Positions 1-64,000 are shown, numbered from the stretch's first letter. The stretch is DNA of 64,000 nt from Planctomycetota bacterium (GCA_027623235.1 JAQBVJ010000012.1:1-64000); one strand, 5' to 3'. A program made the numbers and translations. Notes: generated by a model from the letters alone, not told the origin.

Positions 1-1
1 A

Positions 2-433
2 ATCATGACCCATGACACGAGCGAGCGCAAGTTAACCTATCTTCCGCACACTACCCTGAGTGCGCGCCCCGTCTGCAGCGGCATCTACCTGCGAGGCTGC
101 CCGCAGGTGCAGATCTGGGACACAGAATTCGAAAAGTATTTCAGCCTCGGAAGCCAGAAAGGCTCCGGAGCCCTGTGGAACAACAAGGACAATCCGCGGT
201 TCCCGGACGCCAAAGCCGACAAGCCGGTCGGCGAGTGGAACACGTTTTTCATCCGCCTCGCTGGAGACAAACTGACGGTCAAGCTGAACGACAAACTGGT
301 CGTCGACAAAGTCACGATGGAAAACTACTGGGAGCGAGACAAACCGCTCTACGAAACCGGTTCCATCGAGTTGCAGAATCACGGCAACACATTGTGGTTC
401 CGCAACCTCTACGTGAAAGAGCTCAAAAAGTAG
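2..433 (+). CDS. DUF1080 (3-keto-disaccharide hydrolase-like) protein, C-terminal part
   Basis: This open frame enters from the left edge and ends at a TAG stop, so only about the last 143 residues are present. The motif SGIYLRGCPQVQIWD followed by GSGALWNN, the segment KPVGEWNTFFIRLAGDKLTV and the ending GSIELQNHGNTLWFRNLYVKEL are typical of DUF1080 domains. These have a concanavalin-like fold and are often secreted in planctomycetes, where they are linked to sugar turnover. An ATG at 5 is in frame, but the domain needs more sequence upstream, so it is probably not the true start. The dozen residues just before SGIYLRG look less family-like than the rest; I cannot tell whether that is divergence or damage. 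Another DUF1080 gene lies at 49867-50640. Confidence 0.75.
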   Translation: MMTHDTSERKLTYLPHTTLSARPVCSGIYLRGCPQVQIWDTEFEKYFSLGSQKGSGALWNNKDNPRFPDAKADKPVGEWNTFFIRLAGDKLTVKLNDKLVVDKVTMENYWERDKPLYETGSIELQNHGNTLWFRNLYVKELKK

Positions 434-571
434 GAAGCGTTTCGAGCGGGACCGAACGGCGTTGCACCAGAAATCACTCCCGCTTCGTATCCTCTGCCCG
501 TGCGGTACGGGTCGCCCGCTGATTCTGTCGCCGTGCCGCGCAAATCCAATGTCACCAGAGTTCTGCTGATA

Positions 572-623
572 GTCGCCTTTCGCTCCGCGAAAGAAGCGCT
601 CCCTTCGCAGAGCGAAAGGCGAC
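572..623. repeat. Palindromic intergenic repeat, 14-bp arms
   Basis: A perfect 14-bp inverted repeat (GTCGCCTTTCGCTC at 572-585 and its complement at 610-623) encloses a smaller partial hairpin (CGCGAAAG versus CTTCGC). It lies in the 328-bp gap between the DUF1080 fragment and the PSCyt1-type gene. No T-run follows it, so a plain terminator is unlikely. It resembles the short dispersed palindromes common between planctomycete genes. Confidence 0.6.
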
Positions 624-761
624 ATTCAGCGGAACTCTTGCGCCGCTCCGCGACCTGGGCTTGGCTTTTCAATGGACGACAAGCAACGCTCCTTTTCGGC
701 GGCGAGGCCTCAGCATATCATCCGCCATCGAACTCGCAGACCATCCTCAACAGGAAGACGG

Positions 762-3200
762 ATGAGAATCAGCGTCAGCCTGCCAGCGGTTTTCTATTTT
801 GTACTCCTCAGTGCAGGTCGCTTCGTCTGCGCAGCGGAGCCAGTTGACTTCTCACGCGACATCCGGCCGATCCTGTCTGACCGCTGCTTCCACTGCCACG
901 GCCCCGACGCCAGCAAGCGCGAGGGCGAACTCCGGCTGGACCAGGCTCCGAAAACCGACCGGCTCATCGTCGTCAACGGGCAGCCGGAGAAGAGTCTCCT
1001 TTGGGAGCGAATCATTTCGGCGGATCCGGAAATGCGTATGCCGCCTGTTGAGTCCGGCAAGCCGCTCAAGCCGGAAGAGATTGCCCTCATCCGGAAATGG
1101 ATCGAACAGAGCGGCAACTGGTCGGACCACTGGGCGTTTCTGATTCCGATCCGGACGCTGCCGGCGACGCATGAGGACCGCCGGAACATCGTTGACCGGT
1201 TGCTCGAAGAACGGTTCAAAGCGGAGGGAGTTCAGCCGGCTCCGGAAGCCGACCGCGTGACTCTCATCCGGCGCGTCTCGTTCGATCTGACCGGGCTGCC
1301 GCCGACGCCCGAAGAAGTCGACACGTTTGTGAATGACGATTCGCCCGAGGCCTGGGAGAAGGTCGTCGACCGATTGCTGGCCAGCGAGGCCTATGGCGAG
1401 CGGATGGCGGTTTACTGGCTCGACCTGGTCCGGTACGCCGACACAGTCGGCTATCACGGCGACCAGGATCACAACTCCTCTCCGTATCGCGACTGGGTCA
1501 TCGACGCGTTTATCGACAACATGCCGTTCGATCAGTTCACGCGGACTCAGCTTGCTGGCGATCTGCTGCCGGAGGCGGGGACCGACGAACTCATCGCGAC
1601 GGGCTACAACCGGCTGCTGCAGACCTCGCACGAAGGCGGCGTCCAGGCGAAGGAATACCTCGCCATGTACGCGGCCGATCGGGTGAGGAATCTGTCGGCC
1701 GTGTGGCTCGGCGGGACGCTCGGCTGTGCTCAGTGCCATGACCACAAATTCGACCCGTACACGACGCGCGACTTTTATTCGATGGCCGCGTTCTTTGCAG
1801 ATATCGATGAGGTGGACCATCTGACGCGAGGTTCCAATTCGCTGCCAACCCGTCGAATGCCGGAGATCAAAGTTCACACAAAGAGGGAGCGGGCGCGGCT
1901 CGCGGAACTCACCGGGATCATCGAGAAAACGACGAAAGAACTTGCCAGCGACGATTCTGCGAGTGACCTTTCTCCAGAATCCAAAACAGAGTTGGAGCAG
2001 AAACTGGCCTCGGCAAAGGCCGAGCACGCTGCGATCACGAAGGCAGCTCGGCTGGCGATGATCACGAAATCAGTCAAGCCGCGCGAGATGCGCGTCCTGC
2101 CGCGAGGCGACTGGCTCAACGACAGCGGCGAGGTCGTGCAGCCGAGTATTCCGCATTTTCTGGGAACCATCGATCGCCCTGAGCGGGCAACGCGACTCGA
2201 CCTGGCCAACTGGCTGACCAATCACAAGGGCGGAATCGGTCTGCTGACCGCTCGCGTGTTTGCGAACCGGTTCTGGTATCTGATGTTCGGCCGCGGGCTG
2301 TCGCGGTCGCTCGACGACTTCGGAGGCCAGGGCGAGCCGCCGACTCATCCGAGGCTGCTCGACCGACTGGCGTTTGAATTCGTCGACTCGGGCTGGAATG
2401 TCAAAAGTCAGATGAAGCTGCTGGCGATGAGTGACGCGTACCGACGCTCGAGCGTTTACCCCGCCACCCCCTCACCCGCCCTTCGGGCACCCTCTCCCCC
2501 TGAGGGGGGCGAGGGGACGAAATCGGGAGTGGATCTCAAAACGCGGGCGGAGAAACTTTTCGCCGTGCAAAGCCGATCGCGCCTGCCGGCCGAGATGGTT
2601 CGTGACAACGCACTCGCCGTCAGCGGACTGCTCGTCCAGCAGATCGGCGGAGCCAGCGTGAAGCCGTACCAGCCGGCCGGATACTACCGGCATCTGAATT
2701 TTCCGACGCGGACGTACTCGCATCACACCGACGTGAGGCAGTGGCGGCGCGGGCTGTACGTGCATTGGCAGCGGCAGTTTCTGCATCCGATGATGAAGGC
2801 GTTTGACGGGCCGCGCCGCGAGGAATGCACGGCTCAGCGTGCGAAGTCGAACACCCCGCTCGCCGCGCTGACGCTGCTGAACGACCCGACATTCGTCGAG
2901 GCCGCTCGCGCGTTTGCGACGCGGATTCTTGACGCAGGCGGATCGTCGGACGACGAACGACTCGACGTGGCATTCCGGCTCGCGTTGTCCCGGAAACCGG
3001 ACGAGTTCGAGTCACAGATTCTCACAAGGCTGCTCGCAGAAAGTCGCAAGGGGTTTTCTGCTTCAAAGGAAAGTGCTCAGCAACTGGTGTCGACGGGTCA
3101 GGCTCCCGTTGATAACACACACTCGGCTGCTGAGCTTGCCGCATGGACCACCGTGGCGAGAGCGATACTGAACCTCAATGAAACAAACACACGCAACTGA
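762..3200 (+). CDS. PSCyt1/DUF1549/DUF1553 domain protein (planctomycete cytochrome-type)
   Basis: Secreted protein of 812 residues from the ATG at 762, chosen because it follows AGGAAG and begins a signal peptide (MRISVSLPAVFYFVLLSAG, cut near VCA-AEP). An upstream ATG at 672 would put 30 charged residues before the signal. A heme-type motif CFHCH lies at about residues 42-46 in the PSCyt1 domain. DUF1549 follows at about 143-350 (RVSFDLTGLPPTPEEVD, CAQCHDHKFDP) and DUF1553 fills the last third (LANWLTN, NRFW, RLPAEMVRDNALAVSGLL). The family is expanded in planctomycetes and its reaction is unproven. About 20 residues near 568-588 (PATPSPALRAPSPPEGGEG) are encoded by a palindromic repeat read in frame. 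No DUF1501 gene follows, unlike many relatives. Confidence 0.9.
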   Translation: MRISVSLPAVFYFVLLSAGRFVCAAEPVDFSRDIRPILSDRCFHCHGPDASKREGELRLDQAPKTDRLIVVNGQPEKSLLWERIISADPEMRMPPVESGKPLKPEEIALIRKWIEQSGNWSDHWAFLIPIRTLPATHEDRRNIVDRLLEERFKAEGVQPAPEADRVTLIRRVSFDLTGLPPTPEEVDTFVNDDSPEAWEKVVDRLLASEAYGERMAVYWLDLVRYADTVGYHGDQDHNSSPYRDWVIDAFIDNMPFDQFTRTQLAGDLLPEAGTDELIATGYNRLLQTSHEGGVQAKEYLAMYAADRVRNLSAVWLGGTLGCAQCHDHKFDPYTTRDFYSMAAFFADIDEVDHLTRGSNSLPTRRMPEIKVHTKRERARLAELTGIIEKTTKELASDDSASDLSPESKTELEQKLASAKAEHAAITKAARLAMITKSVKPREMRVLPRGDWLNDSGEVVQPSIPHFLGTIDRPERATRLDLANWLTNHKGGIGLLTARVFANRFWYLMFGRGLSRSLDDFGGQGEPPTHPRLLDRLAFEFVDSGWNVKSQMKLLAMSDAYRRSSVYPATPSPALRAPSPPEGGEGTKSGVDLKTRAEKLFAVQSRSRLPAEMVRDNALAVSGLLVQQIGGASVKPYQPAGYYRHLNFPTRTYSHHTDVRQWRRGLYVHWQRQFLHPMMKAFDGPRREECTAQRAKSNTPLAALTLLNDPTFVEAARAFATRILDAGGSSDDERLDVAFRLALSRKPDEFESQILTRLLAESRKGFSASKESAQQLVSTGQAPVDNTHSAAELAAWTTVARAILNLNETNTRN
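2467..2516. repeat. Palindromic repeat inside the PSCyt1-type gene
   Basis: Outer arms CCCCTCACCC (ending 2477) and GGGCGAGGGG (2507-2516) pair with one mismatch. Between them are two small hairpins, GCCC-TTC-GGGC (2478-2488) and CCCCC-TGA-GGGGG (2496-2508). The layout matches a type of dispersed planctomycete intergenic palindrome, but here it is read through in frame as a Pro/Gly-rich insert within DUF1553. Confidence 0.65.
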
Positions 3201-3381
3201 CACGTTGCCGGGCTCACACACCCGCACCCCAAATTTCACACGAGCGACAACCTGCCTGGACGGCTGGCTCAATGGGGCCATCGAGGTCTCGGGGTTCGTT
3301 GCCCCGTCTTCGTTCGCCCCGCACCGGGAGCCGTTGAGGAATCGCGCCTCGCGAGGTTTGGCTCGCACCGGCCGCAGGTCT

Positions 3382-3618
3382 GTGCCGATCATCCGACGAC
3401 TTTCCAAGTCCATTTCCGACTGGGGCGTTGTCTCTGCCATGGCCGTGATGATGCTCATCGCGGTCGTGGGTGGTCTGGAGTTCGGCCTGGATGTGAGGCA
3501 GTTGAACATCGCCGCCACCGCCTCGGCAATCTGCGTCCTCAGCCTGTTCGCAGTCGTCGACGAGGTCCGGCATCGTCGACAGACCAGGCCGCAGACGGAA
3601 CGTCGATCGCCTGTCTGA
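3382..3618 (+). CDS. Small two-helix membrane protein, hypothetical
   Basis: Not recognised. The frame is open from 3178, overlapping the end of the gene before it, but its first 68 codons look like non-coding translation. The GTG at 3382 is used here because it directly precedes the only protein-like part: a basic start (RRLSKSI), a hydrophobic segment at about residues 17-36 (VVSAMAVMMLIAVVGGLEFG), a second one at about 44-63 (AATASAICVLSLFAVV), and a basic tail. This gives 78 residues with two likely membrane helices. A short AGG lies upstream. Reading frames on the other strand here are shadows of unrelated composition. Both existence and start are uncertain. Confidence 0.35.
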   Translation: MPIIRRLSKSISDWGVVSAMAVMMLIAVVGGLEFGLDVRQLNIAATASAICVLSLFAVVDEVRHRRQTRPQTERRSPV

Positions 3619-3700
3619 GCGGTCGTTCTCGTTTGCGGTCAGCGATCGCGAACCGATAGCTTTCCGGGTTGAGTCTGAAATCCTCATCCCGGAGAGCAGC

Positions 3701-6283
3701 ATGCCTCGCTTCGATTTTCTGTTCACGCGGTCTGCCTGTCGCGGTGCACTGGCTTTGCCCGTGCTGTGTTTGCTTCTTAGCGCCACTTCGTTTGCCGAGG
3801 AAGAACTGCGGACCGCTGCCTCGCGGCCGGTTGACATTCTCCACATACGGCTCGATCTGGATGTAAAACTGAAGGAGAGGACCGTCGCTGGTTCGGCCAC
3901 GATTGATTTTGCGGCGATTCAACCAGCTCGGATCCTCTCGCTGAATGCGGTGGGCCACGAGGTCAGCCGAGTGCTGGTGCCTGGTGCCGGTGCGGAATCG
4001 AAGTCGCTTTCGTTTGAGAACACAGGCAAGACGCTCGACATCGATCTCGGCCGGACACTGGCGCGAGGCGACAAACTTCAGATCCAAATCGACTACAAAG
4101 TCAGAGACCCCGAAGCCGGTCTCTATTTTTTCCAGCCGACGAAAGCCGAGCCCGATGTCCCGCTGACCGTGTGGAGCCAGGGCGAGCCCGTCGCAAACAG
4201 CCACTGGTTTCCGTGCCTGGACAACCCGAACGAACGGCAGACGACGGAACTGCTCGCGACGGTCGATGACGGATTCGAAGTTCTCTCCAACGGAACGCTG
4301 GTCGAAAAAAAGCAGCTCAAGGATGGCCGCGTGCAGTTTCACTGGAAACAGGCGAAGCCACACGTTGCGTACCTCGTCACCCTGGTCGTCGGTGAGTTTG
4401 AAGTCGGACGGGCCGAATGGCGAGGCCGGCCCGTCACGTACTACGTTCACAAATCCCGCGCCGTCGACATGGAGCGGACGTTTCGCAACACGCCGAAAAT
4501 GCTCGACTTCTTCAGCGAGCGATTCGGCATTGAGTACCCCTGGGAAAAGTACGCTCAGGTCGTGGTTGAGCAGTTCATGTGGGGCGGCATGGAGAACACA
4601 AGTGCGACGACGCTTTACCCGGCGACGATGCACGATGAGCGGGCTCTGATCGATGGCAACCCGGACTGGCTGATTGCTCACGAACTGGGGCATCAGTGGT
4701 GGGGCGACCTGGTGACCTGCAAAGACTGGTCACACCTGTGGCTCAACGAGGGCTTTGCGACGTACTGCGAAACACTCTGGGCCGAGCACTACATGGGCCG
4801 CGATGAGCGGGATTATCTGCTGTTCACCGAGAGTCAGCAGGCGCGATCGGGCTCGGCCCTCACGCGACCGGTGGTCGATCGTCGCTACCCGGATCCGTCA
4901 ACGATGTTCGACTCGCGAGCCTATCCGAAAGGCGGCTGGATTCTGCACATGCTCCGCAGCCGGCTTGGCGATGACGACTTCTTCCGAGGCATTCAGCGCT
5001 ACGGCACGGTTTACGCTTACCAGACGGTTGAGACGAACGATCTGCGTGAGATCTTTGAAAAGCTCTACGGCGTCTCGCTCGAACGATTTTTTCACGACTG
5101 GACCGAGCGGCCAGGCCACCCGATCGTCCTGATCAAGTCGAGCTACTCGGCCAAAGACAAGCAGATGAAAATTGAAATCAAGCAGACTCAGAAGGAAGAG
5201 CCGTTTCACATTCCCCTGCACATTGAGTTCGCCATGCCGGATGGCGAAACGCCGGTCGTGCTCGACCGATTCATGACCGATCGAGAATTCACGGTCTACC
5301 TGCCCGTCGAGAAGCGACCGACTCAGATTCGTGTCGATCCGGAAGTCACTCTCCTGGCCGAGATCAAAGAAGAGAAAGCCAACGACTGGTGGCAGGCTCA
5401 GCTTTCGGCCCCGAGCGTCGTTGAGCGGATTCGGGCGATCGAGCATCTGGTTACCGGAAAGACCGATGCCAATCGGGAAGCCATCGCCCGGGTTTTGAAG
5501 GACGATCCGTTCTGGGGAGTCCGTGTCGAAGCGGCAAAAGCGATCCGCAAACTCGCGGGCGACAGCGGTCGGCAGGCGCTCCTGGCCGGTCTCGATCAGC
5601 CGGACGCCAGAGTCCGCAAGGCCTGCGTCGACGGCCTCAGCTCGTTCAGTGGCAACGCGGAAGTCATCGCCGCTCTGACGACAAAGAACGAGAAAGGCGA
5701 CGAGAGCTACAACGTCGAGGCCGCGACGATCGCCTCGCTGGTGAGTGTGCTCAAAGAGACGCCGGTCGCTCTCCTTCAATCGGCGCTCGAAAAACCCTCG
5801 CACCGCGAGGCGATCCGACTCGCCGCGCTGCGAGGGCTCGCGAAGTCCGATGACCCGAAGATTCTCAACCTGCTTGTCGAGTGGACACAGCGAGGCAAAC
5901 CCCGTGAGTGTCGACACGAAGCCATCCGGCAGATCGCCACCGTGGTCAATCGATCGAAACCGGATGCGAAAGTCACCGATCCGATCGTCAATCGATTCGT
6001 CGAGATGTTCGACGAAGACGAGGGACCTCGCACGCGACAGGTCGTCGCCGAGACTTTAGGCCGACTTGGAATCCGTGCGCGAGTGTCGGCAGACCGCCTC
6101 CGTGTGCTCGCTGATGCCGACCCGAACGGACGAGTCCGGGAGGCGGCAAAGAAAGCGGCGGATGAAACTCAGAAGGAACCGAGTTCAGCGGCTGAACTGG
6201 CTCGCCTTCAGAAGGAGGTGGAAGCCGCCAATAAGCGAAACAGCGACCTCGAGAAACGGCTCGAAAAGCTGGAAAGCAAATAG
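3701..6283 (+). CDS. M1 family zinc aminopeptidase with C-terminal HEAT repeats
   Basis: Exported protein of 860 residues. A signal peptide (residues 1-32, ending near TSFA-EEE) is followed by the M1 N-terminal beta domain. The exopeptidase motif reads GGMEN at about 294-298 in place of GAMEN. The zinc site is HELGH at 327-331 with the third ligand Glu at about 350 (WLNEGFAT), the family's HEXXH-x18-E spacing. From about residue 560 onward, alpha-helical repeats resemble HEAT units (VRVEAAKAIRKLAG, ARVRKACVDGLSSF), and the last 30 residues form a coiled coil (EKRLEKLESK). It should remove N-terminal residues from peptides outside the cytoplasm; the HEAT part suggests a binding surface. It stands alone, with a terminator-like hairpin about 215 bp downstream. 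Confidence 0.92.
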   Translation: MPRFDFLFTRSACRGALALPVLCLLLSATSFAEEELRTAASRPVDILHIRLDLDVKLKERTVAGSATIDFAAIQPARILSLNAVGHEVSRVLVPGAGAESKSLSFENTGKTLDIDLGRTLARGDKLQIQIDYKVRDPEAGLYFFQPTKAEPDVPLTVWSQGEPVANSHWFPCLDNPNERQTTELLATVDDGFEVLSNGTLVEKKQLKDGRVQFHWKQAKPHVAYLVTLVVGEFEVGRAEWRGRPVTYYVHKSRAVDMERTFRNTPKMLDFFSERFGIEYPWEKYAQVVVEQFMWGGMENTSATTLYPATMHDERALIDGNPDWLIAHELGHQWWGDLVTCKDWSHLWLNEGFATYCETLWAEHYMGRDERDYLLFTESQQARSGSALTRPVVDRRYPDPSTMFDSRAYPKGGWILHMLRSRLGDDDFFRGIQRYGTVYAYQTVETNDLREIFEKLYGVSLERFFHDWTERPGHPIVLIKSSYSAKDKQMKIEIKQTQKEEPFHIPLHIEFAMPDGETPVVLDRFMTDREFTVYLPVEKRPTQIRVDPEVTLLAEIKEEKANDWWQAQLSAPSVVERIRAIEHLVTGKTDANREAIARVLKDDPFWGVRVEAAKAIRKLAGDSGRQALLAGLDQPDARVRKACVDGLSSFSGNAEVIAALTTKNEKGDESYNVEAATIASLVSVLKETPVALLQSALEKPSHREAIRLAALRGLAKSDDPKILNLLVEWTQRGKPRECRHEAIRQIATVVNRSKPDAKVTDPIVNRFVEMFDEDEGPRTRQVVAETLGRLGIRARVSADRLRVLADADPNGRVREAAKKAADETQKEPSSAAELARLQKEVEAANKRNSDLEKRLEKLESK

Positions 6284-6497
6284 CGTATCGGGCTTCGCCC
6301 TGTGTGGCGGTGGGGGTTTCGGGTTGTGATCTGCCGGGAACATCGATCTCGCCATAACACCTCGAAAGCCTCACCAAAACATTTCATTGTGAATGGCGAT
6401 TTGACGATACTCAATGAGCAGCCGGTCGTTTGCGTCGCATTGCCGCTGGCCCGCGCGCGGTGTGACGTGGCCGGCTGCATTTTTCAGTCTGATCCAG

Positions 6498-6527
6498 GGC
6501 CCGGCAGGAATTCTGCCGGGCCTTTTT
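6498..6527 (+). terminator. Rho-independent terminator between convergent genes
   Basis: A perfect 10-bp stem, GGCCCGGCAG (6498-6507) and CTGCCGGGCC (6513-6522), with a five-base loop is followed directly by TTTTT. It would stop rightward transcription from the aminopeptidase gene before it runs into the convergent NHL-repeat gene. The reverse strand lacks a T-run here. Confidence 0.75.
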
Positions 6528-6534
6528 GCTTTGG

Positions 6535-7617
6535 TCACTGCTCTGCCGGAAGTCTGCGGACTTTGTGGTTCTCGCTGTCGCCGACGTAGACATTGCCCGC
6601 CGAGTCCACGAACACACCGTGCAGCCGCGCGGTCCGACAGCGGAGCGGGCTGCCGTCCGGGCCGTCCCCTCGCTCACCGTCGCCAATGACCGTTTCCAGA
6701 ATCCCGGACGCAGCCCGGATCGCGCGAACCGTGTGACTTTCCGTGTCGGCCAGGTAGATGTCTCCGTTTGGCGCAACGGCAATGCCCTTCGGCCCGGAGA
6801 GCGTCGCCAGCTTTGCCGGACCGCCGTTGCCTGTGAATCCTTTCTGACCGGTTCCCGCAAGGTGATGCAGCGTGCGGGATTTCAAGTCGATCCGGTAAAC
6901 CTGATTGCCTTCCCGCAGAGCCAGAAACAGCGAATGTTTCCCGTCAAAGTCGAGAGCCCGTGGCCCGTTGAGCGGCGTGCCGTCGAGCGTGGCTCCGTCC
7001 GGCGTTGCCTTCTTCTCGCCCGTTCCGGCAAACGTTTCGATCTTGCCGGTTGCCAGATCGACGACGCGGACCCGGTGGTTGCCGATGTCGCAGATGTAAA
7101 GGTGACCGTCTTTGTCGAGGGTGATTGAGTGAGGCGATCTCAATTGAGCCTTCGTCGCCGGCCCGCCGTCGCCGGAGAACCCGGCTTCCCCTGTTCCGGC
7201 AACTGTCGAGATGACGCCCGTCTTCGCGTCGACGCGGCGGACAAGGTTGTTTTTCATCTCGACGAAAAAGATGTTGCCGTGTTTGTCGAATCGGACTTCG
7301 TAGGGCTCATTCAGCTGTGCCTTTGCCGCCGGTCCACCGTCTCCCGAATACCCCTGCGTCCCGTTGCCGGCGACGAGCGTCAGCCGCCCGGTTTTCTCAT
7401 CGAGCTTTCGTACGACGTGCGACTTGATCTCGCAGATGTAGAGGTGTCCGTCCGGGCCTTTTGCGATGCCGTACGGCTCCCCGACCGGAGTCTGTTTCGC
7501 GATCGGAGTCCCCGCTTCGTATCCCGCCGTCCCCGTCCCGGCAATCGTGACAACGTCGGCAGCACTCGCCGTCAGACACAAACTCAAAACGGCGGGCAAT
7601 GTGAATAGCAGTCTCAC
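6535..7617 (-). CDS. Secreted NHL-repeat protein (beta-propeller)
   Basis: Exported protein of 360 residues when read from the GTG at 7617. That start opens a clean signal peptide (VRLLFTLPAVLSLCLTASAA) and has GGAG upstream; the frame also offers an ATG at 7650. The body is a series of NHL-type blades, each with a pattern like GYSGDGGPAAKAQLNEPYEV and then a hydrophobic strand such as GHLYICDIGNHRVRVVD. At least five blades are visible, enough for a six-bladed beta-propeller. Such propellers usually bind proteins or ligands and carry no conserved enzyme site. Four codons separate its frame from the next gene upstream on the same strand, so the two may be cotranscribed. The true binding partner cannot be told from sequence. 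Confidence 0.85.
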   Translation of the reverse strand: MRLLFTLPAVLSLCLTASAADVVTIAGTGTAGYEAGTPIAKQTPVGEPYGIAKGPDGHLYICEIKSHVVRKLDEKTGRLTLVAGNGTQGYSGDGGPAAKAQLNEPYEVRFDKHGNIFFVEMKNNLVRRVDAKTGVISTVAGTGEAGFSGDGGPATKAQLRSPHSITLDKDGHLYICDIGNHRVRVVDLATGKIETFAGTGEKKATPDGATLDGTPLNGPRALDFDGKHSLFLALREGNQVYRIDLKSRTLHHLAGTGQKGFTGNGGPAKLATLSGPKGIAVAPNGDIYLADTESHTVRAIRAASGILETVIGDGERGDGPDGSPLRCRTARLHGVFVDSAGNVYVGDSENHKVRRLPAEQ

Positions 7618-7653
7618 CAGGCCATCTCCATCAGCAAGGGGATCGGACAATTC

Positions 7654-10650
7654 TTAATACTGGTCCACAAAAACCGGCTTCAGCAGCGTGTCGACCGGTG
7701 CGTAGTCGTCCGTCAGAACGAGATTCCGAGCGGTGTGCAGCAGCGGTTTCATCTGACCGCCGTCGACGGTTTGACCGTCCTGCTTAACACGCGTTGCGAA
7801 AGGAGCGATCTGCCAGTGCTCGCCGGTGGACGGGAGATCGTCGAGCGGCAGCGGTTTCTTCGAGGCGGCAATGACAAACGTATCGCGCCACGGCGAGGGC
7901 GGGCCAGGCTCTGTGCTGAACACGTAAATGTTCGGAAATTCCTGAGCGATCGTGTTCACGTAGCTGCTGAGGAAACGGCCTGCCTGAGCCTGATTCGACT
8001 TTGTGTAAAGACGCTCGACACCTTTGACGAATTCCGGACTGGCCGGTGCGAGCTTTTTCAAATCGTCACGCATTTCGGGCGTCATCCGGCCTCGATAGCC
8101 AATGCGGTGCGTTCCATCTTCAAGCGGCTGTGTTTCGAATCCGGGAAACGCCGGCATCATGATCCAGTCCTCGGTGAGCAGATACTTGCCGAAGATCTCT
8201 GTCGGCAACTTCGGAATGCCGACCAGTGCTGACTCCGCGAGCTCTTCCGGCGGGTACTCCGCGCGAGGCCAGATGTCGATCACGTTCACCAGATACACCC
8301 CGTGCTCCGGGTCGAGCAGTTGTGAGACTTTCTGTGTGTACTCCTGCGTCGTCAGATGCCACGGCACACCAAAATCGTTGAAGGCATCTCCATACACAAA
8401 GTCGTAGTGGAGCTTTTTTCCATCGGCCTCAAGTCGCTGCTGCTCGCGCAACAAATCGTCGGTCACGTTTCGGGCATCGCCGATCAACGTTCGAACGAGC
8501 GTCTCTCCGTCAGGTGCGAGTCCCATTGCCTCCTGCACGGCGAGCTTGACCGCCGGGTCGAGTTCCGCAACGTCGATGCGGGCACTTTTGGGATACTCGA
8601 TTTCGATCCAGCGGGGAAAAACGAAACCACCACCGCCGATGAAGAACGTACTGGTCGCCCGCGAATTCCGTGAGAGGCTCCGGACGACCTCACGCCAGGG
8701 GGCGTGCGACTTCGCCGCTCCGGCCGCACAGAGTTTGTCCTCGTCCTGCTCACTGAGCTCTTCGTAGACGTTGAGCTTCTTGAACGAACTGTCGTATGAC
8801 AGCCGCTTCTTCCAGAAGTCGTCGGTCAGCGCGCCTTCTGGAATCGTCTGGATCGTTTCGGAGGAAAAGCCGCCCCAGAAGTCGCTGCGGGTTGAAAGGC
8901 CGAGCCGTTCGACCGCCAGCCAGTATTCGGCATAGGCAGACGCATTGATGAGATCTTTGCGGCGCGATTCGGAAACGGCTCCCGGCACGCTCAACGTTTT
9001 CGCCGCCGCGTCGTAAGTCACCCACGGGGGCAGTTTCCCGACGATCTCCGGCAGGCCCGGGGATGACGGCACTTTGACGGTCGTTCTGCGATCCCAGCCC
9101 GCCGCGACGCGGTCCGTAATCTCCGCGTAGATTTTTTCGTACTCGTAGTACAGCCTCGTCGGATCGGCCGGGTTGAAGTAGCTGTGCATCAGCTTGTCGA
9201 GCTGCAGTTGCTTGACCGACTCGCCGTCCTCAAACCCGTCGCTGACGTTGATGTACGAGTAGTTGCTTTCGTCGTGGTACTCACCCGACTGGTCGGACCG
9301 CAGCCACAGAAGAATGCCCAGCTCGTGAAGGTGACCCGCGATGTCCCCCGTGTGGTTCTGCCACGCCTCAATCGTGACGTTGTGCTCGTACTCGTGCTGG
9401 ATTGCTGCCTTGATGGCGGCTCGTGTGTCGTCGGTGAGGTCTTGGCGCTGACCACTGCGCAGCCAGCGTTTAAGCTCAGCAACAGCTTCCTCATTGAGCC
9501 CGTCGACCGACCGGCTCCGACACCGCTCCAGCAGATCCTCTCGCGCGAAATCCGGCAGGCGAAGACCGGAGCTGTTGTACCACTCGTCGAGCTGAACGAC
9601 CGCGGAATCGTGACTCGTTGTGACGCTGCCGATCCAGCCTCCGATGAGTCGCCCGGCGTCCTCAGTCGCGGCCGCGGCTGCTGTCGTGATCAGAAGGAAC
9701 TGCAACCAGCCAAACGCGACGGCCGACCGGAACAGCGTCTGCCCCGTCGCGACGAAAACTCCAATCACGGCAAGCATCCCTGAGGTGCCACCGATGATCG
9801 CCTTCGTGCCGAACGTGTCGATCAGATAAAAGCCCGTCAGAAAAGTTCCGACGATCGACCCGAGTGCTCCCCACGCGTAAACGCTGCCGACTGTCATGCC
9901 CGTGCTGCGTCTCTTGGCAAGCGCCACGCTCGCCACAACGGGCGAGATCGTTCCCAGGACTGTCGCCGGAATAAAAAACATCTGAGCCACCGTGAGAAAC
10001 ACCCACACCGGCCAGTCCATGTTTTCCGGACGGTCACCCGTTCCGACCAGTTGATCGAGCCACAGAACGCTGAAACACGCGGCACTTGCCAGCAGGAAAA
10101 GCCGTGCGACGAGTTTGTTCGGGTCGAATCGATCCGCCAGCCAGCCGCCAATAAAGTTGCCGACAGTAATTCCGAGCAGGACGACGCCGATGACCGACGT
10201 CCAGGTGTAAAGCGAACTGCCGACGTGCTTCGCGATGAGACGCGAGGCCGTCAGCTCAAGCACCATCACGCAAACGCTCGCCAGAAACACAATCACGTTG
10301 CAACCGACCAACGATCCGCCCTTCTTCCTCGTTTTGGGCTTCGGTCGGGCGAGTGGATCAGGAGTCGGCGTCAGATCCGGTTTGACCTGCTGCACCGTCT
10401 GCCAGACCGGCTTATCACTCGCTCCGTAATTCGGTGGAGGATTCGAAAACGAATACGACTCGCCGTCGTCCGCGGCCGGCTCAATGCGATGTTCAAGCGG
10501 ACTGTGATAAGCAGAGGCCGGTCCGCCTCCCGGCTTCATCGGCTCCAGAGGGTCTCGTGGCGGTTGAAGCGGGATCGTTTCGCCGGAATCGTCACGGTCT
10601 TTACCCCGGAAGAACGGGTCGCTGGACTGATCATCGTCGGCTGGTGTCAT
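7654..10650 (-). CDS. Fused MFS-like membrane / spermidine synthase-like protein with insertions
   Basis: About 998 residues from the ATG at 10650; a GTG at 10695 is also possible. A disordered Pro/Asp-rich N-terminal stretch of about 110 residues leads into six to eight membrane helices (about 115-330) like those of fused transporter/spermidine synthase proteins (VCVMVLELTASRLIAKHVG, GNFIGGWLADRF). The synthase-like part begins with ESNYSYINV and LQLDKLMHSYFNPADP, then resumes at FFIGGGGFVFPRWIE and ARIDVAELDPAV, the S-adenosyl-ligand-type Rossmann motif. Two extra blocks interrupt this plan: about 130 residues before ESNYSYINV and about 150 residues between YEYEKIYAE and FFIGGGG. I do not recognise either. 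Substrate and reaction are unknown; true polyamine synthesis is not implied. Confidence 0.8.
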   Translation of the reverse strand: MTPADDDQSSDPFFRGKDRDDSGETIPLQPPRDPLEPMKPGGGPASAYHSPLEHRIEPAADDGESYSFSNPPPNYGASDKPVWQTVQQVKPDLTPTPDPLARPKPKTRKKGGSLVGCNVIVFLASVCVMVLELTASRLIAKHVGSSLYTWTSVIGVVLLGITVGNFIGGWLADRFDPNKLVARLFLLASAACFSVLWLDQLVGTGDRPENMDWPVWVFLTVAQMFFIPATVLGTISPVVASVALAKRRSTGMTVGSVYAWGALGSIVGTFLTGFYLIDTFGTKAIIGGTSGMLAVIGVFVATGQTLFRSAVAFGWLQFLLITTAAAAATEDAGRLIGGWIGSVTTSHDSAVVQLDEWYNSSGLRLPDFAREDLLERCRSRSVDGLNEEAVAELKRWLRSGQRQDLTDDTRAAIKAAIQHEYEHNVTIEAWQNHTGDIAGHLHELGILLWLRSDQSGEYHDESNYSYINVSDGFEDGESVKQLQLDKLMHSYFNPADPTRLYYEYEKIYAEITDRVAAGWDRRTTVKVPSSPGLPEIVGKLPPWVTYDAAAKTLSVPGAVSESRRKDLINASAYAEYWLAVERLGLSTRSDFWGGFSSETIQTIPEGALTDDFWKKRLSYDSSFKKLNVYEELSEQDEDKLCAAGAAKSHAPWREVVRSLSRNSRATSTFFIGGGGFVFPRWIEIEYPKSARIDVAELDPAVKLAVQEAMGLAPDGETLVRTLIGDARNVTDDLLREQQRLEADGKKLHYDFVYGDAFNDFGVPWHLTTQEYTQKVSQLLDPEHGVYLVNVIDIWPRAEYPPEELAESALVGIPKLPTEIFGKYLLTEDWIMMPAFPGFETQPLEDGTHRIGYRGRMTPEMRDDLKKLAPASPEFVKGVERLYTKSNQAQAGRFLSSYVNTIAQEFPNIYVFSTEPGPPSPWRDTFVIAASKKPLPLDDLPSTGEHWQIAPFATRVKQDGQTVDGGQMKPLLHTARNLVLTDDYAPVDTLLKPVFVDQY

Positions 10651-10832
10651 GGGGGTCGCCCGGCCAGAGGTGTCGCTCACCGGCTGACAACGCACGTCGC
10701 CGGAGGCTTCTCAGGATAGCACGAGCGATGGGCGGATGCTCGACTCAGCCAGGCTCATTCGCCCGGCGTCTTCCGGTGTACGCCAGGCAGCGGACAACGA
10801 TTCCGATTTGGCAGGTACGCTTCCGAATGTGT

Positions 10833-11825
10833 TTAAAACGCCTTGCTCACCGGCAGGGGGCGATAAGTGATTTCCATCAGATGATTGATGTTGACCTCCC
10901 ACGGTTCTTTCAGGGTTTCTCCTTTCTGACTGAGCGTGATGAATTTTCTGAGGCGTTTGATTTTTTCCTCGTCCGCAATTTCGAGCGGATGTTCGTTGCC
11001 GGGAGGACGCCCCCAGATGATTCGCGAGCCACCCTGCGTCGTCACAACGAACTCAAGTTTGTCGTAAGCCTGCTCCGCCGTCAGCCGCGCTGGAACCACG
11101 ATCGATTTCAGTTTCCAATCCCGCCACCACGGAGTCAGTGCGACGGCAATTCGCGACGCGCCGATGACTCGTGCATCGCCCCAGGTCGAACCGATTCCGG
11201 CAAGCGGCGTTGTGGCCATCCCGACGATCCGCGGATACGCCTCGACATCCGATTCTGGAAAGTCGCGCGGCGGAAGCAGGACTCCCGCATCGTCCACCGC
11301 GTAGAAACCGTCGAGAACTTCGACCATCGCAACGGGCTGGCGATACTCGAACGCCACCTCAATCCGCGCAGGCACCGACATCTTGACGGTGACTTCTCCC
11401 TGAACCCACGGATGCTTTTTGAAGGCCGCCGCAATCTGTTCGGCAAGTCCCTCGTCAAGAACGCTGACTTCGTCCGGGAGGCTTCCCTCTTCGATGACCT
11501 GATCAAGCAGTGTGACCGGTACCCAGCGCGGCGGGTCAGGGATCTGAATCTGTGACGTCGCAAGACGATATTCGTCTCGCTGAGTCAGGTCCGGCAGGAA
11601 GTTGAGCAACGACGGGCCAATGACAAAAGCGGCACCGGCCAGGCCAACCCACAGCAGCAGCGCTGGGCGAAATGCCGCTGCGAGCAAACGGTCCGTCCAG
11701 GACGCCGGATGTGTCTCGGCGGAGGCTTTCGTTTGGGAAGTCTTTTTCTTTCGCGTTGCCTTCTTCTGTCTCTTCGCGGACGCTGTTTCGTCGACGTTTT
11801 TTTCGGGTGACTGATTTCTGCTCAT
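10833..11825 (-). CDS. FtsQ/DivIB-like single-pass protein with POTRA-type domain
   Basis: Protein of 330 residues with the FtsQ layout: a short cytoplasmic tail rich in Lys (TRKKKTSQTKAS), one membrane helix at about 51-72 (AFRPALLLWVGLAGAAFVIG), then an external domain. Residues about 104-185 resemble a POTRA/FtsQ unit: a helix followed by HPWV at 138-141, strands VTVKMSVPARIEVAFEYRQP, and YAVDDAGVLLP, matching the FtsQ pattern of P-x-V-A and a D-x-x-G turn. The rest (about 190-330) has no clear match. In other bacteria FtsQ scaffolds the division complex. Most planctomycetes lack FtsZ, so the role here is open. It lies 137 bp upstream of the transporter/synthase gene on the same strand. 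The call rests on pattern, not alignment. Confidence 0.6.
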   Translation of the reverse strand: MSRNQSPEKNVDETASAKRQKKATRKKKTSQTKASAETHPASWTDRLLAAAFRPALLLWVGLAGAAFVIGPSLLNFLPDLTQRDEYRLATSQIQIPDPPRWVPVTLLDQVIEEGSLPDEVSVLDEGLAEQIAAAFKKHPWVQGEVTVKMSVPARIEVAFEYRQPVAMVEVLDGFYAVDDAGVLLPPRDFPESDVEAYPRIVGMATTPLAGIGSTWGDARVIGASRIAVALTPWWRDWKLKSIVVPARLTAEQAYDKLEFVVTTQGGSRIIWGRPPGNEHPLEIADEEKIKRLRKFITLSQKGETLKEPWEVNINHLMEITYRPLPVSKAF

Positions 11826-12268
11826 AGATGACGCTCGGGGGAGAGATCTCGGGGGTCCCGTTATCTGTTCGCCGAGCGGACTCGTTCGGCTTGATAGATC
11901 TGCCGGAAGCTCCTCGAATTCGCCGTTCCTTTGTCACACTTTCCAGTCGGGAAAGACTCTCCCGTTTTAACTGTCTTCCCGTGTAAGACGGTTTAGCCGC
12001 CTCTGAGGAAGCCGCCTGTGCCGGACGGCCTGCTCGAAGACGTCACACCTTTCCATTTCGCAGCAATCCGTAAGGGCGAATCTTTTCGCAGAAACTGTGG
12101 ACGCGAGCCTCGTTTTTGTGCATTCTTTCCGTCAGGAGTGCGATTTTCGCAGCTTCACTTCGGGCAACAGAGAGGTCCATTCACTCGGCAGGCCAGTTCG
12201 AGCGACGGGACAACAACAGGCCGATTCATCGATGACGCATCCAGACTGACTGTCCCGAGGAACCAATT
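11826..12268. other. Intergenic region between divergent genes
   Basis: 443 bp that should carry the promoters of the FtsQ-like gene (leftward) and the zinc-ribbon gene (rightward). The only structure seen is a 9-bp hairpin, AACTGTCTT (11969-11977) with AAGACGGTT (11985-11993), with one G-T pair and no T-run. No convincing -35/-10 pair, RNA gene or further open frame was found. Confidence 0.4.
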
Positions 12269-12712
12269 ATGTCCGCATGGCCCGGCGGCGACTGTCCAGA
12301 CTGTGGACAGGACATGCCAGCAAATCTCGTTCACTGCCAGTTTTGTCGAGCACTCCTGAACCCCGACCTCTACCGCAGCGATGTCGAGATCCCTCAATTC
12401 TTCGAACTTCAGGAGATCAGCCAGGTGATTGAAGTCCAACTCGCCGGCTACCACGTGATGTGCCCGCACTGCGACAAAGAACTGCGCATCAACAAGAAGT
12501 ACCAGGGCCAGGGCGTTGCCTGCAAATTCTGCAGCGGTCAGTTCAAGCTGGATGTCGGCGACCCGCGAATCCGCACAAAAGCCTTCTACATCGGCTGCCC
12601 GCACTGCACGAAAGAGTTGCGAGTCGCCTCGAAGTACCTGGGCATGAAGGTCGCCTGCAAGTTCTGCACAGGGCACGTGCAGATCCTCTCGGGAGCCGAG
12701 CAGGCCCGTTAG
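12269..12712 (+). CDS. Triple zinc-ribbon protein, hypothetical
   Basis: Soluble protein of 147 residues built from three CxxC-x-CxxC zinc ribbons: CPDC with CQFC at about residues 9-26, CPHC with CKFC near 66-86, and CPHC with CKFC near 111-131. The second and third are close copies of each other (MCPHCDKELRINKKYQGQGV versus GCPHCTKELRVASKYLGMKV), pointing to an internal duplication. No enzyme domain, membrane helix or signal is present. The start at 12269 has GAGGA 6-10 bases upstream. Small zinc-ribbon proteins of this kind are frequent in planctomycetes and their function is not established. It stands alone, divergent from the FtsQ-like gene. Confidence 0.8.
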   Translation: MSAWPGGDCPDCGQDMPANLVHCQFCRALLNPDLYRSDVEIPQFFELQEISQVIEVQLAGYHVMCPHCDKELRINKKYQGQGVACKFCSGQFKLDVGDPRIRTKAFYIGCPHCTKELRVASKYLGMKVACKFCTGHVQILSGAEQAR

Positions 12713-12772
12713 TCGTCTCTCGCCCGTATGAGAGACGGGGCGTGACGTTCAGCGAAACAGTCGCGTCCGGAG

Positions 12773-13699
12773 CTACTTTGCTGCCCCAACATTTGCCGCG
12801 TGAAACTGCATGATCTCAAGGCCGCGTTTCTCGTAGATGCCCGTCGCACTGTGTGGCACGCCTTCCACGATCAGTCGTTTGTACGGAATCTTCAGCGAGT
12901 CCAGAAACTCCATGTAGGCCAGGTTGTTTTCGTAATTGAAACCCTTCGTGCCCACATGAATGAGAATCGGCAACTTCGGGCGCGGGTTCAGCTTCGCAAA
13001 CTCTCGCGCCAGGTCATAGGTGTTGTCGCCGGGAGTGAAAATCAGGTTCTCGCTCTCTTTGCCGTTCTCTTCAGAGATGCGTTTTTCGGTCGAGTGCCCT
13101 GCCCCTCCCGGCGCTGCTGAGCCGAACAGATGCGGGTGCTTGAACATGATCCGCGTCGTTCCGCGACCTCCCTGTGAGAATCCTTCCAGACCTCGTCCTG
13201 CGCGCTTGCCGATCGTCCGATAAGTCGCGTCAACGTGCGGAATCAGTTCCTTGACGAAAACGTCTTCGCCCATGCCGTTTTTCATGTCCGGCATGTTGTA
13301 GTGACTGACCGGGCCACCATTGACGAAGACATAAATCATCGGCGGCACTTTGCCGGACGAAATGTGCTCGTGAAATTGCGAGGCCAGTTTCACGCTCTTG
13401 AGCTCACTGCCCGGTCGCCCACCGTGCAGGTAGAAGACCGTCGGGTATCGCGTCTCCCGATTCTTCGCGTCGTCGTAGCCGGGTGGCAGGTAGATGCAGT
13501 ACCCGACGTCGATCTTCATCGACGGGCTTTCGAACGTCGCGTGACTGACACCCGGGTACTCGCCTTTCAGCTCGTTGACCCACTTGAACGGGGCCGGTTT
13601 TTTCTGCACGCCGCTCTGACTCTTCGCCTGTTGAGCCTCACTGTGCGTGGCAAAAACCGCGAGCAGCGACAAAACGGCAATCACGCGAAAGATTCTCAT
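12773..13699 (-). CDS. Secreted alpha/beta-hydrolase, esterase D / feruloyl esterase-like
   Basis: Exported protein of 308 residues from the ATG at 13699, which opens a signal peptide (MRIFRVIAVLSLLAVFATHS). A longer frame starts at 13738 but would add non-signal residues and overlap the next gene. The putative esterase fold is shown by YCIYLPPGYDD, then YPTVFYLHGG (oxyanion region), the nucleophile elbow GFSQGG with Ser at about 175, and a C-terminal GVPHSA that supplies the catalytic His. Such planctomycete enzymes cleave ester bonds on plant or algal polysaccharides or simple esters; the substrate here is unknown. The next gene on the strand (SGNH-type protein) ends 35 bp upstream of this start, so they may form an operon. 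Confidence 0.85.
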   Translation of the reverse strand: MRIFRVIAVLSLLAVFATHSEAQQAKSQSGVQKKPAPFKWVNELKGEYPGVSHATFESPSMKIDVGYCIYLPPGYDDAKNRETRYPTVFYLHGGRPGSELKSVKLASQFHEHISSGKVPPMIYVFVNGGPVSHYNMPDMKNGMGEDVFVKELIPHVDATYRTIGKRAGRGLEGFSQGGRGTTRIMFKHPHLFGSAAPGGAGHSTEKRISEENGKESENLIFTPGDNTYDLAREFAKLNPRPKLPILIHVGTKGFNYENNLAYMEFLDSLKIPYKRLIVEGVPHSATGIYEKRGLEIMQFHAANVGAAK

Positions 13700-13734
13700 G
13701 CTGTTTTCCCGGCACGCACTGCGAATTTCCAATG

Positions 13735-15141
13735 TCACTTCTCGGCAGACTTTTTCAGCGAAGCAATTCTGGCTTCCAGATCGTCGATAAGCGGCCGGAA
13801 CGCTTCGACTTCTTTGGCATTGTTCCCCTGTTCGTGTTTCCGAAAGAGAAACAGATAAGTGATGTTCTGCGGTCGCCAGCTGTGAAAGTACAGCTCATTC
13901 TTTCGCACGATCGCTTCCCGCAACTCAGGCTTCACGCTTGACGGAAGAGATGCAGAGCCACCGAAAGCAGCCTCAACCAGGTTACGTGCCATTACTTGAT
14001 ACCCAGCTTCATTAAAGTGGAGGCCGTCGTCCGTATGGTCCGGTCCCAGTTTTGATTTCGCTGTGGCCGCGTAGAGATCGGCAAAGGCGACGCCCCGTTC
14101 TTCGGCCATGATTGCCAGGGCACGCGAATATTCACGCAGTCGTTCATTCTGCCGGGCCGGATCGGGCAGCGGCTTAGGCAGTTTTGTGAGCGGGTGCGGC
14201 GAAACAACGATCATGCTTGCCCCCGTCACCGACAGATCATCCATCAGTTGCCGGTATCCTGCGAGAAACCGTTCGAGGCCCGCCTGCCCGGCAAACGCTT
14301 CGTTGGCTCCATAGTTGAGCATGATGACCGTTGGCTGCAGCTCGCGAATCTGTTCGACCATTTGAGCGTAGCCGACTTCCGGTGTGTCGAAGATCCCGCG
14401 CGAGTCTGCCCACACGGTGTCGGCACTCCACGCAAGATTTCGCACCGTGAATTTGCGGTCCGGAAATCGAGTCTGCAGTGCCGCTTCCAGGAGTCCGTAT
14501 CGCTGAGCCCGTTCGATAAAAGTACCGCCCAGCAGTACGACCCGATCGCCGTCGAGCAGCTCAAACGGTGTCCCCCGTTCGCGAAACTGCTGAAACTCGA
14601 TTGGGCTCGCCGGCTTCGAAGCTGGCTTGAGTGTTCCCCACGGCTCGGTCCTGCCGACTTCACCGAACGAGTGGGCATTTCCCCAGCCGCCACCGTGCGC
14701 GTCGAGAGCCGACCACTTTGGCTGCAGGTTTCCGCGGGCCTTCCAGTGAGCTCCGGTTTCAATCAGGACTTCCTGGTCTCCGTCTTTTGTCTTGAGGCTG
14801 ACCATGACCGCCGCCGCGCCTTCGTCATTGATCGACCGGACTGCGATCGAGTTTTTGCCGGACCTCAACGCCCGGTTGAGGATGTACTGATCCGGCTCAG
14901 CCCAGTCCTCGGTGAGTCGCTGCATTCCGACGAGCCCGCCGTTGACGTACACCGCGTACGAGTTGTCCGCCGTGATCGTCAGCGTCGCCTCGCCCGGTTT
15001 TTCGAGGTTGAACTCGTGCCGGAACCAGGCTGTCTCGCCGTGCTGAGGTTTACTGGAACTCCAGATCCAGTCGGCTGCGAAGCTCGACGTCGAGATCAGA
15101 CAGACGGCCGTAATGGCGAGACAGCGAAATGAAATCGTCAT
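13735..15141 (-). CDS. Secreted SGNH/GDSL-type protein with N-terminal beta-sandwich
   Basis: Exported protein of 468 residues from the ATG at 15141, which starts a signal peptide (MTISFRCLAITAVCLISTSS, cut near FAA). Residues about 22-150 resemble the beta-sandwich of glycosidase-type carbohydrate-binding domains (WFRHEFNLEKPGEATLTITA, NSYAVYVNGGLVG). Residues about 195-410 follow the SGNH hydrolase plan: block I VVLLGGTFIERAQRYG, block III NYGANEAF, and block V DGLHFNEAGY. Block I has Thr where the catalytic Ser of GDS(L) normally stands, so activity may be altered. The last 60 residues (FHSWRPQNITYLFLFRKHEQ, then a charged helix) recur in planctomycete members. It probably acts on acetylated carbohydrate. 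It lies upstream of the esterase gene. Confidence 0.8.
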   Translation of the reverse strand: MTISFRCLAITAVCLISTSSFAADWIWSSSKPQHGETAWFRHEFNLEKPGEATLTITADNSYAVYVNGGLVGMQRLTEDWAEPDQYILNRALRSGKNSIAVRSINDEGAAAVMVSLKTKDGDQEVLIETGAHWKARGNLQPKWSALDAHGGGWGNAHSFGEVGRTEPWGTLKPASKPASPIEFQQFRERGTPFELLDGDRVVLLGGTFIERAQRYGLLEAALQTRFPDRKFTVRNLAWSADTVWADSRGIFDTPEVGYAQMVEQIRELQPTVIMLNYGANEAFAGQAGLERFLAGYRQLMDDLSVTGASMIVVSPHPLTKLPKPLPDPARQNERLREYSRALAIMAEERGVAFADLYAATAKSKLGPDHTDDGLHFNEAGYQVMARNLVEAAFGGSASLPSSVKPELREAIVRKNELYFHSWRPQNITYLFLFRKHEQGNNAKEVEAFRPLIDDLEARIASLKKSAEK

Positions 15142-15276
15142 CGAGAACTCCGTTGTGCGCGGGCACAGGCCGGTCAGACATTCTTGTCGCACATTTCTGA
15201 AACAGAAGGAACGCAGTCACGCGCGGGCTTCGTTCTCTTCGTTCCTTCTGTTCAAAATCCAGTCGTCAGTCACGAA

Positions 15277-17106
<1,830 letters not shown>

Positions 17107-17389
17107 CACGAAGTCCTTTCGTTCGGCTTCTTTCGGAAAAGCCGATCGGGGCGAAGAATCTGAGCCAACTGCGGGACTTGCAGATGGCCGTTGAGCCCTG
17201 CGAGTCGCAGGGAAAGGTGCAGGTCTGTTGCCTGAGGCAACTGCGGGATCGTAGTTCCGGAAGGTCCGATTTTCAAAAGGTCGACTCAAGCAGGTGACCA
17301 ATCGAACTCAACTCGCCCTTCCGTCGCGGTACGGGTTTCCAGCCCGGGAGTCAGATTTTCACAGGCTGAATGCCCGTGCCAGGACATTC

Positions 17390-20300
17390 TTACTCAACGA
17401 ACACGAATTCGTTCGACGAGATTACCGCACGGCAAAGACTCTGCCAGGCCCTCAGTCGAGCTTCGTCGGATTTTTCCGGGAGAGCCTTCCGCCAGCGGCT
17501 TTCGTAGTCGTCGAGGAAGCTCAGCGAGGGCTCGACCTCGTCGGTGCCGGTTCCCGATCTGCGAGCGTCGCGGCCAAAAGCGTCGCGCCAGAGACGGCGG
17601 ACCCGGTCAGAGTCCGTCGCAGATTCTTCAGCCAGCAGTCGCTCGGCCATGTGTCGCGTTTTCTGCGAAACGAACTCGCTGTTCATCATGAAGAGGGCCT
17701 GCGGAGCAACTGTCGTCGACTGTCTTTGTCCCGTGAGCACACTCGGGTCGGCAAAGTCGAATGCCTGAAACACATCGTAAAGGGCGCTCCGAACGACGGG
17801 CAGGTAAACTGAACGCCGATCAAAAACGTAGACGTTGGGATTCACGTTGGCCGTACTCGTCACGTAGCTCCGATTCGGCGTCGGCAGCATCGTCCCCGTC
17901 ATCGATCGATCGAGATCGCCGGACAGGTCCAGGATCGCGTCTCGAATTTCTTCCGCCGTGAGCCGTCGTCGATTCATCCTGCCCCACAGCCGGTTTTCTG
18001 GATCGGTTTTCAGGATCGAACGCTCCATCGTGACCGTTGAGGCGGCCGCACTGGCGAGAGCCTCCGGCATCGGCGACGGTTCAATCGACTGCTGCCAGGT
18101 CGACGACAGAAGAATCAGCCGGTGCAGTTTCTTCAGAGACCAGCCGGACTCCATGAACTCGACGGCCAGCCAGTCGAGCAGTTCCGGGTGCGTCGGTCGT
18201 TCGCCGAGCCGACCGAAGTTGTCCGGCGTACGGACAAGGCCGGCGCCGAAGTGCCACTGCCAGACACGGTTGACGAAGACTCGCGCGGTGAGCGGGTTGT
18301 CGCGCGAGGTCAGCCAGTTCGCAAGCTGAAGCCGGCCGCTCTGACCTTCGGGGATCTGCGGGAGTTCTTCGCCAGCGAGAACTCGCAGAAACCGCCGTGG
18401 CACGGCGACGCCCTGAGTCAGATGGCTGCCTCGAAAATGAACCCGCACGTTTTCGGGCTTCGCGTAATCCTCAACGGCCATCGCGGCAGGCAACTGCGGC
18501 ATCGCCTTTTCGAGTTTCGATTGTTCCTCGCGCTGCATCGCGAGTTCGTTGCGGGTTGCCTCGGGGAACTCGCCTTCGATCGAATCCGAAATCTGGAACG
18601 GACCTGCGTCGGACAGAATGAACGTGCGAAACGGCTCCAGCGTGCCGTCGACCTCTCCTTTGATCAATTCTGCCGATTCCTTTTTCGTGACGAGCGATTC
18701 CAGCAAGGCGGCGAATTCACGGAGCGGCTGAGGGTCTTTCAAAATGGCGAGCTCGTTCCAGCGGGCGGCGAGCTTCGGTTCGACCGGCTTGTCGAATTCG
18801 AGAAATTTCGCCCACTGATCGATGAAGACCGGGGCGAGCTTTCGGCCCGCGACAAGCGGTTCGATTTCCGGCAGTCCCGATTCGGAAACGGGAACCAGAA
18901 GTACCTTGTCGATATGCGGAAAGAAGGTTGGCTGTTCGAGCCGCACGAGATTCTTCCCGGCTTTCAAATCGACGAGGCCTTCAATTTCCCAGCGTTGAGT
19001 ATCCGGAAACCAGCTTCCAGTGACGCCGTCGGCCAGGTCACTGCGAATCAGTTTTCCGTTGACGATCAGCCGCGTCGGCCTTGCCGCGGCGGCCGCGTAC
19101 CGAGCCTCGACCTGAAACCGACCGGCCTTGGCGACCTCGATGTCGTACTCGGTGAAGTTGGGCGTCGGGCCAGCGTTGACGAGAACTCCGATGCCTTTGC
19201 CGTAGTTCGTCGTGTCTCGCAGCACGTTGCCCCGCTCAAAGCTCTCGGCCTCACGCAGGACAGAGCCCTCCGGCAGACTTTCGGGCTTGAGCATGCCGAA
19301 CGGTTTTGCGCTGGCAAGCCATTTCTGCTCGCGACGGCGCGTTTCCGCGGCGAGCAGATAGTCTCCCACCTGACGGATCGCCTCATCGCGAACGACCTTC
19401 GCTGCTGAGTCGCGCGTCGCGTTGATCTTCGCCGTCAGAGCCTCAACCATCCTGCGATGAGCTTCCTGAGCCGCCAGCGCCTCGGCCGTCGCCATCGGTC
19501 GCTCGTGCCATTTTGCGACGACGGTGAAAGTGTCCATCGTGTGCGTGCTCTTGAAGATGCCGGCCAGCGAGTAGTAATCCGCCGTCGGGATCGGGTCGAA
19601 CTTGTGGTCGTGGCAGCGGGCACAGCCCAGCGTCAGGCCGAGGAACGCTCGGCCGACCGTGTCAATCTGCTCGTCGACAATGTCCATCTGCATTTTGACC
19701 GGGTCGTCTTCGGCGAGCATTTTCGGGCCGATCGCCAGGAACCCCGTCGCGGCCATCCGCGCAAGTTTCGCCTCGGACGTCTCGCCGGGATGCTCAATCA
19801 GATCGCTGGCGAGCTGTTCTCGAAGGAACTCGTCGAACGGTTTGTCCGCGTTGAAAGATGCGATCACGTAGTCGCGATACCAAAACGCGTTGGCGTAAGC
19901 GAGGTTTTCATCGAGGCCGTTTGAATCCGCGTAGCGGGCGACGTCGAGCCAGTGCCGGCCCCACCGCTCACCGTAGGCCGGCGAGTCGAGCAGTCGGTCC
20001 ACCGCCCGAGCGAACGCGTCCGGTGAGTCATCCGCCAGAAACGAATCGATCTGCCTCGGCGTTGGCGGAAGCCCCGTCAGCGCGAACGTCGCTCGCCGCA
20101 GTAGCGTTCGCCGATCGGCTTTCGCGGCCGGTTCGTAGCCGGCGTCCTCAAGCGGAGCGAGGATGAACCCGTCAATCGGCGACGTCGGCCAGGTCTCGTT
20201 TTTCACGGCGGGAATCGGTGCCCGCTGCGGCGGCTGAAAGGCCCAGAAGTTTTGTTCCTCGTCCGTGAACGTGACTTTGTCCGGTGCGGACTCGCCTGGC

Positions 20301-20680
20301 GTTGTGACTGGTTTTGAGTTTGGCCAGGCGGCCCCGTCTTTGATCCATTGTGCAAGGATCGCGATCTCGGAAGCCGGCAGCTTTTTCTTCGGCGGCATCT
20401 TGAGGAGCTCGCCATGACGCAGAGCACGAATAAGCAGACTTTTCTCGGGCTCACCAGGCACGATCGCCGGGCCGCGCAGGCCTCCCTTCAGAAGTCCAGC
20501 GAGCGAATCGGCGCGAAATTCACTTTCGCTGTTGTCTTCCGAGTGGCAGTCGAGGCAACGCTCAACCAGAAGCGGCCGCACGCTCTTTTCAAAAAACGCT
20601 TCGGCGGGTGTTTGAGCGACAGCCTGCCTGGCGGACAACAGTCCGTGCAGCGCCAGAATCAACAGGAGAAAACGATTCAT
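17390..20680 (-). CDS. PSCyt1/DUF1549/DUF1553 domain protein with carbohydrate-binding-like insert
   Basis: Exported protein of 1,096 residues from the ATG at 20680, which begins the signal peptide MNRFLLLILALHGLLSARQA. The frame opens at 20887, but those 69 codons are not signal-like. A CLDCH heme-type motif sits at about 42-46, as in the related gene at 762-3200. DUF1549 is marked by RRATFALTGLPPTPRQID and CARCHDHKFDP; DUF1553 by LANWLTSRDNPLTARVFVNR, NFGRLGERPTHPELLDWLA and NRRRLTAEEIRDAILDLSG. Between them, about residues 490-610, a beta-rich block (REAESFERGNV, FQVEARYAAAAARPTRLIVN) resembles a CBM6-type or CBM35-type module. This architecture suggests action on, or binding to, polysaccharide at the cell surface. 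No DUF1501 partner is adjacent. Confidence 0.88.
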   Translation of the reverse strand: MNRFLLLILALHGLLSARQAVAQTPAEAFFEKSVRPLLVERCLDCHSEDNSESEFRADSLAGLLKGGLRGPAIVPGEPEKSLLIRALRHGELLKMPPKKKLPASEIAILAQWIKDGAAWPNSKPVTTPGESAPDKVTFTDEEQNFWAFQPPQRAPIPAVKNETWPTSPIDGFILAPLEDAGYEPAAKADRRTLLRRATFALTGLPPTPRQIDSFLADDSPDAFARAVDRLLDSPAYGERWGRHWLDVARYADSNGLDENLAYANAFWYRDYVIASFNADKPFDEFLREQLASDLIEHPGETSEAKLARMAATGFLAIGPKMLAEDDPVKMQMDIVDEQIDTVGRAFLGLTLGCARCHDHKFDPIPTADYYSLAGIFKSTHTMDTFTVVAKWHERPMATAEALAAQEAHRRMVEALTAKINATRDSAAKVVRDEAIRQVGDYLLAAETRRREQKWLASAKPFGMLKPESLPEGSVLREAESFERGNVLRDTTNYGKGIGVLVNAGPTPNFTEYDIEVAKAGRFQVEARYAAAAARPTRLIVNGKLIRSDLADGVTGSWFPDTQRWEIEGLVDLKAGKNLVRLEQPTFFPHIDKVLLVPVSESGLPEIEPLVAGRKLAPVFIDQWAKFLEFDKPVEPKLAARWNELAILKDPQPLREFAALLESLVTKKESAELIKGEVDGTLEPFRTFILSDAGPFQISDSIEGEFPEATRNELAMQREEQSKLEKAMPQLPAAMAVEDYAKPENVRVHFRGSHLTQGVAVPRRFLRVLAGEELPQIPEGQSGRLQLANWLTSRDNPLTARVFVNRVWQWHFGAGLVRTPDNFGRLGERPTHPELLDWLAVEFMESGWSLKKLHRLILLSSTWQQSIEPSPMPEALASAAASTVTMERSILKTDPENRLWGRMNRRRLTAEEIRDAILDLSGDLDRSMTGTMLPTPNRSYVTSTANVNPNVYVFDRRSVYLPVVRSALYDVFQAFDFADPSVLTGQRQSTTVAPQALFMMNSEFVSQKTRHMAERLLAEESATDSDRVRRLWRDAFGRDARRSGTGTDEVEPSLSFLDDYESRWRKALPEKSDEARLRAWQSLCRAVISSNEFVFVE

Positions 20681-21033
20681 GAAAAGCACCGCGGAGTAGC
20701 GAAAGGTGGGCGACTCGGGAAGGACTGCATTGTCGGCCGCGTGGCACGAGCGATTCAAGGGAGAGTGTCGATCAACTCTCGTCGTGATCACGCTCGTCGA
20801 AAATCCGCCGCGGCATGAACCGGACTCTCGCGCTCCGCAAGGCGATTCTGTTTTATCCGTTTGAGAAATTCCGTTTGAACGGGCCACGGATCACCGCCGG
20901 TGGAACATCCCGTCCGAAAACTGCGTAGAAGTCGAGAAGTCGCTGCGATACGGTGCGTTTTTCTCGATTTTCGCAACGGGTCGGACGACACTCGTAAACA
21001 ACAGACTTCGCGAAAGCTCTAACGGATTTCACC
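20681..21033. other. Intergenic region between divergent genes
   Basis: 353 bp separate the leftward PSCyt1-type gene from the rightward Ldh-family gene. No repeat, hairpin with T-run, RNA gene or convincing promoter pair was seen. Part of it can be read as an N-terminal extension of the leftward gene, but that translation lacks signal-peptide character. Confidence 0.35.
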
Positions 21034-22119
21034 ATGACTCGGGCCACGCCTGACATCCCTCAGGATTCCACGCAGGAAACCATCGTTCCAGCCGACCTGG
21101 TCCGGTCTCTCGTCAAAACCATCCTCATTCGCAAAGGCATGTTCGAGGCCGAAGCCGACATCGCTGCGGATCGGATGGTCGAGGCGGATCTGCGAGGCAT
21201 CTTTTCGCACGGCAGCCGCTGCGTTCCGAAATACTGCCGGGCAATGGATGAAGGAAACATCGACCCTCGCGCGCTCGATATTCCTCCGCTGTGCGAGACA
21301 CCGGCCATTGCTGTGATCGAGGCCAGCGGAGGGCTCGGCCATGTCGCCGCCACAAAGGGCATGCGACTCGCCATTGAAAAGGCGCGAGTCGTCGGAACGG
21401 GGACGGTCTCGGTTAAGAAGGGACAACACTTCGGAGCGGCGGCGGTCTACGTTCAACTGGCGATCGATGCCGGCATGATCGGTTTCTGCACGACGAGCAC
21501 CGGCACAGCCACCGTGGCCGCGTTCGGCAGCCGCGAACCAGGCACCGCGAACAACGCGCTGGCCTGGGGATTCCCAACCAGCTCCGGCGCGCCCTTCATT
21601 CTGGACATGGCGGTCGCCGAGGCGTCGTGGGGGAAGATCGAGACGCGAGGCATGTACGGTCTGCCGATTCCCGCCGGCTGGGCCCTGGATGAGAACGGCG
21701 AGGAAACAACCGACGCGGCCGCTGCGAAAACTCTGATGCCGGCCGCGGGAGCGCGCGGCTTTGGACTCGGATTTGTGTGCTCGGCTTTGACGAGCTCTCT
21801 CATCGGACGCCGCTCGCCGATCCGGAAACCGCAGAACCCGTTTGGCCCCGGCTCGGACCACTTCTTCTACGCGATCGACCCGAGGCATTTTGGAAACCCG
21901 GACGGCTTCCTCGCCGACATGGACGCGACCGCCGAACAGATTCGCTCGCTCGCCCCCGCAGACGGCTTCGACAAAGTCCGACTGTGCGGCGAGCTGGAAT
22001 GGGAACGCAGCCAGGCCTGGCGCAAAGACGGCATCCCGATGCACCGCGAACAGGTCGCGAAACTCACCGAGTTTGCAACGTCGCTCGGCTGCGAACTGCC
22101 CGACGGCTGGCCAGCGTAA
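21034..22119 (+). CDS. Ldh family (malate/L-lactate/ureidoglycolate) NAD(P)-dependent oxidoreductase
   Basis: Cytoplasmic enzyme of 361 residues, the usual length for this family of hydroxy-acid dehydrogenases with a non-Rossmann NADH fold. Typical segments are ADRMVEADLRGIFSHGSRCV near the N-terminus (the family's S-H-G-x-x-R signature), GHVAATKGMRLAIEKA, KKGQHFGAAAVYVQLA, GTANNALAWGFPT (P-x-S/N-type substrate loop) and FILDMAVAEASWGKI. The exact substrate among malate, lactate, ureidoglycolate and sugar-derived acids cannot be told. No strong ribosome site precedes the ATG. The neighbours downstream are sugar-isomerase genes on the other strand. A palindrome at 22171-22199 lies about 50 bp past the stop. 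Confidence 0.88.
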   Translation: MTRATPDIPQDSTQETIVPADLVRSLVKTILIRKGMFEAEADIAADRMVEADLRGIFSHGSRCVPKYCRAMDEGNIDPRALDIPPLCETPAIAVIEASGGLGHVAATKGMRLAIEKARVVGTGTVSVKKGQHFGAAAVYVQLAIDAGMIGFCTTSTGTATVAAFGSREPGTANNALAWGFPTSSGAPFILDMAVAEASWGKIETRGMYGLPIPAGWALDENGEETTDAAAAKTLMPAAGARGFGLGFVCSALTSSLIGRRSPIRKPQNPFGPGSDHFFYAIDPRHFGNPDGFLADMDATAEQIRSLAPADGFDKVRLCGELEWERSQAWRKDGIPMHREQVAKLTEFATSLGCELPDGWPA

Positions 22120-22170
22120 CGCCGCTCAACGCGAAGCGGACAATGCCGGGCTTTCTGCGACGACATCTCA

Positions 22171-22199
22171 CTTGTTCCCAGTCTCAGTTTGGGAACGAG
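22171..22199. repeat. Palindrome, 10-bp stem, between convergent genes
   Basis: CTTGTTCCCA (22171-22180) pairs with TGGGAACGAG (22190-22199), with one G-T pair and a nine-base loop. It resembles a widespread bacterial intergenic palindrome with the core GTTCCCA...TGGGAAC. No T-run follows, but its place between two convergent genes would suit a transcript end. Confidence 0.5.
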
Positions 22200-22225
22200 G
22201 CGGCACAGAGTGATCTGCCGGTGCC

Positions 22226-22280
22226 GCTGTCGGGACGCTGTCGGGACGCTGTCGGGACGCTGTCGGGACGCTGTCAGGAC
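22226..22280. repeat. Tandem repeat, five copies of 11 bp
   Basis: Five head-to-tail copies of GCTGTCGGGAC. The first four are identical; the fifth (22270-22280) reads GCTGTCAGGAC. That G-to-A change makes the TCA at 22274-22276 which, read leftward, is the TGA stop of the TIM-barrel isomerase gene. The array therefore begins inside the last codons of that gene and runs on into the gap. Confidence 0.9.
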
Positions 22281-23086
22281 GTGTGCTGCCGGTAGGACTC
22301 GATCGTCAGTCGTGCCGCTTCCGACGCGTCGGGATACGAAAACGCTTCCGCTGAGCAGAATCGCTCGTAACCGATTTCGCGGAGCGCGTCGAAAATCGGT
22401 GCGAAGTCGGTGTGACCGAGACTCGCCGGGCGCCGATTCGAATCGACGAAGTGGACGTGCCCGATGTGTTTCCCACCGTCGCGGATTCCGTCGGCGACGC
22501 TGGTCTCTTCGATGTTCATGTGGAATAAGTCGGCCAGCAGCACGACGTTTTTTGTCGTGAGCGTTTCCAGATACGCCGCTCCGTCCGCCATCGTTGTGAT
22601 GAGGTTTGTCTCGTAACGGTTCAGCGGCTCGTAGATCAACGGGACGTTGTACTGTGTCGCGTGCTCACCGAGTTCTTCCAGCGCCTCGGCCAGCCAGGCA
22701 AGTGCCTGTTCTTTCGAAAGGTCTCCGCCCCAGCGTCCCTGCATCGAGCCGATGATTCCCGACGCGCCGAACGGGCCGGCAAAGTCGATGATTGACCGAA
22801 CGTAGTCGCGAGCTTTCGCCCGCTCGCCGGCATCCGTGCTGGTCAGGGCGAGCTTCTGAATGACCCAGCCGGCGCCAGTCCCGACGGCAGCCAGTTCCAG
22901 GTTGTACTTGTCGAGGAGCCCTCGCAGTTCGTCCGGGTTCACCGCGTCCGGAGACGGCGGGAAAACTTCCACAGCGTCGAAGCCGAGTTCAGCCGCCTCA
23001 CGACATCCACGTTCGAGGTCATGCCAGAACACAAACGGGCCGCCTTCAGCCTCCTTCACCAGGCTGATTGTCACTGCAGATTTCAC
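22274..23086 (-). CDS. Sugar phosphate isomerase/epimerase, xylose isomerase-like TIM barrel
   Basis: Cytoplasmic protein of 270 residues with an AP-endonuclease-2/xylose-isomerase-like TIM barrel. Likely metal ligands are Glu in IYEPLNRYE, Asp and His in LLADLFHMN, His in GHVHFVDSNR and Glu in CSAEAF, the family's usual E-D-H-E set. Hydroxypyruvate isomerase, tagatose/psicose epimerase and related enzymes share this plan, so the substrate is open. The start codon is GTG and overlaps the TGA of the rfbC gene upstream by four bases (GTGA), so translation of the two is probably coupled. The stop lies in the fifth unit of a tandem repeat. Confidence 0.87.
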   Translation of the reverse strand: MKSAVTISLVKEAEGGPFVFWHDLERGCREAAELGFDAVEVFPPSPDAVNPDELRGLLDKYNLELAAVGTGAGWVIQKLALTSTDAGERAKARDYVRSIIDFAGPFGASGIIGSMQGRWGGDLSKEQALAWLAEALEELGEHATQYNVPLIYEPLNRYETNLITTMADGAAYLETLTTKNVVLLADLFHMNIEETSVADGIRDGGKHIGHVHFVDSNRRPASLGHTDFAPIFDALREIGYERFCSAEAFSYPDASEAARLTIESYRQHTS

Positions 23087-23709
23087 GTAATACGCTCCGA
23101 ACGAAAACTGGTTTTAGAAAGTGGATTCTCACGCGTTGTCAGCACGTGGGCCGACGGTTCCGGCGTGGTCGGGAAACACTCCGCGGTTTTCAGCGGCGTT
23201 CCCTGTTTGTCTTTCTCCGACAGAATCAGATTCTCAACCGAAGGCCATTCGACTCCCACGGTCTCATCATTCCAGAGCAGCGTGCGGTCGTGCTCGGGAG
23301 CGTAGTAGTCGGTGCACTTGTAAACGAAGTCCGCCGTTTCGCTCAGAACGAGGAACCCGTGAGCAAAACCCGGCGGAATAAAAAACTGCTTCTTGTTTTC
23401 CGCCGAGAGAATTTCCGCTTCCCATCGTCCAAACGTCGGCGAGTCCTGTCGCAGATCGACCGCGACATCAAAAATCCGGCCGTTCATGACCTGGACGAGT
23501 TTTCCCTGCGACTGCTGGACCTGGTAATGCAGACCACGCAGCGTGCCCTTCACCGAGTGCGACCAGTTGTCCTGCACGAACGGGCCGCGAATGTTTTTTT
23601 CGGCGTACCGTCGTGCGGAAAACGTTTCGAGAAAGAACCCGCGCGGATCGGAAAAAACCCGAGGTTCGATGACCAGCACACCAGGCAGGCTTGTTTCGCG
23701 AACATCCAT
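23083..23709 (-). CDS. rfbC: dTDP-4-dehydrorhamnose 3,5-epimerase
   Basis: Cupin-fold epimerase of 208 residues that isomerises dTDP-4-keto-6-deoxyglucose to the L-rhamnose form, the third step of dTDP-L-rhamnose synthesis. Family hallmarks are VFSDPRGFFLETFS, the catalytic-His motif GTLRGLHYQ, GKLVQVMNGRIFDVAVDLR, FIPPGFAHGFLVLSE and CTDYYAPEHDRTLLWND. The ATG at 23709 follows GAGG by five bases; an ATG at 23724 is also in frame and would add five residues. The tail after WPSVENLILSEKDK is about 35 residues longer than the usual domain. The genes rfbA, rfbB and rfbD are not in the window. The gene is coupled to the downstream TIM-barrel isomerase by a four-base overlap. Confidence 0.95.
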   Translation of the reverse strand: MDVRETSLPGVLVIEPRVFSDPRGFFLETFSARRYAEKNIRGPFVQDNWSHSVKGTLRGLHYQVQQSQGKLVQVMNGRIFDVAVDLRQDSPTFGRWEAEILSAENKKQFFIPPGFAHGFLVLSETADFVYKCTDYYAPEHDRTLLWNDETVGVEWPSVENLILSEKDKQGTPLKTAECFPTTPEPSAHVLTTRENPLSKTSFRSERIT

Positions 23710-23946
23710 AACGACCTCATCCATCCTGTCGAGGAACGAGGCGGAGTGTAGCGGCGAGCTGGACGCCTCGCGACAGAACCGGCACGACCGATACAGTCCT
23801 CAAAGTCGGCTTAATCCATCAGCGCGTGCTGCCACCAGGTTCGTTGACCGCCGAATCCGACTCGGCGATCCTGCCGCCCTCGCATCCCTGTTTGGCGCTG
23901 GTCAAACATCCGGCCCGAACAACCGCTGCAACGAAAGCTGCCCTGT

Positions 23947-24693
23947 ATGACGTCCCTTTCCGATCGCTGGTCGACAGTCACGATCAGCGGCCACGATGTC
24001 GACATTTTCGAACCGTCCGATCCTCAGGCCGGTCGAGCCGTGCTGTTTCTACACGGCCATGCCGGAACCACGCTCAACGGCAACGAGGTCTGGTCGACGG
24101 AACTGAATCAGCACGGTCTGCGATGCGTCTGCCCTCACGGTGGCCGGTCCTGGTGGACGACGAACTTGTGCGAGGACTTTTCACCGGAGCAGTCGCCACT
24201 GGATTTTCTGTCGAACGATCTGACCGAGTGGCTGGCATCGGAGTGGCAGGTCGAGTCACCCAACCTCGCCGTCACAGGAGTCAGCATGGGCGGCCAGGGA
24301 GCGCTGCAACTGTGCTACCGGAACGCCCGGCAGTTCCCGATCGTGGCGGCGGTCTCACCGATCATCGACTTTCATCGTCTGTGGGGCCGCGGAATGCCAC
24401 TCGACGGAATGTTCGAAGACGCCGAAACCGCACGGCAGGAGACAGTGATCCTGCATCTGCACCCGATGAACTGGCCTCGCCACCAGTTGCTGCTGTGCGA
24501 TCCGGCCGACGGGGACTGGTTCGAGGGAGTCGACCGCCTGGCCGGAAAGATGTCCTCATCGGGTATTCTGTTTGAGTCTGACTTCGAGACCTCGGCGGGC
24601 GGGCACGGCTGGGACTACTTCAACACCGTCGCGCCGAAAGTTGTCACCTTTCTGGCGGAATCGCTTCAGAAGGAAGCGTTCCGAATCGTTTAG
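23947..24693 (+). CDS. Alpha/beta-hydrolase, esterase D-like
   Basis: Cytoplasmic protein of 248 residues; no signal peptide is visible. The fold follows a small esterase: strand AVLFLHGHAG (oxyanion region), nucleophile elbow GVSMGGQGAL with Ser at about 117, an acid residue in LLLCDPADGDWF and the His in SAGGHGWDYFN near 220. These give a complete Ser-Asp-His triad. The layout resembles S-formylglutathione hydrolase and related esterases, but it lacks enough family detail for a named substrate. The ATG at 23947 has no clear ribosome site. About 220 bp separate it from the divergent rfbC gene, and the gene after it converges from the other strand. Confidence 0.78.
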   Translation: MTSLSDRWSTVTISGHDVDIFEPSDPQAGRAVLFLHGHAGTTLNGNEVWSTELNQHGLRCVCPHGGRSWWTTNLCEDFSPEQSPLDFLSNDLTEWLASEWQVESPNLAVTGVSMGGQGALQLCYRNARQFPIVAAVSPIIDFHRLWGRGMPLDGMFEDAETARQETVILHLHPMNWPRHQLLLCDPADGDWFEGVDRLAGKMSSSGILFESDFETSAGGHGWDYFNTVAPKVVTFLAESLQKEAFRIV

Positions 24694-24706
24694 ACGGGCA
24701 GATGCC

Positions 24707-26164
24707 CTACGCCGCCGGGTGTCTCAACTTGACCCATTGGCTCATCGGCATCATGGAGGGCCAGTCAGGTTCGTCCTGGATCCCGAAGCCGGGTCCGTGG
24801 ATGGAGTGGCACTCGACAGCACCGTCGACGATGTTCAGAAACCACTCGTCGCCGCGTTTCACATAGAGGTCGGGGTGTCGCTTCACCGCGCGGGCCTTGT
24901 CTTTCTCAGACAGCAGTTGCAGGCCGAAGTTGTAGTGGTGGCCGTTCCGCTCGCAGTGTTCCAGGCCGAGGATGCCAAGCGTTGCGAAGTCCTGCTGCAG
25001 CGGCACGATCGGCAGGTTCTGTAAATCCTCGCCACTGAGAAACGTGTCGTGACCGTCCAGCGAGCGGTGAATCATCAGCGCGTGGTTGGCGAGCGACTTG
25101 AAGAATCCTTTGCAGTTTTTATGCGAGGTTCCCAGGTAGCCAATATCGAGCGCCCGCCGAAACGCGTCGACATTTCCGTCCGCTTCATCAATCAGCAGCC
25201 GTTTGGACTCGCTGATCGCGCGAATCTGTTTCGTGGTTTTCGGGTCGAGCGTCAACGCACGAGGCAACGGCTGCTCGATATACTCAACATGCTGGAAGCA
25301 TCCTGTCTGTTCGGCCTCGAATCGCCGGACAAATTCGGCGAACGCACCCAGGTCTTCGTAAGCCTCGTTCGCGTCGAGCGTGATGACTGGTTCCAGCGCT
25401 CTCGAGACGACACTCCAGACTTTCGCCATCCGCGCGAGGTCGGCGTCCACGTTGCCGGACACTTTGACTTTGAAAAATCGAATGCCGTCCTCCTGGATGT
25501 ACTCCTCAAGAGTTTCCGGCAGGCCATCGTTGACTCGTTTGTCCGCCGGCAGGTCGTCCTTCGAAATCGGATCGAGGCCTCCGACGGTGTGGCGGATTGA
25601 AAATTCGGCTCGCGGGTAACGTGGCAGAGATTTTTCCCAGTCCAGTTTCGCAACTTCGGGGTGAATCGCCGCCGGCTTGAAGCCGATCCGCCCCATTTTC
25701 ACAGCGAGGAAGACCGGAAGATCCTGAAGTCGGCAGACGGCGTCGACGACGGCTCGCTCAAAGAGGGCTGACGCGAACGACGACGTCAGCGACTCCTGGT
25801 TTGCATCCCGGCCGAGCTTCATGATTTTCGGATGGCACTTCTGCCAGAGCTCAAACGGCGATTCGAACTCGCCCGCCGCCAGGTAGATTTCGCGGGCCTG
25901 CTCGATCAACCACACGAGTTCCCGCCGCTTCAGGTCGAGCGATCGTCCGGGGCGTTTGTCGAGCCACCTTACGGAGAGCCGATCCGCCGCGCACCCGAAT
26001 GTTTCGTTGCCGTCCGATTCGCTCACGATCATCCGCACATGCCCAAGCGGACTGACCAGGCCTTCCTGTACATCGACGCTGCCCTGCTTGCCGAGCGAAA
26101 ACGCCATGCGGCCCGGAAGAGTTTCGCGGATGAACAATTCAATTCGCTGGATACGGTAAGCCAT
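24707..26164 (-). CDS. Enolase-superfamily (mandelate racemase/muconate lactonising-type) protein
   Basis: Protein of 485 residues from the ATG at 26164, chosen for the GGGAAT site upstream and because MAYRIQRIELFIRE begins the usual capping domain; the frame opens at 26242. The barrel holds the expected acid/base and metal residues: the KVK motif in FFKVKVSG, metal ligands Asp in TLDANEAY, Glu in VEYIEQPL and a third acid in LLIDEADG, and Lys in TSHKNCKG, which may be the second base. It is longer than typical members (about 370), with an extended N-terminal cap. The reaction is not assignable. It ends 13 bp from the convergent hydrolase, and a hairpin lies upstream. Confidence 0.8.
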   Translation of the reverse strand: MAYRIQRIELFIRETLPGRMAFSLGKQGSVDVQEGLVSPLGHVRMIVSESDGNETFGCAADRLSVRWLDKRPGRSLDLKRRELVWLIEQAREIYLAAGEFESPFELWQKCHPKIMKLGRDANQESLTSSFASALFERAVVDAVCRLQDLPVFLAVKMGRIGFKPAAIHPEVAKLDWEKSLPRYPRAEFSIRHTVGGLDPISKDDLPADKRVNDGLPETLEEYIQEDGIRFFKVKVSGNVDADLARMAKVWSVVSRALEPVITLDANEAYEDLGAFAEFVRRFEAEQTGCFQHVEYIEQPLPRALTLDPKTTKQIRAISESKRLLIDEADGNVDAFRRALDIGYLGTSHKNCKGFFKSLANHALMIHRSLDGHDTFLSGEDLQNLPIVPLQQDFATLGILGLEHCERNGHHYNFGLQLLSEKDKARAVKRHPDLYVKRGDEWFLNIVDGAVECHSIHGPGFGIQDEPDWPSMMPMSQWVKLRHPAA

Positions 26165-26223
26165 GTCGAATTCCCAAAGGCGCGTTGACCTGAAACTTCT
26201 GTCGAATTCAGAAATCCAGCATC

Positions 26224-26260
26224 CAAAAGAAAAGCCCGGCATTTCAAGGTGCCGGGCTTT
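26224..26260 (-). terminator. Terminator of the basic/acidic protein gene
   Basis: An 11-bp stem, AAAGCCCGGCA (26231-26241) and TGCCGGGCTTT (26250-26260), with an eight-base loop. Read leftward it is followed by TTTTCTTTTGG, so it fits a Rho-independent terminator for the gene ending at 26283. Read rightward it is followed by TTTTGTCTT and could also work weakly. Confidence 0.7.
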
Positions 26261-26282
26261 TGTCTTCTGTTTTCAACGATGG

Positions 26283-26780
26283 CTACTCGTCGTCGTCATC
26301 GTCGTCATCGTCCGTTTCCGACTCGTCATCGTCATCATCGTCTTCCTCGACATCAGCGTCGAAGTCGGCGTCGGCGGTGCTCGCTTCAGCGGTGGGCCTG
26401 GCGTCATCGTCAAGGTCGCCATCGCCAGCGGCAGCCGGAACTTCGGTCTCCTCTTCGGAATCGGACCCGATCGGTCCACTGCCCGTGATCAATTCCTTCA
26501 CGAGCTGCATGAAGTAGATCCTCTTGCCGCGAGCCAGCAGAACTTCGAGCCGGTCCTCGGCCGCTTTCTTCTGATCGTAGGCGAATCGGCCTTCCTCTTT
26601 CAGGCTGCTGCTGTAGAGGACCCAGACCGCGCGTTTCCGCTCGGGAGCTTTCTCCCGTGTTTTACGTGGTGCGGCTGCTTTTCGAGTAGCCTTCTTCTTC
26701 GTGGCTTTCGCCTTAGAAGTTGGTTCGGCTTCGCCCGCGGCTTCGACCTCGCGGCGCATCTGGAGGCGGCTTTTTGCCAT
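26283..26780 (-). CDS. Basic/acidic bipolar protein, hypothetical
   Basis: Protein of 165 residues with three zones. Residues about 1-50 are rich in Lys, Ala and Arg (TSKAKATKKKATRKAAAPRK), like histone-H1-type tails. Residues about 50-100 look folded (VWVLYSSSLKEEGRFAYDQK, then RLEVLLARGKRIYFMQLVKE). From about 105 to the end the chain is acidic, ending in a long Asp/Glu run (about 30 residues, almost all acidic). No named family was recognised. The basic zone could bind nucleic acid and the acidic tail could mask it, but this is inference. It is divergent from rpmB, with 265 bp between starts. A clear terminator follows it. Confidence 0.75.
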   Translation of the reverse strand: MAKSRLQMRREVEAAGEAEPTSKAKATKKKATRKAAAPRKTREKAPERKRAVWVLYSSSLKEEGRFAYDQKKAAEDRLEVLLARGKRIYFMQLVKELITGSGPIGSDSEEETEVPAAAGDGDLDDDARPTAEASTADADFDADVEEDDDDDDESETDDDDDDDDE

Positions 26781-26833
26781 CAGTTCGTCTCATCCACTGT
26801 CTATGACACAGTTTGCGGGGAATCATCCGGTAC

Positions 26834-26856
26834 CCCGGTCAGATTTGAACCGGGGA
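26834..26856. repeat. Hairpin in the gap upstream of rpmB
   Basis: CCCCGGT and ACCGGGG pair over 7 bp around a nine-base loop (CAGATTTGA). It lies between two divergent starts, so it is not a terminator for either. Read leftward, the loop resembles the T-arm of a tRNA (GGTTCAAATC), but no tRNA cloverleaf can be drawn around it. Confidence 0.4.
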
Positions 26857-27045
26857 GAATAGCAAGTCCCAATCCTGCTGACTATCAACCGCGGTGAGTT
26901 GCCGCAACTTGAAGTCGGATTTGGTTTGGCTATACTCCCTCGCTTCTTTCCACGTGAAATTCCGTGCCGCGGCGAACAGGCTGGTCGTTTCAGACTCCCC
27001 GCCGGGCAGTACCGCTCAGGAATTGAATCAGTCAGGAATTTGAAA

Positions 27046-27309
27046 ATGTCTCGTAAGTGTTCAGTCTGTGGCAAGGGATCTGGCAAGGGAAACAAACTTT
27101 GCCAACGCGGTAAACCGAAGTACCTTGGTGGCAACGGTCGCAAGACGACCGGCATCACTCTGCGTCGATACTACCCGAACCTGCAAAGCATCCGCGTTCA
27201 GACGGCGGAAGGTGTGAAGCAGCAGCGAGTCTGCACGCAGTGCATCCGCTCAGAGCGAGTCGCCAAAGCGGTCGTGCGGGCTCCGTTTACGATTGCCGAG
27301 AAGAATTGA
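27046..27309 (+). CDS. rpmB: Large ribosomal subunit protein bL28
   Basis: Ribosomal protein of 87 residues from the ATG at 27046, with AGGAA nine bases upstream. The frame opens at 26899, but those codons are leader. Family features are MSRKCSVCGKGSGKGNKLCQ, KYLGGNGRKTTGITLRRYYPN and QRVCTQCIRSERVAKAV. It keeps two CxxC pairs (CSVC and CTQC), the zinc-binding form of L28, so the protein likely carries a Zn ion. It is rich in Lys and Arg, as expected for binding 23S rRNA. A Rho-independent terminator follows at 27354, so it appears to be a single-gene unit ahead of gatC. Confidence 0.95.
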   Translation: MSRKCSVCGKGSGKGNKLCQRGKPKYLGGNGRKTTGITLRRYYPNLQSIRVQTAEGVKQQRVCTQCIRSERVAKAVVRAPFTIAEKN

Positions 27310-27353
27310 CCCGGACTCGACTGCTCGAAGCTGGTTATCAGATTGAAAAAACA

Positions 27354-27383
27354 CCCCGGCTGCCTGAGCGGTCGGGGTTTTTT
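27354..27383 (+). terminator. Rho-independent terminator after rpmB
   Basis: The stem CCCCGGC (27354-27360) pairs with GTCGGGG (27371-27377) through one G-T pair and is followed by six T residues. It lies 45 bp after the rpmB stop and ahead of the gatC start, which separates the two transcription units. Confidence 0.8.
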
Positions 27384-27445
27384 CGTAGGTCAGGCTCTGC
27401 CTGACGAAGTCGCGAAAAGCGAATGCCCAATCATCAGGATGAGTC

Positions 27446-27736
27446 ATGCTCACTCGTGAAGACGTCGAAAAAGTCGCCGGCCTCGCGCGGCTCAAGTTGA
27501 CCGAGGAAGAAATTTCTGAGATGGCCGACAAGCTCAGCCAGGTCATCAGCTACGTCACGGTGCTCGACGAAGTCGACGTTTCGAATGTCGAGCCGATGGC
27601 TCACGTGGCCGATGTGGCGAATATCTTCCGGGAAGACGCCGTTCGAGAATCACTCCCGCGCGAAGCCGCTCTTGACAACGCACCGAAGTCGGACGGCAAA
27701 TACTTTCTCGTTCCGCAGATTCTTGAGAATGCCTGA
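27446..27736 (+). CDS. gatC: Asp-tRNA(Asn)/Glu-tRNA(Gln) amidotransferase subunit C
   Basis: Small subunit of 96 residues of the GatCAB amidotransferase, which makes Gln-tRNA(Gln) and/or Asn-tRNA(Asn) from mischarged tRNAs. It wraps around GatA and helps it fold and join GatB. The family pattern is clear: LTREDVEKVAGLARLKLTEE, MADKLSQVISYVTVLDEVDV, then the PMAHV stretch and the C-terminal FREDAVRESLPREAALDNAP...DGKYFLVPQIL. The start has AGGA upstream. The stop at 27736 lies only one base before the gatA start used here (27738), so the pair is tightly coupled. Its presence implies that this organism uses the indirect route for at least one of these tRNAs. Confidence 0.97.
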   Translation: MLTREDVEKVAGLARLKLTEEEISEMADKLSQVISYVTVLDEVDVSNVEPMAHVADVANIFREDAVRESLPREAALDNAPKSDGKYFLVPQILENA

Positions 27737-27737
27737 A

Positions 27738-29198
27738 ATGAGCATTTCGGAACTCACCACCGCCGAACTTCAAAGCGGACTGCAGGCCGGAACGTTTTCC
27801 GCCGTCGAGCTGACGCAGAGTTACCTTGATGCGATTTCCCGCCGGGAAGAAAGCGTCGGAGCTTTTCTGACCGTCTGCGGCGAGTCGGCACTGAGCCAGG
27901 CAGCGGCCGTTGACGCCAGGCGACAAAGCGGAGAACAGCTCGGAACGCTTGCAGGAATTCCGGTCGCGCTGAAGGACAACATCTGCACGGCCGGTACGAA
28001 GACGACCTGCGCCAGCCGCATGCTCGAAAACTTTGTCCCACCGTACGACGCGCACATTGTGACGCGGCTCAAGGCGGCCGATGCGGTGCTGGTCGGCAAA
28101 ACAAACCTCGATGAATACGCGATGGGTTCGTCGACGGAAAATTCCGCGCTCGGCAAGACAAGAAACCCGTGGGATCTGCAACGGACGCCAGGCGGTTCGA
28201 GTGGCGGTTCCGCAGCGAGCGTTGCCGCGCGGCTGACTCCGCTTTCCGTTGGCAGCGACACCGGCGGCTCGATCCGACAACCGGCTTCGTTCTGCGGCGT
28301 CGTCGGGATGAAGCCAACGTACGGTCGCGTGTCGCGGTACGGGCTGGTCGCGTTCGCCAGTTCGCTCGACCAGATTGGACCATTCGCAACCGACGTCACC
28401 GGAGCGGCCTCGCTGCTGGAAGTTCTCGCGGGTCACGATGAACGGGATTCGACGAGCGTCAACCGACCCGTGCCCGAATATTCCAGGTCTGTCGAACAGC
28501 CATTGGAGGGGCTGCGAGTCGGCGTCGTGCAGGAACATTTTGCAGAAGGGATTGACGAAGAAGTCGCATCGTCGATCCGCGCGGCGATTGAGGTTTACCG
28601 ATCACTCGGGGCTGAGATCGTCGATGTCGCGCTCCCCCATTCGAAATATGGCGTGGCGGTTTACTACCTCATCGCCAGCTCGGAAGCGTCCAGTAATCTC
28701 GCCCGGTACGACGGCGTCCACTACGGCCACCGGGCGAGCGAATTCGAAAACATGGTCGACATGTACGCCGCCAGCCGGGCCGAAGGGTTCGGCGATGAGG
28801 TCAAACGGCGGATCATGCTCGGCGTTTATGCTTTGTCCGAGGGCTACAGCGATCAGTACTACCTGAAAGCTCTTAAAGTGCGGCGGCTGATCCGCAACGA
28901 TTTTGACGCGGCCTTCAAAAACGTCGACGTGATTGCCGGCCCGACCTGTCCCACACCCGCGTTCAAAATCGGCGAACTGGTCGACGATCCGCTGCAGATG
29001 TACCTCGCCGATGTCTACACGATCTCGGCGAACCTGGCGGGCATCCCTGGCATTTCCGTTCCGGCAGGCTTCAGCCCAGCAGGGCTCCCGATTGGGCTGC
29101 AGTTACTGGCAGCTCCGTTTGAGGAAGAAAAGCTGCTGCGAGCCGCCCGGATGTTTGAGCGGGAAACGGACTTCCACACCAAAGTTCCTCAGTTCTGA
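27738..29198 (+). CDS. gatA: Asp-tRNA(Asn)/Glu-tRNA(Gln) amidotransferase subunit A
   Basis: Amidase subunit of 486 residues that frees ammonia from glutamine and passes it to GatB. The amidase-signature triad is complete: Lys79 in VALKDNIC, the cis-Ser at about 154 in PGGSSGGSAAS and Ser178 in GSDTGGSIRQP. Other family segments are VGKTNLDEYAMGSSTENSA, GMKPTYGRVSRYGLVAFASS, LDQIGPF and the late AGPTCPTPAF and GIPGISVPAGF. The ATG at 27738 gives the normal GatA N-terminus (MSISELTTAELQ); an ATG at 27729 overlaps gatC. Order gatC-gatA-gatB on one strand with short gaps shows one operon. Confidence 0.97.
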   Translation: MSISELTTAELQSGLQAGTFSAVELTQSYLDAISRREESVGAFLTVCGESALSQAAAVDARRQSGEQLGTLAGIPVALKDNICTAGTKTTCASRMLENFVPPYDAHIVTRLKAADAVLVGKTNLDEYAMGSSTENSALGKTRNPWDLQRTPGGSSGGSAASVAARLTPLSVGSDTGGSIRQPASFCGVVGMKPTYGRVSRYGLVAFASSLDQIGPFATDVTGAASLLEVLAGHDERDSTSVNRPVPEYSRSVEQPLEGLRVGVVQEHFAEGIDEEVASSIRAAIEVYRSLGAEIVDVALPHSKYGVAVYYLIASSEASSNLARYDGVHYGHRASEFENMVDMYAASRAEGFGDEVKRRIMLGVYALSEGYSDQYYLKALKVRRLIRNDFDAAFKNVDVIAGPTCPTPAFKIGELVDDPLQMYLADVYTISANLAGIPGISVPAGFSPAGLPIGLQLLAAPFEEEKLLRAARMFERETDFHTKVPQF

Positions 29199-29247
29199 AG
29201 CTGACGCGAAGCCTCGAAGGCTCGCCCACTGAATCTGCGAGTGCGAC

Positions 29248-30735
29248 ATGGACTACACAACGATTATCGGACTCGAAGTTCACGTGCAGTTGCTCACGAA
29301 GAGCAAGATCTTCTGTGGCTGCGCGAATCTTTTTAACCCGGACAATCCCAACGTGCAGACCTGTCCGGTGTGTCTCGGACTGCCGGGATCGTTGCCGGTC
29401 ATGAACCGCAAGGCGTTTCAGCTCTCCGTCAAGACGGGGCTGGCCCTCAATTGCGACATCGCCAGCTTCACCAAGTGGGACCGCAAGCAGTACTACTACC
29501 CGGACCTGCCGAAGGCGTATCAGATCAGCCAGTTCGATCTCCCGTTCAGTGCGGACGGCTGGGTCGACATCGAAGTGCCGTCGACGGGCGAGACTCGACG
29601 AGTTCGCCTCATCCGGGCTCATCTGGAAGAAGACGCCGGCAAGAACATTCACGACGAAAGCGGGCGAGGTGCCGACAGCCGCGTGGACCTCAACCGGACG
29701 GGCACTCCGCTGCTGGAAATCGTCACGCAGCCGGACATCCGCTCGGCCGAAGAAGCACGCATCTTCCTGGAAGACCTGCGGCTGATGCTGAGGTACCTCG
29801 CCGTGTCCGACTGCGAGATGCAGGAAGGCAGCCTCCGCTGCGACGCGAACGTCAATCTGCATGTTGAGGAAAACGGCGAGACGATTCCGACTCCAATCGT
29901 CGAAATCAAAAACCTCAACAGCTTCCGCGGCGTCGAAGCAGCGATCGAGCACGAACTGAAAAAACAGGTCAAAGCCTGGCAGACCGACCCCAGGCGGATG
30001 GGCGAAGTCCCGAAAACAACCGTCGGCTGGGACGCCAACCGAAACGCGACGTTCGAGCAGCGCGGCAAGGAAGAGGCGGCCGACTACCGCTACTTCCCGG
30101 ATCCCGACCTTTGTCCGGTGACGATCACTCAGGAAGAAGTCGACGAAATTCGATCAACGATCTGCGAACTTCCTGGCGTCAGGCGAACTCGCTACGTCAG
30201 CGAGCTCGGACTGACTCCGTACGACGCAGGAGTGATCGTCGACCAGGGGGCTGAGTTCGCTTCGTATTTTGATGAGGTCTGCGTGACCTGCGGCGACGGG
30301 AAACAGGCCGCGAACTGGGTGACTCAGGACGTCCAGCGGGAACTCAACGAACGCAAACTCGAGATCGGTGAGTTTCCCGTCTCGGCCCCGGTCCTGGGAG
30401 CCGTGCTGAAGAAAGTTGTCGACGGCGAACTCACGATCAAAAGTGGCCGCGAGGTTTTTGCCACTCTTCTTTCGGATGCGGGCGATGGAACCAGAATCAG
30501 CGCCGAACGAATCGACGCGATCATCGCCGACAAAGGTCTCGGCAAGGAACAGGACACCGGTAAAATCGACGCGGTGATCCAGGCAGTCCTCGACCGAAAC
30601 GCTGCCGTCGCTGAGGACGTTCGAAACGGCAGGATGCAGGCGGTCGGCCCGCTGATCGGGCAGGTCATGCGCGAGCTGAAAGGTGCCGACGCGAAAGACG
30701 TGCGGCAGATGATTCTCGACAAGCTGCAGGGCTGA
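29248..30735 (+). CDS. gatB: Asp-tRNA(Asn)/Glu-tRNA(Gln) amidotransferase subunit B
   Basis: Subunit of 495 residues that binds the mischarged tRNA, activates its side chain with ATP and amidates it with ammonia from GatA. The N-terminal kinase-like domain shows [40 protein letters not shown], the [17 protein letters not shown] motif and [11 protein letters not shown]. The C-terminal YqeY-like tail domain ends with [20 protein letters not shown] and is used for tRNA binding. Two Cys pairs that bind zinc in many GatB proteins are visible ([13 protein letters not shown]). Its start is 49 bp after the gatA stop, so it completes the gatCAB operon. No terminator was seen after the stop. Confidence 0.97.
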
Positions 30736-31088
30736 GTTCGGGCGGTATTGGAGAGGGAGCCTTTTGCTAAAGACTCTCGCAGAAATCAACGATCGTGTGT
30801 ACTCAAGTCTCGCACCTGGATCGGGGTGCAACTCCCCTGGGTTGACAGCGTTTATCTTGCTGTTTGTTGACGGATGGCGAGGGTTTTCAATAACCGTCGG
30901 AGTCTATTGTGCGATGCTGACGACGAGTCATTTCATCGGTGTGGCCACGCGCTTCACCCAACGGCAATCGGAAGATACAAGGCGATCGCATGGCGTCGCT
31001 TCGGGGCTCAAAACGCGCCACATCAAAACTCGCGCCTTGGGTTACTTATACTGACGGTCGGAAATCCGGCTCCACATGAGGTTTGACG
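30736..31088. other. Intergenic region between gatB and the aldo/keto reductase gene
   Basis: 353 bp without a supported gene. An open frame at 30764-31054 and another at 30874-31086 translate into sequence without any recognisable domain or start site. A TATACT at 31047-31052, about 37 bp ahead of the reductase start, could be a -10 element, but no good -35 box is at the right distance. No T-run hairpin ends the gatCAB operon here. Confidence 0.35.
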
Positions 31089-32033
31089 ATGGAATTTCGC
31101 GCGTTGGGCAACACAGGACTGGAACTGTCCGCTTTGAGTTTCGGAGCCTCGTCACTCGGGGCCGAGTTTCGGCAGGTCGATATCAACGAGGCGATGCGGT
31201 CCGTTCAGGTGGCGCTCGACCGCGGCATGAACTTTATCGACACCTCGCCGTACTACGGTCGAGGCATGTCGGAAGTGCTGCTCGGCCCGGCTCTGCGTGA
31301 CATCCCGCGAGACAGCTACTACCTGGGCACCAAGCTCGGCCGCTACGACGCAAACCATTTTGATTTTTCAGCGAAGCGCGTCGTCGAAAGCGTTGACGTG
31401 AGCCTCCATCGGCTTGGTGTCGAACATTTTGACATCATGCTGATGCACGATGTTGAGTACGTTGACCTCCAGCAAATCCTCGACGAGACGATCCCCGCGC
31501 TTCGCAGACTCAAAGAGTCAGGCAAGGTTCGCTTCATCGGGATGAGTGGTTACCCGATGCACATCTTCAAAACGATCCTCGCCGAAGAGCACCTGGACGT
31601 CGTGCTCTCGTACAACCACTACACCCTTCAAAACACGATGTTTGCCGACCTGGTTCCGTTTCTGAAAGAGAAAGGCGTCGGCATCATGAATGCCGCCCCG
31701 TTCTCCGCACGGCTTCTGACTCGGGCTCCGCTTCCGCCGTGGCACAAAGCGACGGACGAAGTGCGCGCGGTCGCGAAGGAAGCCGCCGATCACTGCTGGT
31801 CAAAAGGCGTCGACATTGCACAGCTCGCGCTGCAGTTTTCCCTCGCCAACACCGACATGACCACCTGCGTCACTGGTTCAGCGAATCCTGGTCGAGTCAG
31901 TCAGTGGGTCGACTGGTCGGAAAAACCGCTTGACGAAGGACTGCTCAGTGAGGTCCTCGCCATCCTCGAACCGATCCACAACTGGTTCTATATCGAGGGT
32001 CGGCCGGAAAACAACGACCCATCTGACGACTAA
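31089..32033 (+). CDS. Aldo/keto reductase
   Basis: Cytoplasmic NAD(P)H-dependent oxidoreductase of 314 residues from the ATG at 31089, with GAGG about nine bases upstream. The TIM-barrel fold shows MEFRALGNTGLELSALSFGA, the active-site Asp and Tyr in NFIDTSPYYGRGMSE, the catalytic Lys in YLGTKLGRY and the His in IMLMHDVE. The coenzyme-binding end reads QLALQFSLANTDMTTCVTGS. This resembles the L-fucose/L-galactose dehydrogenase branch (D-threo-aldose 1-dehydrogenase type) more than the general family, but the substrate is not provable. Its TAA stop shares a base with the ATG of the next gene (TAATG), so the two are translationally coupled. Confidence 0.92.
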   Translation: MEFRALGNTGLELSALSFGASSLGAEFRQVDINEAMRSVQVALDRGMNFIDTSPYYGRGMSEVLLGPALRDIPRDSYYLGTKLGRYDANHFDFSAKRVVESVDVSLHRLGVEHFDIMLMHDVEYVDLQQILDETIPALRRLKESGKVRFIGMSGYPMHIFKTILAEEHLDVVLSYNHYTLQNTMFADLVPFLKEKGVGIMNAAPFSARLLTRAPLPPWHKATDEVRAVAKEAADHCWSKGVDIAQLALQFSLANTDMTTCVTGSANPGRVSQWVDWSEKPLDEGLLSEVLAILEPIHNWFYIEGRPENNDPSDD

Positions 32034-32812
32034 TGCCTGTGCCCAACGCTCCCACAACGCCGAGCCGAACACTGATCCTGATCGGAGCGAGCAATGTCAC
32101 CTTCAATCTGCCGGACATCTGGCGAGGTCTCACAGCCGATCAGCCAACGCGACTGCTCGTCGCCGCCGGACACGGCCGCAGCTACGGCATTCCAAATACC
32201 GTGATGGGGCGAACGCTGCCGAGTCTTCTCGAATGCGGCCTCTGGAAAACGCTGCCCGAGTTGCCGGCTGCGCGGCCGATGTCGGCACTCATCACCGACG
32301 TCGGTAACGACCTGCTTTACGGTGCAAATCCGGAAACGATCGCTGGCTGGGTGAGCGAATGTGCCGACCGGCTTCTCGAACTCGGATGCCAGCCGGCCGT
32401 GACGATGCTGCCTTTCCAATCGCTGCGACGTCTGTCTCGATGGCGATTTCACTTCTTCCGTCGAGTTCTGTTTCCCGAATCGCGACTGACGTTTGAGGAT
32501 GCGTTGCGTTTTTCTGAAGAGCTCAACGGTCGAATCGAGGAACTGGCATCGGCGCGAAATCTGGCGACGCTTCAACCTCAGCCCGAGTGGTACGGGCTCG
32601 ACCCAATCCATTTTCGCCGAGGCATCCGGGCAGCCGCGTGGACGAATTATCTGTCAGCTCTCGATGACTCAGCCCGCGCGGAAAAATGCTCGGCTGTCGT
32701 CGGCATGCGAGTCTGGAAACGCAAAGCGGCAGAAATTATTCGACGGGGAAAGCGCCTTGAGACTCCGCAACCCGTGCTGGATCATGCCGGATCTGAACTC
32801 TGGCTTTTCTAA
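32033..32812 (+). CDS. SGNH-hydrolase-like protein, hypothetical
   Basis: Protein of 259 residues with no signal peptide. Several segments fit a distant SGNH/GDSL hydrolase: TLILIGASNVTFNLPDIW (block I with Ser), AAGHGRSYG (Gly block II), LITDVGNDLLYG (GxND block III) and YGLDPIHFRRG (D-x-x-H block V). All four catalytic blocks are present, so hydrolase activity is plausible even though overall similarity looks low. Its ATG overlaps the stop of the aldo/keto reductase gene by one base, so the two likely act together, perhaps on the same sugar-related compound. I did not recognise a named family. The last 50 residues are basic (RVWKRKAAEIIRRGKR). Confidence 0.65.
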   Translation: MPVPNAPTTPSRTLILIGASNVTFNLPDIWRGLTADQPTRLLVAAGHGRSYGIPNTVMGRTLPSLLECGLWKTLPELPAARPMSALITDVGNDLLYGANPETIAGWVSECADRLLELGCQPAVTMLPFQSLRRLSRWRFHFFRRVLFPESRLTFEDALRFSEELNGRIEELASARNLATLQPQPEWYGLDPIHFRRGIRAAAWTNYLSALDDSARAEKCSAVVGMRVWKRKAAEIIRRGKRLETPQPVLDHAGSELWLF

Positions 32813-32870
32813 GAACGACCTTGAAGCGTGAGCGAGAATAAATGTCCGACAGTCAACATCGCTGTCCGGC

Positions 32871-33890
32871 GTGGCCGTTACTCGCAAGTCAAACCAGCAA
32901 TCTCCTGACCGAGTTTCCGCTGTGGTAAACCATCCAGAATCATCGCCGCCCGATACATCCGTCAGTCCGCTGCGAGTGGGCGTCGCGGGACTGACTCGCG
33001 AAGGGTTGTTCCATCTTGAATCACTCGCACTGCGCCGAGAGTTCACTCCGGTCGCTGCGGCCGGACATGAGCCGCGAAACGTCGCGGGCCTCGGCGGCTG
33101 TCAGCAGCTCTCGATGGCGGAGCTTGTTGAAGTGCAAATCGATCTGGCCATCATCGCGACATTGCCTGAGATTCGAATTCAAACCGCTCGCGAGTTTCTT
33201 TCCCACGGCACGAGCGTCCTGATCGAGGCCGGCATCGAGGCTCGCGAGCGGGAATCGCTTGAGGCGTGCCTGCAGCTTGCGATCGAGAAAGAACTCTTCT
33301 GTGGCATCTGGCAGCCCGAGTTGAGCGAGCCGGACTTTCTCGCCGCAAAAAGTGTTGCCGCCTCAGAGGCGACCGGAGCAGTCCGTTCCGCGCGACTCAT
33401 TCAGCACGGTCTCGCGTCGGGAATGAGCTCCCGGGAATCGGTGAATTCCTCGGTCCAGAAAGACCTGACGACTCGCACCGCAATTTCCGTCATTCGGCAA
33501 CGACTCGCGCAACTGCTGCAGCTTATCGAAGAACCGGTATCGCGAATTCACTCAACGGTTCGCGGCAGCGAAATGACGGCATCCACGATGCTGGTTGAAT
33601 TCGAATCCGGAGCGACCGGACTGATCGATGTCGACCTGGCCGCAACGACGGCGATCGACACCGGTTGGGTGCTGCAGACGCGGCAAGGTGGATACCACGC
33701 CGGGCGGCAAAGCCTCAAGGAAGCGGACGGTGAAGTTTACGAATTGCCGGTTCTCGCGAAGCCTGACGACCCCTACACAAGACTCGCCTGGTTGCTTCGA
33801 TCCGACACGTCCGTTCGCCTTGAGCATTCGAGGCGTACTGTCCGGGACGAACTCAAAGTCGCAGACCTGATGGCGACTCCCCCCGGTTAG
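32871..33890 (+). CDS. Gfo/Idh/MocA-like oxidoreductase, tentative
   Basis: Protein of up to 339 residues. The frame begins with a GTG at 32871; another GTG lies at about 32922, and the N-terminal 30 residues look disordered, so the start is uncertain. After that, LRVGVAGLTREGLFHLESLA, PVAAAGHEPR and LAIIATLPEIRIQTAREFLS follow the Rossmann half of Gfo/Idh/MocA dehydrogenases: a strand, a glycine loop, then IATLPE and a catalytic-helix region. The second half (MLVEFESGATGLIDVDLAAT) matches the family's mixed sheet. The glycine loop is weaker than usual and no EKP Lys motif is seen (SVLIEAGIE stands there), so it may be non-catalytic. It is about 60 bp after the previous gene. Confidence 0.6.
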   Translation: MAVTRKSNQQSPDRVSAVVNHPESSPPDTSVSPLRVGVAGLTREGLFHLESLALRREFTPVAAAGHEPRNVAGLGGCQQLSMAELVEVQIDLAIIATLPEIRIQTAREFLSHGTSVLIEAGIEARERESLEACLQLAIEKELFCGIWQPELSEPDFLAAKSVAASEATGAVRSARLIQHGLASGMSSRESVNSSVQKDLTTRTAISVIRQRLAQLLQLIEEPVSRIHSTVRGSEMTASTMLVEFESGATGLIDVDLAATTAIDTGWVLQTRQGGYHAGRQSLKEADGEVYELPVLAKPDDPYTRLAWLLRSDTSVRLEHSRRTVRDELKVADLMATPPG

Positions 33891-34008
33891 CAGCCCCGTT
33901 GAAAAAGTCGGACCCATGTAGCGGAGCGGCGCAAGCCGCCCGGTTTTGCATGGAGACACACACCCGGTCCGGACAGCTTCCGCCGTGCCGCTACTTTTCA
34001 ACGGGCTG
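33891..34008. repeat. Terminal-inverted-repeat element, about 118 bp
   Basis: CAGCCCCGTTGAAAAAGT (33891-33908) and ACTTTTCAACGGGCTG (33993-34008) are inverse complements apart from two single-base gaps. Inside are a second inverted pair (GTAGCGG near 33918 and CCGCTAC near 33987) and a small GCGGC-GCAA-GCCGC hairpin. No transposase is encoded. The layout is that of a small non-autonomous palindromic element or dispersed repeat. It lies directly after the oxidoreductase-like gene; the remaining DNA up to 34295 shows no supported gene. Confidence 0.6.
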
Positions 34009-34295
34009 TCCGGACAAAGCTGCCGCGCACAAAAAAGCCGCAGGACGCTGGAACTGCCTGTCATGGTCCCCGCGTCGCTGCGGCAGACAACGGACGCCGA
34101 AGCGCACGCTGTTCAAGCTGGAGTCGAATTGGCGAAGCCAGCCAGTGCATCTCCAGCATAGTTTGCTTCAGCGGGACGAGGCTCTTCGGAATGCAATTCT
34201 GCCAGGGAAGCAGTGAGATCCCTCGCGCGAGTCCGTTCCGCGCCGGGCAAACGCCTCGCCAGTCAATGCAGGAGCCGTTTCGAAACGTCGATGCG

Positions 34296-35756
34296 CTACG
34301 AGGCGGCCGACTGGGCTTCGTACTGGTTGAGCTTGTTGTAAAGCGTCTTGAGGGCGATGCCGAGCTCTGAGGCCGCCCGTGGTTTGTCGCCGCGGTGTTT
34401 ATCGAGGACGCGGTAGATCACCTTCATCTCGATATCGCGCAAAGTCTGTGGCGCGTCAGCCGACCAGATGTCGTCGCTTGAACCCGCGACCGGAATTGGA
34501 ACCGTCCCTCCCAGACTGTCCGGCAGGTCGGCCGCCGTAATCGATTTCCCATCACACAGCGTGAGGGCGTACTCGATCGTGTTGGCCAGCTCGCGAACAT
34601 TTCCCTTCCAGGGATGGCTCTGCAGAACAGAAATCGCATCGGCTGCGATTGATGCCCGCTCCACCTTGCGAGTGCGATGCAGTCGCTCAATGAGGTGTTT
34701 TGCCAGAGGCTCGATATCGCCGGTCCGTTCGCGGAGCGACGGCAGTCGAATCTCAAACGTGTTGACGCGAAAGTAGAGGTCTTCGCGGAACGAGCCGTCG
34801 TCGACCATTTCCTGGAGAGGACGGTTCGTCGCACAGACAATCCGGACGTCGACATGGAATGACTCGTTCTCGCCGATCCGTCGAACCTCGCCGGACTCCA
34901 GAAATCGCAGCAGCTTGACCTGCGTGTTGCGGTCCAGCTCGCCGAGTTCGTCGAGGAACAGTGTCCCGCCGTCGGCGACCTCGATGAGCCCCTTGCGATG
35001 CGAATCCGCCCCGGTGAACGCGCCTTTGCGATGACCGAACAGCTCGCTCTCGACAAGTTGCTCGGGCAGCGCACCGCAGTTGACGGCGACAAACGGCATC
35101 GAGGATCGTTTGCTGGCTTCATGAATTCGCCGCGCGGCGAGTTCTTTGCCGGTCCCGGTTTCGCCCAGGATCAGAACGCTCGACTCCGTGGGTGCGATCT
35201 TGTCGATCAGTTTTTTGACACGCTGCATCGGTGCGGTCTCACCGATGAGCTGCGGGGATCCCTCGACGGCCTGCAGCCGCTTCTCCAGGGCGATCGTCCG
35301 ATTGGTGAGTGTGCGTTTTTCGGCGACCCGCGACAGGACGGTCGCAATGTCAACCAGTTTGCAGGGTTTTTGCAGGAAGTCATTGGCTCCCCGCCGCAGC
35401 GCCTGGATGGCTTCATCCATACTGCCGTGAGCCGTATGAATAATGACCTGCGTTTCGGGCGAGACTTTTCGCAGGTGATCCACGACCTGCCAGCCGTCAA
35501 TTCCGGGCATCTTGAGGTCAACGATCGCCGCGTCGAACGAGCCGGCATCGATCGCTTTGATCGCCGCCTCACCCCCGTCGCAGACCGTCACTTCGTGTCC
35601 CATGCGAGGCAGTTCGATCCGCATGACTTCGCGAATCATTGCCTCGTCATCGACAAAAAGTACGCGCAGCCTCTGGCTGTTCGTCGAAGAGCTCAAGCGT
35701 TCCCTCCCTGGTGTCACGACGATTCGCGTCTTCCCTGACGCATTTGTTCTGAGCAA
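34296..35756 (-). CDS. Sigma54-dependent response regulator, NtrC family
   Basis: Transcription activator of 486 residues with three domains. The receiver domain (about 31-145) carries the acidic pair VDDE and the phospho-acceptor Asp80 in IVDLKMPG. The AAA+ domain (about 170-400) has Walker A GETGTGKE at 198-205, the sigma54-contact loop GAFTGA at 245-250, Walker B GGTLFLDELGEL and the VRIVCATNR sensor. The C-terminal Fis-type helix-turn-helix reads RAASELGIALKTLYNKLNQY. All parts needed for phosphorylation, ATP-driven opening of the sigma54 promoter and DNA binding are present. No histidine kinase lies next to it; the nearest is at 47721-49763. A small palindrome (GACGGC-TCC-GCCGTC, 35765-35779) lies just upstream of its start. 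Confidence 0.95.
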   Translation of the reverse strand: MLRTNASGKTRIVVTPGRERLSSSTNSQRLRVLFVDDEAMIREVMRIELPRMGHEVTVCDGGEAAIKAIDAGSFDAAIVDLKMPGIDGWQVVDHLRKVSPETQVIIHTAHGSMDEAIQALRRGANDFLQKPCKLVDIATVLSRVAEKRTLTNRTIALEKRLQAVEGSPQLIGETAPMQRVKKLIDKIAPTESSVLILGETGTGKELAARRIHEASKRSSMPFVAVNCGALPEQLVESELFGHRKGAFTGADSHRKGLIEVADGGTLFLDELGELDRNTQVKLLRFLESGEVRRIGENESFHVDVRIVCATNRPLQEMVDDGSFREDLYFRVNTFEIRLPSLRERTGDIEPLAKHLIERLHRTRKVERASIAADAISVLQSHPWKGNVRELANTIEYALTLCDGKSITAADLPDSLGGTVPIPVAGSSDDIWSADAPQTLRDIEMKVIYRVLDKHRGDKPRAASELGIALKTLYNKLNQYEAQSAAS

Positions 35757-35880
35757 ATCTCCCAGACGGCTCCGCCGTCCATCCGCTCAGCAAAGTGCCT
35801 GCAGCAAACAACTTCCGGCAACCCGCAACGCCGTCGTCGCGCCACGAGCGGCGGATGATATCAGAAATCCAGAAACGAGG

Positions 35881-36309
35881 TCAATTCGGGTTTCCAGTTA
35901 TCGGCGGCTCGCCCGCTGACGGCGGGCAATCGTCGTCAGGCCGCGAATTATCGAGCTCGGAGTGGTCGAAAAAGCAATCAAACGCCAGCCACAGTGCCCT
36001 GGCGTAGCGGTGGAAGAAGATTGGGAAGAGGACCACGTAGGTGATCAGCGGGGGCAGGACGTACTGGTTCGGGTAGTCCAGGGCGATGTGCAGGATCAGG
36101 TAGGCCGCCGTCATGGTGACTGAGGTCCAGCCGTAGCTGACGTAGGTGGCTCCCAGGAAGTAGCCGGGCTCGCGCTCGTACTTCAGGCCGCAGGACGAGC
36201 ACTTTTCATTCATTCGCGTGAACGAGCGGAAGAGGCAGTCGCCGCCGCAGTTGGGGCAGAGCAGTTTGAGGGCTCGACGGCAGCCGACTTTGAACGGAGT
36301 TCGTTCCAC
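35881..36309 (-). CDS. DUF983 membrane protein with zinc ribbon
   Basis: Membrane protein of about 142 residues from the GTG at 36309, which has AGGG upstream. A longer frame reaches an ATG at 36369, but its first codons are made of a palindromic repeat also found beside sucD. The DUF983 pattern is clear: a zinc ribbon (LLCPNCGGDCLF, then EKCSSCGLKY), the conserved EREPGYFLGA segment and two hydrophobic helices (SVTMTAAYLILHIALD and LPPLITYVVLFPIFFH). The tail is Asp/Pro-rich. The family is common near cytochrome oxidase genes in other bacteria, but its role is unknown. It is followed by the sigma54 regulator gene on the same strand, 124 bp away. Confidence 0.85.
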   Translation of the reverse strand: MERTPFKVGCRRALKLLCPNCGGDCLFRSFTRMNEKCSSCGLKYEREPGYFLGATYVSYGWTSVTMTAAYLILHIALDYPNQYVLPPLITYVVLFPIFFHRYARALWLAFDCFFDHSELDNSRPDDDCPPSAGEPPITGNPN

Positions 36310-36326
36310 ATCGATGTCCCTTACGT

Positions 36327-36351
36327 AGGCGGATTTTTCTGAAATCCGCTT
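36327..36351. repeat. Palindrome, copy 1, at the 5' end of the DUF983 frame
   Basis: AGGCGGATTT (36327-36336) pairs with AAATCCGCTT (36342-36351) over 10 bp with one G-T pair. It is flanked by GT on the left, giving the pattern GTAGGCGGATTT. It falls inside the longest DUF983 frame but upstream of the GTG start preferred here. The second copy is at 36412-36436. Confidence 0.6.
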
Positions 36352-36411
36352 GTTTGCGGTGCTCCACACCGTTTGTCGTTCGAAGTCCGTTGAGCATGGA
36401 CGACGTCAGAC

Positions 36412-36436
36412 AGGCCGATTTCGGAGAAATCGGCCT
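36412..36436. repeat. Palindrome, copy 2, overlapping the sucD stop
   Basis: A perfect 11-bp inverted repeat, AGGCCGATTTC (36412-36422) and GAAATCGGCCT (36426-36436), with loop GGA. It shares the pattern AGGCsGATTT with copy 1 at 36327-36351, about 85 bp away. Its right arm overlaps the TAG stop of sucD (36435-36437). There is no T-run, so it is more likely a dispersed repeat than a plain terminator. Confidence 0.65.
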
Positions 36437-37331
36437 ACGCCTTGGCGATGGCTTCCAGGACGGCTTTGCCCATGTCGGCCGGGCTTTTGGCGACGGAGAC
36501 TCCGGCGGCTTCGAGGGCCTCGATTTTCTCAGCTGCGGTTCCGCTTCCGCCGGAGATGATGGCACCGGCATGGCCCATGCGTTTTCCCGGAGGCGCAGTC
36601 TGCCCGGCGATGAAGCCGGCGACGGGTTTTGTCACGTGGTCACGGATGTACTCGGCGGCGAGGACTTCTGCGTTTCCGCCGATTTCGCCGATCATGAGAA
36701 TCGACTCGGTGCCCGGATCGTTTTCGAACATCTCGAGCAGGTCGATGAAATCGGTGCCAATAATCGGGTCGCCGCCGATGCCGAACGCGGTCGACTGGCC
36801 GAGGCCCACATTGCCCAGCTGCCACGCGGCTTCGTAGGTCAGCGTGCCGCTCTTGGAGATCAGACCACAGGTGCCTGGCGTGTGGATGTAACCGGGCATG
36901 ATGCCGATCTTGGCGACGCCCGGGGTGATGACTCCGGGGCAGTTCGGGCCGACCAGTCGCGAATCGGTCTTCGCCAGGAAGTGCATGACGCGGACCATGT
37001 CGAGCGTCGGGACGCCTTCGGTGATCGCAATGATCAGCTTGATGCCGGCATCGGCCGCTTCGATGATCGCGTCCGCACAGAACGGTGGCGGGACAAAAAT
37101 CATCGTCGCGTTCGCGCCGGTTTTTGCGATCGACTCGGCCACGGAGTTGAACACCGGGAAGTCGTCGACCGTCTGGCCGCCTTTGCCGGGGGTCACTCCG
37201 CCGACAAAAACGTCGACGTCCGGCTGGCACTCCTTCGCGTACTCGCGGCATTTCTGCGAGTGGAACAGGCCGGTTTTTCCCGTGATGCCCTGGCAGATGA
37301 CCCGGGTCTCTTTGGTAACAAGGATGCTCAT
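36435..37331 (-). CDS. sucD: Succinyl-CoA synthetase, alpha subunit
   Basis: Alpha subunit of 298 residues of the TCA-cycle enzyme that makes ATP or GTP from succinyl-CoA. It begins [21 protein letters not shown], the CoA-binding Rossmann region. The phosphohistidine is His254 in RMGHAGAI. Other family marks are [43 protein letters not shown] and [16 protein letters not shown]. Length and motifs are normal. The gene follows sucC by 57 bp on the same strand and forms the sucCD operon with it. The end of the gene is inside a dispersed palindrome. Confidence 0.97.
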
Positions 37332-37388
37332 GAGGAGATTCGAGAATTCGAGGTGGGTTGGTTTGGAGAGTCGACTTGCTCGGCCAGA

Positions 37389-38576
37389 TCAGGCGCTGAT
37401 TGAGCCCACGACTTTTTGAGCGGCGTCTGTCAGGTCGGTCGCGGTGATGATGTCCCGGCCGCTGGAGTTCAGCATTTCGCGGGCCTTTTCGACGTTTGTT
37501 CCTTCGAGTCGAACGACCAGCGGCACGGTGAATCCGATGTTGTCGTAGGCGGAAAGAAGTGCCTCGACAATGACGTCGCACTTCATGATGCCGCCGAAAA
37601 TGTTGACCAGAACGGCCTTCACGTTTTCGTCGGACAGGATGATTCGAAACGCCTCGGTCACCTGATCGACGTTGGCTCCGCCGCCAACGTCCAGGAAGTT
37701 CGCCGGTTCGCCGCCGTGGTGCTTGATGAGGTCCATCGTGCTCATGGCGAGGCCAGCTCCGTTGACCAGGCACCCGATGTTGCCGTCGAGTTTGACGTAG
37801 CTCAGCCCGGCGTCGGCGGCTCGCACTTCGGCCGGCTCTTCTTCCGAGAGGTCACGCAGCTCAGCAAAGTTCTTGTGTCGGAACATGGCGTTGTCGTCGA
37901 AGCCGACTTTCGCATCCAGCGCGACGAGCTGTCCGTCGGCCGTCACGATGAGCGGGTTGATTTCCGCCATCGAGCAGTCGTTCTGTGTGAAGAAGCGGGC
38001 GAAGGTCGGCAGGAAACTCTCGGCGCTTCGCCACGCGGCCGGGTCGAGCTCCAACCGCTGCGCGAGGCTGCGGGCCTGTGCCGGCTGCAGTCCGTATCCG
38101 CCGTCGATGGGTTGTTTGAAGATTTTCTCGGGTGACTCGTGAGCGACAATTTCGATCTCCGTGCCGCCTTCCGAGGACATCATCATGACGGCCCCGCCCT
38201 CGCCACGATCGACGACGATGCCAAGGTACAGCTCGCGGGCGATGTCGAGGCCTTCCTCGACCAGCAGCGTGTTGACCTGCTTGCCGTCTTCGCCGGTTTG
38301 AATCGTGACGAGCGTGCTGCCGAGCATTCGTTCGGCGTTCTCGCGAGCTTCGGCCGCCGACCGGACGAGCACGACGCCGGGCTGATCCGGGTGCTCCTTG
38401 AAGCGGCCCTTGCCTCGCCCGCCCGCATGAATCTGCGACTTGACGACGGCGAGGCTTCCGCCGAGCTCATCAAACGCGGCGGCGGCCTCATCAGCCGTCC
38501 TGGCGACGATGCCTCGCGGCACGGGAACGCCAGCCTGTTTCAGCAGACCTTTGGCCTGGTATTCGTGAATTTTCAT
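37389..38576 (-). CDS. sucC: Succinyl-CoA synthetase (ADP- or GDP-forming), beta subunit
   Basis: Beta subunit of 395 residues. The ATG at 38576 is chosen because [20 protein letters not shown] is the usual N-terminus; the frame opens at 38747. An ATP-grasp fold follows: [47 protein letters not shown] and [12 protein letters not shown]. The C-terminal ligase domain has [49 protein letters not shown] and [15 protein letters not shown]. With SucD it forms the enzyme that links the TCA cycle to substrate-level phosphorylation. No strong ribosome site precedes the ATG. It lies 246 bp downstream of the flippase-like gene, so it may have its own promoter. Confidence 0.97.
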
Positions 38577-38822
38577 GGGTCGATCCGAGTAAGAAATGTC
38601 GTCGGAACTGTATTCAGAGAGACGACTCAGGAAATCCAGCGGGATTGGCCGCAGCGACGGAGCGTCACGGTGTGGGCGTCTCTGCGGCGTCGCGTGAGCA
38701 CGAGGCGCGGCGGGATAATAGCGGCGGCGGGACGCTCCTGCCAGCAAGCAATAAGACCAGCCTGACGAGCGTAAGTGATGTCACAGTCAGAGGTTGCCAA
38801 CGACACGCAGATGCGGGCTACC

Positions 38823-39893
38823 TCAGGCCGAGTCTGACCCGGCGGAGTCCGGCACATCTTCTGATGGGCGGAGAGGCTTCGAACCGAGATACAGAACGCC
38901 GGCGGCAAACAGCTCGGAGGCGAAACAGACGACGCGATAAAGTGCAGCCGCTGCGACGGCGGCTCGACCGCCGTAGGTGCTCTGAAGAGTTGCGATGAGT
39001 AGACCCTCGCGAATTCCCAAGCCGCCCGGCGCGAACAGAGCGAAGAAGCCAACGGACGTTGCACCGGCGACGGCACAGCTCCAGAGCGGCCAGAGGGTCG
39101 GCTGCCAGAACTGACCATGGATGGCTTTTAAGGTCAGGCCCAGACTCAGACCGTGCAGTGCCCACGTCGCCAGGAAGGCCGCGGAACCGGCCAGCAGCAG
39201 CTTCTTCGAGATCCGGATCGGCTGCGGTCCGGAGGAACTCTCACTCTGAATGGCCTCGTTGCGGAACGTGCCAGGCGTCAGTTTCCAGGCGACGAGCGAG
39301 AGCAGTTTCGAGGACAGCGGAATCGCGACGACGACTGCTGCGGCCACGATCGACGGGGCAATCCACCATGGCTCGCGCAGAACCTGCAGCCAGCCGGGAA
39401 AGCTCTGCCACATTTCGTCCGGCAACGTGACGGGGGCGAGTGCGAGCCACACGGCCAGACCGATGCCCATCACTCCGAGCGTCTCGATCGTCGCGGTGAT
39501 CGCGCTGCGGGCGATCGGAACTCCTTCTGACTTCAGGACGGAGGAACGGACCACCAGAGACAGCGCTTTCCCAGGTACGTACTTTCCCAGATGGCCGTAA
39601 AAGTAAGCGCGTGTCGTCGGCAGAAAACCTGGCGAATCCCCAAGCTCGATCATCATCCGCCGCCAGAACCAGACCGACGGCAGCCAGCCGACGATGTAGC
39701 TGGCCGCTGCCCACATAAGCCACTCCACTTCGATCTCGGACGCGGACAAGTCGTCGGCCTGCCAGAGCTCATTCGCCTTCTGGCCAACGAACGCGAATAC
39801 GATCAGGAAAAGCGCCCACTTGAGGACTCGCCCGATCGTCACGCGCGACGGCGCGGCGGGCTCCGTGGCGGAAGGTCCTTTGGCGTCCCTCAT
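38823..39893 (-). CDS. YbhN/lysylphosphatidylglycerol synthase-type membrane protein
   Basis: Integral membrane protein of 356 residues with about eight helices. It matches the membrane region shared by YbhN, AglD-type proteins and the flippase half of MprF: WLMWAAASYIVGWLPSVWFW near the start, YFYGHLGKYVPGK (the family's H-L-G-K-Y-x-P-G-K signature, about residues 99-111), RSSVLKSEGVPIARSA, ATWALHGLSLGLTLKAI and FFALFAPGGLGIREGLL. It lacks the catalytic domain of LPG synthase. Such proteins are thought to move lipids or lipid-linked sugars across the membrane. It is the last gene of a five-gene run that starts at 41720 and lies six bases from the two-helix protein gene before it. Confidence 0.85.
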   Translation of the reverse strand: MRDAKGPSATEPAAPSRVTIGRVLKWALFLIVFAFVGQKANELWQADDLSASEIEVEWLMWAAASYIVGWLPSVWFWRRMMIELGDSPGFLPTTRAYFYGHLGKYVPGKALSLVVRSSVLKSEGVPIARSAITATIETLGVMGIGLAVWLALAPVTLPDEMWQSFPGWLQVLREPWWIAPSIVAAAVVVAIPLSSKLLSLVAWKLTPGTFRNEAIQSESSSGPQPIRISKKLLLAGSAAFLATWALHGLSLGLTLKAIHGQFWQPTLWPLWSCAVAGATSVGFFALFAPGGLGIREGLLIATLQSTYGGRAAVAAAALYRVVCFASELFAAGVLYLGSKPLRPSEDVPDSAGSDSA

Positions 39894-39899
39894 TCACGA

Positions 39900-40139
39900 T
39901 CACCTGTTCTGATCGTCGAACTTCGGGAAGTCATCGTCCTTGCCCGTGCCGGACTTCATGTTGTCGTACGTCTTCTGAGCCATCGTTCCCAGCGCGAGCC
40001 CGGCGACGCCGCCGCAAATCACGTTCATGATGTGAGGCGTCTGATACTGAGCCGCCATCCACTGCGAGACGACAATGATCCCGCCGAACAGTCCCGAATA
40101 AAAAACGAGGTCTCTCACCGTGTAGTTAGAAAAATTCAT
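39900..40139 (-). CDS. Small two-helix membrane protein, hypothetical
   Basis: Protein of 79 residues. Two hydrophobic segments, about 9-30 (DLVFYSGLFGGIIVVSQWMA) and 37-53 (IMNVICGGVAGLALGTMA), are followed by a charged cytoplasmic-type tail (KDDDFPKFDDQNR). No family was recognised. It has a GGGAG site about nine bases before its ATG. The gene is six bases upstream of the YbhN-type gene and 32 bp downstream of the larger membrane protein gene, so it belongs to the same transcript. It could be an accessory subunit of its neighbour. Confidence 0.75.
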   Translation of the reverse strand: MNFSNYTVRDLVFYSGLFGGIIVVSQWMAAQYQTPHIMNVICGGVAGLALGTMAQKTYDNMKSGTGKDDDFPKFDDQNR

Positions 40140-40171
40140 TGGCCGACTCCCGCCTGGTCACATGTGGTTCC

Positions 40172-41008
40172 TCAACGGACATTCTGAATCAGATTGTCGT
40201 GCAGAATCTGCTGAATGGTGTCCAGCAGAAAATATTTCACGAGGCCGTCCAGGAGCAGAAATCCCAGGCCGACGCACCATCGTATCGTGCGGCGGCGGCG
40301 AGTGCTCAGTGGAAAGCCCAGCATCCGCTCCAGGGACAGGCTGCACATTTCGTAACCGATCAGCAGAAATCCGATCCCTCTCAATACAGACCACGGATGC
40401 CAGCCGAGTGCCAGAGCCAGCGGCACGCTTTCCGATTGAGTCACCAGGTTGCCGACGTAGACGTTCATCAGGTCGACCTGGAAGAGTCCCTCCCAGATCA
40501 GGACGAAACCCAGTGACGTGTACGTCAAAAAAGCTCCGGCCGCAGCCAGCTGAAAATGAGCCGGTACCCAGGAGCTCAGTTCGTACTCCGGGTTTTTTCC
40601 CGTGACGATCCAGTCGCGGCTTTGCTGCCAGTATTCCGCTCCGTCCGGAAAGACCGCGCCGAGAGCCTGCGGAGCAAACGCCGTGAGGCTGATCATGGCT
40701 GCGCAGTGAGCGACGAAAGCCACAGCAAGAATTCCCAGCCCGAGTGCAACCGAGTCCCGTCGCGCGGCAGCGATCAGAAGCGGCGTGAGCGCGAACGCGG
40801 TGAGAGGGCGGTCAATCGGCAGTCGACACAGCGCGGCCGCGCTGACCGGCAGCAGCCCGATCAGCACGCAGGCTACGAGGACTCGCGCCGGATGCTCCAG
40901 CCATCCGCTCAGTCGGCGTGAATATCGATCGAGTCGCCTTCTCAGCCGCGGAGAAAAACGAAACGGCCAGATCCAGCAGATCTGGCCGTTCGAAGTGTCT
41001 TCGTTCAT
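40172..41008 (-). CDS. Polytopic membrane protein, hypothetical
   Basis: Protein of 278 residues with about five hydrophobic segments: about 41-65 (VLVACVLIGLLPVSAAALC), 66-90, 92-112 (ALGLGILAVAFVAHCAAMI), 152-180 (LAAAGAFLTYTSLGFVLIWE) and 240-262 (WCVGLGFLLLDGLVKYFLLD). The N-terminus is Arg-rich (RFSPRLRRRLDRYSRRLSGW), so it is probably cytoplasmic. I recognise no family or catalytic motif. The start lies six bases after the stop of the 42-residue peptide gene, and the next gene follows 32 bp later. Context is its only functional clue: one operon with a YbhN-type protein. Confidence 0.75.
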   Translation of the reverse strand: MNEDTSNGQICWIWPFRFSPRLRRRLDRYSRRLSGWLEHPARVLVACVLIGLLPVSAAALCRLPIDRPLTAFALTPLLIAAARRDSVALGLGILAVAFVAHCAAMISLTAFAPQALGAVFPDGAEYWQQSRDWIVTGKNPEYELSSWVPAHFQLAAAGAFLTYTSLGFVLIWEGLFQVDLMNVYVGNLVTQSESVPLALALGWHPWSVLRGIGFLLIGYEMCSLSLERMLGFPLSTRRRRTIRWCVGLGFLLLDGLVKYFLLDTIQQILHDNLIQNVR

Positions 41009-41014
41009 GCGGAA

Positions 41015-41143
41015 TCAACGACGAATCGGAATAAAGACAATCCCGGTCGTCTGATAGAGGATGAAGTTACCCACTCCAAAAATCAGAACAAAAATCACGA
41101 TGCCGCCAATGCCACCACCACCACCACCTTCTTCGTCACTCAT
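41015..41143 (-). CDS. 42-residue glycine-rich single-helix membrane peptide
   Basis: A small gene read leftward from the ATG at 41143 to the TGA at 41015. A strong GGAGAT site (AAAGGAGATC) lies seven to twelve bases before the start. The peptide has a charged start (MSDEE), six Gly residues in a row, then a hydrophobic helix (about residues 12-36, GIVIFVLIFGVGNFILYQTT) and a basic end (PIRR). It overlaps the end of the gene before it by eight bases (the ATG lies before that gene's TGA) and precedes the next by six. Tight packing and a strong ribosome site support a real gene. Function is unknown. Confidence 0.75.
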   Translation of the reverse strand: MSDEEGGGGGGIGGIVIFVLIFGVGNFILYQTTGIVFIPIRR

Positions 41144-41720
41144 CGGGATCTCCTTTGAGGTCTTCTACTTCTAGTTGACGCAGCACAGCCTCAGACACCA
41201 GCCGGAGCTCCGTGTCGCCCGTTCGCCTCGCTCGATCGACAAAGTGACGACAAAGCTCAGTCGCGCGGGACCGATTCCCCTTCCCTGAAAGTCTGCCAGT
41301 TGACAACCCGAGCAGTTCCACTGCTCGTCGCCGCTGATCGTGATCTCCAACCGCAGCAGTGGTCCGAAGTCTATCCATGAAAACTTCTGAATGAAACTTG
41401 AAGAGCGATTCAGCCAGACGATTTTCACCATCGTCAAGCGAGTCATTAATGAGCCCGCCGTAAAGCCCGGCAACCTGCGTAACAGTGAGCTTTTTGATCG
41501 AGTCTGCGGGCCGTTCGCCGGACGCAACCTGCTCACCGATTTCTTTGAGCGGGCCCGGTAACTCGACGACGCGATGTCGAATGGACGGTTCAAACAGAAA
41601 CGGCCTGGCGACCAGAGTTCCGGCCGCCATCACCAGCGCACCGACAAACGTCGCAGCCAGCAGGAGCAACTGCCCCTCGGCCGTTTTCAGTCTGCGACGG
41701 ATCGTTTTGACGTCAGGCAT
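41136..41720 (-). CDS. Membrane-anchored protein, hypothetical
   Basis: Protein of 194 residues. A basic start (MPDVKTIRRRLK) leads into one membrane helix at about 17-40 (GQLLLLAATFVGALVMAAGT), so the chain should be anchored with the rest outside or inside the cytoplasm. The remainder is mostly helical and charged (VASGERPADSIKKLTVTQVA, RLAESLFKFHSEVFMDRLRT), without a domain that I recognise; it has a TPR-like feel but no clear repeat. It is the first gene of a five-gene run of membrane proteins and overlaps the 42-residue peptide gene by eight bases. Confidence 0.7.
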   Translation of the reverse strand: MPDVKTIRRRLKTAEGQLLLLAATFVGALVMAAGTLVARPFLFEPSIRHRVVELPGPLKEIGEQVASGERPADSIKKLTVTQVAGLYGGLINDSLDDGENRLAESLFKFHSEVFMDRLRTTAAVGDHDQRRRAVELLGLSTGRLSGKGNRSRATELCRHFVDRARRTGDTELRLVSEAVLRQLEVEDLKGDPDE

Positions 41721-41882
41721 GATGAATTGAGATTCTCTTGAGGTTTCTCACACGCAGCCACGAAAACTCACGAGACACAGCATCTGTAGAATCAGGAAGA
41801 AAGCAAAATCTGAAATCCAGGGTTCTGTTTTTCCTGCTCTCCTGCCTTCCTTATTCCCCTCGCGCTGGCGCTTCGGGCGACG

Positions 41883-41948
41883 AAGTGGCATGGGCATCCT
41901 GCCCATGCGGAACCTGGTTGAAGCACGGCCTGGAAGGCCTTGCCACTT
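41883..41948. repeat. Three-way-junction palindromic repeat
   Basis: An outer stem AAGTGGCA (41883-41890) with TGCCACTT (41941-41948) encloses two hairpins: GCATGGGCA-TCC-TGCCCATGC (41888-41908, overlapping the outer stem by three bases) and GGCC-TGGAA-GGCC (41927-41939). The composite resembles dispersed planctomycete repeats with the core GGGCATCCTGCCC. It lies in the 277-bp gap between the membrane operon and the ABC permease gene. Confidence 0.55.
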
Positions 41949-41997
41949 TCGGGAAGTCATTTCGAACACGTTCCTTCGTGACTTTGTGTGAGGCCTC

Positions 41998-43653
41998 TCA
42001 TCCTGCACCCTTGCAGAGGCGGTTGATTCGCCGCCGGGCCTGGCTTGAGACAAGGAACGACGAGACAACACACAACACAAAGGCCAGTCCCCAGAAAATC
42101 GGGGAGCGACCAAACAGAAAATGCAGTCCACCAGCGAACGAGGCGACGCAGGAGATCCCGGCCAGTGGAATGACGGCTGTGCCGAGACTGCTTCCGCGCG
42201 CGGCCGGCTGGCTCAACGGAAGATCGGGCACGACGAACAGTAAAGCTGCGAGCGCTGCCAGCCAGCAGCCGATCCAGGCCAAGCCCGCGTGCAGCAGCGC
42301 GGACAACGGGTCTCCCCAGGCCAGTCCCATGCTGACTCCCAGTGCCAGGCACGCCGGAGTGGCGATCAGGATCTGCACGACCAGTGCCGCTCCCAGCGAC
42401 ACGCCATACGGGTTGCCGAGCGGCGCGCTGCGCAGGACCCACGAAGAACCATGCCACTCGGAGAAGCTCAGGTTCAGCACGATGACGGGAACGGCCATCG
42501 CAAGCACATAAACAGAAAGAATCGGAAAGGCGATCACGGACGCCTCGTTTGGCTGCAACGGATTTTCAAACTGTCCCGAAAGGAACCCGACGAGGACCAC
42601 CGCGACGGCCACGTTGAGCGGGTACAGGCACCGCATCCGGTGCGACGCGTTGTCGAGCATCGCTCGCGTCGTCAGCCAGAAACCGATGCGGACTTCACGC
42701 GTCATCAGCTTCCGGCCGAGCGGACTGAAGCCGAGGCTGCCGATATCAGACAGGGCCCTCTTTCGTTCGCGAGTCGACGACCGGACCGGCTGCATCGTTC
42801 GATAAAGTTGCGAGACTCGCCAGACGGTGGCTCCGCACAGCACCGCCGTGCCGATCAGCAGGCCGGCTCCGACAAGCAGCAACGTTGACGACGGCTGGTC
42901 GCACGCGGCATCGACGAAGCGGGCGAGCGCGGCCGACGGCAGCCACTCGATCCAGTCAGGCGGAAACTCCAGCCACACCTCGGTCGCGTGGCCCTGATTT
43001 CGAAACATCAACTGCCCGCCGTAAGCGGCGACAGCGAACACGGCGATCTGCGTCCAGGCAAGAATCGCCTTCCACTCCTCAATCCGTTGCGACCGGCCGA
43101 CGGCCGCCAGGACCAGCACGACGGCACAGACCGCACAGAGGCTGCCGCACACGGTGGCCGTCAGGTAAGCCGGCACGAACCACGCGCCCGCGTCGTCCAG
43201 CCCGGCACCCACGATGACCGGAAACAGGTTCAGCGCGGTAAACATCATCCCGACGTAAAACATCAGGTTGCCGAACCTCGCCGCGGTGTAGGTGCGAGGG
43301 CTGACCGGACGAGGTCCGATCACGTCGAGGTCGTGCGGATTGAAAACGACCTCGTGAAATTCCACCAGAACCGTCGTCGCCAGAATCAGCATCGAGACGG
43401 ACAGATTGACGAAGACGAAAGCGAACGCACTGACTCGCAGGTAAAGAATCAGACTGGCGATCGCGGAAATCGCCAGGCACTGACCGACAACCCAGAACAA
43501 CGGCGTGATGGCGAACGTCGTTTTTGATCCGGTCGAGGCCGCGAAGTGCTGGCTGCGCAGGTCCATCAGAATGAGGGCTCTTGTCAGCGCAGAAAACTGC
43601 CGCGGCTCAACACCGAGTCGACTCAGCAGTTTGTCGGCGAGGCCTCGCATCAT
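41998..43653 (-). CDS. ABC transporter permease
   Basis: Membrane protein of 551 residues with about 12 hydrophobic segments in two groups, about 48-250 and 340-540. It begins MMRGLADKLLSRLG, and either of the two ATG codons may be used, as both follow AGGCGGA. A cytoplasmic linker (PVRSSTRERKRALSDIGSLG) separates the halves. It matches no well-known exporter permease by motif, but the ATPase gene 40 bp upstream on the same strand fixes its role. The pair would form an exporter of unknown cargo, with this protein as the membrane pore. The two genes lie just upstream of the membrane operon. Confidence 0.8.
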   Translation of the reverse strand: MMRGLADKLLSRLGVEPRQFSALTRALILMDLRSQHFAASTGSKTTFAITPLFWVVGQCLAISAIASLILYLRVSAFAFVFVNLSVSMLILATTVLVEFHEVVFNPHDLDVIGPRPVSPRTYTAARFGNLMFYVGMMFTALNLFPVIVGAGLDDAGAWFVPAYLTATVCGSLCAVCAVVLVLAAVGRSQRIEEWKAILAWTQIAVFAVAAYGGQLMFRNQGHATEVWLEFPPDWIEWLPSAALARFVDAACDQPSSTLLLVGAGLLIGTAVLCGATVWRVSQLYRTMQPVRSSTRERKRALSDIGSLGFSPLGRKLMTREVRIGFWLTTRAMLDNASHRMRCLYPLNVAVAVVLVGFLSGQFENPLQPNEASVIAFPILSVYVLAMAVPVIVLNLSFSEWHGSSWVLRSAPLGNPYGVSLGAALVVQILIATPACLALGVSMGLAWGDPLSALLHAGLAWIGCWLAALAALLFVVPDLPLSQPAARGSSLGTAVIPLAGISCVASFAGGLHFLFGRSPIFWGLAFVLCVVSSFLVSSQARRRINRLCKGAG

Positions 43654-43693
43654 TCCGCCTGGTTTGAGTTTTCCGTTTCAGAACATTCGAGAG

Positions 43694-44494
43694 TCAGGGC
43701 AACAACGAATTGCCGGCCGGGGTTGATCCGGGATCGTCCAGAGCCGACAGAAAGGCTCCGACTTCCGGATCGTCTTCCGTGTGTTTGGTGAGGCTGCGGA
43801 AAACGGCCTCCAGGGTTCCTTCCTTTGACTGCTCAACCAGCTCGCGGGTCGGCGAGTCGGCGATGACTTTGCCGGCGTCGATCACGATGACGCGCTGACA
43901 AAGCCGCTCGACCACGTCCAGAATGTGCGAGCAGTACAGAATGGTCGTGCCTCGCCCGGCCAGGCCTTCGAGGATTCGCCGGAACGTCAGCACGGAATTC
44001 ACGTCGAGCCCGTTGAGGGGTTCGTCCAGCAGCAGCACTTTCGGGTTATGAATGAGGGCGCTGGTCAGCAGCACTTTCTGCCGCATCCCTTTGGAAAGCT
44101 GCCCGATCTGCCGGTTGGCCGCCGCGGCGATTCCAAACGCTTCGAGGAGATCGCCAATCCGCTCCCGTGCCGCAGCCCGGTTCAGGTCGTGCAGTTCGGA
44201 CACGAGAGACAGGTACTCGTTCGCCGTCAGAGTCGGGTACATCTCGGCCGACTCCGGCACGTAGCCGATGCGTCGTTTGACTTCGAGCGGCTGGTCGGCC
44301 ATGTCGAATCCGCACACGGACACTCGACCGGAATCCGGACGGAGCATGCCGGTCAGCATGCGGACGGTCGTCGACTTGCCGGCTCCGTTCGGGCCGAGGT
44401 ACCCGGTGATTTCGCCAGGCTGGATCGAAAACGAAACGGCGTCGACTGCGACGTGTTCCTCAAATCGCTTTGTCAGTTGCGAGACTTCAATCAC
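43694..44494 (-). CDS. ABC transporter ATP-binding protein
   Basis: Cytoplasmic ATPase of 266 residues, started by a GTG at 44494. All ATPase motifs are present: Walker A GPNGAGKSTT at about 36-45, the Q-loop region in GYVPESAEMYPTLTANEYLS, the ABC signature LSKGMRQKV, Walker B VLLLDEPLNGLD and the switch His in ILYCSHIL. The sequence is of the CcmA/NatA-type exporter class (MIEVSQLTKRFEEHVAVDAV). It is 40 bp upstream of the permease gene and should be cotranscribed. Cargo is unknown; the C-terminal 45 residues (QSKEGTLEAVFRSLTKHTED) are the usual CcmA-type tail. Confidence 0.93.
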   Translation of the reverse strand: MIEVSQLTKRFEEHVAVDAVSFSIQPGEITGYLGPNGAGKSTTVRMLTGMLRPDSGRVSVCGFDMADQPLEVKRRIGYVPESAEMYPTLTANEYLSLVSELHDLNRAAARERIGDLLEAFGIAAAANRQIGQLSKGMRQKVLLTSALIHNPKVLLLDEPLNGLDVNSVLTFRRILEGLAGRGTTILYCSHILDVVERLCQRVIVIDAGKVIADSPTRELVEQSKEGTLEAVFRSLTKHTEDDPEVGAFLSALDDPGSTPAGNSLLP

Positions 44495-44643
44495 GGGAAA
44501 CGGAGTTCATAAGGAGACAGTTTGAGGCAATCCGATCAGACTCAATCAGCATTCCGAGGCGACTCAGGACGATACCGCTCGCCAATTCCGCTGTATACTA
44601 TGAGGCCGTGTCGGGAAGACGTGCCTGAATAAACGGCAGGTGT

Positions 44644-44723
44644 CCGAACAACTGCAGGGTGGGCCGAGACATGTCGGGTGGACCGAACAGCTGCAGGGTG
44701 GGCCGAGCGAAGCGAGTCCCACC
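44644..44723. repeat. Direct repeat plus GTGGG...CCCAC hairpin
   Basis: The 25-base unit CCGAACAnCTGCAGGGTGGG plus CCGAG occurs at 44644-44668 and 44683-44707, differing at one base and spaced by 39 bp. The second copy runs into GGTGGG (44697-44702) with CCCACC (44718-44723), a 6-bp hairpin enclosing GAGCGAAGCGAG. It lies in the 305-bp gap before the zinc-ribbon gene, which shows no convincing promoter; a TATACT near 44592 is the only candidate. Confidence 0.55.
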
Positions 44724-44799
44724 AGTGACCGGATGAGGCACGGCTCACCCAGCGTTGAGCCAGCATTCCGCTCCTGACGAAATACCGGAGTTACAAGCG

Positions 44800-45432
44800 A
44801 TGCCGATCAAAGCCGAATGTGGAAGCTGCGGCAAGGTGCTCAACGCAAAAGACGACGCGGCTGGACGTCGCATCAAGTGCCCGGACTGTGGCAAGCCGAT
44901 CAGCGTGCCTGGTGGAGCTCGAAAGAAGGCAGCCCGCAAGAAAGCGGCACGCCGACGCCCCGAGGAAGAGGGCGAACCGGATCTCTCAAACCTCGATTTC
45001 GGACGGCTCGCTGCGCTGGAACGTCGCGGCGAGTCGCTTGGCCGAGGCACGGTTGAAGAGTGCATCGAATGTGGAGAACCCGTCGGAGAATTGAGCGACG
45101 AGTGTCCTCACTGCGGCGAGCCGATTCAGGAAACCAAGAAGCGAAAAAAACGAGCGGCCAGGCGACTGGCGGTGGCTCATCAGGAAGGCAGAGGGAAAAC
45201 GCTCATCGTCGAGGACAAACGCGATTTCGAAAAAGACCCGTCAAAGGCACCGATGATCGTCGCCGTCGTGATTGGCGTGATCGCCCTGGGAGTCGGCGGG
45301 TACTTCGGCTACGAGTACTACCAGGATTCGAACCCCACTCCGACTGCAGCCCCCTCCGACAATTCGACAACTCCGACAACGACTCCTGGTGCGGGAGGGG
45401 CCGGAGGCCCGACTACTCCCGGCTCGCCGTAG
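44800..45432 (+). CDS. Zinc-ribbon protein with C-terminal membrane helix, hypothetical
   Basis: Protein of 210 residues from the ATG at 44800; the frame opens earlier with TTG at 44755. Zinc ribbon 1 is at about residues 7-30 (CGSCGKVLNAKDDAAGRRIK, then CPDC), with the typical planctomycete start MPIKAECGSCGKV. A Lys/Arg/Ala-rich linker follows, then ribbon 2 at about 88-106 (CIECGEPVG, CPHCGEPI). A membrane helix at about 150-170 (IVAVVIGVIALGVGGYFGYE) is followed by a Thr/Pro/Gly-rich tail. The ribbons should be cytoplasmic, with the tail outside. The function of this widespread planctomycete type is not known. It stands alone, 200 bp before the GT2 gene. Confidence 0.8.
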   Translation: MPIKAECGSCGKVLNAKDDAAGRRIKCPDCGKPISVPGGARKKAARKKAARRRPEEEGEPDLSNLDFGRLAALERRGESLGRGTVEECIECGEPVGELSDECPHCGEPIQETKKRKKRAARRLAVAHQEGRGKTLIVEDKRDFEKDPSKAPMIVAVVIGVIALGVGGYFGYEYYQDSNPTPTAAPSDNSTTPTTTPGAGGAGGPTTPGSP

Positions 45433-45636
45433 GTTGTGTCTCAGGTTATTCGGCCCAGCCGGCACAACCCGATCGACACAGGATGTTGCCGTAACCGCTC
45501 ACAAAGGCAGAGGCTGACTCCCTGGCTGGTCGATATTGTGGGAGCCAAAACTGGCGACTTCAGTCCGACCGGTCCCGGCTTTACACTGCCACCGCACGGC
45601 TTCTCCCAGATTGTCTGAAAGCCGGACCCTGCTTCG

Positions 45637-46515
45637 ATGGACGCTGCCGTGACACAGCCTGACGACAAGACGCAGGAACCCGCACCGCATTCGCGCGAGT
45701 GGTACGAGTCGCTCAGCAGGATCCTCGGCAAAGCCGCATGCCGGCAACTGGGTCTGTACGAGATTCCGGCTGACATTCTTCTGTCCGTCGTCATCCCGGT
45801 TTACAACGAGCGGGACACGCTGCTTGACCTGATCGATAAAGTTCGCGCCGTGCCGATTCGCAAAGAGATCATCCTGATCGACGACTGCAGCAAAGACGGC
45901 ACGCGTGACGTGCTCAAGAAGCTCGAAGATGACGAGCGTGAACGGGAGCGGGTCAGCACCGAAAGCCTCGACCGGATCCCCAACCGGATCACAGTGATCT
46001 ACCACGAGAAAAACACCGGCAAGGGCGGAGCTGTGCAGACCGGCTTCGCCGCCGTGCGAGGAGACATCGTCCTCATCCAGGATGCCGACCTGGAGTACAA
46101 CCCGTCCGAGTACCCACGGCTGCTGCACCCGATTGTCGAGAACAAAGCCGACGTCGTTTACGGCAGCCGCTTCCTGGGCGATCAGCCTCACCGCGTGCTT
46201 TACTACTGGCACTACCTGGGCAACCGCTTCCTGACGACTCTTTCCAACTGCTTTACGAATCTCAACCTGACCGACATGGAGACCTGCTACAAAGTCTTCC
46301 GCCGTGAGGTCATCGACGAGATCGCTCCGAAGCTGAAGCAGAAGCGGTTCGGCATCGAGCCGGAAATCACCGGCCGCATCGCCCGTCGGAATTACCGGGT
46401 CTACGAAATGTCCGTCAGCTACGACGGTCGCACCTACGAGCAGGGCAAAAAGATCGGCTGGCGAGACGGCATCACCGCGCTGTGGTGCATCATCCGCTAC
46501 GGCATCGCCGATTGA
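45637..46515 (+). CDS. Family 2 glycosyltransferase, dolichyl-phosphate glucose synthase-like
   Basis: Enzyme of 292 residues with a GT-A fold. Key parts are the nucleotide-sugar strand [18 protein letters not shown] at about 50-67, [11 protein letters not shown], the [20 protein letters not shown] segment, the metal-binding DAD in [14 protein letters not shown], and GSRFLGDQ and [13 protein letters not shown], which mark the polyprenyl-phosphate glycosyltransferase group. Loop [13 protein letters not shown] is also typical. It would transfer a sugar from a nucleotide donor to a polyprenyl phosphate on the cytoplasmic face of the membrane. No membrane helices are seen at the C-terminus. The start follows a weak ribosome site. 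It lies alone, with a tandem repeat just after its stop. Confidence 0.9.
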
Positions 46516-46539
46516 GCGTCACGGGAGTTCCGGTTTTCC

Positions 46540-46590
46540 CGTCGCGCAGGCTGCCTCGTCGCGCAGGCTGCCTCGGAACGCAGGCTGCCT
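46540..46590. repeat. Tandem repeat, three copies of 17 bp
   Basis: Three direct copies of a 17-base unit: CGTCGCGCAGGCTGCCT at 46540-46556 and 46557-46573, then CGGAACGCAGGCTGCCT at 46574-46590. They share CGCAGGCTGCCT exactly. The array starts 24 bp after the glycosyltransferase stop, in the gap to the convergent hypothetical gene. Confidence 0.85.
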
Positions 46591-46705
46591 CGGAACGTCC
46601 CGGTTCAAGACGGGCCTCGCTTCCCAGAGAAACGGGAAGCTGTTCGGGACAAATCCTGAGAATGCAAATCGACGAAGTGACTACAGCGAGCGACGATCCG
46701 CTGCC

Positions 46706-47644
46706 TCAAGCGACATCCCGGTGTTCCTGAGGTGAGCTGCCATCAGAATTCGCTTTCGTGAGCGTGTTCTGAATTGCCATGGCTTTGGCAATGGTCTGTT
46801 CCGCGTTGTTCGGTTCGGCCGGGTCGCTGATCTTCATGAATCGGGCAATGTAAAAACGGTCCTGGCTGGCGCGGTTTCGCAGCCAGTGATAGGCCATCTG
46901 CTGGTCGCTGTCGGGATAATTCTCAACCCGGCTGACAGCAGTGCGAAGTCCGGACTGGGCCTCTGCCGTCAGGTTGACCGCTTCCAGAAACTGTTCGGGA
47001 GTGCCCGCGTCGAGCGACATGTCCAGCGCGGCCAGGGATTCGGCGAGCGCGTCAAAGCAGTCGGCGATGAGGTCAAAGTCGCCGGCCTTTTTCCAGATAT
47101 CGTCGCGCGGCTGATTCATCCACAGGAAGCAGTTCGGAATCTGTTTGGCTCGCTGGATAATCTCGTGGTCGGCCGGTCGGATTTCTTCGTGAAAGTCGGC
47201 GCCGTCCCGAAGACGCTCTTCCCGTTCCAGAGCCCACAAAGTTCCCTCGGCCTTCAAACGGCAGCGTTCAACCATCACCGACAGATCGTCGTCGGTCACG
47301 TCCGAGTACCTGGGTTTGGGATTCTCGCAGGTGTGAGTGCTGAGCTGCGGTCGACGAACCGTCGAGTTCCCGGGCACAGCAAGGCGAGGCAGATTCGGTT
47401 CGTCCGTCGCCGTGGATTTCGTCGTCGTGGATTTCGGGGCCGGTTGCGAACCCACATCCTGCAAACCCACTTCCGGAGCCGTCCGCTCAAACAGGTGGCC
47501 GGCAATGACGTGCACGGCCGCGGCCAGGCGAGGCCTGTCGGCCGTCAATTCGGAGACTTCCTCGACAAGCGTCGAAATCGCTTCGAGCAGTTTCCGATCC
47601 GCAACACTTGAGTTTAAGCCCGAAGCACAGGTTCTTTCCGCCAT
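46706..47644 (-). CDS. Hypothetical protein
   Basis: Protein of 312 residues that I do not recognise. The first third (about 1-110) is Ser/Thr/Pro-rich with little structure; the rest is helical and charged (DDLSVMVERCRLKAEGTLWA, EIRPADHEIIQRAKQIPNCF, WLRNRASQDRFYIARFMKIS). No signal peptide, membrane helix or metal motif is visible. The start follows AAGGATCTCAC, a fair ribosome site. It is followed on the same strand by nothing for 190 bp and preceded by the histidine kinase gene, 76 bp upstream, so a shared transcript is possible and a regulatory link is a guess. Planctomycetes carry many proteins of this general type. Confidence 0.65.
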   Translation of the reverse strand: MAERTCASGLNSSVADRKLLEAISTLVEEVSELTADRPRLAAAVHVIAGHLFERTAPEVGLQDVGSQPAPKSTTTKSTATDEPNLPRLAVPGNSTVRRPQLSTHTCENPKPRYSDVTDDDLSVMVERCRLKAEGTLWALEREERLRDGADFHEEIRPADHEIIQRAKQIPNCFLWMNQPRDDIWKKAGDFDLIADCFDALAESLAALDMSLDAGTPEQFLEAVNLTAEAQSGLRTAVSRVENYPDSDQQMAYHWLRNRASQDRFYIARFMKISDPAEPNNAEQTIAKAMAIQNTLTKANSDGSSPQEHRDVA

Positions 47645-47720
47645 GTGAGATCCTTCTCATCGGCTTCCCGCCCGACCGTTCGCCGGACGAAGACTGCCCA
47701 TTCCGTGGCAACTTCTGAGG

Positions 47721-49763
47721 TCAGGTCGCCCTGACCTCTGTGACTGATTCTTCTCCATCAGGCGAGGATGAACCACCGCCGCCGGACGCGTCCTGCGCTT
47801 TGGCAACGGATTCAGACTTCGTCTCGCCGTCCGGTTGATCCTGAGTCGCATCTCCTGCCGTCTCGTCCACGGGTGAATCCGCGGATTGTGCCTCAGAACC
47901 GGTTGTTTGAGGAAGATCAACTGTGCGAAACCGGTTGACTCCCACCAGCCGGGCTGTCGCGGTCTCATCGACAGCCACAATTTTGTCCATAACAAACGGG
48001 ACAACCACCGTAAATGTGCTGCCTTTGCCGAATTCGCTCTCAAGCGAAACCTCGCCGTCCAGCAGCAGACTGAGCTCTTTCACGATCGAAAGTCCGAGCC
48101 CCGTGCCTTCGTATTTGCGGGTGAGGGCGTCTTCCTGGCCGGGGACTCCCTTGCCCTGGCGGAATTTTTCGAAGATGCGTTCCTGCTCGTCGAGCGGAAT
48201 TCCGATGCCGTTGTCTTCGACGATCAAGGCGACGTTTTTCTCATCCCGCTTTTCCGCGGACACGCGAACGCGACCGCCCTCGGGTGTGAACTTGATCGCG
48301 TTGGACAGAAGGTTGTTGAGGATCTGCTGCAGCTTGCCGGGGTCCTGAAAGAGCTTCGGCAGATTCGGCTCGACGGACGACGACAGCGCGATGTTCCGCC
48401 GCTCGGCGATGGGCGTCATCGTGGCGGCGTGTCGTTCGATCAGATCTTCGACGGTGAATTCCGCCGGGTGAATGTCCATCTTGCCGCTCTCGATCTTGGC
48501 CAGATCGAGGACGTCATTAATCAGTGCCATGAGGCTCTTGCCACTGGTCGCGATGTTGGACGCGTAGCGTTTCTGACGTTCGTCCAGATTGTCGGCCGCG
48601 CAGAGCACATCGCTGAACCCGAGAATGCTGTTGAGCGGCGTGCGGAGTTCGTGGCTCATCGTCGCCAGAAACTCGTTCTTCATATTGTTGGTTTCGTAAA
48701 GCTTCAGGTTGACCTGAGCCAGCTCATCGACCTTTCCATCGAGGTCCGCGTTGACCTCGCGCAGTTCATCCTGAACGGTGACCAGGTGACGCAGCATCCG
48801 GTTAAACGCGTGGCTGAGTTCTTCAAACTCGTCGCCGGTCCGGATGTCGGCCCGCATGTCGAGATTGCCGTGAGCAATCGCGTCCGACACTTTTTTGAGA
48901 TGCAGCACCGGCTTTGTAATGACGTACCGCACGACGAGGTAAATCGCGACGATCGCCAAAACGACTTTGATGAACTCCGACGTGATGACAAACGCGTTTG
49001 CCTGATGCCGCGCGGATTCGATCGTCTCCAGCGGAAGAGAAACTTTCGCCATCCCCAGCAGGTCGCCTTCTTGCTGAGCGACAGGCCCGTTTTCCGTTTG
49101 CCGCTGTCGATGATGATGGCAGACCAGGCACGACTTTTTCGCCCGGATGGCTGAATAGAAATGGTACTTGCCGGTCGCGTCTTCCCCGCCTTTCGGGTCA
49201 GGCGGTTCCTCGACGATGTAGACAAACTCGTCGCCGCCCTCTCGCACCGCACTCAGAGCTGCGTAGTCCATGTCGCCGCTGGGTCGGTTGAAGGCTCCGG
49301 CGTTTGACGTCTGCACCATGTCGAACTTGAAATCACGCAGGTGCTCGGGCTGCAGCTCCGCCGCGATCTTTTCGATGCTCTTTGTGAAGTTCACAAAGAA
49401 TCTGAAGAAGCTGTCATCGGCGCTGCCAGCGGCAGGTGCCTCCAGAGGCGGTATATCCGGCGATTCTTCGGGAACAGGGCCTGTCTCGGACGGAACAACG
49501 TCTGGTTCACCGACGTTCGCGGCCGCTCGATCAAATCGCAACTGAGTCTTGGCGGGCCAGTCCTGGTGTCGCTGCATAATCATCGGCGCGATGAGCAACC
49601 GAGCCGTCGTCCGGTAATGATTTTCAATCAGCGACGAGGTCTGCCACCAGTAAAGCGCAAGCGTGAGCACGGCAAGAAGACTCAACCCGAACCCGAACAG
49701 GACGAGGCACTTCACCTCGAAGTTTGTTTCACCCAGAAGTCGCTTGAAGGTGCGGTAGCTCAT
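47721..49763 (-). CDS. Sensor histidine kinase with DUF3365-type heme-motif sensor
   Basis: Membrane kinase of 680 residues from the ATG at 49763; the frame opens at 49790. Helix 1 lies at about 18-40 (CLVLFGFGLSLLAVLTLALY) and helix 2 at about 264-285 (FIKVVLAIVAIYLVVRYVIT). The domain between them resembles DUF3365/Tll0287-type sensors and contains a c-type heme motif, CLVCH, at about 212-216. A HAMP linker follows, then HisKA with phospho-His at about 371 (ATMSHELRTPLNSILGFS), and the ATPase domain with NLLSNAIKFTPEGG, VEDNGIGIP, EGTGLGLSIVKEL and GKGSTFTV. The last 75 residues form an acidic Ser/Gly-rich tail. It likely senses redox state or a small ligand. No adjacent regulator is seen. 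Confidence 0.92.
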   Translation of the reverse strand: MSYRTFKRLLGETNFEVKCLVLFGFGLSLLAVLTLALYWWQTSSLIENHYRTTARLLIAPMIMQRHQDWPAKTQLRFDRAAANVGEPDVVPSETGPVPEESPDIPPLEAPAAGSADDSFFRFFVNFTKSIEKIAAELQPEHLRDFKFDMVQTSNAGAFNRPSGDMDYAALSAVREGGDEFVYIVEEPPDPKGGEDATGKYHFYSAIRAKKSCLVCHHHRQRQTENGPVAQQEGDLLGMAKVSLPLETIESARHQANAFVITSEFIKVVLAIVAIYLVVRYVITKPVLHLKKVSDAIAHGNLDMRADIRTGDEFEELSHAFNRMLRHLVTVQDELREVNADLDGKVDELAQVNLKLYETNNMKNEFLATMSHELRTPLNSILGFSDVLCAADNLDERQKRYASNIATSGKSLMALINDVLDLAKIESGKMDIHPAEFTVEDLIERHAATMTPIAERRNIALSSSVEPNLPKLFQDPGKLQQILNNLLSNAIKFTPEGGRVRVSAEKRDEKNVALIVEDNGIGIPLDEQERIFEKFRQGKGVPGQEDALTRKYEGTGLGLSIVKELSLLLDGEVSLESEFGKGSTFTVVVPFVMDKIVAVDETATARLVGVNRFRTVDLPQTTGSEAQSADSPVDETAGDATQDQPDGETKSESVAKAQDASGGGGSSSPDGEESVTEVRAT

Positions 49764-49866
49764 CCGACAGTCCTGCAGATCGAGTGGCAACTGAACAAAT
49801 CATGATAGCAGTTTGCCGCACAGCCCCGACAGGTGCATCAGATTTGCACGTGGCATCACTTCCGAA

Positions 49867-50640
49867 TCACTCCTGGTCTATTACTTTTGCGGTCTGCTCA
49901 GCGGTGGTGATTCCCGGCGGAAGTTCGAGGATTCGAATATTTCGAAAGTGAATCTCCGATCCCTCGGATTCCAGGCAGAGGTAACCCTTCCTCATTGAGG
50001 AGTCGCGAATCGAGTTCACGAACTTTCCGTTGATCGACAGTTTCACCGTGCCGTCGACGCAAACGACGTCGTAAACGTTCCATTCGCCTTTGCCTTTGCA
50101 GCGAAGTTCGAGCGATTTGCTGCGGCTGCCTCGCGGATTATCCGGAGTCGCCGTCAGGCCGTTGGCTCCAAACAGTTCTCCCGAGATGTAGCCGATGTCA
50201 TTCGGCTCGCCATTTTTCAATCGGTGCTGGTTGATCCAGTCCAGTTCGAGCATCTGGACCTCCATGCCCTTTGGAAGGCGTCGACCCTCGGGGACGGAGC
50301 CTTCGCTCCACACGAACACGCCCGAGTTTCCTCCGGCCTTCATGTGACGCCACTCAATGTGCAGCAGAAAATTCTCGTACTGCTTTTCGGATCGCATGAC
50401 GCCGATCGGCAGCCCCGAACAGACCAGCAGACCGTCCTTCACGCTCCACGTCTCTGGTGAGGTGTTGACGTCTTTCCAGCCAGTCAGGTCCTTCCCGTTG
50501 AACAGCTCAACGAATTTCGACACCGGCAGAGCCGTGCGGGGCGAATCAGGATCTGCCGCTTTGGAATCAGCGATCGGGACGACAGCCAGACTGAGCAACA
50601 GTCCCCAGGCGAGTGCGCGTGACGTCGATGTAGTGGTCAT
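49867..50640 (-). CDS. Secreted DUF1080 (3-keto-disaccharide hydrolase-like) protein
   Basis: Exported protein of 257 residues with a signal peptide at about 1-28 ([20 protein letters not shown]). The DUF1080 fold follows: [18 protein letters not shown] near the start, [40 protein letters not shown], a long loop, then [20 protein letters not shown] and the closing strand [20 protein letters not shown]. All main signatures are present. Such domains are concanavalin-like and many are linked to hydrolysis of 3-keto-glycosides or to binding of glycans outside the cell. The gene is alone, between a histidine kinase and an MFS transporter. The partial gene at 2-433 belongs to the same family. Confidence 0.9.
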
Positions 50641-50828
50641 GAGGTAAATCTCCGGTCATGGACGATTGAGCTGCCGTTCCAGTCGACGGCGGCTCCCCGA
50701 CAGCCGCCGCCGCACGTGCGTGTGCCGACCCGATAGAGAAGTCCATCCGCAGAGTGATCAGACTCCGGGATGAGCTCGGACACCGCCATCGAAAAACTCT
50801 GAGCTGTTGTCAGACATGGGAACCTGCC

Positions 50829-52349
50829 TCAGTCCTGATCCGCTTCCGGAAGCGGTTCGGGCAGCCAGCAACTGACGATTGCCGAGACCAGGAACAGTCC
50901 CGTGGCAACGAACGCAGCCGCATACGCCAGCTGAACTTCCGGAGTGTCTCCCGGAGCGCTGGGCTGTACGAGCAGAGTGGTCACCGCCGCGAACGAAGTA
51001 CCGATCAGTCGGCCGCCAATGTTGGCCGCGAAACTTTCGCCCGTTCCGCGAAGATGCATCGGGTAGACACAGGGCAGGTAATTGCCCCAGAAGCTGAATT
51101 GAGCGACGGTCAGCAGTCCTGCCAGAAACAGGCCGGCATGTAATATCGTGAATTGGAAACTGCCAATCGCCACGAGAACGGAGTTCGTCTCGATCGTCGC
51201 AAATCCAATAAACACGATCGGCATGATCGCCAGACCCGGCAGGACGAAGACTCGCAGCAGATTCTTCCGTGACAGAATTCGAATCACCAGCAGTGCCAGC
51301 AGCAATCGGCCAAAGAGCCCGCCGACTTCCTGGACTTTCGTGTAATTCGCCGCAGAAGTCTGCTCGATATTCTTGAGCTGTCCGATCAGTTTCTTTTTCT
51401 GACCGATCAACGCCGGCTTCGCTGCCGCGTCGGCGGCAGCAAGTTTCTTGTCGATTTCCGCAATCTGAGGTTTGATCGGGTCCGTCTCCGCTGTGACGTC
51501 GGACAGACGCGGGATCATTCGTGGCACATGCTGGATGGCACCGAACGCGACCCCGTAACTGCAGGCAAACAGAATCGTTGTGACGACCGTTGTGCGACGC
51601 AGATCTCCCTGGAACAGGGCTTTGAAACTGGGACGTTTCAATGTCCCTGCCGCTTTCTTAGCCGCCCATCTGGGAGACTCAGGCAGGAACGGCCGAATGA
51701 TGATCAAGGGGATGGCCGGAATCAGGCCGGACATCAGCGTGTACCGCCACGCAGCATGATTGTCGGCGATCTCGCCACCGAAAAAGTTCAGCCAGTCGGG
51801 CAGGCTGATGGTGGGAAGGCTTGCGGCATACCCCACGGCCAGCCCGTTCGCGATGGCCACCAGCAGGCCACCAATCGACGAGAACGCCTGCGTGTATCCC
51901 AGAACTTTCTCTCGCTGTTTGGGATCGTCGAACATCTCGGCGAGCCAGGCGACCGCAGCCACGAACTCAACGCACACACCGACAAAAGTTGTCGACCGGA
52001 AAAACAGCAGCATCCAGAAGTTCGTCGAGTAACCCGCACAGAAAGCGGAGATCGCGTAGCACAGAATGCTCCACGTGAGCACTCGTCGCCGGCCCAGACG
52101 GTCGGTCAGATATCCGCCGAGCAGACCGAACACGCCACCCACGACAGCCGGAATGTAAAACAGCATCGCGACTGCACTGCGGAATTCTTCCGTCCCCGGC
52201 GCGATCTGCCCGAGCTCCATCAACGCCGGCCGGACGATCAGCGGCAGCATCAGCAGTTCGTAAATATCAAACGCGAACCCGATCGACGCGATGACACAGA
52301 TCAGCCATTGGACTCCGGTCAGCTTTGGAGGCTTCGACCCTTCAGACAT
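50829..52349 (-). CDS. Major facilitator superfamily (MFS) transporter
   Basis: Membrane transporter of 506 residues with 12 predicted helices. It shows the MFS signature GGYLTDRLGRRRVL between helices 2 and 3 and PESPRWAAKKA after helix 6. A long central cytoplasmic loop (about 255-325), rich in Lys and Ala (EIDKKLAAADAAAKPALIGQ), is longer than usual and appears helical. The two halves are the usual six-helix bundles. The start has GAGGA upstream. It resembles sugar- and metabolite-proton symporters, but the substrate cannot be named. It lies 188 bp upstream of the DUF1080 gene on the same strand, so shared use in sugar uptake is possible. Confidence 0.88.
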   Translation of the reverse strand: MSEGSKPPKLTGVQWLICVIASIGFAFDIYELLMLPLIVRPALMELGQIAPGTEEFRSAVAMLFYIPAVVGGVFGLLGGYLTDRLGRRRVLTWSILCYAISAFCAGYSTNFWMLLFFRSTTFVGVCVEFVAAVAWLAEMFDDPKQREKVLGYTQAFSSIGGLLVAIANGLAVGYAASLPTISLPDWLNFFGGEIADNHAAWRYTLMSGLIPAIPLIIIRPFLPESPRWAAKKAAGTLKRPSFKALFQGDLRRTTVVTTILFACSYGVAFGAIQHVPRMIPRLSDVTAETDPIKPQIAEIDKKLAAADAAAKPALIGQKKKLIGQLKNIEQTSAANYTKVQEVGGLFGRLLLALLVIRILSRKNLLRVFVLPGLAIMPIVFIGFATIETNSVLVAIGSFQFTILHAGLFLAGLLTVAQFSFWGNYLPCVYPMHLRGTGESFAANIGGRLIGTSFAAVTTLLVQPSAPGDTPEVQLAYAAAFVATGLFLVSAIVSCWLPEPLPEADQD

Positions 52350-52662
52350 AATGTTCCTCGGGAAGCGGATGCGGAGCGATGTCGAGCGTTATCCGGAAAG
52401 CCCTGGAATCCTGGGCCTCAAAAGCGGATGCAGCAGACACTACTCCCGGGTGAATTCGGTGGGATGCCAGCAGGGCTGACGGGACAGGCGGGACGCGTCC
52501 CGTTCCAGAGCCGAAACGGGGCTGGCGAGTGTATCAGCCGCCAGAATACCGTTCCAATCACCACTGCCCCGAGGCGGACCGTGTGGAGTTGACCGAGTTG
52601 CCAGTCTGTTCTCAACCCGGCTCGCCAGAGTGACACGCTCACTTCCGACAGCCTCATCGAGT
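52350..52662. other. Intergenic region between the giant gene and the MFS gene
   Basis: 313 bp upstream of the MFS gene and downstream of the giant gene. A perfect 14-base palindrome, CGGGACGCGTCCCG, lies at 52489-52502, about 140 bp ahead of the MFS start; it could be an operator, but nothing else supports this. No terminator with a T-run follows the giant gene and no small gene was found. Confidence 0.35.
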
Positions 52663-55600
52663 TCACTTCGATTTGCGATCCGCGCCACTCTTCGCGAGCT
52701 CTTCGAAGTACAGCTTGATCAGTTTCGCGTAGTCGCCATTTTTCTTTCGGCCGGCCGACTGCAGAATCTCAGTCTGCAGTTTGCCTGGAAGCTTGCCCCA
52801 GTTCTGCATTGCCTGCCGCTTCAGATTCTCGTCGAGTCCGGCAAGGTCCGGTGGCTGATTGCCTCCCTGACCGTTGCCCATCCCGGCGGTCTGACTGCCG
52901 GGAGGTCCGTTCTGCTGACCCGGCTGAGACGCTCCGTTCTGCTGATCAGGGTTGAGTTGTTGAGCCGCCTGATTGAGCATCTCCGCCGCCTGCCGAAGTG
53001 ACTCAGCCGTCTGAGCCAGCGAGCTTTGTCCCTGCCCGCCCTGGCCTGGCTGACCTTGAGAGGGCTGACCTTGACCTGGTTGACCCGCGCCCGGCTGTCC
53101 TTCACCCGGAGTTCCCTGGCCTGGTTGTCCTGCTCCTGGTTGTCCTTGACCTGGTTGCGAACCGGGCTGACCTTCGCCCGGTTGTCCAGCACCGGGTTGG
53201 GAGCCGGGTTGTCCTTCACCCGGTTGACTTCCTGGTTGTCCTTCACCCGGTTGTCCGTCTGAACCTGGCTGGCCCTCGCCGGGCTGTCCGCTTTGTGCGG
53301 ATGCCGGCTGACTGCCTGGCTGCCCGGCGGGCTGACCCGACGATGATTCGCCGGGCTGAGGCTGTCCCGACCGAACTGCGTTCTGAGCCGCAGCCAGCGC
53401 TTCCTGAGCTTCCTGAAGTTGCTGCGCCGCCTGAGCAATCTGCGATGCCAGCTCGCCAGGAATCGGCGATTGCTCACGACTGCCCGGCTCGCCCGATTGA
53501 CCTGGCTGCAGAGAGCCCGATTGCGGAGAACCCGATTGCGGAGATCCAGTCTGCGGCGTCCCGGACTGAGGTGGGCTGCTCGGACTCCCCGATTGAGGAG
53601 AACCCGATTGCGGTGCGCTTTCGCTTCCCGGCTGTCCCGGTTCACTTCCCGGCTGGCCTGCTTGAGGTTGCCCACTCTCGCCGGACTGCGGCGAACCGGA
53701 CTGCGGCGATCCTGCCTGAGGCTCACCCGATGGAGGCTGACCCGCCTGCGCGGCCTGCCGCAGAGAATTCGCCGCTGCCTGAGCCGCCGATGCCGCCTCT
53801 CCCTGATTGCCCTGCTGCAGACTTTGCGTCGACTGCCGCATCGCCTGCTGACTGTCGGCCGCCGCCTGGCTCGCCTGCCGCGCCTGCCGGGCCTGCTCGC
53901 CTAAACCCAGCACCTGGGAATCCAGCCGCTCGGCCGCTGCCTGTAATTGTTGCGTGAGCTCCTGGGCCTGCGCCGCCAGTTGCTGCTGCCGCTGAGCCTG
54001 CGCCGCCTGGCGTTGCTCGGTCGAGTCGGCAATCTGGTCAAAGCCATCCGACAGAGCTTCCTGCTGCTGAGCCAGTTGCTGGGCCCGGTCAGCAAGTTGC
54101 GGAGCGCTCTCGCGCAAAGCCTCCGCGGCCTGCTGAGAATCACTCGCCGCCTGCGTTGCCTGTTGAGCCGCCTGGTCAAACTGCCCGGCCTGAGCCTGCT
54201 CGCCCGCCTGGCTGGTGTTCGCCGCAGCCTGCGCTGCGGATCGAGCCGCCGGAGAATCCGCTCCCGCCTGCTGAGCTGCTTCGACCGCAAGTTGAGCCGC
54301 CTCAGCCGTGAGGCTTTCCTGCTGCGCAAGCAGTTCCCGCGCCGACGGCTGCCCGCGTTGAGGCTGTCCTGTTTGCGGCTGTCCTGTTTGCGGCTGCCCC
54401 GACTGAGGCTGTCCTGGTTGAGGCTGCCCCGACTGAGGCTGCGAACCTGGCTCACCAGCTTGTGGCTGCGAGCCCGGCTGACCACCTTGAGGTTGCTGCC
54501 CAGGTTCGCTGCCGGGCGGACTTCCTTCCGACTGAGATCCCCCCGCTGGCGCGCCTTCCGGTGAACCTGCTTCCGGTGCGGGCTGACTGGCCTGCGCCGC
54601 GTTCCGCTCGGCGCGAAGTTCGGCGAGCCGTTCCTGAACCTGACTCTGCGCGTCCGCGAGTTGCTGTGCCTGCTCGGCAACCGGCTCGTTCGCCCCGCCC
54701 GCCTGTTGCGGCGACCCCGGCGGACCAGCTTGCGGCGCGGGCTGACCTGGCTCAGAGCTGGCCGGCTGTGGATTGTTCTCCGCGAGTTCGCTTTGAGCCT
54801 GTTGAGCGGCCTGTTCGGCGTTTCGTTCGGCCGCGGCCTGAGCCTGCGCTTCACGCGCGAGCTGTCCCAGCGCCTCGCTGGCTTCCTGTTGAGCTCGCGC
54901 GGCCCTGTCCAGATTGCCCTGCTCAAGTGCCTCCGCGGCCGCAGCCATCTGCTCCTGCGCTTCGGCTCGCGGAAGAGCACCGACGTCGGCCGGCAGATCG
55001 TTCAACTGCTCCCGAAGGGCCGCCTGCTGCTCTTCCAGTCGGTCCTGCTGCTGACGTTGCGGGCTGCCTTCCGGCGCATTCGGCTTGAACTCCTCGTCGA
55101 GCTTTTCCGTCGCTTCCTGAATCTTCGCCTGCTGTTCGGCGAGTCCCCGCGCCGCGTCAGCAACTTCGGCCGCGTCCCGAGGCTGTCGGCCGCTTTCTTC
55201 CGCGATCTGTCGCGCGAAGTCGGCATCGGCGTTTGCCGGATCGTTCGGGTTGGCGGGCTGACTTGGATTGGCGACTGGATCGCCAATCGGATTCTCGCCG
55301 GGCTGACCGGGTTCAAACGGTTCCGGTTGAAGTTTCTTTTCGAGCCGTTGCAGCGCATCCGCCGCGTCTTCCTGTGTCCGCGCGAGCTCGTTGAGAGCCT
55401 GCTGAATCTGCTCCGCATCCGGTCGCTGCGGCGCGGGCCGATTCGGATCCGCCGGATCCGGTGCCCCCAACTGCCGGTTCAATTCGTTCTGTTTCTCCAG
55501 CGCCTTTCGAAGTTCCTCAATCGCCTCCTGCTTTTCCTGTTGAGCCCCGTCGCCGACCCGCAGCCGCTCCAGCTGATCGCCGGCCGCTGCCAGCTCGTTC

Positions 55601-58600
55601 GCCGCCGCGCGGTCTGGCGAAAGCGTTTCCAGATTGTTGCCCTCGGCGAGTTCGCTGCTCTGCTTCGCGGCTTCGCGCTGCTGAGCCGAAAGCTGCTCGA
55701 CATCGCCCGCCGCCCGTTGACCACGACTCGCCGGCTGCATCGCTTGAGCCAGTTGATTCAAAGACTCACCCGCCTGCTGCAACGACTGCGCAGTCTGCTG
55801 CGGATTCTGACTGCCACCGTCCCGGCTTTCGGCGAGCGCTTCGGCCGCCTGCTGGATCGCCTGTTGAGCCGCGTTCTGCTGATTGCCCGCCGCCGGGGCC
55901 GCCACCGCTGCCGCTCGCTCGGCGAGTTCATTTTCCTTTTTCGCGAGCGTCTCCAGCGCGGCTTCGTCGCCCGCTTTCAGTGCCTCCGCCGCTTCCTTCT
56001 GCAGCGCGGCCTGCTCACGTTGAAGCTGCTCAACCTGCTCCTGCGGAGTGGCCTCACCCTTCAATCGATTTTCGAGAGCCGCCATCGCCTGCTGAAGCTG
56101 ACGTTGCGAAGCCGGGATGTCCGCCTGCCGGTTCGCGGCGAGATCGTTGATCGCCGCCGCCGCCGCTTCGACCGCTTTCTGTTGCTCGGCCTCCGCCCCC
56201 ACCGCGTCCAGCTGCGCGAGCTCTTCCGCGACGAATCGCTCCTCACCGGCCAGAACTTTGCTGTCCGGCTGAGAGGGCACTTCACCCGGCTTCGCGTCCG
56301 GGAAGATCTTCTTCGACAGCTCATCCTTCTGAATCTGCTGAACCTCGGCGAGCTGTCGCAGCGCGTCCGCGCGTCGCTCCTGATCGGAAGGAGTCGACTC
56401 GGCGAGCTGTCGCAAGCTCTCCGCCGCGGCTGTACTTTTCTGAGCCGCCTCATTGAGCGATGCCTGAGCCGCCTGGCTCAAAGCCGCTGCTTCCTGAGCC
56501 AGCGCCGCCGCGTTCTCGCGTGCGATCTCTGCATCGCCCGTCGGGTTCGCTTCCAGCAGCTTTGCGTCGGCCGCCGCCAGAGCCGCCTCTTTGTTCTGCC
56601 GAGTCGCCTGCAACAGTCCCCGCAAAGCTTCGTTGGCCTCATTCAGCGCGGCCTGTTGTTCGTCACGGGCGGCGTGCGGTACGTCAAGCTTCGCCGCGGC
56701 CCGCTGCAGCGCCGCCTGGTCCGCAGCAAGGTTTCGCAATTCCCGTTCGCGTTCTGCGGCGCTCTCTCCGGCAGGCTTTTGTGCCGCCTTTTCCAGTCGC
56801 TTTGCGAGTTCGTCCTGTCGCTTTGCCAGTTCCGCCGCCGCCTCGCTGGCGTCCTGAGGGAGCGGAGCGGCCTTTGCGTTTTGAATCACCCGCGCCAGAC
56901 CGTCGTTCGCTTTCTGCTGGAGTTTTTCCGCTGCTTCAAGGTTGCCCTTTTTCAGTTCATCGACAATCTGCTGAGCCAGTTCGGGATCGATCGGCGTTGC
57001 CACGCGACGCGGATCGGCAAGCTGCGCGTTGGCCGCCTCGGCGAGTTCCTCAAACTGCTTCGCAACTTCTTCCTGAGCCGCCACGACTTCGGCCGCACCC
57101 AGAGCGGTCGCGGTCGCGTCTTTCTGCAGCGCTTCGGCGAGGGCCGCCTGCGGGTCTGCGATTTCTTTCACGCCAGCGACCAGATCTTCCAGCCGACCGA
57201 GCTCGTGCTGCCGCGCGACGTCGATCAGCTCGGGCCGTTTTTCCAGCAGGCTCTGCAAAGCCGCCATCAGCTCGGTCTGTTCCTGCATCAGCTCGGCCTG
57301 CTGATCGGCGAGTGCCTGCTTCGCCTGGGCAAGCTGCTCGGGCGTCTCGGCTCCGGGAACGTCGCCCGCGTCGATCTCCCTCTGAAACTCCTGCAGCCGC
57401 ACGGCATCGTCGGCGAGTTCCGTCGCGCGGTTCGCCAGACGGCTGAGCTCAATCAGATCTTTTTCGAGCGCGGCGAGCTCCTCGAATTTCGCTTCCAGAG
57501 CGATGAGACACTCTTCGACCGCGTCCGCTTCGCCCGCGTTCGTCTTCAGCGCGGCCAGCTGGCGGGTGAGATCCTGATCAGACGCGGCGCGAAGCTTTTC
57601 GGCCGCCGCACCGAGTGGTTGTTCGGCATCCGATTTCAGTTGATCCACGAGGTTTGTGAACAGCGCGTGCTCTTCAAATTTCTCACCCACCTTCTTCAAC
57701 CGCTCGGTGAGCGTTGCTTCGCGGTCGGCCAGCTTCGGCAGTTCTTCCGCTTCGTCGAATTCTTTTTCGTTGTCGAGGTCGCCCTGTGCTCGACGGGTCA
57801 GTAAATCGCCTTTGTCGCGGCTGGCTCCGACTTCACGACGGATCGCCCGCAATTCTTCCCGCAGCTCATTCTGCCGGGCGAGCAGATCATTCGTGCCTTG
57901 CGCGGAAGCGTTGTCCCGAATTGCCACCGTGCGAACTTCCGACCACACAACGTTGGGTTCGGGAATCGGACGCTCATCGGCGACGCGAACCTGAAGCTCA
58001 AGAACGTCGCCGTTGGCGACTCCCCAGTCTTTCAGGTCGACCCGGAACTGATGCGCTGCGGTAGTGAGTCCCAGCTTGTCGGCCGGTACGCGAAGAACTT
58101 TGTCGAGGCCTTTCTTCGACGTGGCGTGAAGTTCGAGCGATCCGACCGCGAGGTCGTCCGACGCGCTCACATTCAGCGTATAGACGTCGTCCGGTCGCGC
58201 TTCGTCGTGCGCACTGCCGGCAACCTCCAGCGTCGGCGGCTGATCGCGCGTGATCAGAATCTGCCGGTGAGGCTCGCCATCGTTGCCCAGGCCGTGCCGG
58301 TCCGTCAGGCGGAACAGAAACGTGCTCTGAATCGTCGCCGGCAGTTCGACGGTCGCCGATTTGCGGTCCGCAGACAGAGCCAGTTTCGTCTCAATCGGAT
58401 CGCTGAGAGCCACCAGCTCGTTGACGTACGAGCCGACCTGACGTTCCGGCTTGCCGCCGTCGCCCTCCGGCTTGTCCGCCTTCGGTGCCGGCTGACGTTC
58501 GCGTTCCGGAATGACCATCGGAGCCGTCCACTCGATCGTCGCTCCCTCGACCGGCTTGTTGAACGTCACTTCAAACTTCAGGCGGCTGTGTTCGAAGACG

Positions 58601-59568
58601 GCGATCGGACCGGTCACGCCGTCGAGATCGCTGGCCGGCAACCCGACGTAACCCGGCGGAGAAATCTGCAGCCGCGCGGTTTCGACTTTCGGCGCATCGA
58701 CAACTTCAACACGAAACCGCCCTGACCGCGAACCATCGGCCTCAACATGAAATTCGAAATTCGCAAACGCGTTGGGAACCGTCGCATCGAACGTCAACGT
58801 GTCCGCATTGAAACGGAGGTCGCGGAAATCGGCCTCGCCATCGGCCGCCGTCCAGTGAAGAGTGGCGGGTTCCGGAATGGGATCCTCTGACCCGCTTCGC
58901 CAGGAAATCTTCGCGGCGACAGGGACGTCGGTGCCGCGCGCGACGACGCGGTTGCCGTCCTCAATCTCGAAAGCCAGTGGCCCGACGCTCGCAACATTTG
59001 CCAGCGGCTGAAACAGACGCGTCAGCAACCCCGTCGAGGCGGTTGGGAAAAGCACGAACAGAAAGAACAGCACGCCGCCCGAAATCGCTCCGACGCCGAA
59101 TCGACGCATCGCCGGTCGAGCCGGAATCGCCCGCTCAATATCAAACCCGTTGAGCTGTCGGACCGTCTCCTGCTCGAGCATCTCGCGCATCAGGGCCGAG
59201 CCCTTTTCGGACTCGGCGAGGTCCGGATCCGAAAGCTCAACCAGCGACGTGATCCGTTCTCCGAATTTCGGAAACTGCTGTTCGGCGAGCGACGCGACTT
59301 CCGCATCCGTGATCGTACGCAGCGCGGGCCTCACAACGAACCAGCCGAGCAGAGCGAGCGTGCCGACGCCGAAGGTGGTCAGCAGGCCGATCCGAGTCCC
59401 CGCCGCGAAGTCAAAAAAGAAATCCATCAGCAGCAGAATGAGCAGCAGCCCGCAGACTCCGGTGATCGCCGCACCCGCCCCTCGGACAAACGCCAGGAAC
59501 CGAATCCGTCGCCGCAGGCTCGCCAGCCGGCCGCTGAGTTCTCGTGGAAGCACATACTGAAAGGCCAT
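52663..59568 (-). CDS. Giant membrane-anchored coiled-coil and Gln/Pro/Gly-repeat protein (DUF4175-like)
   Basis: Protein of 2,301 residues from the ATG at 59568, after GAGG. Its frame opens at 59808. Membrane segments lie at about 27-50 (GAAITGVCGLLLILLLMDFF), 57-75 and 158-178 (ISGGVLFFLFVLFPTAST); their spacing and the following beta-rich external region (to about 560) resemble DUF4175-type proteins. About 560-1500 is a long Ala/Gln/Glu helical region (coiled coil). About 1500-2200 holds Gln/Ala-rich runs, SGSPQ and SGQPQTGQPQ tandems and a collagen-like GQPGEGQPG stretch (about 2090-2170). The last 50 residues (NWGKLPGKLQTEILQSAGRK) look folded. It probably spans the envelope or forms a fibre. 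Function is unknown. Confidence 0.85.
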   Translation of the reverse strand: MAFQYVLPRELSGRLASLRRRIRFLAFVRGAGAAITGVCGLLLILLLMDFFFDFAAGTRIGLLTTFGVGTLALLGWFVVRPALRTITDAEVASLAEQQFPKFGERITSLVELSDPDLAESEKGSALMREMLEQETVRQLNGFDIERAIPARPAMRRFGVGAISGGVLFFLFVLFPTASTGLLTRLFQPLANVASVGPLAFEIEDGNRVVARGTDVPVAAKISWRSGSEDPIPEPATLHWTAADGEADFRDLRFNADTLTFDATVPNAFANFEFHVEADGSRSGRFRVEVVDAPKVETARLQISPPGYVGLPASDLDGVTGPIAVFEHSRLKFEVTFNKPVEGATIEWTAPMVIPERERQPAPKADKPEGDGGKPERQVGSYVNELVALSDPIETKLALSADRKSATVELPATIQSTFLFRLTDRHGLGNDGEPHRQILITRDQPPTLEVAGSAHDEARPDDVYTLNVSASDDLAVGSLELHATSKKGLDKVLRVPADKLGLTTAAHQFRVDLKDWGVANGDVLELQVRVADERPIPEPNVVWSEVRTVAIRDNASAQGTNDLLARQNELREELRAIRREVGASRDKGDLLTRRAQGDLDNEKEFDEAEELPKLADREATLTERLKKVGEKFEEHALFTNLVDQLKSDAEQPLGAAAEKLRAASDQDLTRQLAALKTNAGEADAVEECLIALEAKFEELAALEKDLIELSRLANRATELADDAVRLQEFQREIDAGDVPGAETPEQLAQAKQALADQQAELMQEQTELMAALQSLLEKRPELIDVARQHELGRLEDLVAGVKEIADPQAALAEALQKDATATALGAAEVVAAQEEVAKQFEELAEAANAQLADPRRVATPIDPELAQQIVDELKKGNLEAAEKLQQKANDGLARVIQNAKAAPLPQDASEAAAELAKRQDELAKRLEKAAQKPAGESAAERERELRNLAADQAALQRAAAKLDVPHAARDEQQAALNEANEALRGLLQATRQNKEAALAAADAKLLEANPTGDAEIARENAAALAQEAAALSQAAQASLNEAAQKSTAAAESLRQLAESTPSDQERRADALRQLAEVQQIQKDELSKKIFPDAKPGEVPSQPDSKVLAGEERFVAEELAQLDAVGAEAEQQKAVEAAAAAINDLAANRQADIPASQRQLQQAMAALENRLKGEATPQEQVEQLQREQAALQKEAAEALKAGDEAALETLAKKENELAERAAAVAAPAAGNQQNAAQQAIQQAAEALAESRDGGSQNPQQTAQSLQQAGESLNQLAQAMQPASRGQRAAGDVEQLSAQQREAAKQSSELAEGNNLETLSPDRAAANELAAAGDQLERLRVGDGAQQEKQEAIEELRKALEKQNELNRQLGAPDPADPNRPAPQRPDAEQIQQALNELARTQEDAADALQRLEKKLQPEPFEPGQPGENPIGDPVANPSQPANPNDPANADADFARQIAEESGRQPRDAAEVADAARGLAEQQAKIQEATEKLDEEFKPNAPEGSPQRQQQDRLEEQQAALREQLNDLPADVGALPRAEAQEQMAAAAEALEQGNLDRAARAQQEASEALGQLAREAQAQAAAERNAEQAAQQAQSELAENNPQPASSEPGQPAPQAGPPGSPQQAGGANEPVAEQAQQLADAQSQVQERLAELRAERNAAQASQPAPEAGSPEGAPAGGSQSEGSPPGSEPGQQPQGGQPGSQPQAGEPGSQPQSGQPQPGQPQSGQPQTGQPQTGQPQRGQPSARELLAQQESLTAEAAQLAVEAAQQAGADSPAARSAAQAAANTSQAGEQAQAGQFDQAAQQATQAASDSQQAAEALRESAPQLADRAQQLAQQQEALSDGFDQIADSTEQRQAAQAQRQQQLAAQAQELTQQLQAAAERLDSQVLGLGEQARQARQASQAAADSQQAMRQSTQSLQQGNQGEAASAAQAAANSLRQAAQAGQPPSGEPQAGSPQSGSPQSGESGQPQAGQPGSEPGQPGSESAPQSGSPQSGSPSSPPQSGTPQTGSPQSGSPQSGSLQPGQSGEPGSREQSPIPGELASQIAQAAQQLQEAQEALAAAQNAVRSGQPQPGESSSGQPAGQPGSQPASAQSGQPGEGQPGSDGQPGEGQPGSQPGEGQPGSQPGAGQPGEGQPGSQPGQGQPGAGQPGQGTPGEGQPGAGQPGQGQPSQGQPGQGGQGQSSLAQTAESLRQAAEMLNQAAQQLNPDQQNGASQPGQQNGPPGSQTAGMGNGQGGNQPPDLAGLDENLKRQAMQNWGKLPGKLQTEILQSAGRKKNGDYAKLIKLYFEELAKSGADRKSK
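53056..53330 (-). repeat. Collagen-like GQPG repeats within the giant gene
   Basis: A run of imperfect six- to nine-residue repeats such as GQPGEGQPG and GQPGSQPG, encoded by DNA of the type GGTTGTCC(T/A)... on this strand. Similar but distinct tandems (SGQPQTGQPQ, near 54345-54470, and SGSPQ, near 53515-53700) occur upstream in the same gene. Such DNA is prone to slippage and length change. Confidence 0.8.
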
Positions 59569-59842
59569 GGGAAGCCTCGCTGGGAACGTCGCTGGGTTGG
59601 ACCGGAAACGCGTAGACTTCAATTCGAGCCCGTGTTCAGAAAATCTCGTCTGAAACAGGAACGGGAAGCGCCACGCCAGATCGACCGGCAGCGCCCGATT
59701 CTCTGCCACGGGAAGTGCCGGAAGAATTCGGGATTGTACCCTCGACCGCAGGAAAAGGGCATTTCGAGCGAGCCAGAAAGCCGGCTGCGGCAATGAGCGA
59801 CCGGGCACGAGGTGATTTCGTGCCGTCAGACTTTCTGCTCAG

Positions 59843-59885
59843 CGCAAAGAGAAACAGGCAGCACACCCAACGGATGCGCTGCCTG
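59843..59885 (-). terminator. Terminator after the DUF1571 gene
   Basis: CAGGCAGC (59855-59862) pairs with GCTGCCTG (59878-59885) over 8 bp around a 15-base loop. Read leftward the stem is followed by TTTCTCTTTG, a fair T-rich stretch. It lies 60 bp past the DUF1571 stop in the 376-bp gap (59569-59944), which holds no other supported feature. Confidence 0.5.
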
Positions 59886-59944
59886 CTTTATCAATTCTGA
59901 TTCTCGTGGAATCAGTTTGTCACCAGCCTCAACGACCGTCCCGA

Positions 59945-60763
59945 TCAGTAATCGTATTTCGGGTTGTCGATGTCAAAATCGATCGAGGTCAGCCCCGCAT
60001 TCGTCTTGATGTCCAGGTAGGTGTACTGCTCCAGCATGATCGGCTTCGCACCGGCCTTGCTCGGAAACGCAAACTGCTCAACCCGAACGGGCAGTCCCGA
60101 ATCCTTCGACACGTAAAGCCGGGTCATGTGGAATCTGGCACCCGTCTGCTCTGTGTCATGAGTTGTCTGGACGACGCGACACTCCAATGAGCCGATTTTC
60201 GCACTGGGGTAGAAGTTGACTCTGATCCCGGAAATCGTGAGCTCGGATTCCCACTGAGTGATGACTTTCTGAACCATTTTCCGCATGCCGATCAGCGTGA
60301 CCGGGTAGCGGGAATCTTCCATCGCCAGGCTGCCTTTCGGGTCGAGGTTCAGCGTGCCGACGACGGCTCCCAGGCCGGTGCCGTGAGTCTGCAGGTTGCC
60401 ATCGTTTTTTCCGTCGATGTAAATGACTTCGCGGCCGGCATCAGGTTTCAGGAACTTGAGGTACACGCTGAACGTGTTCTCGCGCACTTTGATCAGCATT
60501 TCCTGGCGGATGCGTCGCTTGCCGACCACCTCGTCCTTATGAAACGTCGCTGTGTAGTCTTCGATTTTCCCGAAGACCGAATCCGCGTCGCGGCCCATCT
60601 GCAAAGCCGGAGCGAGCTCGTGTCCTTTCTCCAGTTTCGAAGCCGCAGCAATCCGGGTTTCCGCCTGAAGGAGTCTGCCTGACGGGACAGCCAGGGCTGC
60701 GCCGGCCAGGAGGCCCGTCAATGCGTCACGTCGCGAGATTCCAGCGTCGCTCAGAAAATTCAT
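59945..60763 (-). CDS. DUF1571 protein, Tat-exported
   Basis: Exported protein of 272 residues from the ATG at 60763, with AGGAA nine bases upstream; the frame opens at 60940. The N-terminus has a twin-arginine signal: SRRDALTGLLAGAALAVPSG. The rest matches DUF1571: IEDYTATFHKDEVVGKRRIR, EMLIKVRENTFSVYLKFLKP, REVIYIDGKNDG, GTLNLDPKGSLAMEDSRYPV, RVVQTTHDTEQTGARFHMTR and LYVSKDSGLPVRVEQFAFPS. The family is common in planctomycetes and its function is not known; a lipoprotein-carrier-like beta fold (LolA-like) has been suggested for related groups, which is inference here. Use of the Tat path suggests folding before export. Confidence 0.88.
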   Translation of the reverse strand: MNFLSDAGISRRDALTGLLAGAALAVPSGRLLQAETRIAAASKLEKGHELAPALQMGRDADSVFGKIEDYTATFHKDEVVGKRRIRQEMLIKVRENTFSVYLKFLKPDAGREVIYIDGKNDGNLQTHGTGLGAVVGTLNLDPKGSLAMEDSRYPVTLIGMRKMVQKVITQWESELTISGIRVNFYPSAKIGSLECRVVQTTHDTEQTGARFHMTRLYVSKDSGLPVRVEQFAFPSKAGAKPIMLEQYTYLDIKTNAGLTSIDFDIDNPKYDY

Positions 60764-61323
60764 ATCAGATTCCTGCTGAGAGAGGCGAGCCACAGGTTGG
60801 GGCCGTGGCTCGATGTTCCATCCTTGTGAAAGGCGTCGGCCAGCACTCATTGCTGGCGGAGCAGCCTCGCTGTTGTGCCTTGAGCAGTTCTCACAGCACA
60901 TCGTGCGGGGCCAGTCCAGGTATCGACGATTCGAAATCAATCGTTTCAGTTAATTCTCATGAGTCATCGTCCTCCGGAGGCAAAATGTCCGGCGACGCCT
61001 CACAGCCAGTCCAGACGGCCAGGCAACGCTGCAACCCGCAAAAAGTGGCATTCCCGAACAGTTTCGCTCCACTTTGGGACTTACCAGATTGGTCATCGAC
61101 GAGCGGCACCACCCTTCGCCGACGTTCTTTGGCAGCTCTGGTGGGTCTTTAGCAGAAAAGGATTTCAGCAGAAACACGGATTCCGTCACGACCGGACCCA
61201 GGTCCGCCTGCGATTCCTCCGCGATGCAAACAGGTCGCACAGCCGGTAGCATCCGAGACTTCTCACACGAACCGTCCAACCCGCCAATTCTGCCCGAGTC
61301 GTCAGCCGCCTCTGGATCCCGCC
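60764..61323. other. Intergenic region, 560 bp, between DUF1571 and EboE-like genes
   Basis: The longest gap in the window. A 55-codon frame (60985-61152) starts seven bases after a perfect GGAGG, but its translation (MSGDASQPVQTARQRCNPQK...) shows no domain, and the GGAGG is part of the palindrome CCTCCGGAGG. No RNA gene, T-run hairpin or tRNA was seen. It should hold the divergent promoters of both flanking genes, yet no convincing -35/-10 pair is visible. Confidence 0.3.
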
Positions 61324-62502
61324 ATGACGTTCAGCCCGCTTCCTCTCAGCTATTGCACCAACGTTCATCCCGGCTTGTCGGTTGCAGAAGTCGAATCCGG
61401 GCTGAGCGAATTCACAGTGCCGACGCGGGACCGATTCGGAGACCTCGCCGCTGGACTGTGGCTCGCCCGGCCGGTTGTGACCGAGTTGCTGGAATCCGCC
61501 GCCGGTGCCAGTTCGCTCGACGGATTCGCTGCGAGGCTGCGCGAGTCCGGGCTGCTTTGTTACACGCTCAACACGTTTCCGTATGGCAATTTTCATGACG
61601 CTCGCGTCAAAGAAAACGTCTACATCCCCGACTGGACGACTGACGAACGGTACGACTACACGCTCGACTGTGCGCGGGTTCTCGCGCGGCTTCTGCCTGC
61701 CGACGACACCGCAGGCAGCCTGTCCACCGTGCCGCTTGGGTTCAAGGGCTTCGACCATCCGGCAGACTTCATCGATCGCTGCGCGGCGCGGTTGATCGAC
61801 CTCGCCGAAGCTCTCGCCCGGCTTCGCGACGAAACGGGAAAGACGATTCGACTGGCCATCGAGCCCGAGCCGCTTTGCGTTCTTGAGACGACGCCTGAAA
61901 CGCTCGCCTTTTTCGCGCGGCTGCGGGAAATCGCCGCTGATCGGAATTCCCTCGAAGCAGCCAACGAATTCCTGGGAGTCTGTTACGACGTCTGCCACCA
62001 GTCGGTCGAGTTTGAAGACGTCGCCGGGTCGATCAACGCTCTCGCCCAGGCCCGCATCCGCATCAACAAAGTTCACATCACGTGCGCAATCCGAGTCGAA
62101 CGGCCTGCCGAAAACGAAGAGGCCCGCAACGCGCTCGCCACGTTCGTCGAGCCACGGTACCTTCACCAGACAATCGCCCGTTCAACGGACGGCACGATCC
62201 ACCGCCTGACCGATCTCACCGAAGAAGCAGCCCTCAACCCGCAACCTGAGTTCGCGGCGGCGGACGAATGGCGAGTCCACTTCCACGTTCCGGTGAATGC
62301 CGAGTCGCTCGGTCCGCTCGGCACGACGAGACCCGACCTGCGCCGAGCTCTCGCCACCGTTCGAGATCTCGACTACGCCCCGCATCTGGAAGTGGAGACC
62401 TACACCTGGCAGGTGCTGCCGGGAGAGAAACCAAAGTCGCTGGTCGACGGCCTGACGACCGAACTGGAAGCGACGCGAGGATTACTCTGCGACCTCTCGT
62501 GA
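61324..62502 (+). CDS. eboE: EboE-like metabolite traffic protein (TIM-barrel)
   Basis: Cytoplasmic protein of 392 residues. Its opening LSYCTNVHPGLSVAEVESGL and the segments GLLCYTLNTFPYGNFHDARV, VKENVYIPDWTTDERYDYTL, LAIEPEPLCVLETTPETLAF and FLGVCYDVCHQSVEFED fit EboE, a sugar-isomerase-like TIM-barrel protein. HVPVNAESLGPLGTTRPDLR and LEVETYTWQVLPG lie near the end. Likely metal ligands are Glu (IEPEP), Asp/His (YDVCHQ), His (KVHITCA) and Glu (LEVETYTW). In other bacteria EboE belongs to the ebo cluster, linked to movement of small precursors to the periplasm or outside. No other ebo gene (A-D, F) is present in this window. Confidence 0.8.
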   Translation: MTFSPLPLSYCTNVHPGLSVAEVESGLSEFTVPTRDRFGDLAAGLWLARPVVTELLESAAGASSLDGFAARLRESGLLCYTLNTFPYGNFHDARVKENVYIPDWTTDERYDYTLDCARVLARLLPADDTAGSLSTVPLGFKGFDHPADFIDRCAARLIDLAEALARLRDETGKTIRLAIEPEPLCVLETTPETLAFFARLREIAADRNSLEAANEFLGVCYDVCHQSVEFEDVAGSINALAQARIRINKVHITCAIRVERPAENEEARNALATFVEPRYLHQTIARSTDGTIHRLTDLTEEAALNPQPEFAAADEWRVHFHVPVNAESLGPLGTTRPDLRRALATVRDLDYAPHLEVETYTWQVLPGEKPKSLVDGLTTELEATRGLLCDLS

Positions 62503-62517
62503 GCCAATCGCACCTTT

Positions 62518-62545
62518 CGGGAGGGCGAGGCTCCTGCCGCGCCGC
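62518..62545. repeat. Possible dispersed repeat fragment
   Basis: The stretch GGGAGGGCGAGGCTCCTGCC (from 62519) with following GCGCCGCC recalls a repeat often seen between planctomycete genes. It contains the small inverted pair GGAG(G) and CTCC. Only one copy is in the window, so the call rests on memory of similar genomes and is weak. It lies just after the EboE-like stop. Confidence 0.3.
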
Positions 62546-62796
62546 CACAGGTAACCGGACGCGTCGGCAACGGCGGAGTGAATCGACTCTCGCCCTCGCT
62601 GACGCTTTCGGGTGACCTGTCGACATCTCGGCACAGTCCGGCTCAAGCGGTCACGCGTGGCTTTTTCTGCCTTTCGGACCTGTTACACTCGCCCGTCGTT
62701 TCCGACCGTTTCGCTTGATCACCCACCTGCCGGAAAGATTGCCCGATCGCGGCATCGCTGACTCCGGCGGAGACCACTCAATCACAGGGCGATGTC

Positions 62797-64000
62797 ATGA
62801 CCGCGTTTTCCCGCCTCAGTATTGCAACGACCTTTGCGGCGCTGCTTTCTCTTCCACTGTTTTCTTTCTCCCTGTTCGCTCAGGATGAAAAGAAGGAAGA
62901 ACCAGCGAAGACCACCCCGGCTCCGCTGAAAGTCCCGGATGAAAAAGGCGAGAAGCCGGCTGCCGAAAAACCCGCTGGCGAAAAGCCGGCTGCCGAAAAG
63001 CCAGGCGAGGAAAAGCCCGCCGAAGCAGCTCCTGCGAAACCCGTCGACCCGCTGATCGAGTGGAAGCGGCTCGCCGATCGCAAGATTGAGATCTTCAACA
63101 CGCTTCAGGGTCTGCAGAAAAAATTCGCCGTGGCGAAGGACAACGAGGCAAAACGAGTTGTCCGTAACGAGTACACCGATCTCATTCGCGAATTTGAAAC
63201 CGACATTTATCCGCAGATGCTTGAGCTCGCCGAAGCGGTCTGGGTGAAGGACCCGACGTCGCTCGACGCTGGCGAGATCGCGATGAAGAGTGCGTTCAAC
63301 TCAAACAAGTTCACGGAGGCAAGCGAAATCTCGGCGAAACTTCTCGCAGCCGAACGTCGAACGAGAGACGTGTACCGAATGGGCGGCATGGCCGAGTTTG
63401 CTCTGCACAACTTCGAGAAGGCCGCTGAGATGCTCGAGGAGCTCGTTAAAGTCCACAAGCCAAGCGACGCGCGCGAAGAGGAGTACCTCAATAACTATGC
63501 AGCGGAAGCCAGAAAGTACATTCCCTTCTGGGAGAAGGAACAGGCCATCCGCGCGAAAGAAGCGGCTCTGGAAGGCGCCGCCGCGTTGCCGCGTGTCGAA
63601 TTCGAAACCACCAAAGGCAAGATCATCATTGAGCTGTTTGAGGATCACGCGCCGAACACTGTCGCAAGTTTCATCCAGACGGTTGAGAGTCAGAAATACA
63701 ACGGCGTGAAGTTTCACCGGGTCATCCCTGCATTCATGGCCCAGACCGGAGACACCACGACGGCCGACGACGACCCGCTGAACGACGGCCAGGGCGGTGG
63801 CTTCACCATCCCGTGTGAGTGCTACAAAGAGGACACACGGATGCATTTCCAGGGCAGCCTCAGCATGGCTCACCGCGGAAAAGACACCGGCGGTACACAG
63901 TTCTTCATCACTCACCTGCCGACCTACTGGCTGAACTATGAGAAGGACAAGGAAGAGAGTAATCACACCTGCTTCGGTCGCGTCGTCGAGGGAATCGACG
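62797..64000 (+). CDS. Secreted cyclophilin-type peptidyl-prolyl isomerase (partial, runs off the window)
   Basis: The ATG at 62797 starts a signal peptide (MTAFSRLSIATTFAALLSLP, cut near SLFA-QDE). No stop is met by 64000, so at least 401 residues are encoded. After the signal comes a Lys/Glu/Pro/Ala-rich linker with tandem EKPAAEKPAGEKPAAEKPGE units (about 55-75), then a helical region (about 85-255). From about residue 267 the cyclophilin domain begins: VEFETTKGKIIIELFEDHAP, FHRVIPAFMAQTGD, the active-site region with GTQFFITHLP and the closing CFGRVVEGID. It should speed proline isomerisation of envelope proteins. The end of the gene lies outside the window. Confidence 0.9.
   Translation, partial: MTAFSRLSIATTFAALLSLPLFSFSLFAQDEKKEEPAKTTPAPLKVPDEKGEKPAAEKPAGEKPAAEKPGEEKPAEAAPAKPVDPLIEWKRLADRKIEIFNTLQGLQKKFAVAKDNEAKRVVRNEYTDLIREFETDIYPQMLELAEAVWVKDPTSLDAGEIAMKSAFNSNKFTEASEISAKLLAAERRTRDVYRMGGMAEFALHNFEKAAEMLEELVKVHKPSDAREEEYLNNYAAEARKYIPFWEKEQAIRAKEAALEGAAALPRVEFETTKGKIIIELFEDHAPNTVASFIQTVESQKYNGVKFHRVIPAFMAQTGDTTTADDDPLNDGQGGGFTIPCECYKEDTRMHFQGSLSMAHRGKDTGGTQFFITHLPTYWLNYEKDKEESNHTCFGRVVEGID

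Follow-up and report, generated by a model that had tools for sequence, protein, structure and literature searches.

The window, a 64,000-nucleotide stretch of DNA from a Planctomycetota bacterium (GCA_027623235.1 JAQBVJ010000012.1:1-64000), carries on its minus strand a run of genes encoding an ABC ATPase, a permease and the products of genes 1–5 (Table 1). The first-pass annotation had described genes 1–5 as a five-gene operon; its five open reading frames and their spacings (an 8-base overlap, then gaps of 6, 32 and 6 bases) are exact on the minus strand, and codon usage scores all five as coding. The run itself starts before gene 1, as the permease and ABC ATPase genes lie directly upstream of it on the same strand. 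About 250 bases downstream of gene 5 are two further genes which, from their sequence, we take to be sucC and sucD.

Table 1 Genes of the run and the associated hairpin, in window coordinates
Feature	Position	Strand	Assignment and basis
ABC ATPase, 266 aa	43694..44494	(-)	First gene of the cassette; PF00005, GldA/DrrA-like, cassette HMM and gene order
Permease, 551 aa	41998..43653	(-)	Predicted tandem ABC-2 fusion (AF2, VIA-align)
Gene 1, 194 aa	41136..41720	(-)	One TM helix and a predicted external domain; in 17/17 permease-bearing loci
Gene 2, 42 aa	41015..41143	(-)	Single-TM microprotein; adjoins gene 3 in 25/25 loci
Gene 3, 278 aa	40172..41008	(-)	7-TM protein of an unnamed family; alignments, AF2 model
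Gene 4, 79 aa	39900..40139	(-)	Small membrane protein with two probable TM helices; HMM matches
Gene 5, 356 aa	38823..39893	(-)	YbhN/LPG_synthase_TM-type; orthologs over PF03706 cut-off
Terminator-like hairpin	40961..40991	(-)	14 pairs, then CGTTTTTCTC; z -5.05

The six genes from the ATPase to gene 4 need not share one transcript in the window genome. Between the permease and gene 1 lie 277 bases, whereas in several relatives (L062, L076-L078) these two genes overlap by 4 bases, and a strong hairpin with a T-run lies within the first codons of gene 3. The hairpin may be an attenuator, known from the window genome only: six relatives do not show it in this form. Co-transcription of genes 4 and 5 in the window genome is plausible given that only 6 bases lie between them. 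Insertion of a dispersed repeat into the 277-base gap was considered and is not borne out: the palindrome at 41887-41907 within the gap has no second copy in the window and none in the other distinct loci analysed. Rfam gave no match within the window.

Conservation of the six-gene cassette

Gene order in close relatives does not preserve the five-gene grouping. A search of 58 relatives turned up gene 3 in two of them, and a convincing gene 1 and a gene 4 in one each. The relative G009 has six genes, the ATPase, the permease and genes 1–4, in a row and in the window's order; its gene 5 ortholog is internally placed on a separate contig. Family HMMs applied to 25 separate main-branch gene 3 loci revealed the permease together with genes 1, 2 and 3 in 17 of them, spanning Planctomycetota, Myxococcota/"Deltaproteobacteria" and Acidobacteriota. 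Gene 4 matches in 16 of these 17, directly after gene 3, and the ATPase is present wherever the contig extends far enough. The order is ATPase-permease-1-2-3-4 in 14 loci and a permuted 2-3-4-ATPase-permease-1 in three, with gene 1 adjoining the permease in every case. Some non-planctomycete loci have an extra seventh membrane gene, for which hhalign detected no relation to gene 3 or the permease. Gene 2 is the constant companion of gene 3 and lies upstream of it in 24 of the 25 loci. Eight loci, mostly from Gemmataceae, hold genes 2 and 3 without a transporter nearby, one of them (L147) on a contig of only 3.3 kb; a genome-wide search at E 1e-10 detected no permease in the five class-panel genomes that have genes 2 and 3 alone.

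The distribution of the cassette is sporadic. Of 398 Planctomycetia genomes, 10 have gene 3, 7 have the permease and 5 have both, a co-occurrence with a hypergeometric probability of ~1e-7 (hand calculation, ignoring relatedness); in the phylum as a whole, a profile search gave 13 gene 3-bearing genomes out of 372. Gene 3 profile matches come from Myxococcaceae, other deltaproteobacterial, Acidobacteriia and planctomycete MAG contigs and from Limnoglobus roseus. Most of the homologous loci are MAG contigs, some of them possibly mis-binned, since gene 3 is present in only 1 of 195 genomes of the phylum to which the Myxococcaceae MAG belongs. The gene 3 and permease trees have supported clades in common, {window, G009, G064/G111/G308}, {L063, G341} and {L064, L072, L075}, which fits inheritance as a unit. 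Flanking genes conserved in at least three unrelated loci were limited to sulfatases, a repeat/kinase-like group and reading-frame shadows. A search of 72,556 plasmid records, made to see whether the cassette is plasmid-borne, returned no hit, and among known anti-phage defence systems PADLOC returned only generic ATPase matches and none for the specific proteins. Keyword literature searches yielded nothing on the cassette, which is weak evidence of novelty. Membership and order are thus conserved, the genes are co-inherited and genes 2 and 3 are paired in the genome; that the six genes (44494-39900) form a unit is well supported.

Gene 5 is a local neighbour outside this unit, because it has a genomic context of its own, lies elsewhere in G009 and was not found in the cassette at any of the other 24 loci. 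Its homologues occur in 45 of 59 genomes, and the orthologs whose surroundings were read mostly stand beside MogA-like and/or family-2 glycosyltransferase (GT2) genes; at one Gemmataceae locus (L040) a YbhN-type gene lies about 2.6 kb away on the opposite strand. The window protein itself matches TIGR00374 only at E 0.27, below threshold, and no Pfam family, whereas orthologs with 37-45% identity to it, among them two at 37-43%, pass the PF03706 cut-off. The YbhN-type assignment first given to gene 5 is therefore retained through its orthologs and not through the window protein, and gene 5 stands near the YbhN/LPG_synthase_TM group (PF03706, TIGR00374) but outside the cassette. Because the gene order is lost in a close relative, the five-gene version of the unit is refuted. 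Its core of genes 1–4 is conserved, but the boundaries have to be redrawn so as to take in the ATPase and permease and to leave out gene 5.

The cassette proteins

By its sequence, the product of 43694-44494 is an ABC ATPase of an ABC-2 (type V) exporter: it matches PF00005 at E 3.6e-32 (112 bits against a cut-off of 25) and, in the PDB, chains of the ABCA/NosF/Rv1218c type. In NCBIfam it is GldA/DrrA-like, and it would share the ATPase subfamily of GldA/DrrA-type exporters, although its scores fall below the curated cut-offs of those models and the accessory genes differ. The permease matched no Pfam or NCBIfam family of substance, either as the window protein or in 13 homologues scanned singly, but its AF2 model, of moderate confidence (pLDDT 77), has a fold that is clearly ABC-2, with two six-helix halves at about 11-291 and 319-551. 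VIA-align pairs one half with CcmB (Z 14.8) and NosY (Z 14.4) and the other with ABCG2 (Z 14.1), while the fused mycobacterial pump chain 8k1m_B is matched at Z 11.8 over 428 residues; the ABC-2 families lie within one Z unit of each other, with CcmB and NosY tied with ABCG and others, so their order means little. A related ATPase-permease pair without genes 1–4 is present in the genome G231.

Genes 1–4 had been described as membrane proteins that could not be placed, and none has a curated family; gene 1, however, is not a multi-pass protein. It has a TM helix at about 19-37 and a domain of about 155 aa, predicted by the positive-inside rule to lie outside, with the motif RTLVxGxxxQRxRAL; 14 homologues scanned singly gave nothing substantive. 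It is the least conserved of the cassette genes (28% mean pairwise identity) and gene 2 the most conserved (69% across 11 loci from several phyla, consensus GWxIFILIFGVGNxILYxTTGIFxIPIPRR). Gene 2 has no CcmD match in Pfam, and hhalign found no mutual relation among genes 1, 2 and 4. In three related planctomycete loci dN/dS is low in all six cassette genes wherever an estimate was possible, synonymous sites being saturated in many locus pairs; gene 2 has values of about 0.01-0.04 and gene 4 of 0.03-0.29. This conservation, together with the identity of gene 2 across phyla, indicates that genes 1–4 are real.

Gene 3 is, from its sequences, a new membrane-protein family with two branches. No substantive Pfam match was obtained when 21 members were scanned singly, and PF01578 (CcmC family) did not match at E 0.1. 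The AF2 model (pLDDT 94) has seven long helices. Conservation concentrates in two motifs, YW..W..TG..EY..W.P.H (loop 112-143) and GWHPWS..RG (loop 191-207), and includes the invariant D254 and K258 in the last helix; in the main branch H101, H151, H204 and several Trp residues are also invariant. The basic residues fall at the N terminus, the 84-86 loop and an STRRRR loop, a distribution that suggests an outer-face location for both conserved loops. A relation to SpoIIM/DUF95 (PF01944), considered from the motif pattern, was rejected (no Pfam match; hhalign probability 0.2%).

The distant branch comprises homologues at five loci in other planctomycetote families (E 8e-18 to 5e-29; reciprocal search, E 2.6e-28) that are 20-25% identical to the main branch. 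Both branches share, fully or nearly, Y126, W133, G137, E141, M181, Y184, W203, R210, D254 and K258, but the distant branch has lost H101 and H204, two of the three His residues that are invariant in the main one, and heme is not favoured as a substrate for this reason. None of the five loci has ABC genes there. The neighbours, often overlapping, are instead a UbiA prenyltransferase at four of the five loci, an HpnA-like SDR epimerase at three and DUF92/TIGR00297 at two, found by Pfam at L143 and presumed from our own reading of a fragment at L144. This company suggests that the gene 3 family may deal with isoprenoid-type lipids.

A possible transport machine and its alternatives

Our working model, which we hold tentatively and at somewhat less than an even chance, is that the six-gene cassette encodes one inner-membrane ABC-2 machine with a CcmABCD-like layout that acts on a hydrophobic substrate through gene 3. 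We infer a physical complex and, with it, a topology, a substrate class, a direction and a hand-over step, as follows. An ATPase dimer and the tandem-fused ABC-2 permease would constitute the motor. Gene 3 and the gene 2 microprotein would form a membrane-embedded substrate-handling unit, with the conserved W, Y, H, E and D residues on its outer face, and gene 1, with its one TM helix and external domain, and gene 4 might serve as accessory or acceptor subunits. The hydrophobic molecule that gene 3 would bind or prepare may be a lipid of the isoprenoid type. Powered by ATP hydrolysis, the motor would then either extrude this substrate or make gene 3 release it to gene 1. We propose substrate handling by genes 2 and 3 followed by ABC-driven release because these two genes pair with each other, occur without the motor and accompany gene 1.

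The layout has a precedent in the Ccm system, where CcmA2B2 is an ABC motor that drives release to CcmE and is dispensable for the CcmC step, CcmC handles heme together with CcmD at an outer-face site that is rich in Trp and has two His ligands, and the single-TM CcmD binds CcmC only (PMC9616876). Like CcmABCD(E), the cassette combines an ABC-2-type ATPase and permease with a multi-TM partner bearing Trp/His-rich motifs predicted on the outer face (gene 3), a paired single-TM microprotein (gene 2) and a one-TM protein with a putative outer domain (gene 1), and its partner pair is able to occur without the ABC module. Unlike it, the permease is tandem-fused, gene 4 is additional, gene 3 has seven TM helices and no sequence kinship to CcmC, no member scanned matches CcmC, CcmD or CcmE in Pfam, and heme is not indicated. 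A more specific version, in which the cassette is a second, independently built release machine of the Ccm kind, with genes 3 and 2 as a new family of membrane enzymes or carriers working on isoprenoid-type lipids at the outer face of the inner membrane and the motor handing the product to gene 1, is unlikely as it stands.

Several other readings of the cassette have to be set against this model. It may be a conventional ABC-2 pump for the efflux of drugs or metabolites, with genes 1–4 as regulatory or stability subunits and no substrate-handling enzyme, which we regard as doubtful but deserving real weight. The Rv1217c-Rv1218c pump (8k1m-8k1p) has the same layout of one fused ABC-2 permease of ~530-550 aa and a separate ATPase, to which both the permease fold match and the ATPase match correspond, although identity to the permease is only about 11% over the 428 aligned residues; the sporadic occurrence (gene 3 in 10 of 398 Planctomycetia genomes) and the pair in G231 that lacks genes 1–4 also agree with a pump. 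We know of no counterparts of genes 1–4 in that system, however, and gene 3 is conserved at least as well as the permease (mean identity 43% vs 37%), with many invariant polar residues. Persistence of the gene 2-3 pair without a transporter would likewise be unexpected for a mere helper. A transporter for maturation of a cofactor or metal centre, functionally near CcmABCD (heme) or NosDFY (the copper site of nitrous oxide reductase), is quite unlikely. The resemblance of individual parts to CcmA, B, C, D and E, the best matches of one permease half to CcmB and NosY, the ATPase match to NosF and the invariant His and Trp residues of main-branch gene 3 speak for it, but ABCG and other ABC-2 proteins reach equivalent Z scores, the members scanned had no Pfam match to CcmC, CcmD or CcmE, the flanks contain no consistent cytochrome, heme or copper genes and the distant branch of gene 3 dispenses with H101 and H204. 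NosDFY(L) shares an ABC-2 fold, a NosF-like ATPase and the presence of accessory proteins with the cassette, which differs in that no NosD or NosL homologue was seen in it and in its permease, NosY not being a tandem fusion.

The fold of gene 3 raises the alternative that it is a channel for ions or small anions, with an FNT/aquaporin-like fold, and is coupled to the ABC module. FNT-type channels fill the first 17 places among the structural matches of its high-confidence model (Z 5.3-6.6 over ~177 residues), yet even the best is weak (Z 6.6, rmsd 4.4, 179 residues), Foldseek E values are no better than 0.16, and fold Z scores below 8 may reflect a common arrangement. The motifs differ, PF01226 matched none of the 21 members and hhalign gave the FNT profile a probability of 1.5%, so that membership by sequence is rejected and a channel is improbable. 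CcmC is absent among the fold matches listed for gene 3, which proves nothing. Least credible, to the point of being extremely improbable, is the operon first proposed, in which five genes ending in a flippase translocate a lipid or glycolipid: the short gap between genes 4 and 5 makes their co-transcription plausible, but gene 5 lies elsewhere in G009 and was not found beside the cassette in any other locus. Of the envelope transport role suggested with it, transport at the inner membrane is probable for genes 1–4, but a lipid or glycolipid substrate is not arguable from gene 5; the prenyltransferase operons of the distant gene 3 branch give a weaker hint of a lipid.

Five of the six conserved proteins have no curated family, yet they recur jointly across several phyla. 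Here, a neighbourhood search has corrected an operon that was inferred from a single genome, and gene 2, a strongly conserved microprotein of 42 aa, exemplifies a kind of gene that gene callers may miss. The cassette presents a concrete, testable transport machine together with what appears to be a new membrane-protein family (gene 3), and it would add a likely case of an ABC motor that drives release from a membrane-embedded partner, as opposed to plain export. Were the machine to handle isoprenoid-type lipids in the Ccm-like manner outlined above, it would represent an as yet undescribed pathway of lipid modification or export.

Cassette variants and the small membrane protein

After the cassette, some non-planctomycete loci carry a seventh membrane gene, which retains W/E/N motifs and has no Pfam match in the L062, L065 and L072 copies. 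A related ATPase-permease pair of genome G231, whose permease matches the permease profile at E 2e-27, occurs without genes 1-4. The acidic N terminus of gene 2, the single-TM microprotein, suggests an N-outside topology, and with this the N-terminal zinc-ribbon fusions at two loci conflict.

Coordinates of features in the window and in compared loci (L)
Feature	Location	Strand	Remark
Distant gene-3 homologues	L142 2080-2859; L143 4844-5593; L144 1305-2057; L145 7892-8641; L146 7824-8600		
Hairpin	window 40961-40991	-	14 pairs, then T-run; within gene 3 first codons
Gene 2, N-terminal zinc-ribbon fusion	L139 8348-8605	-	
Gene 2, N-terminal zinc-ribbon fusion	L082 9273-9638	+	
Seventh gene	L062 8848-9975; L065 3910-4779; L072 11855-13051		3' of cassette; multi-pass membrane
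Related ATPase-permease pair	L100 7785-10201		genome G231
Palindrome-containing stretch GGCATGGGCATCCTGCCCATG	window 41887-41907		inside 277-base gap, permease to gene 1
Very large ORF	window 52663-59709	-	2348 aa

Non-coding elements

The hairpin at the gene-3 start looks like an attenuator or terminator; it was not found as such in the six relatives compared. The palindrome stretch is present once within the window.

Neighbourhoods of flippase-like and gene-3 homologues

Most planctomycete orthologs of the window's flippase-like gene have a MogA-like gene, a family-2 glycosyltransferase gene or both next to them (L041, L043, L045-L047, L049), a neighbourhood hinting at a separate lipid-linked sugar pathway. 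The distant gene-3 branch (L142-L146) is adjoined, frequently with overlap, by genes for a UbiA prenyltransferase, an HpnA-like epimerase and a DUF92 protein, and these loci possibly represent a so far undescribed prenyl-lipid operon.
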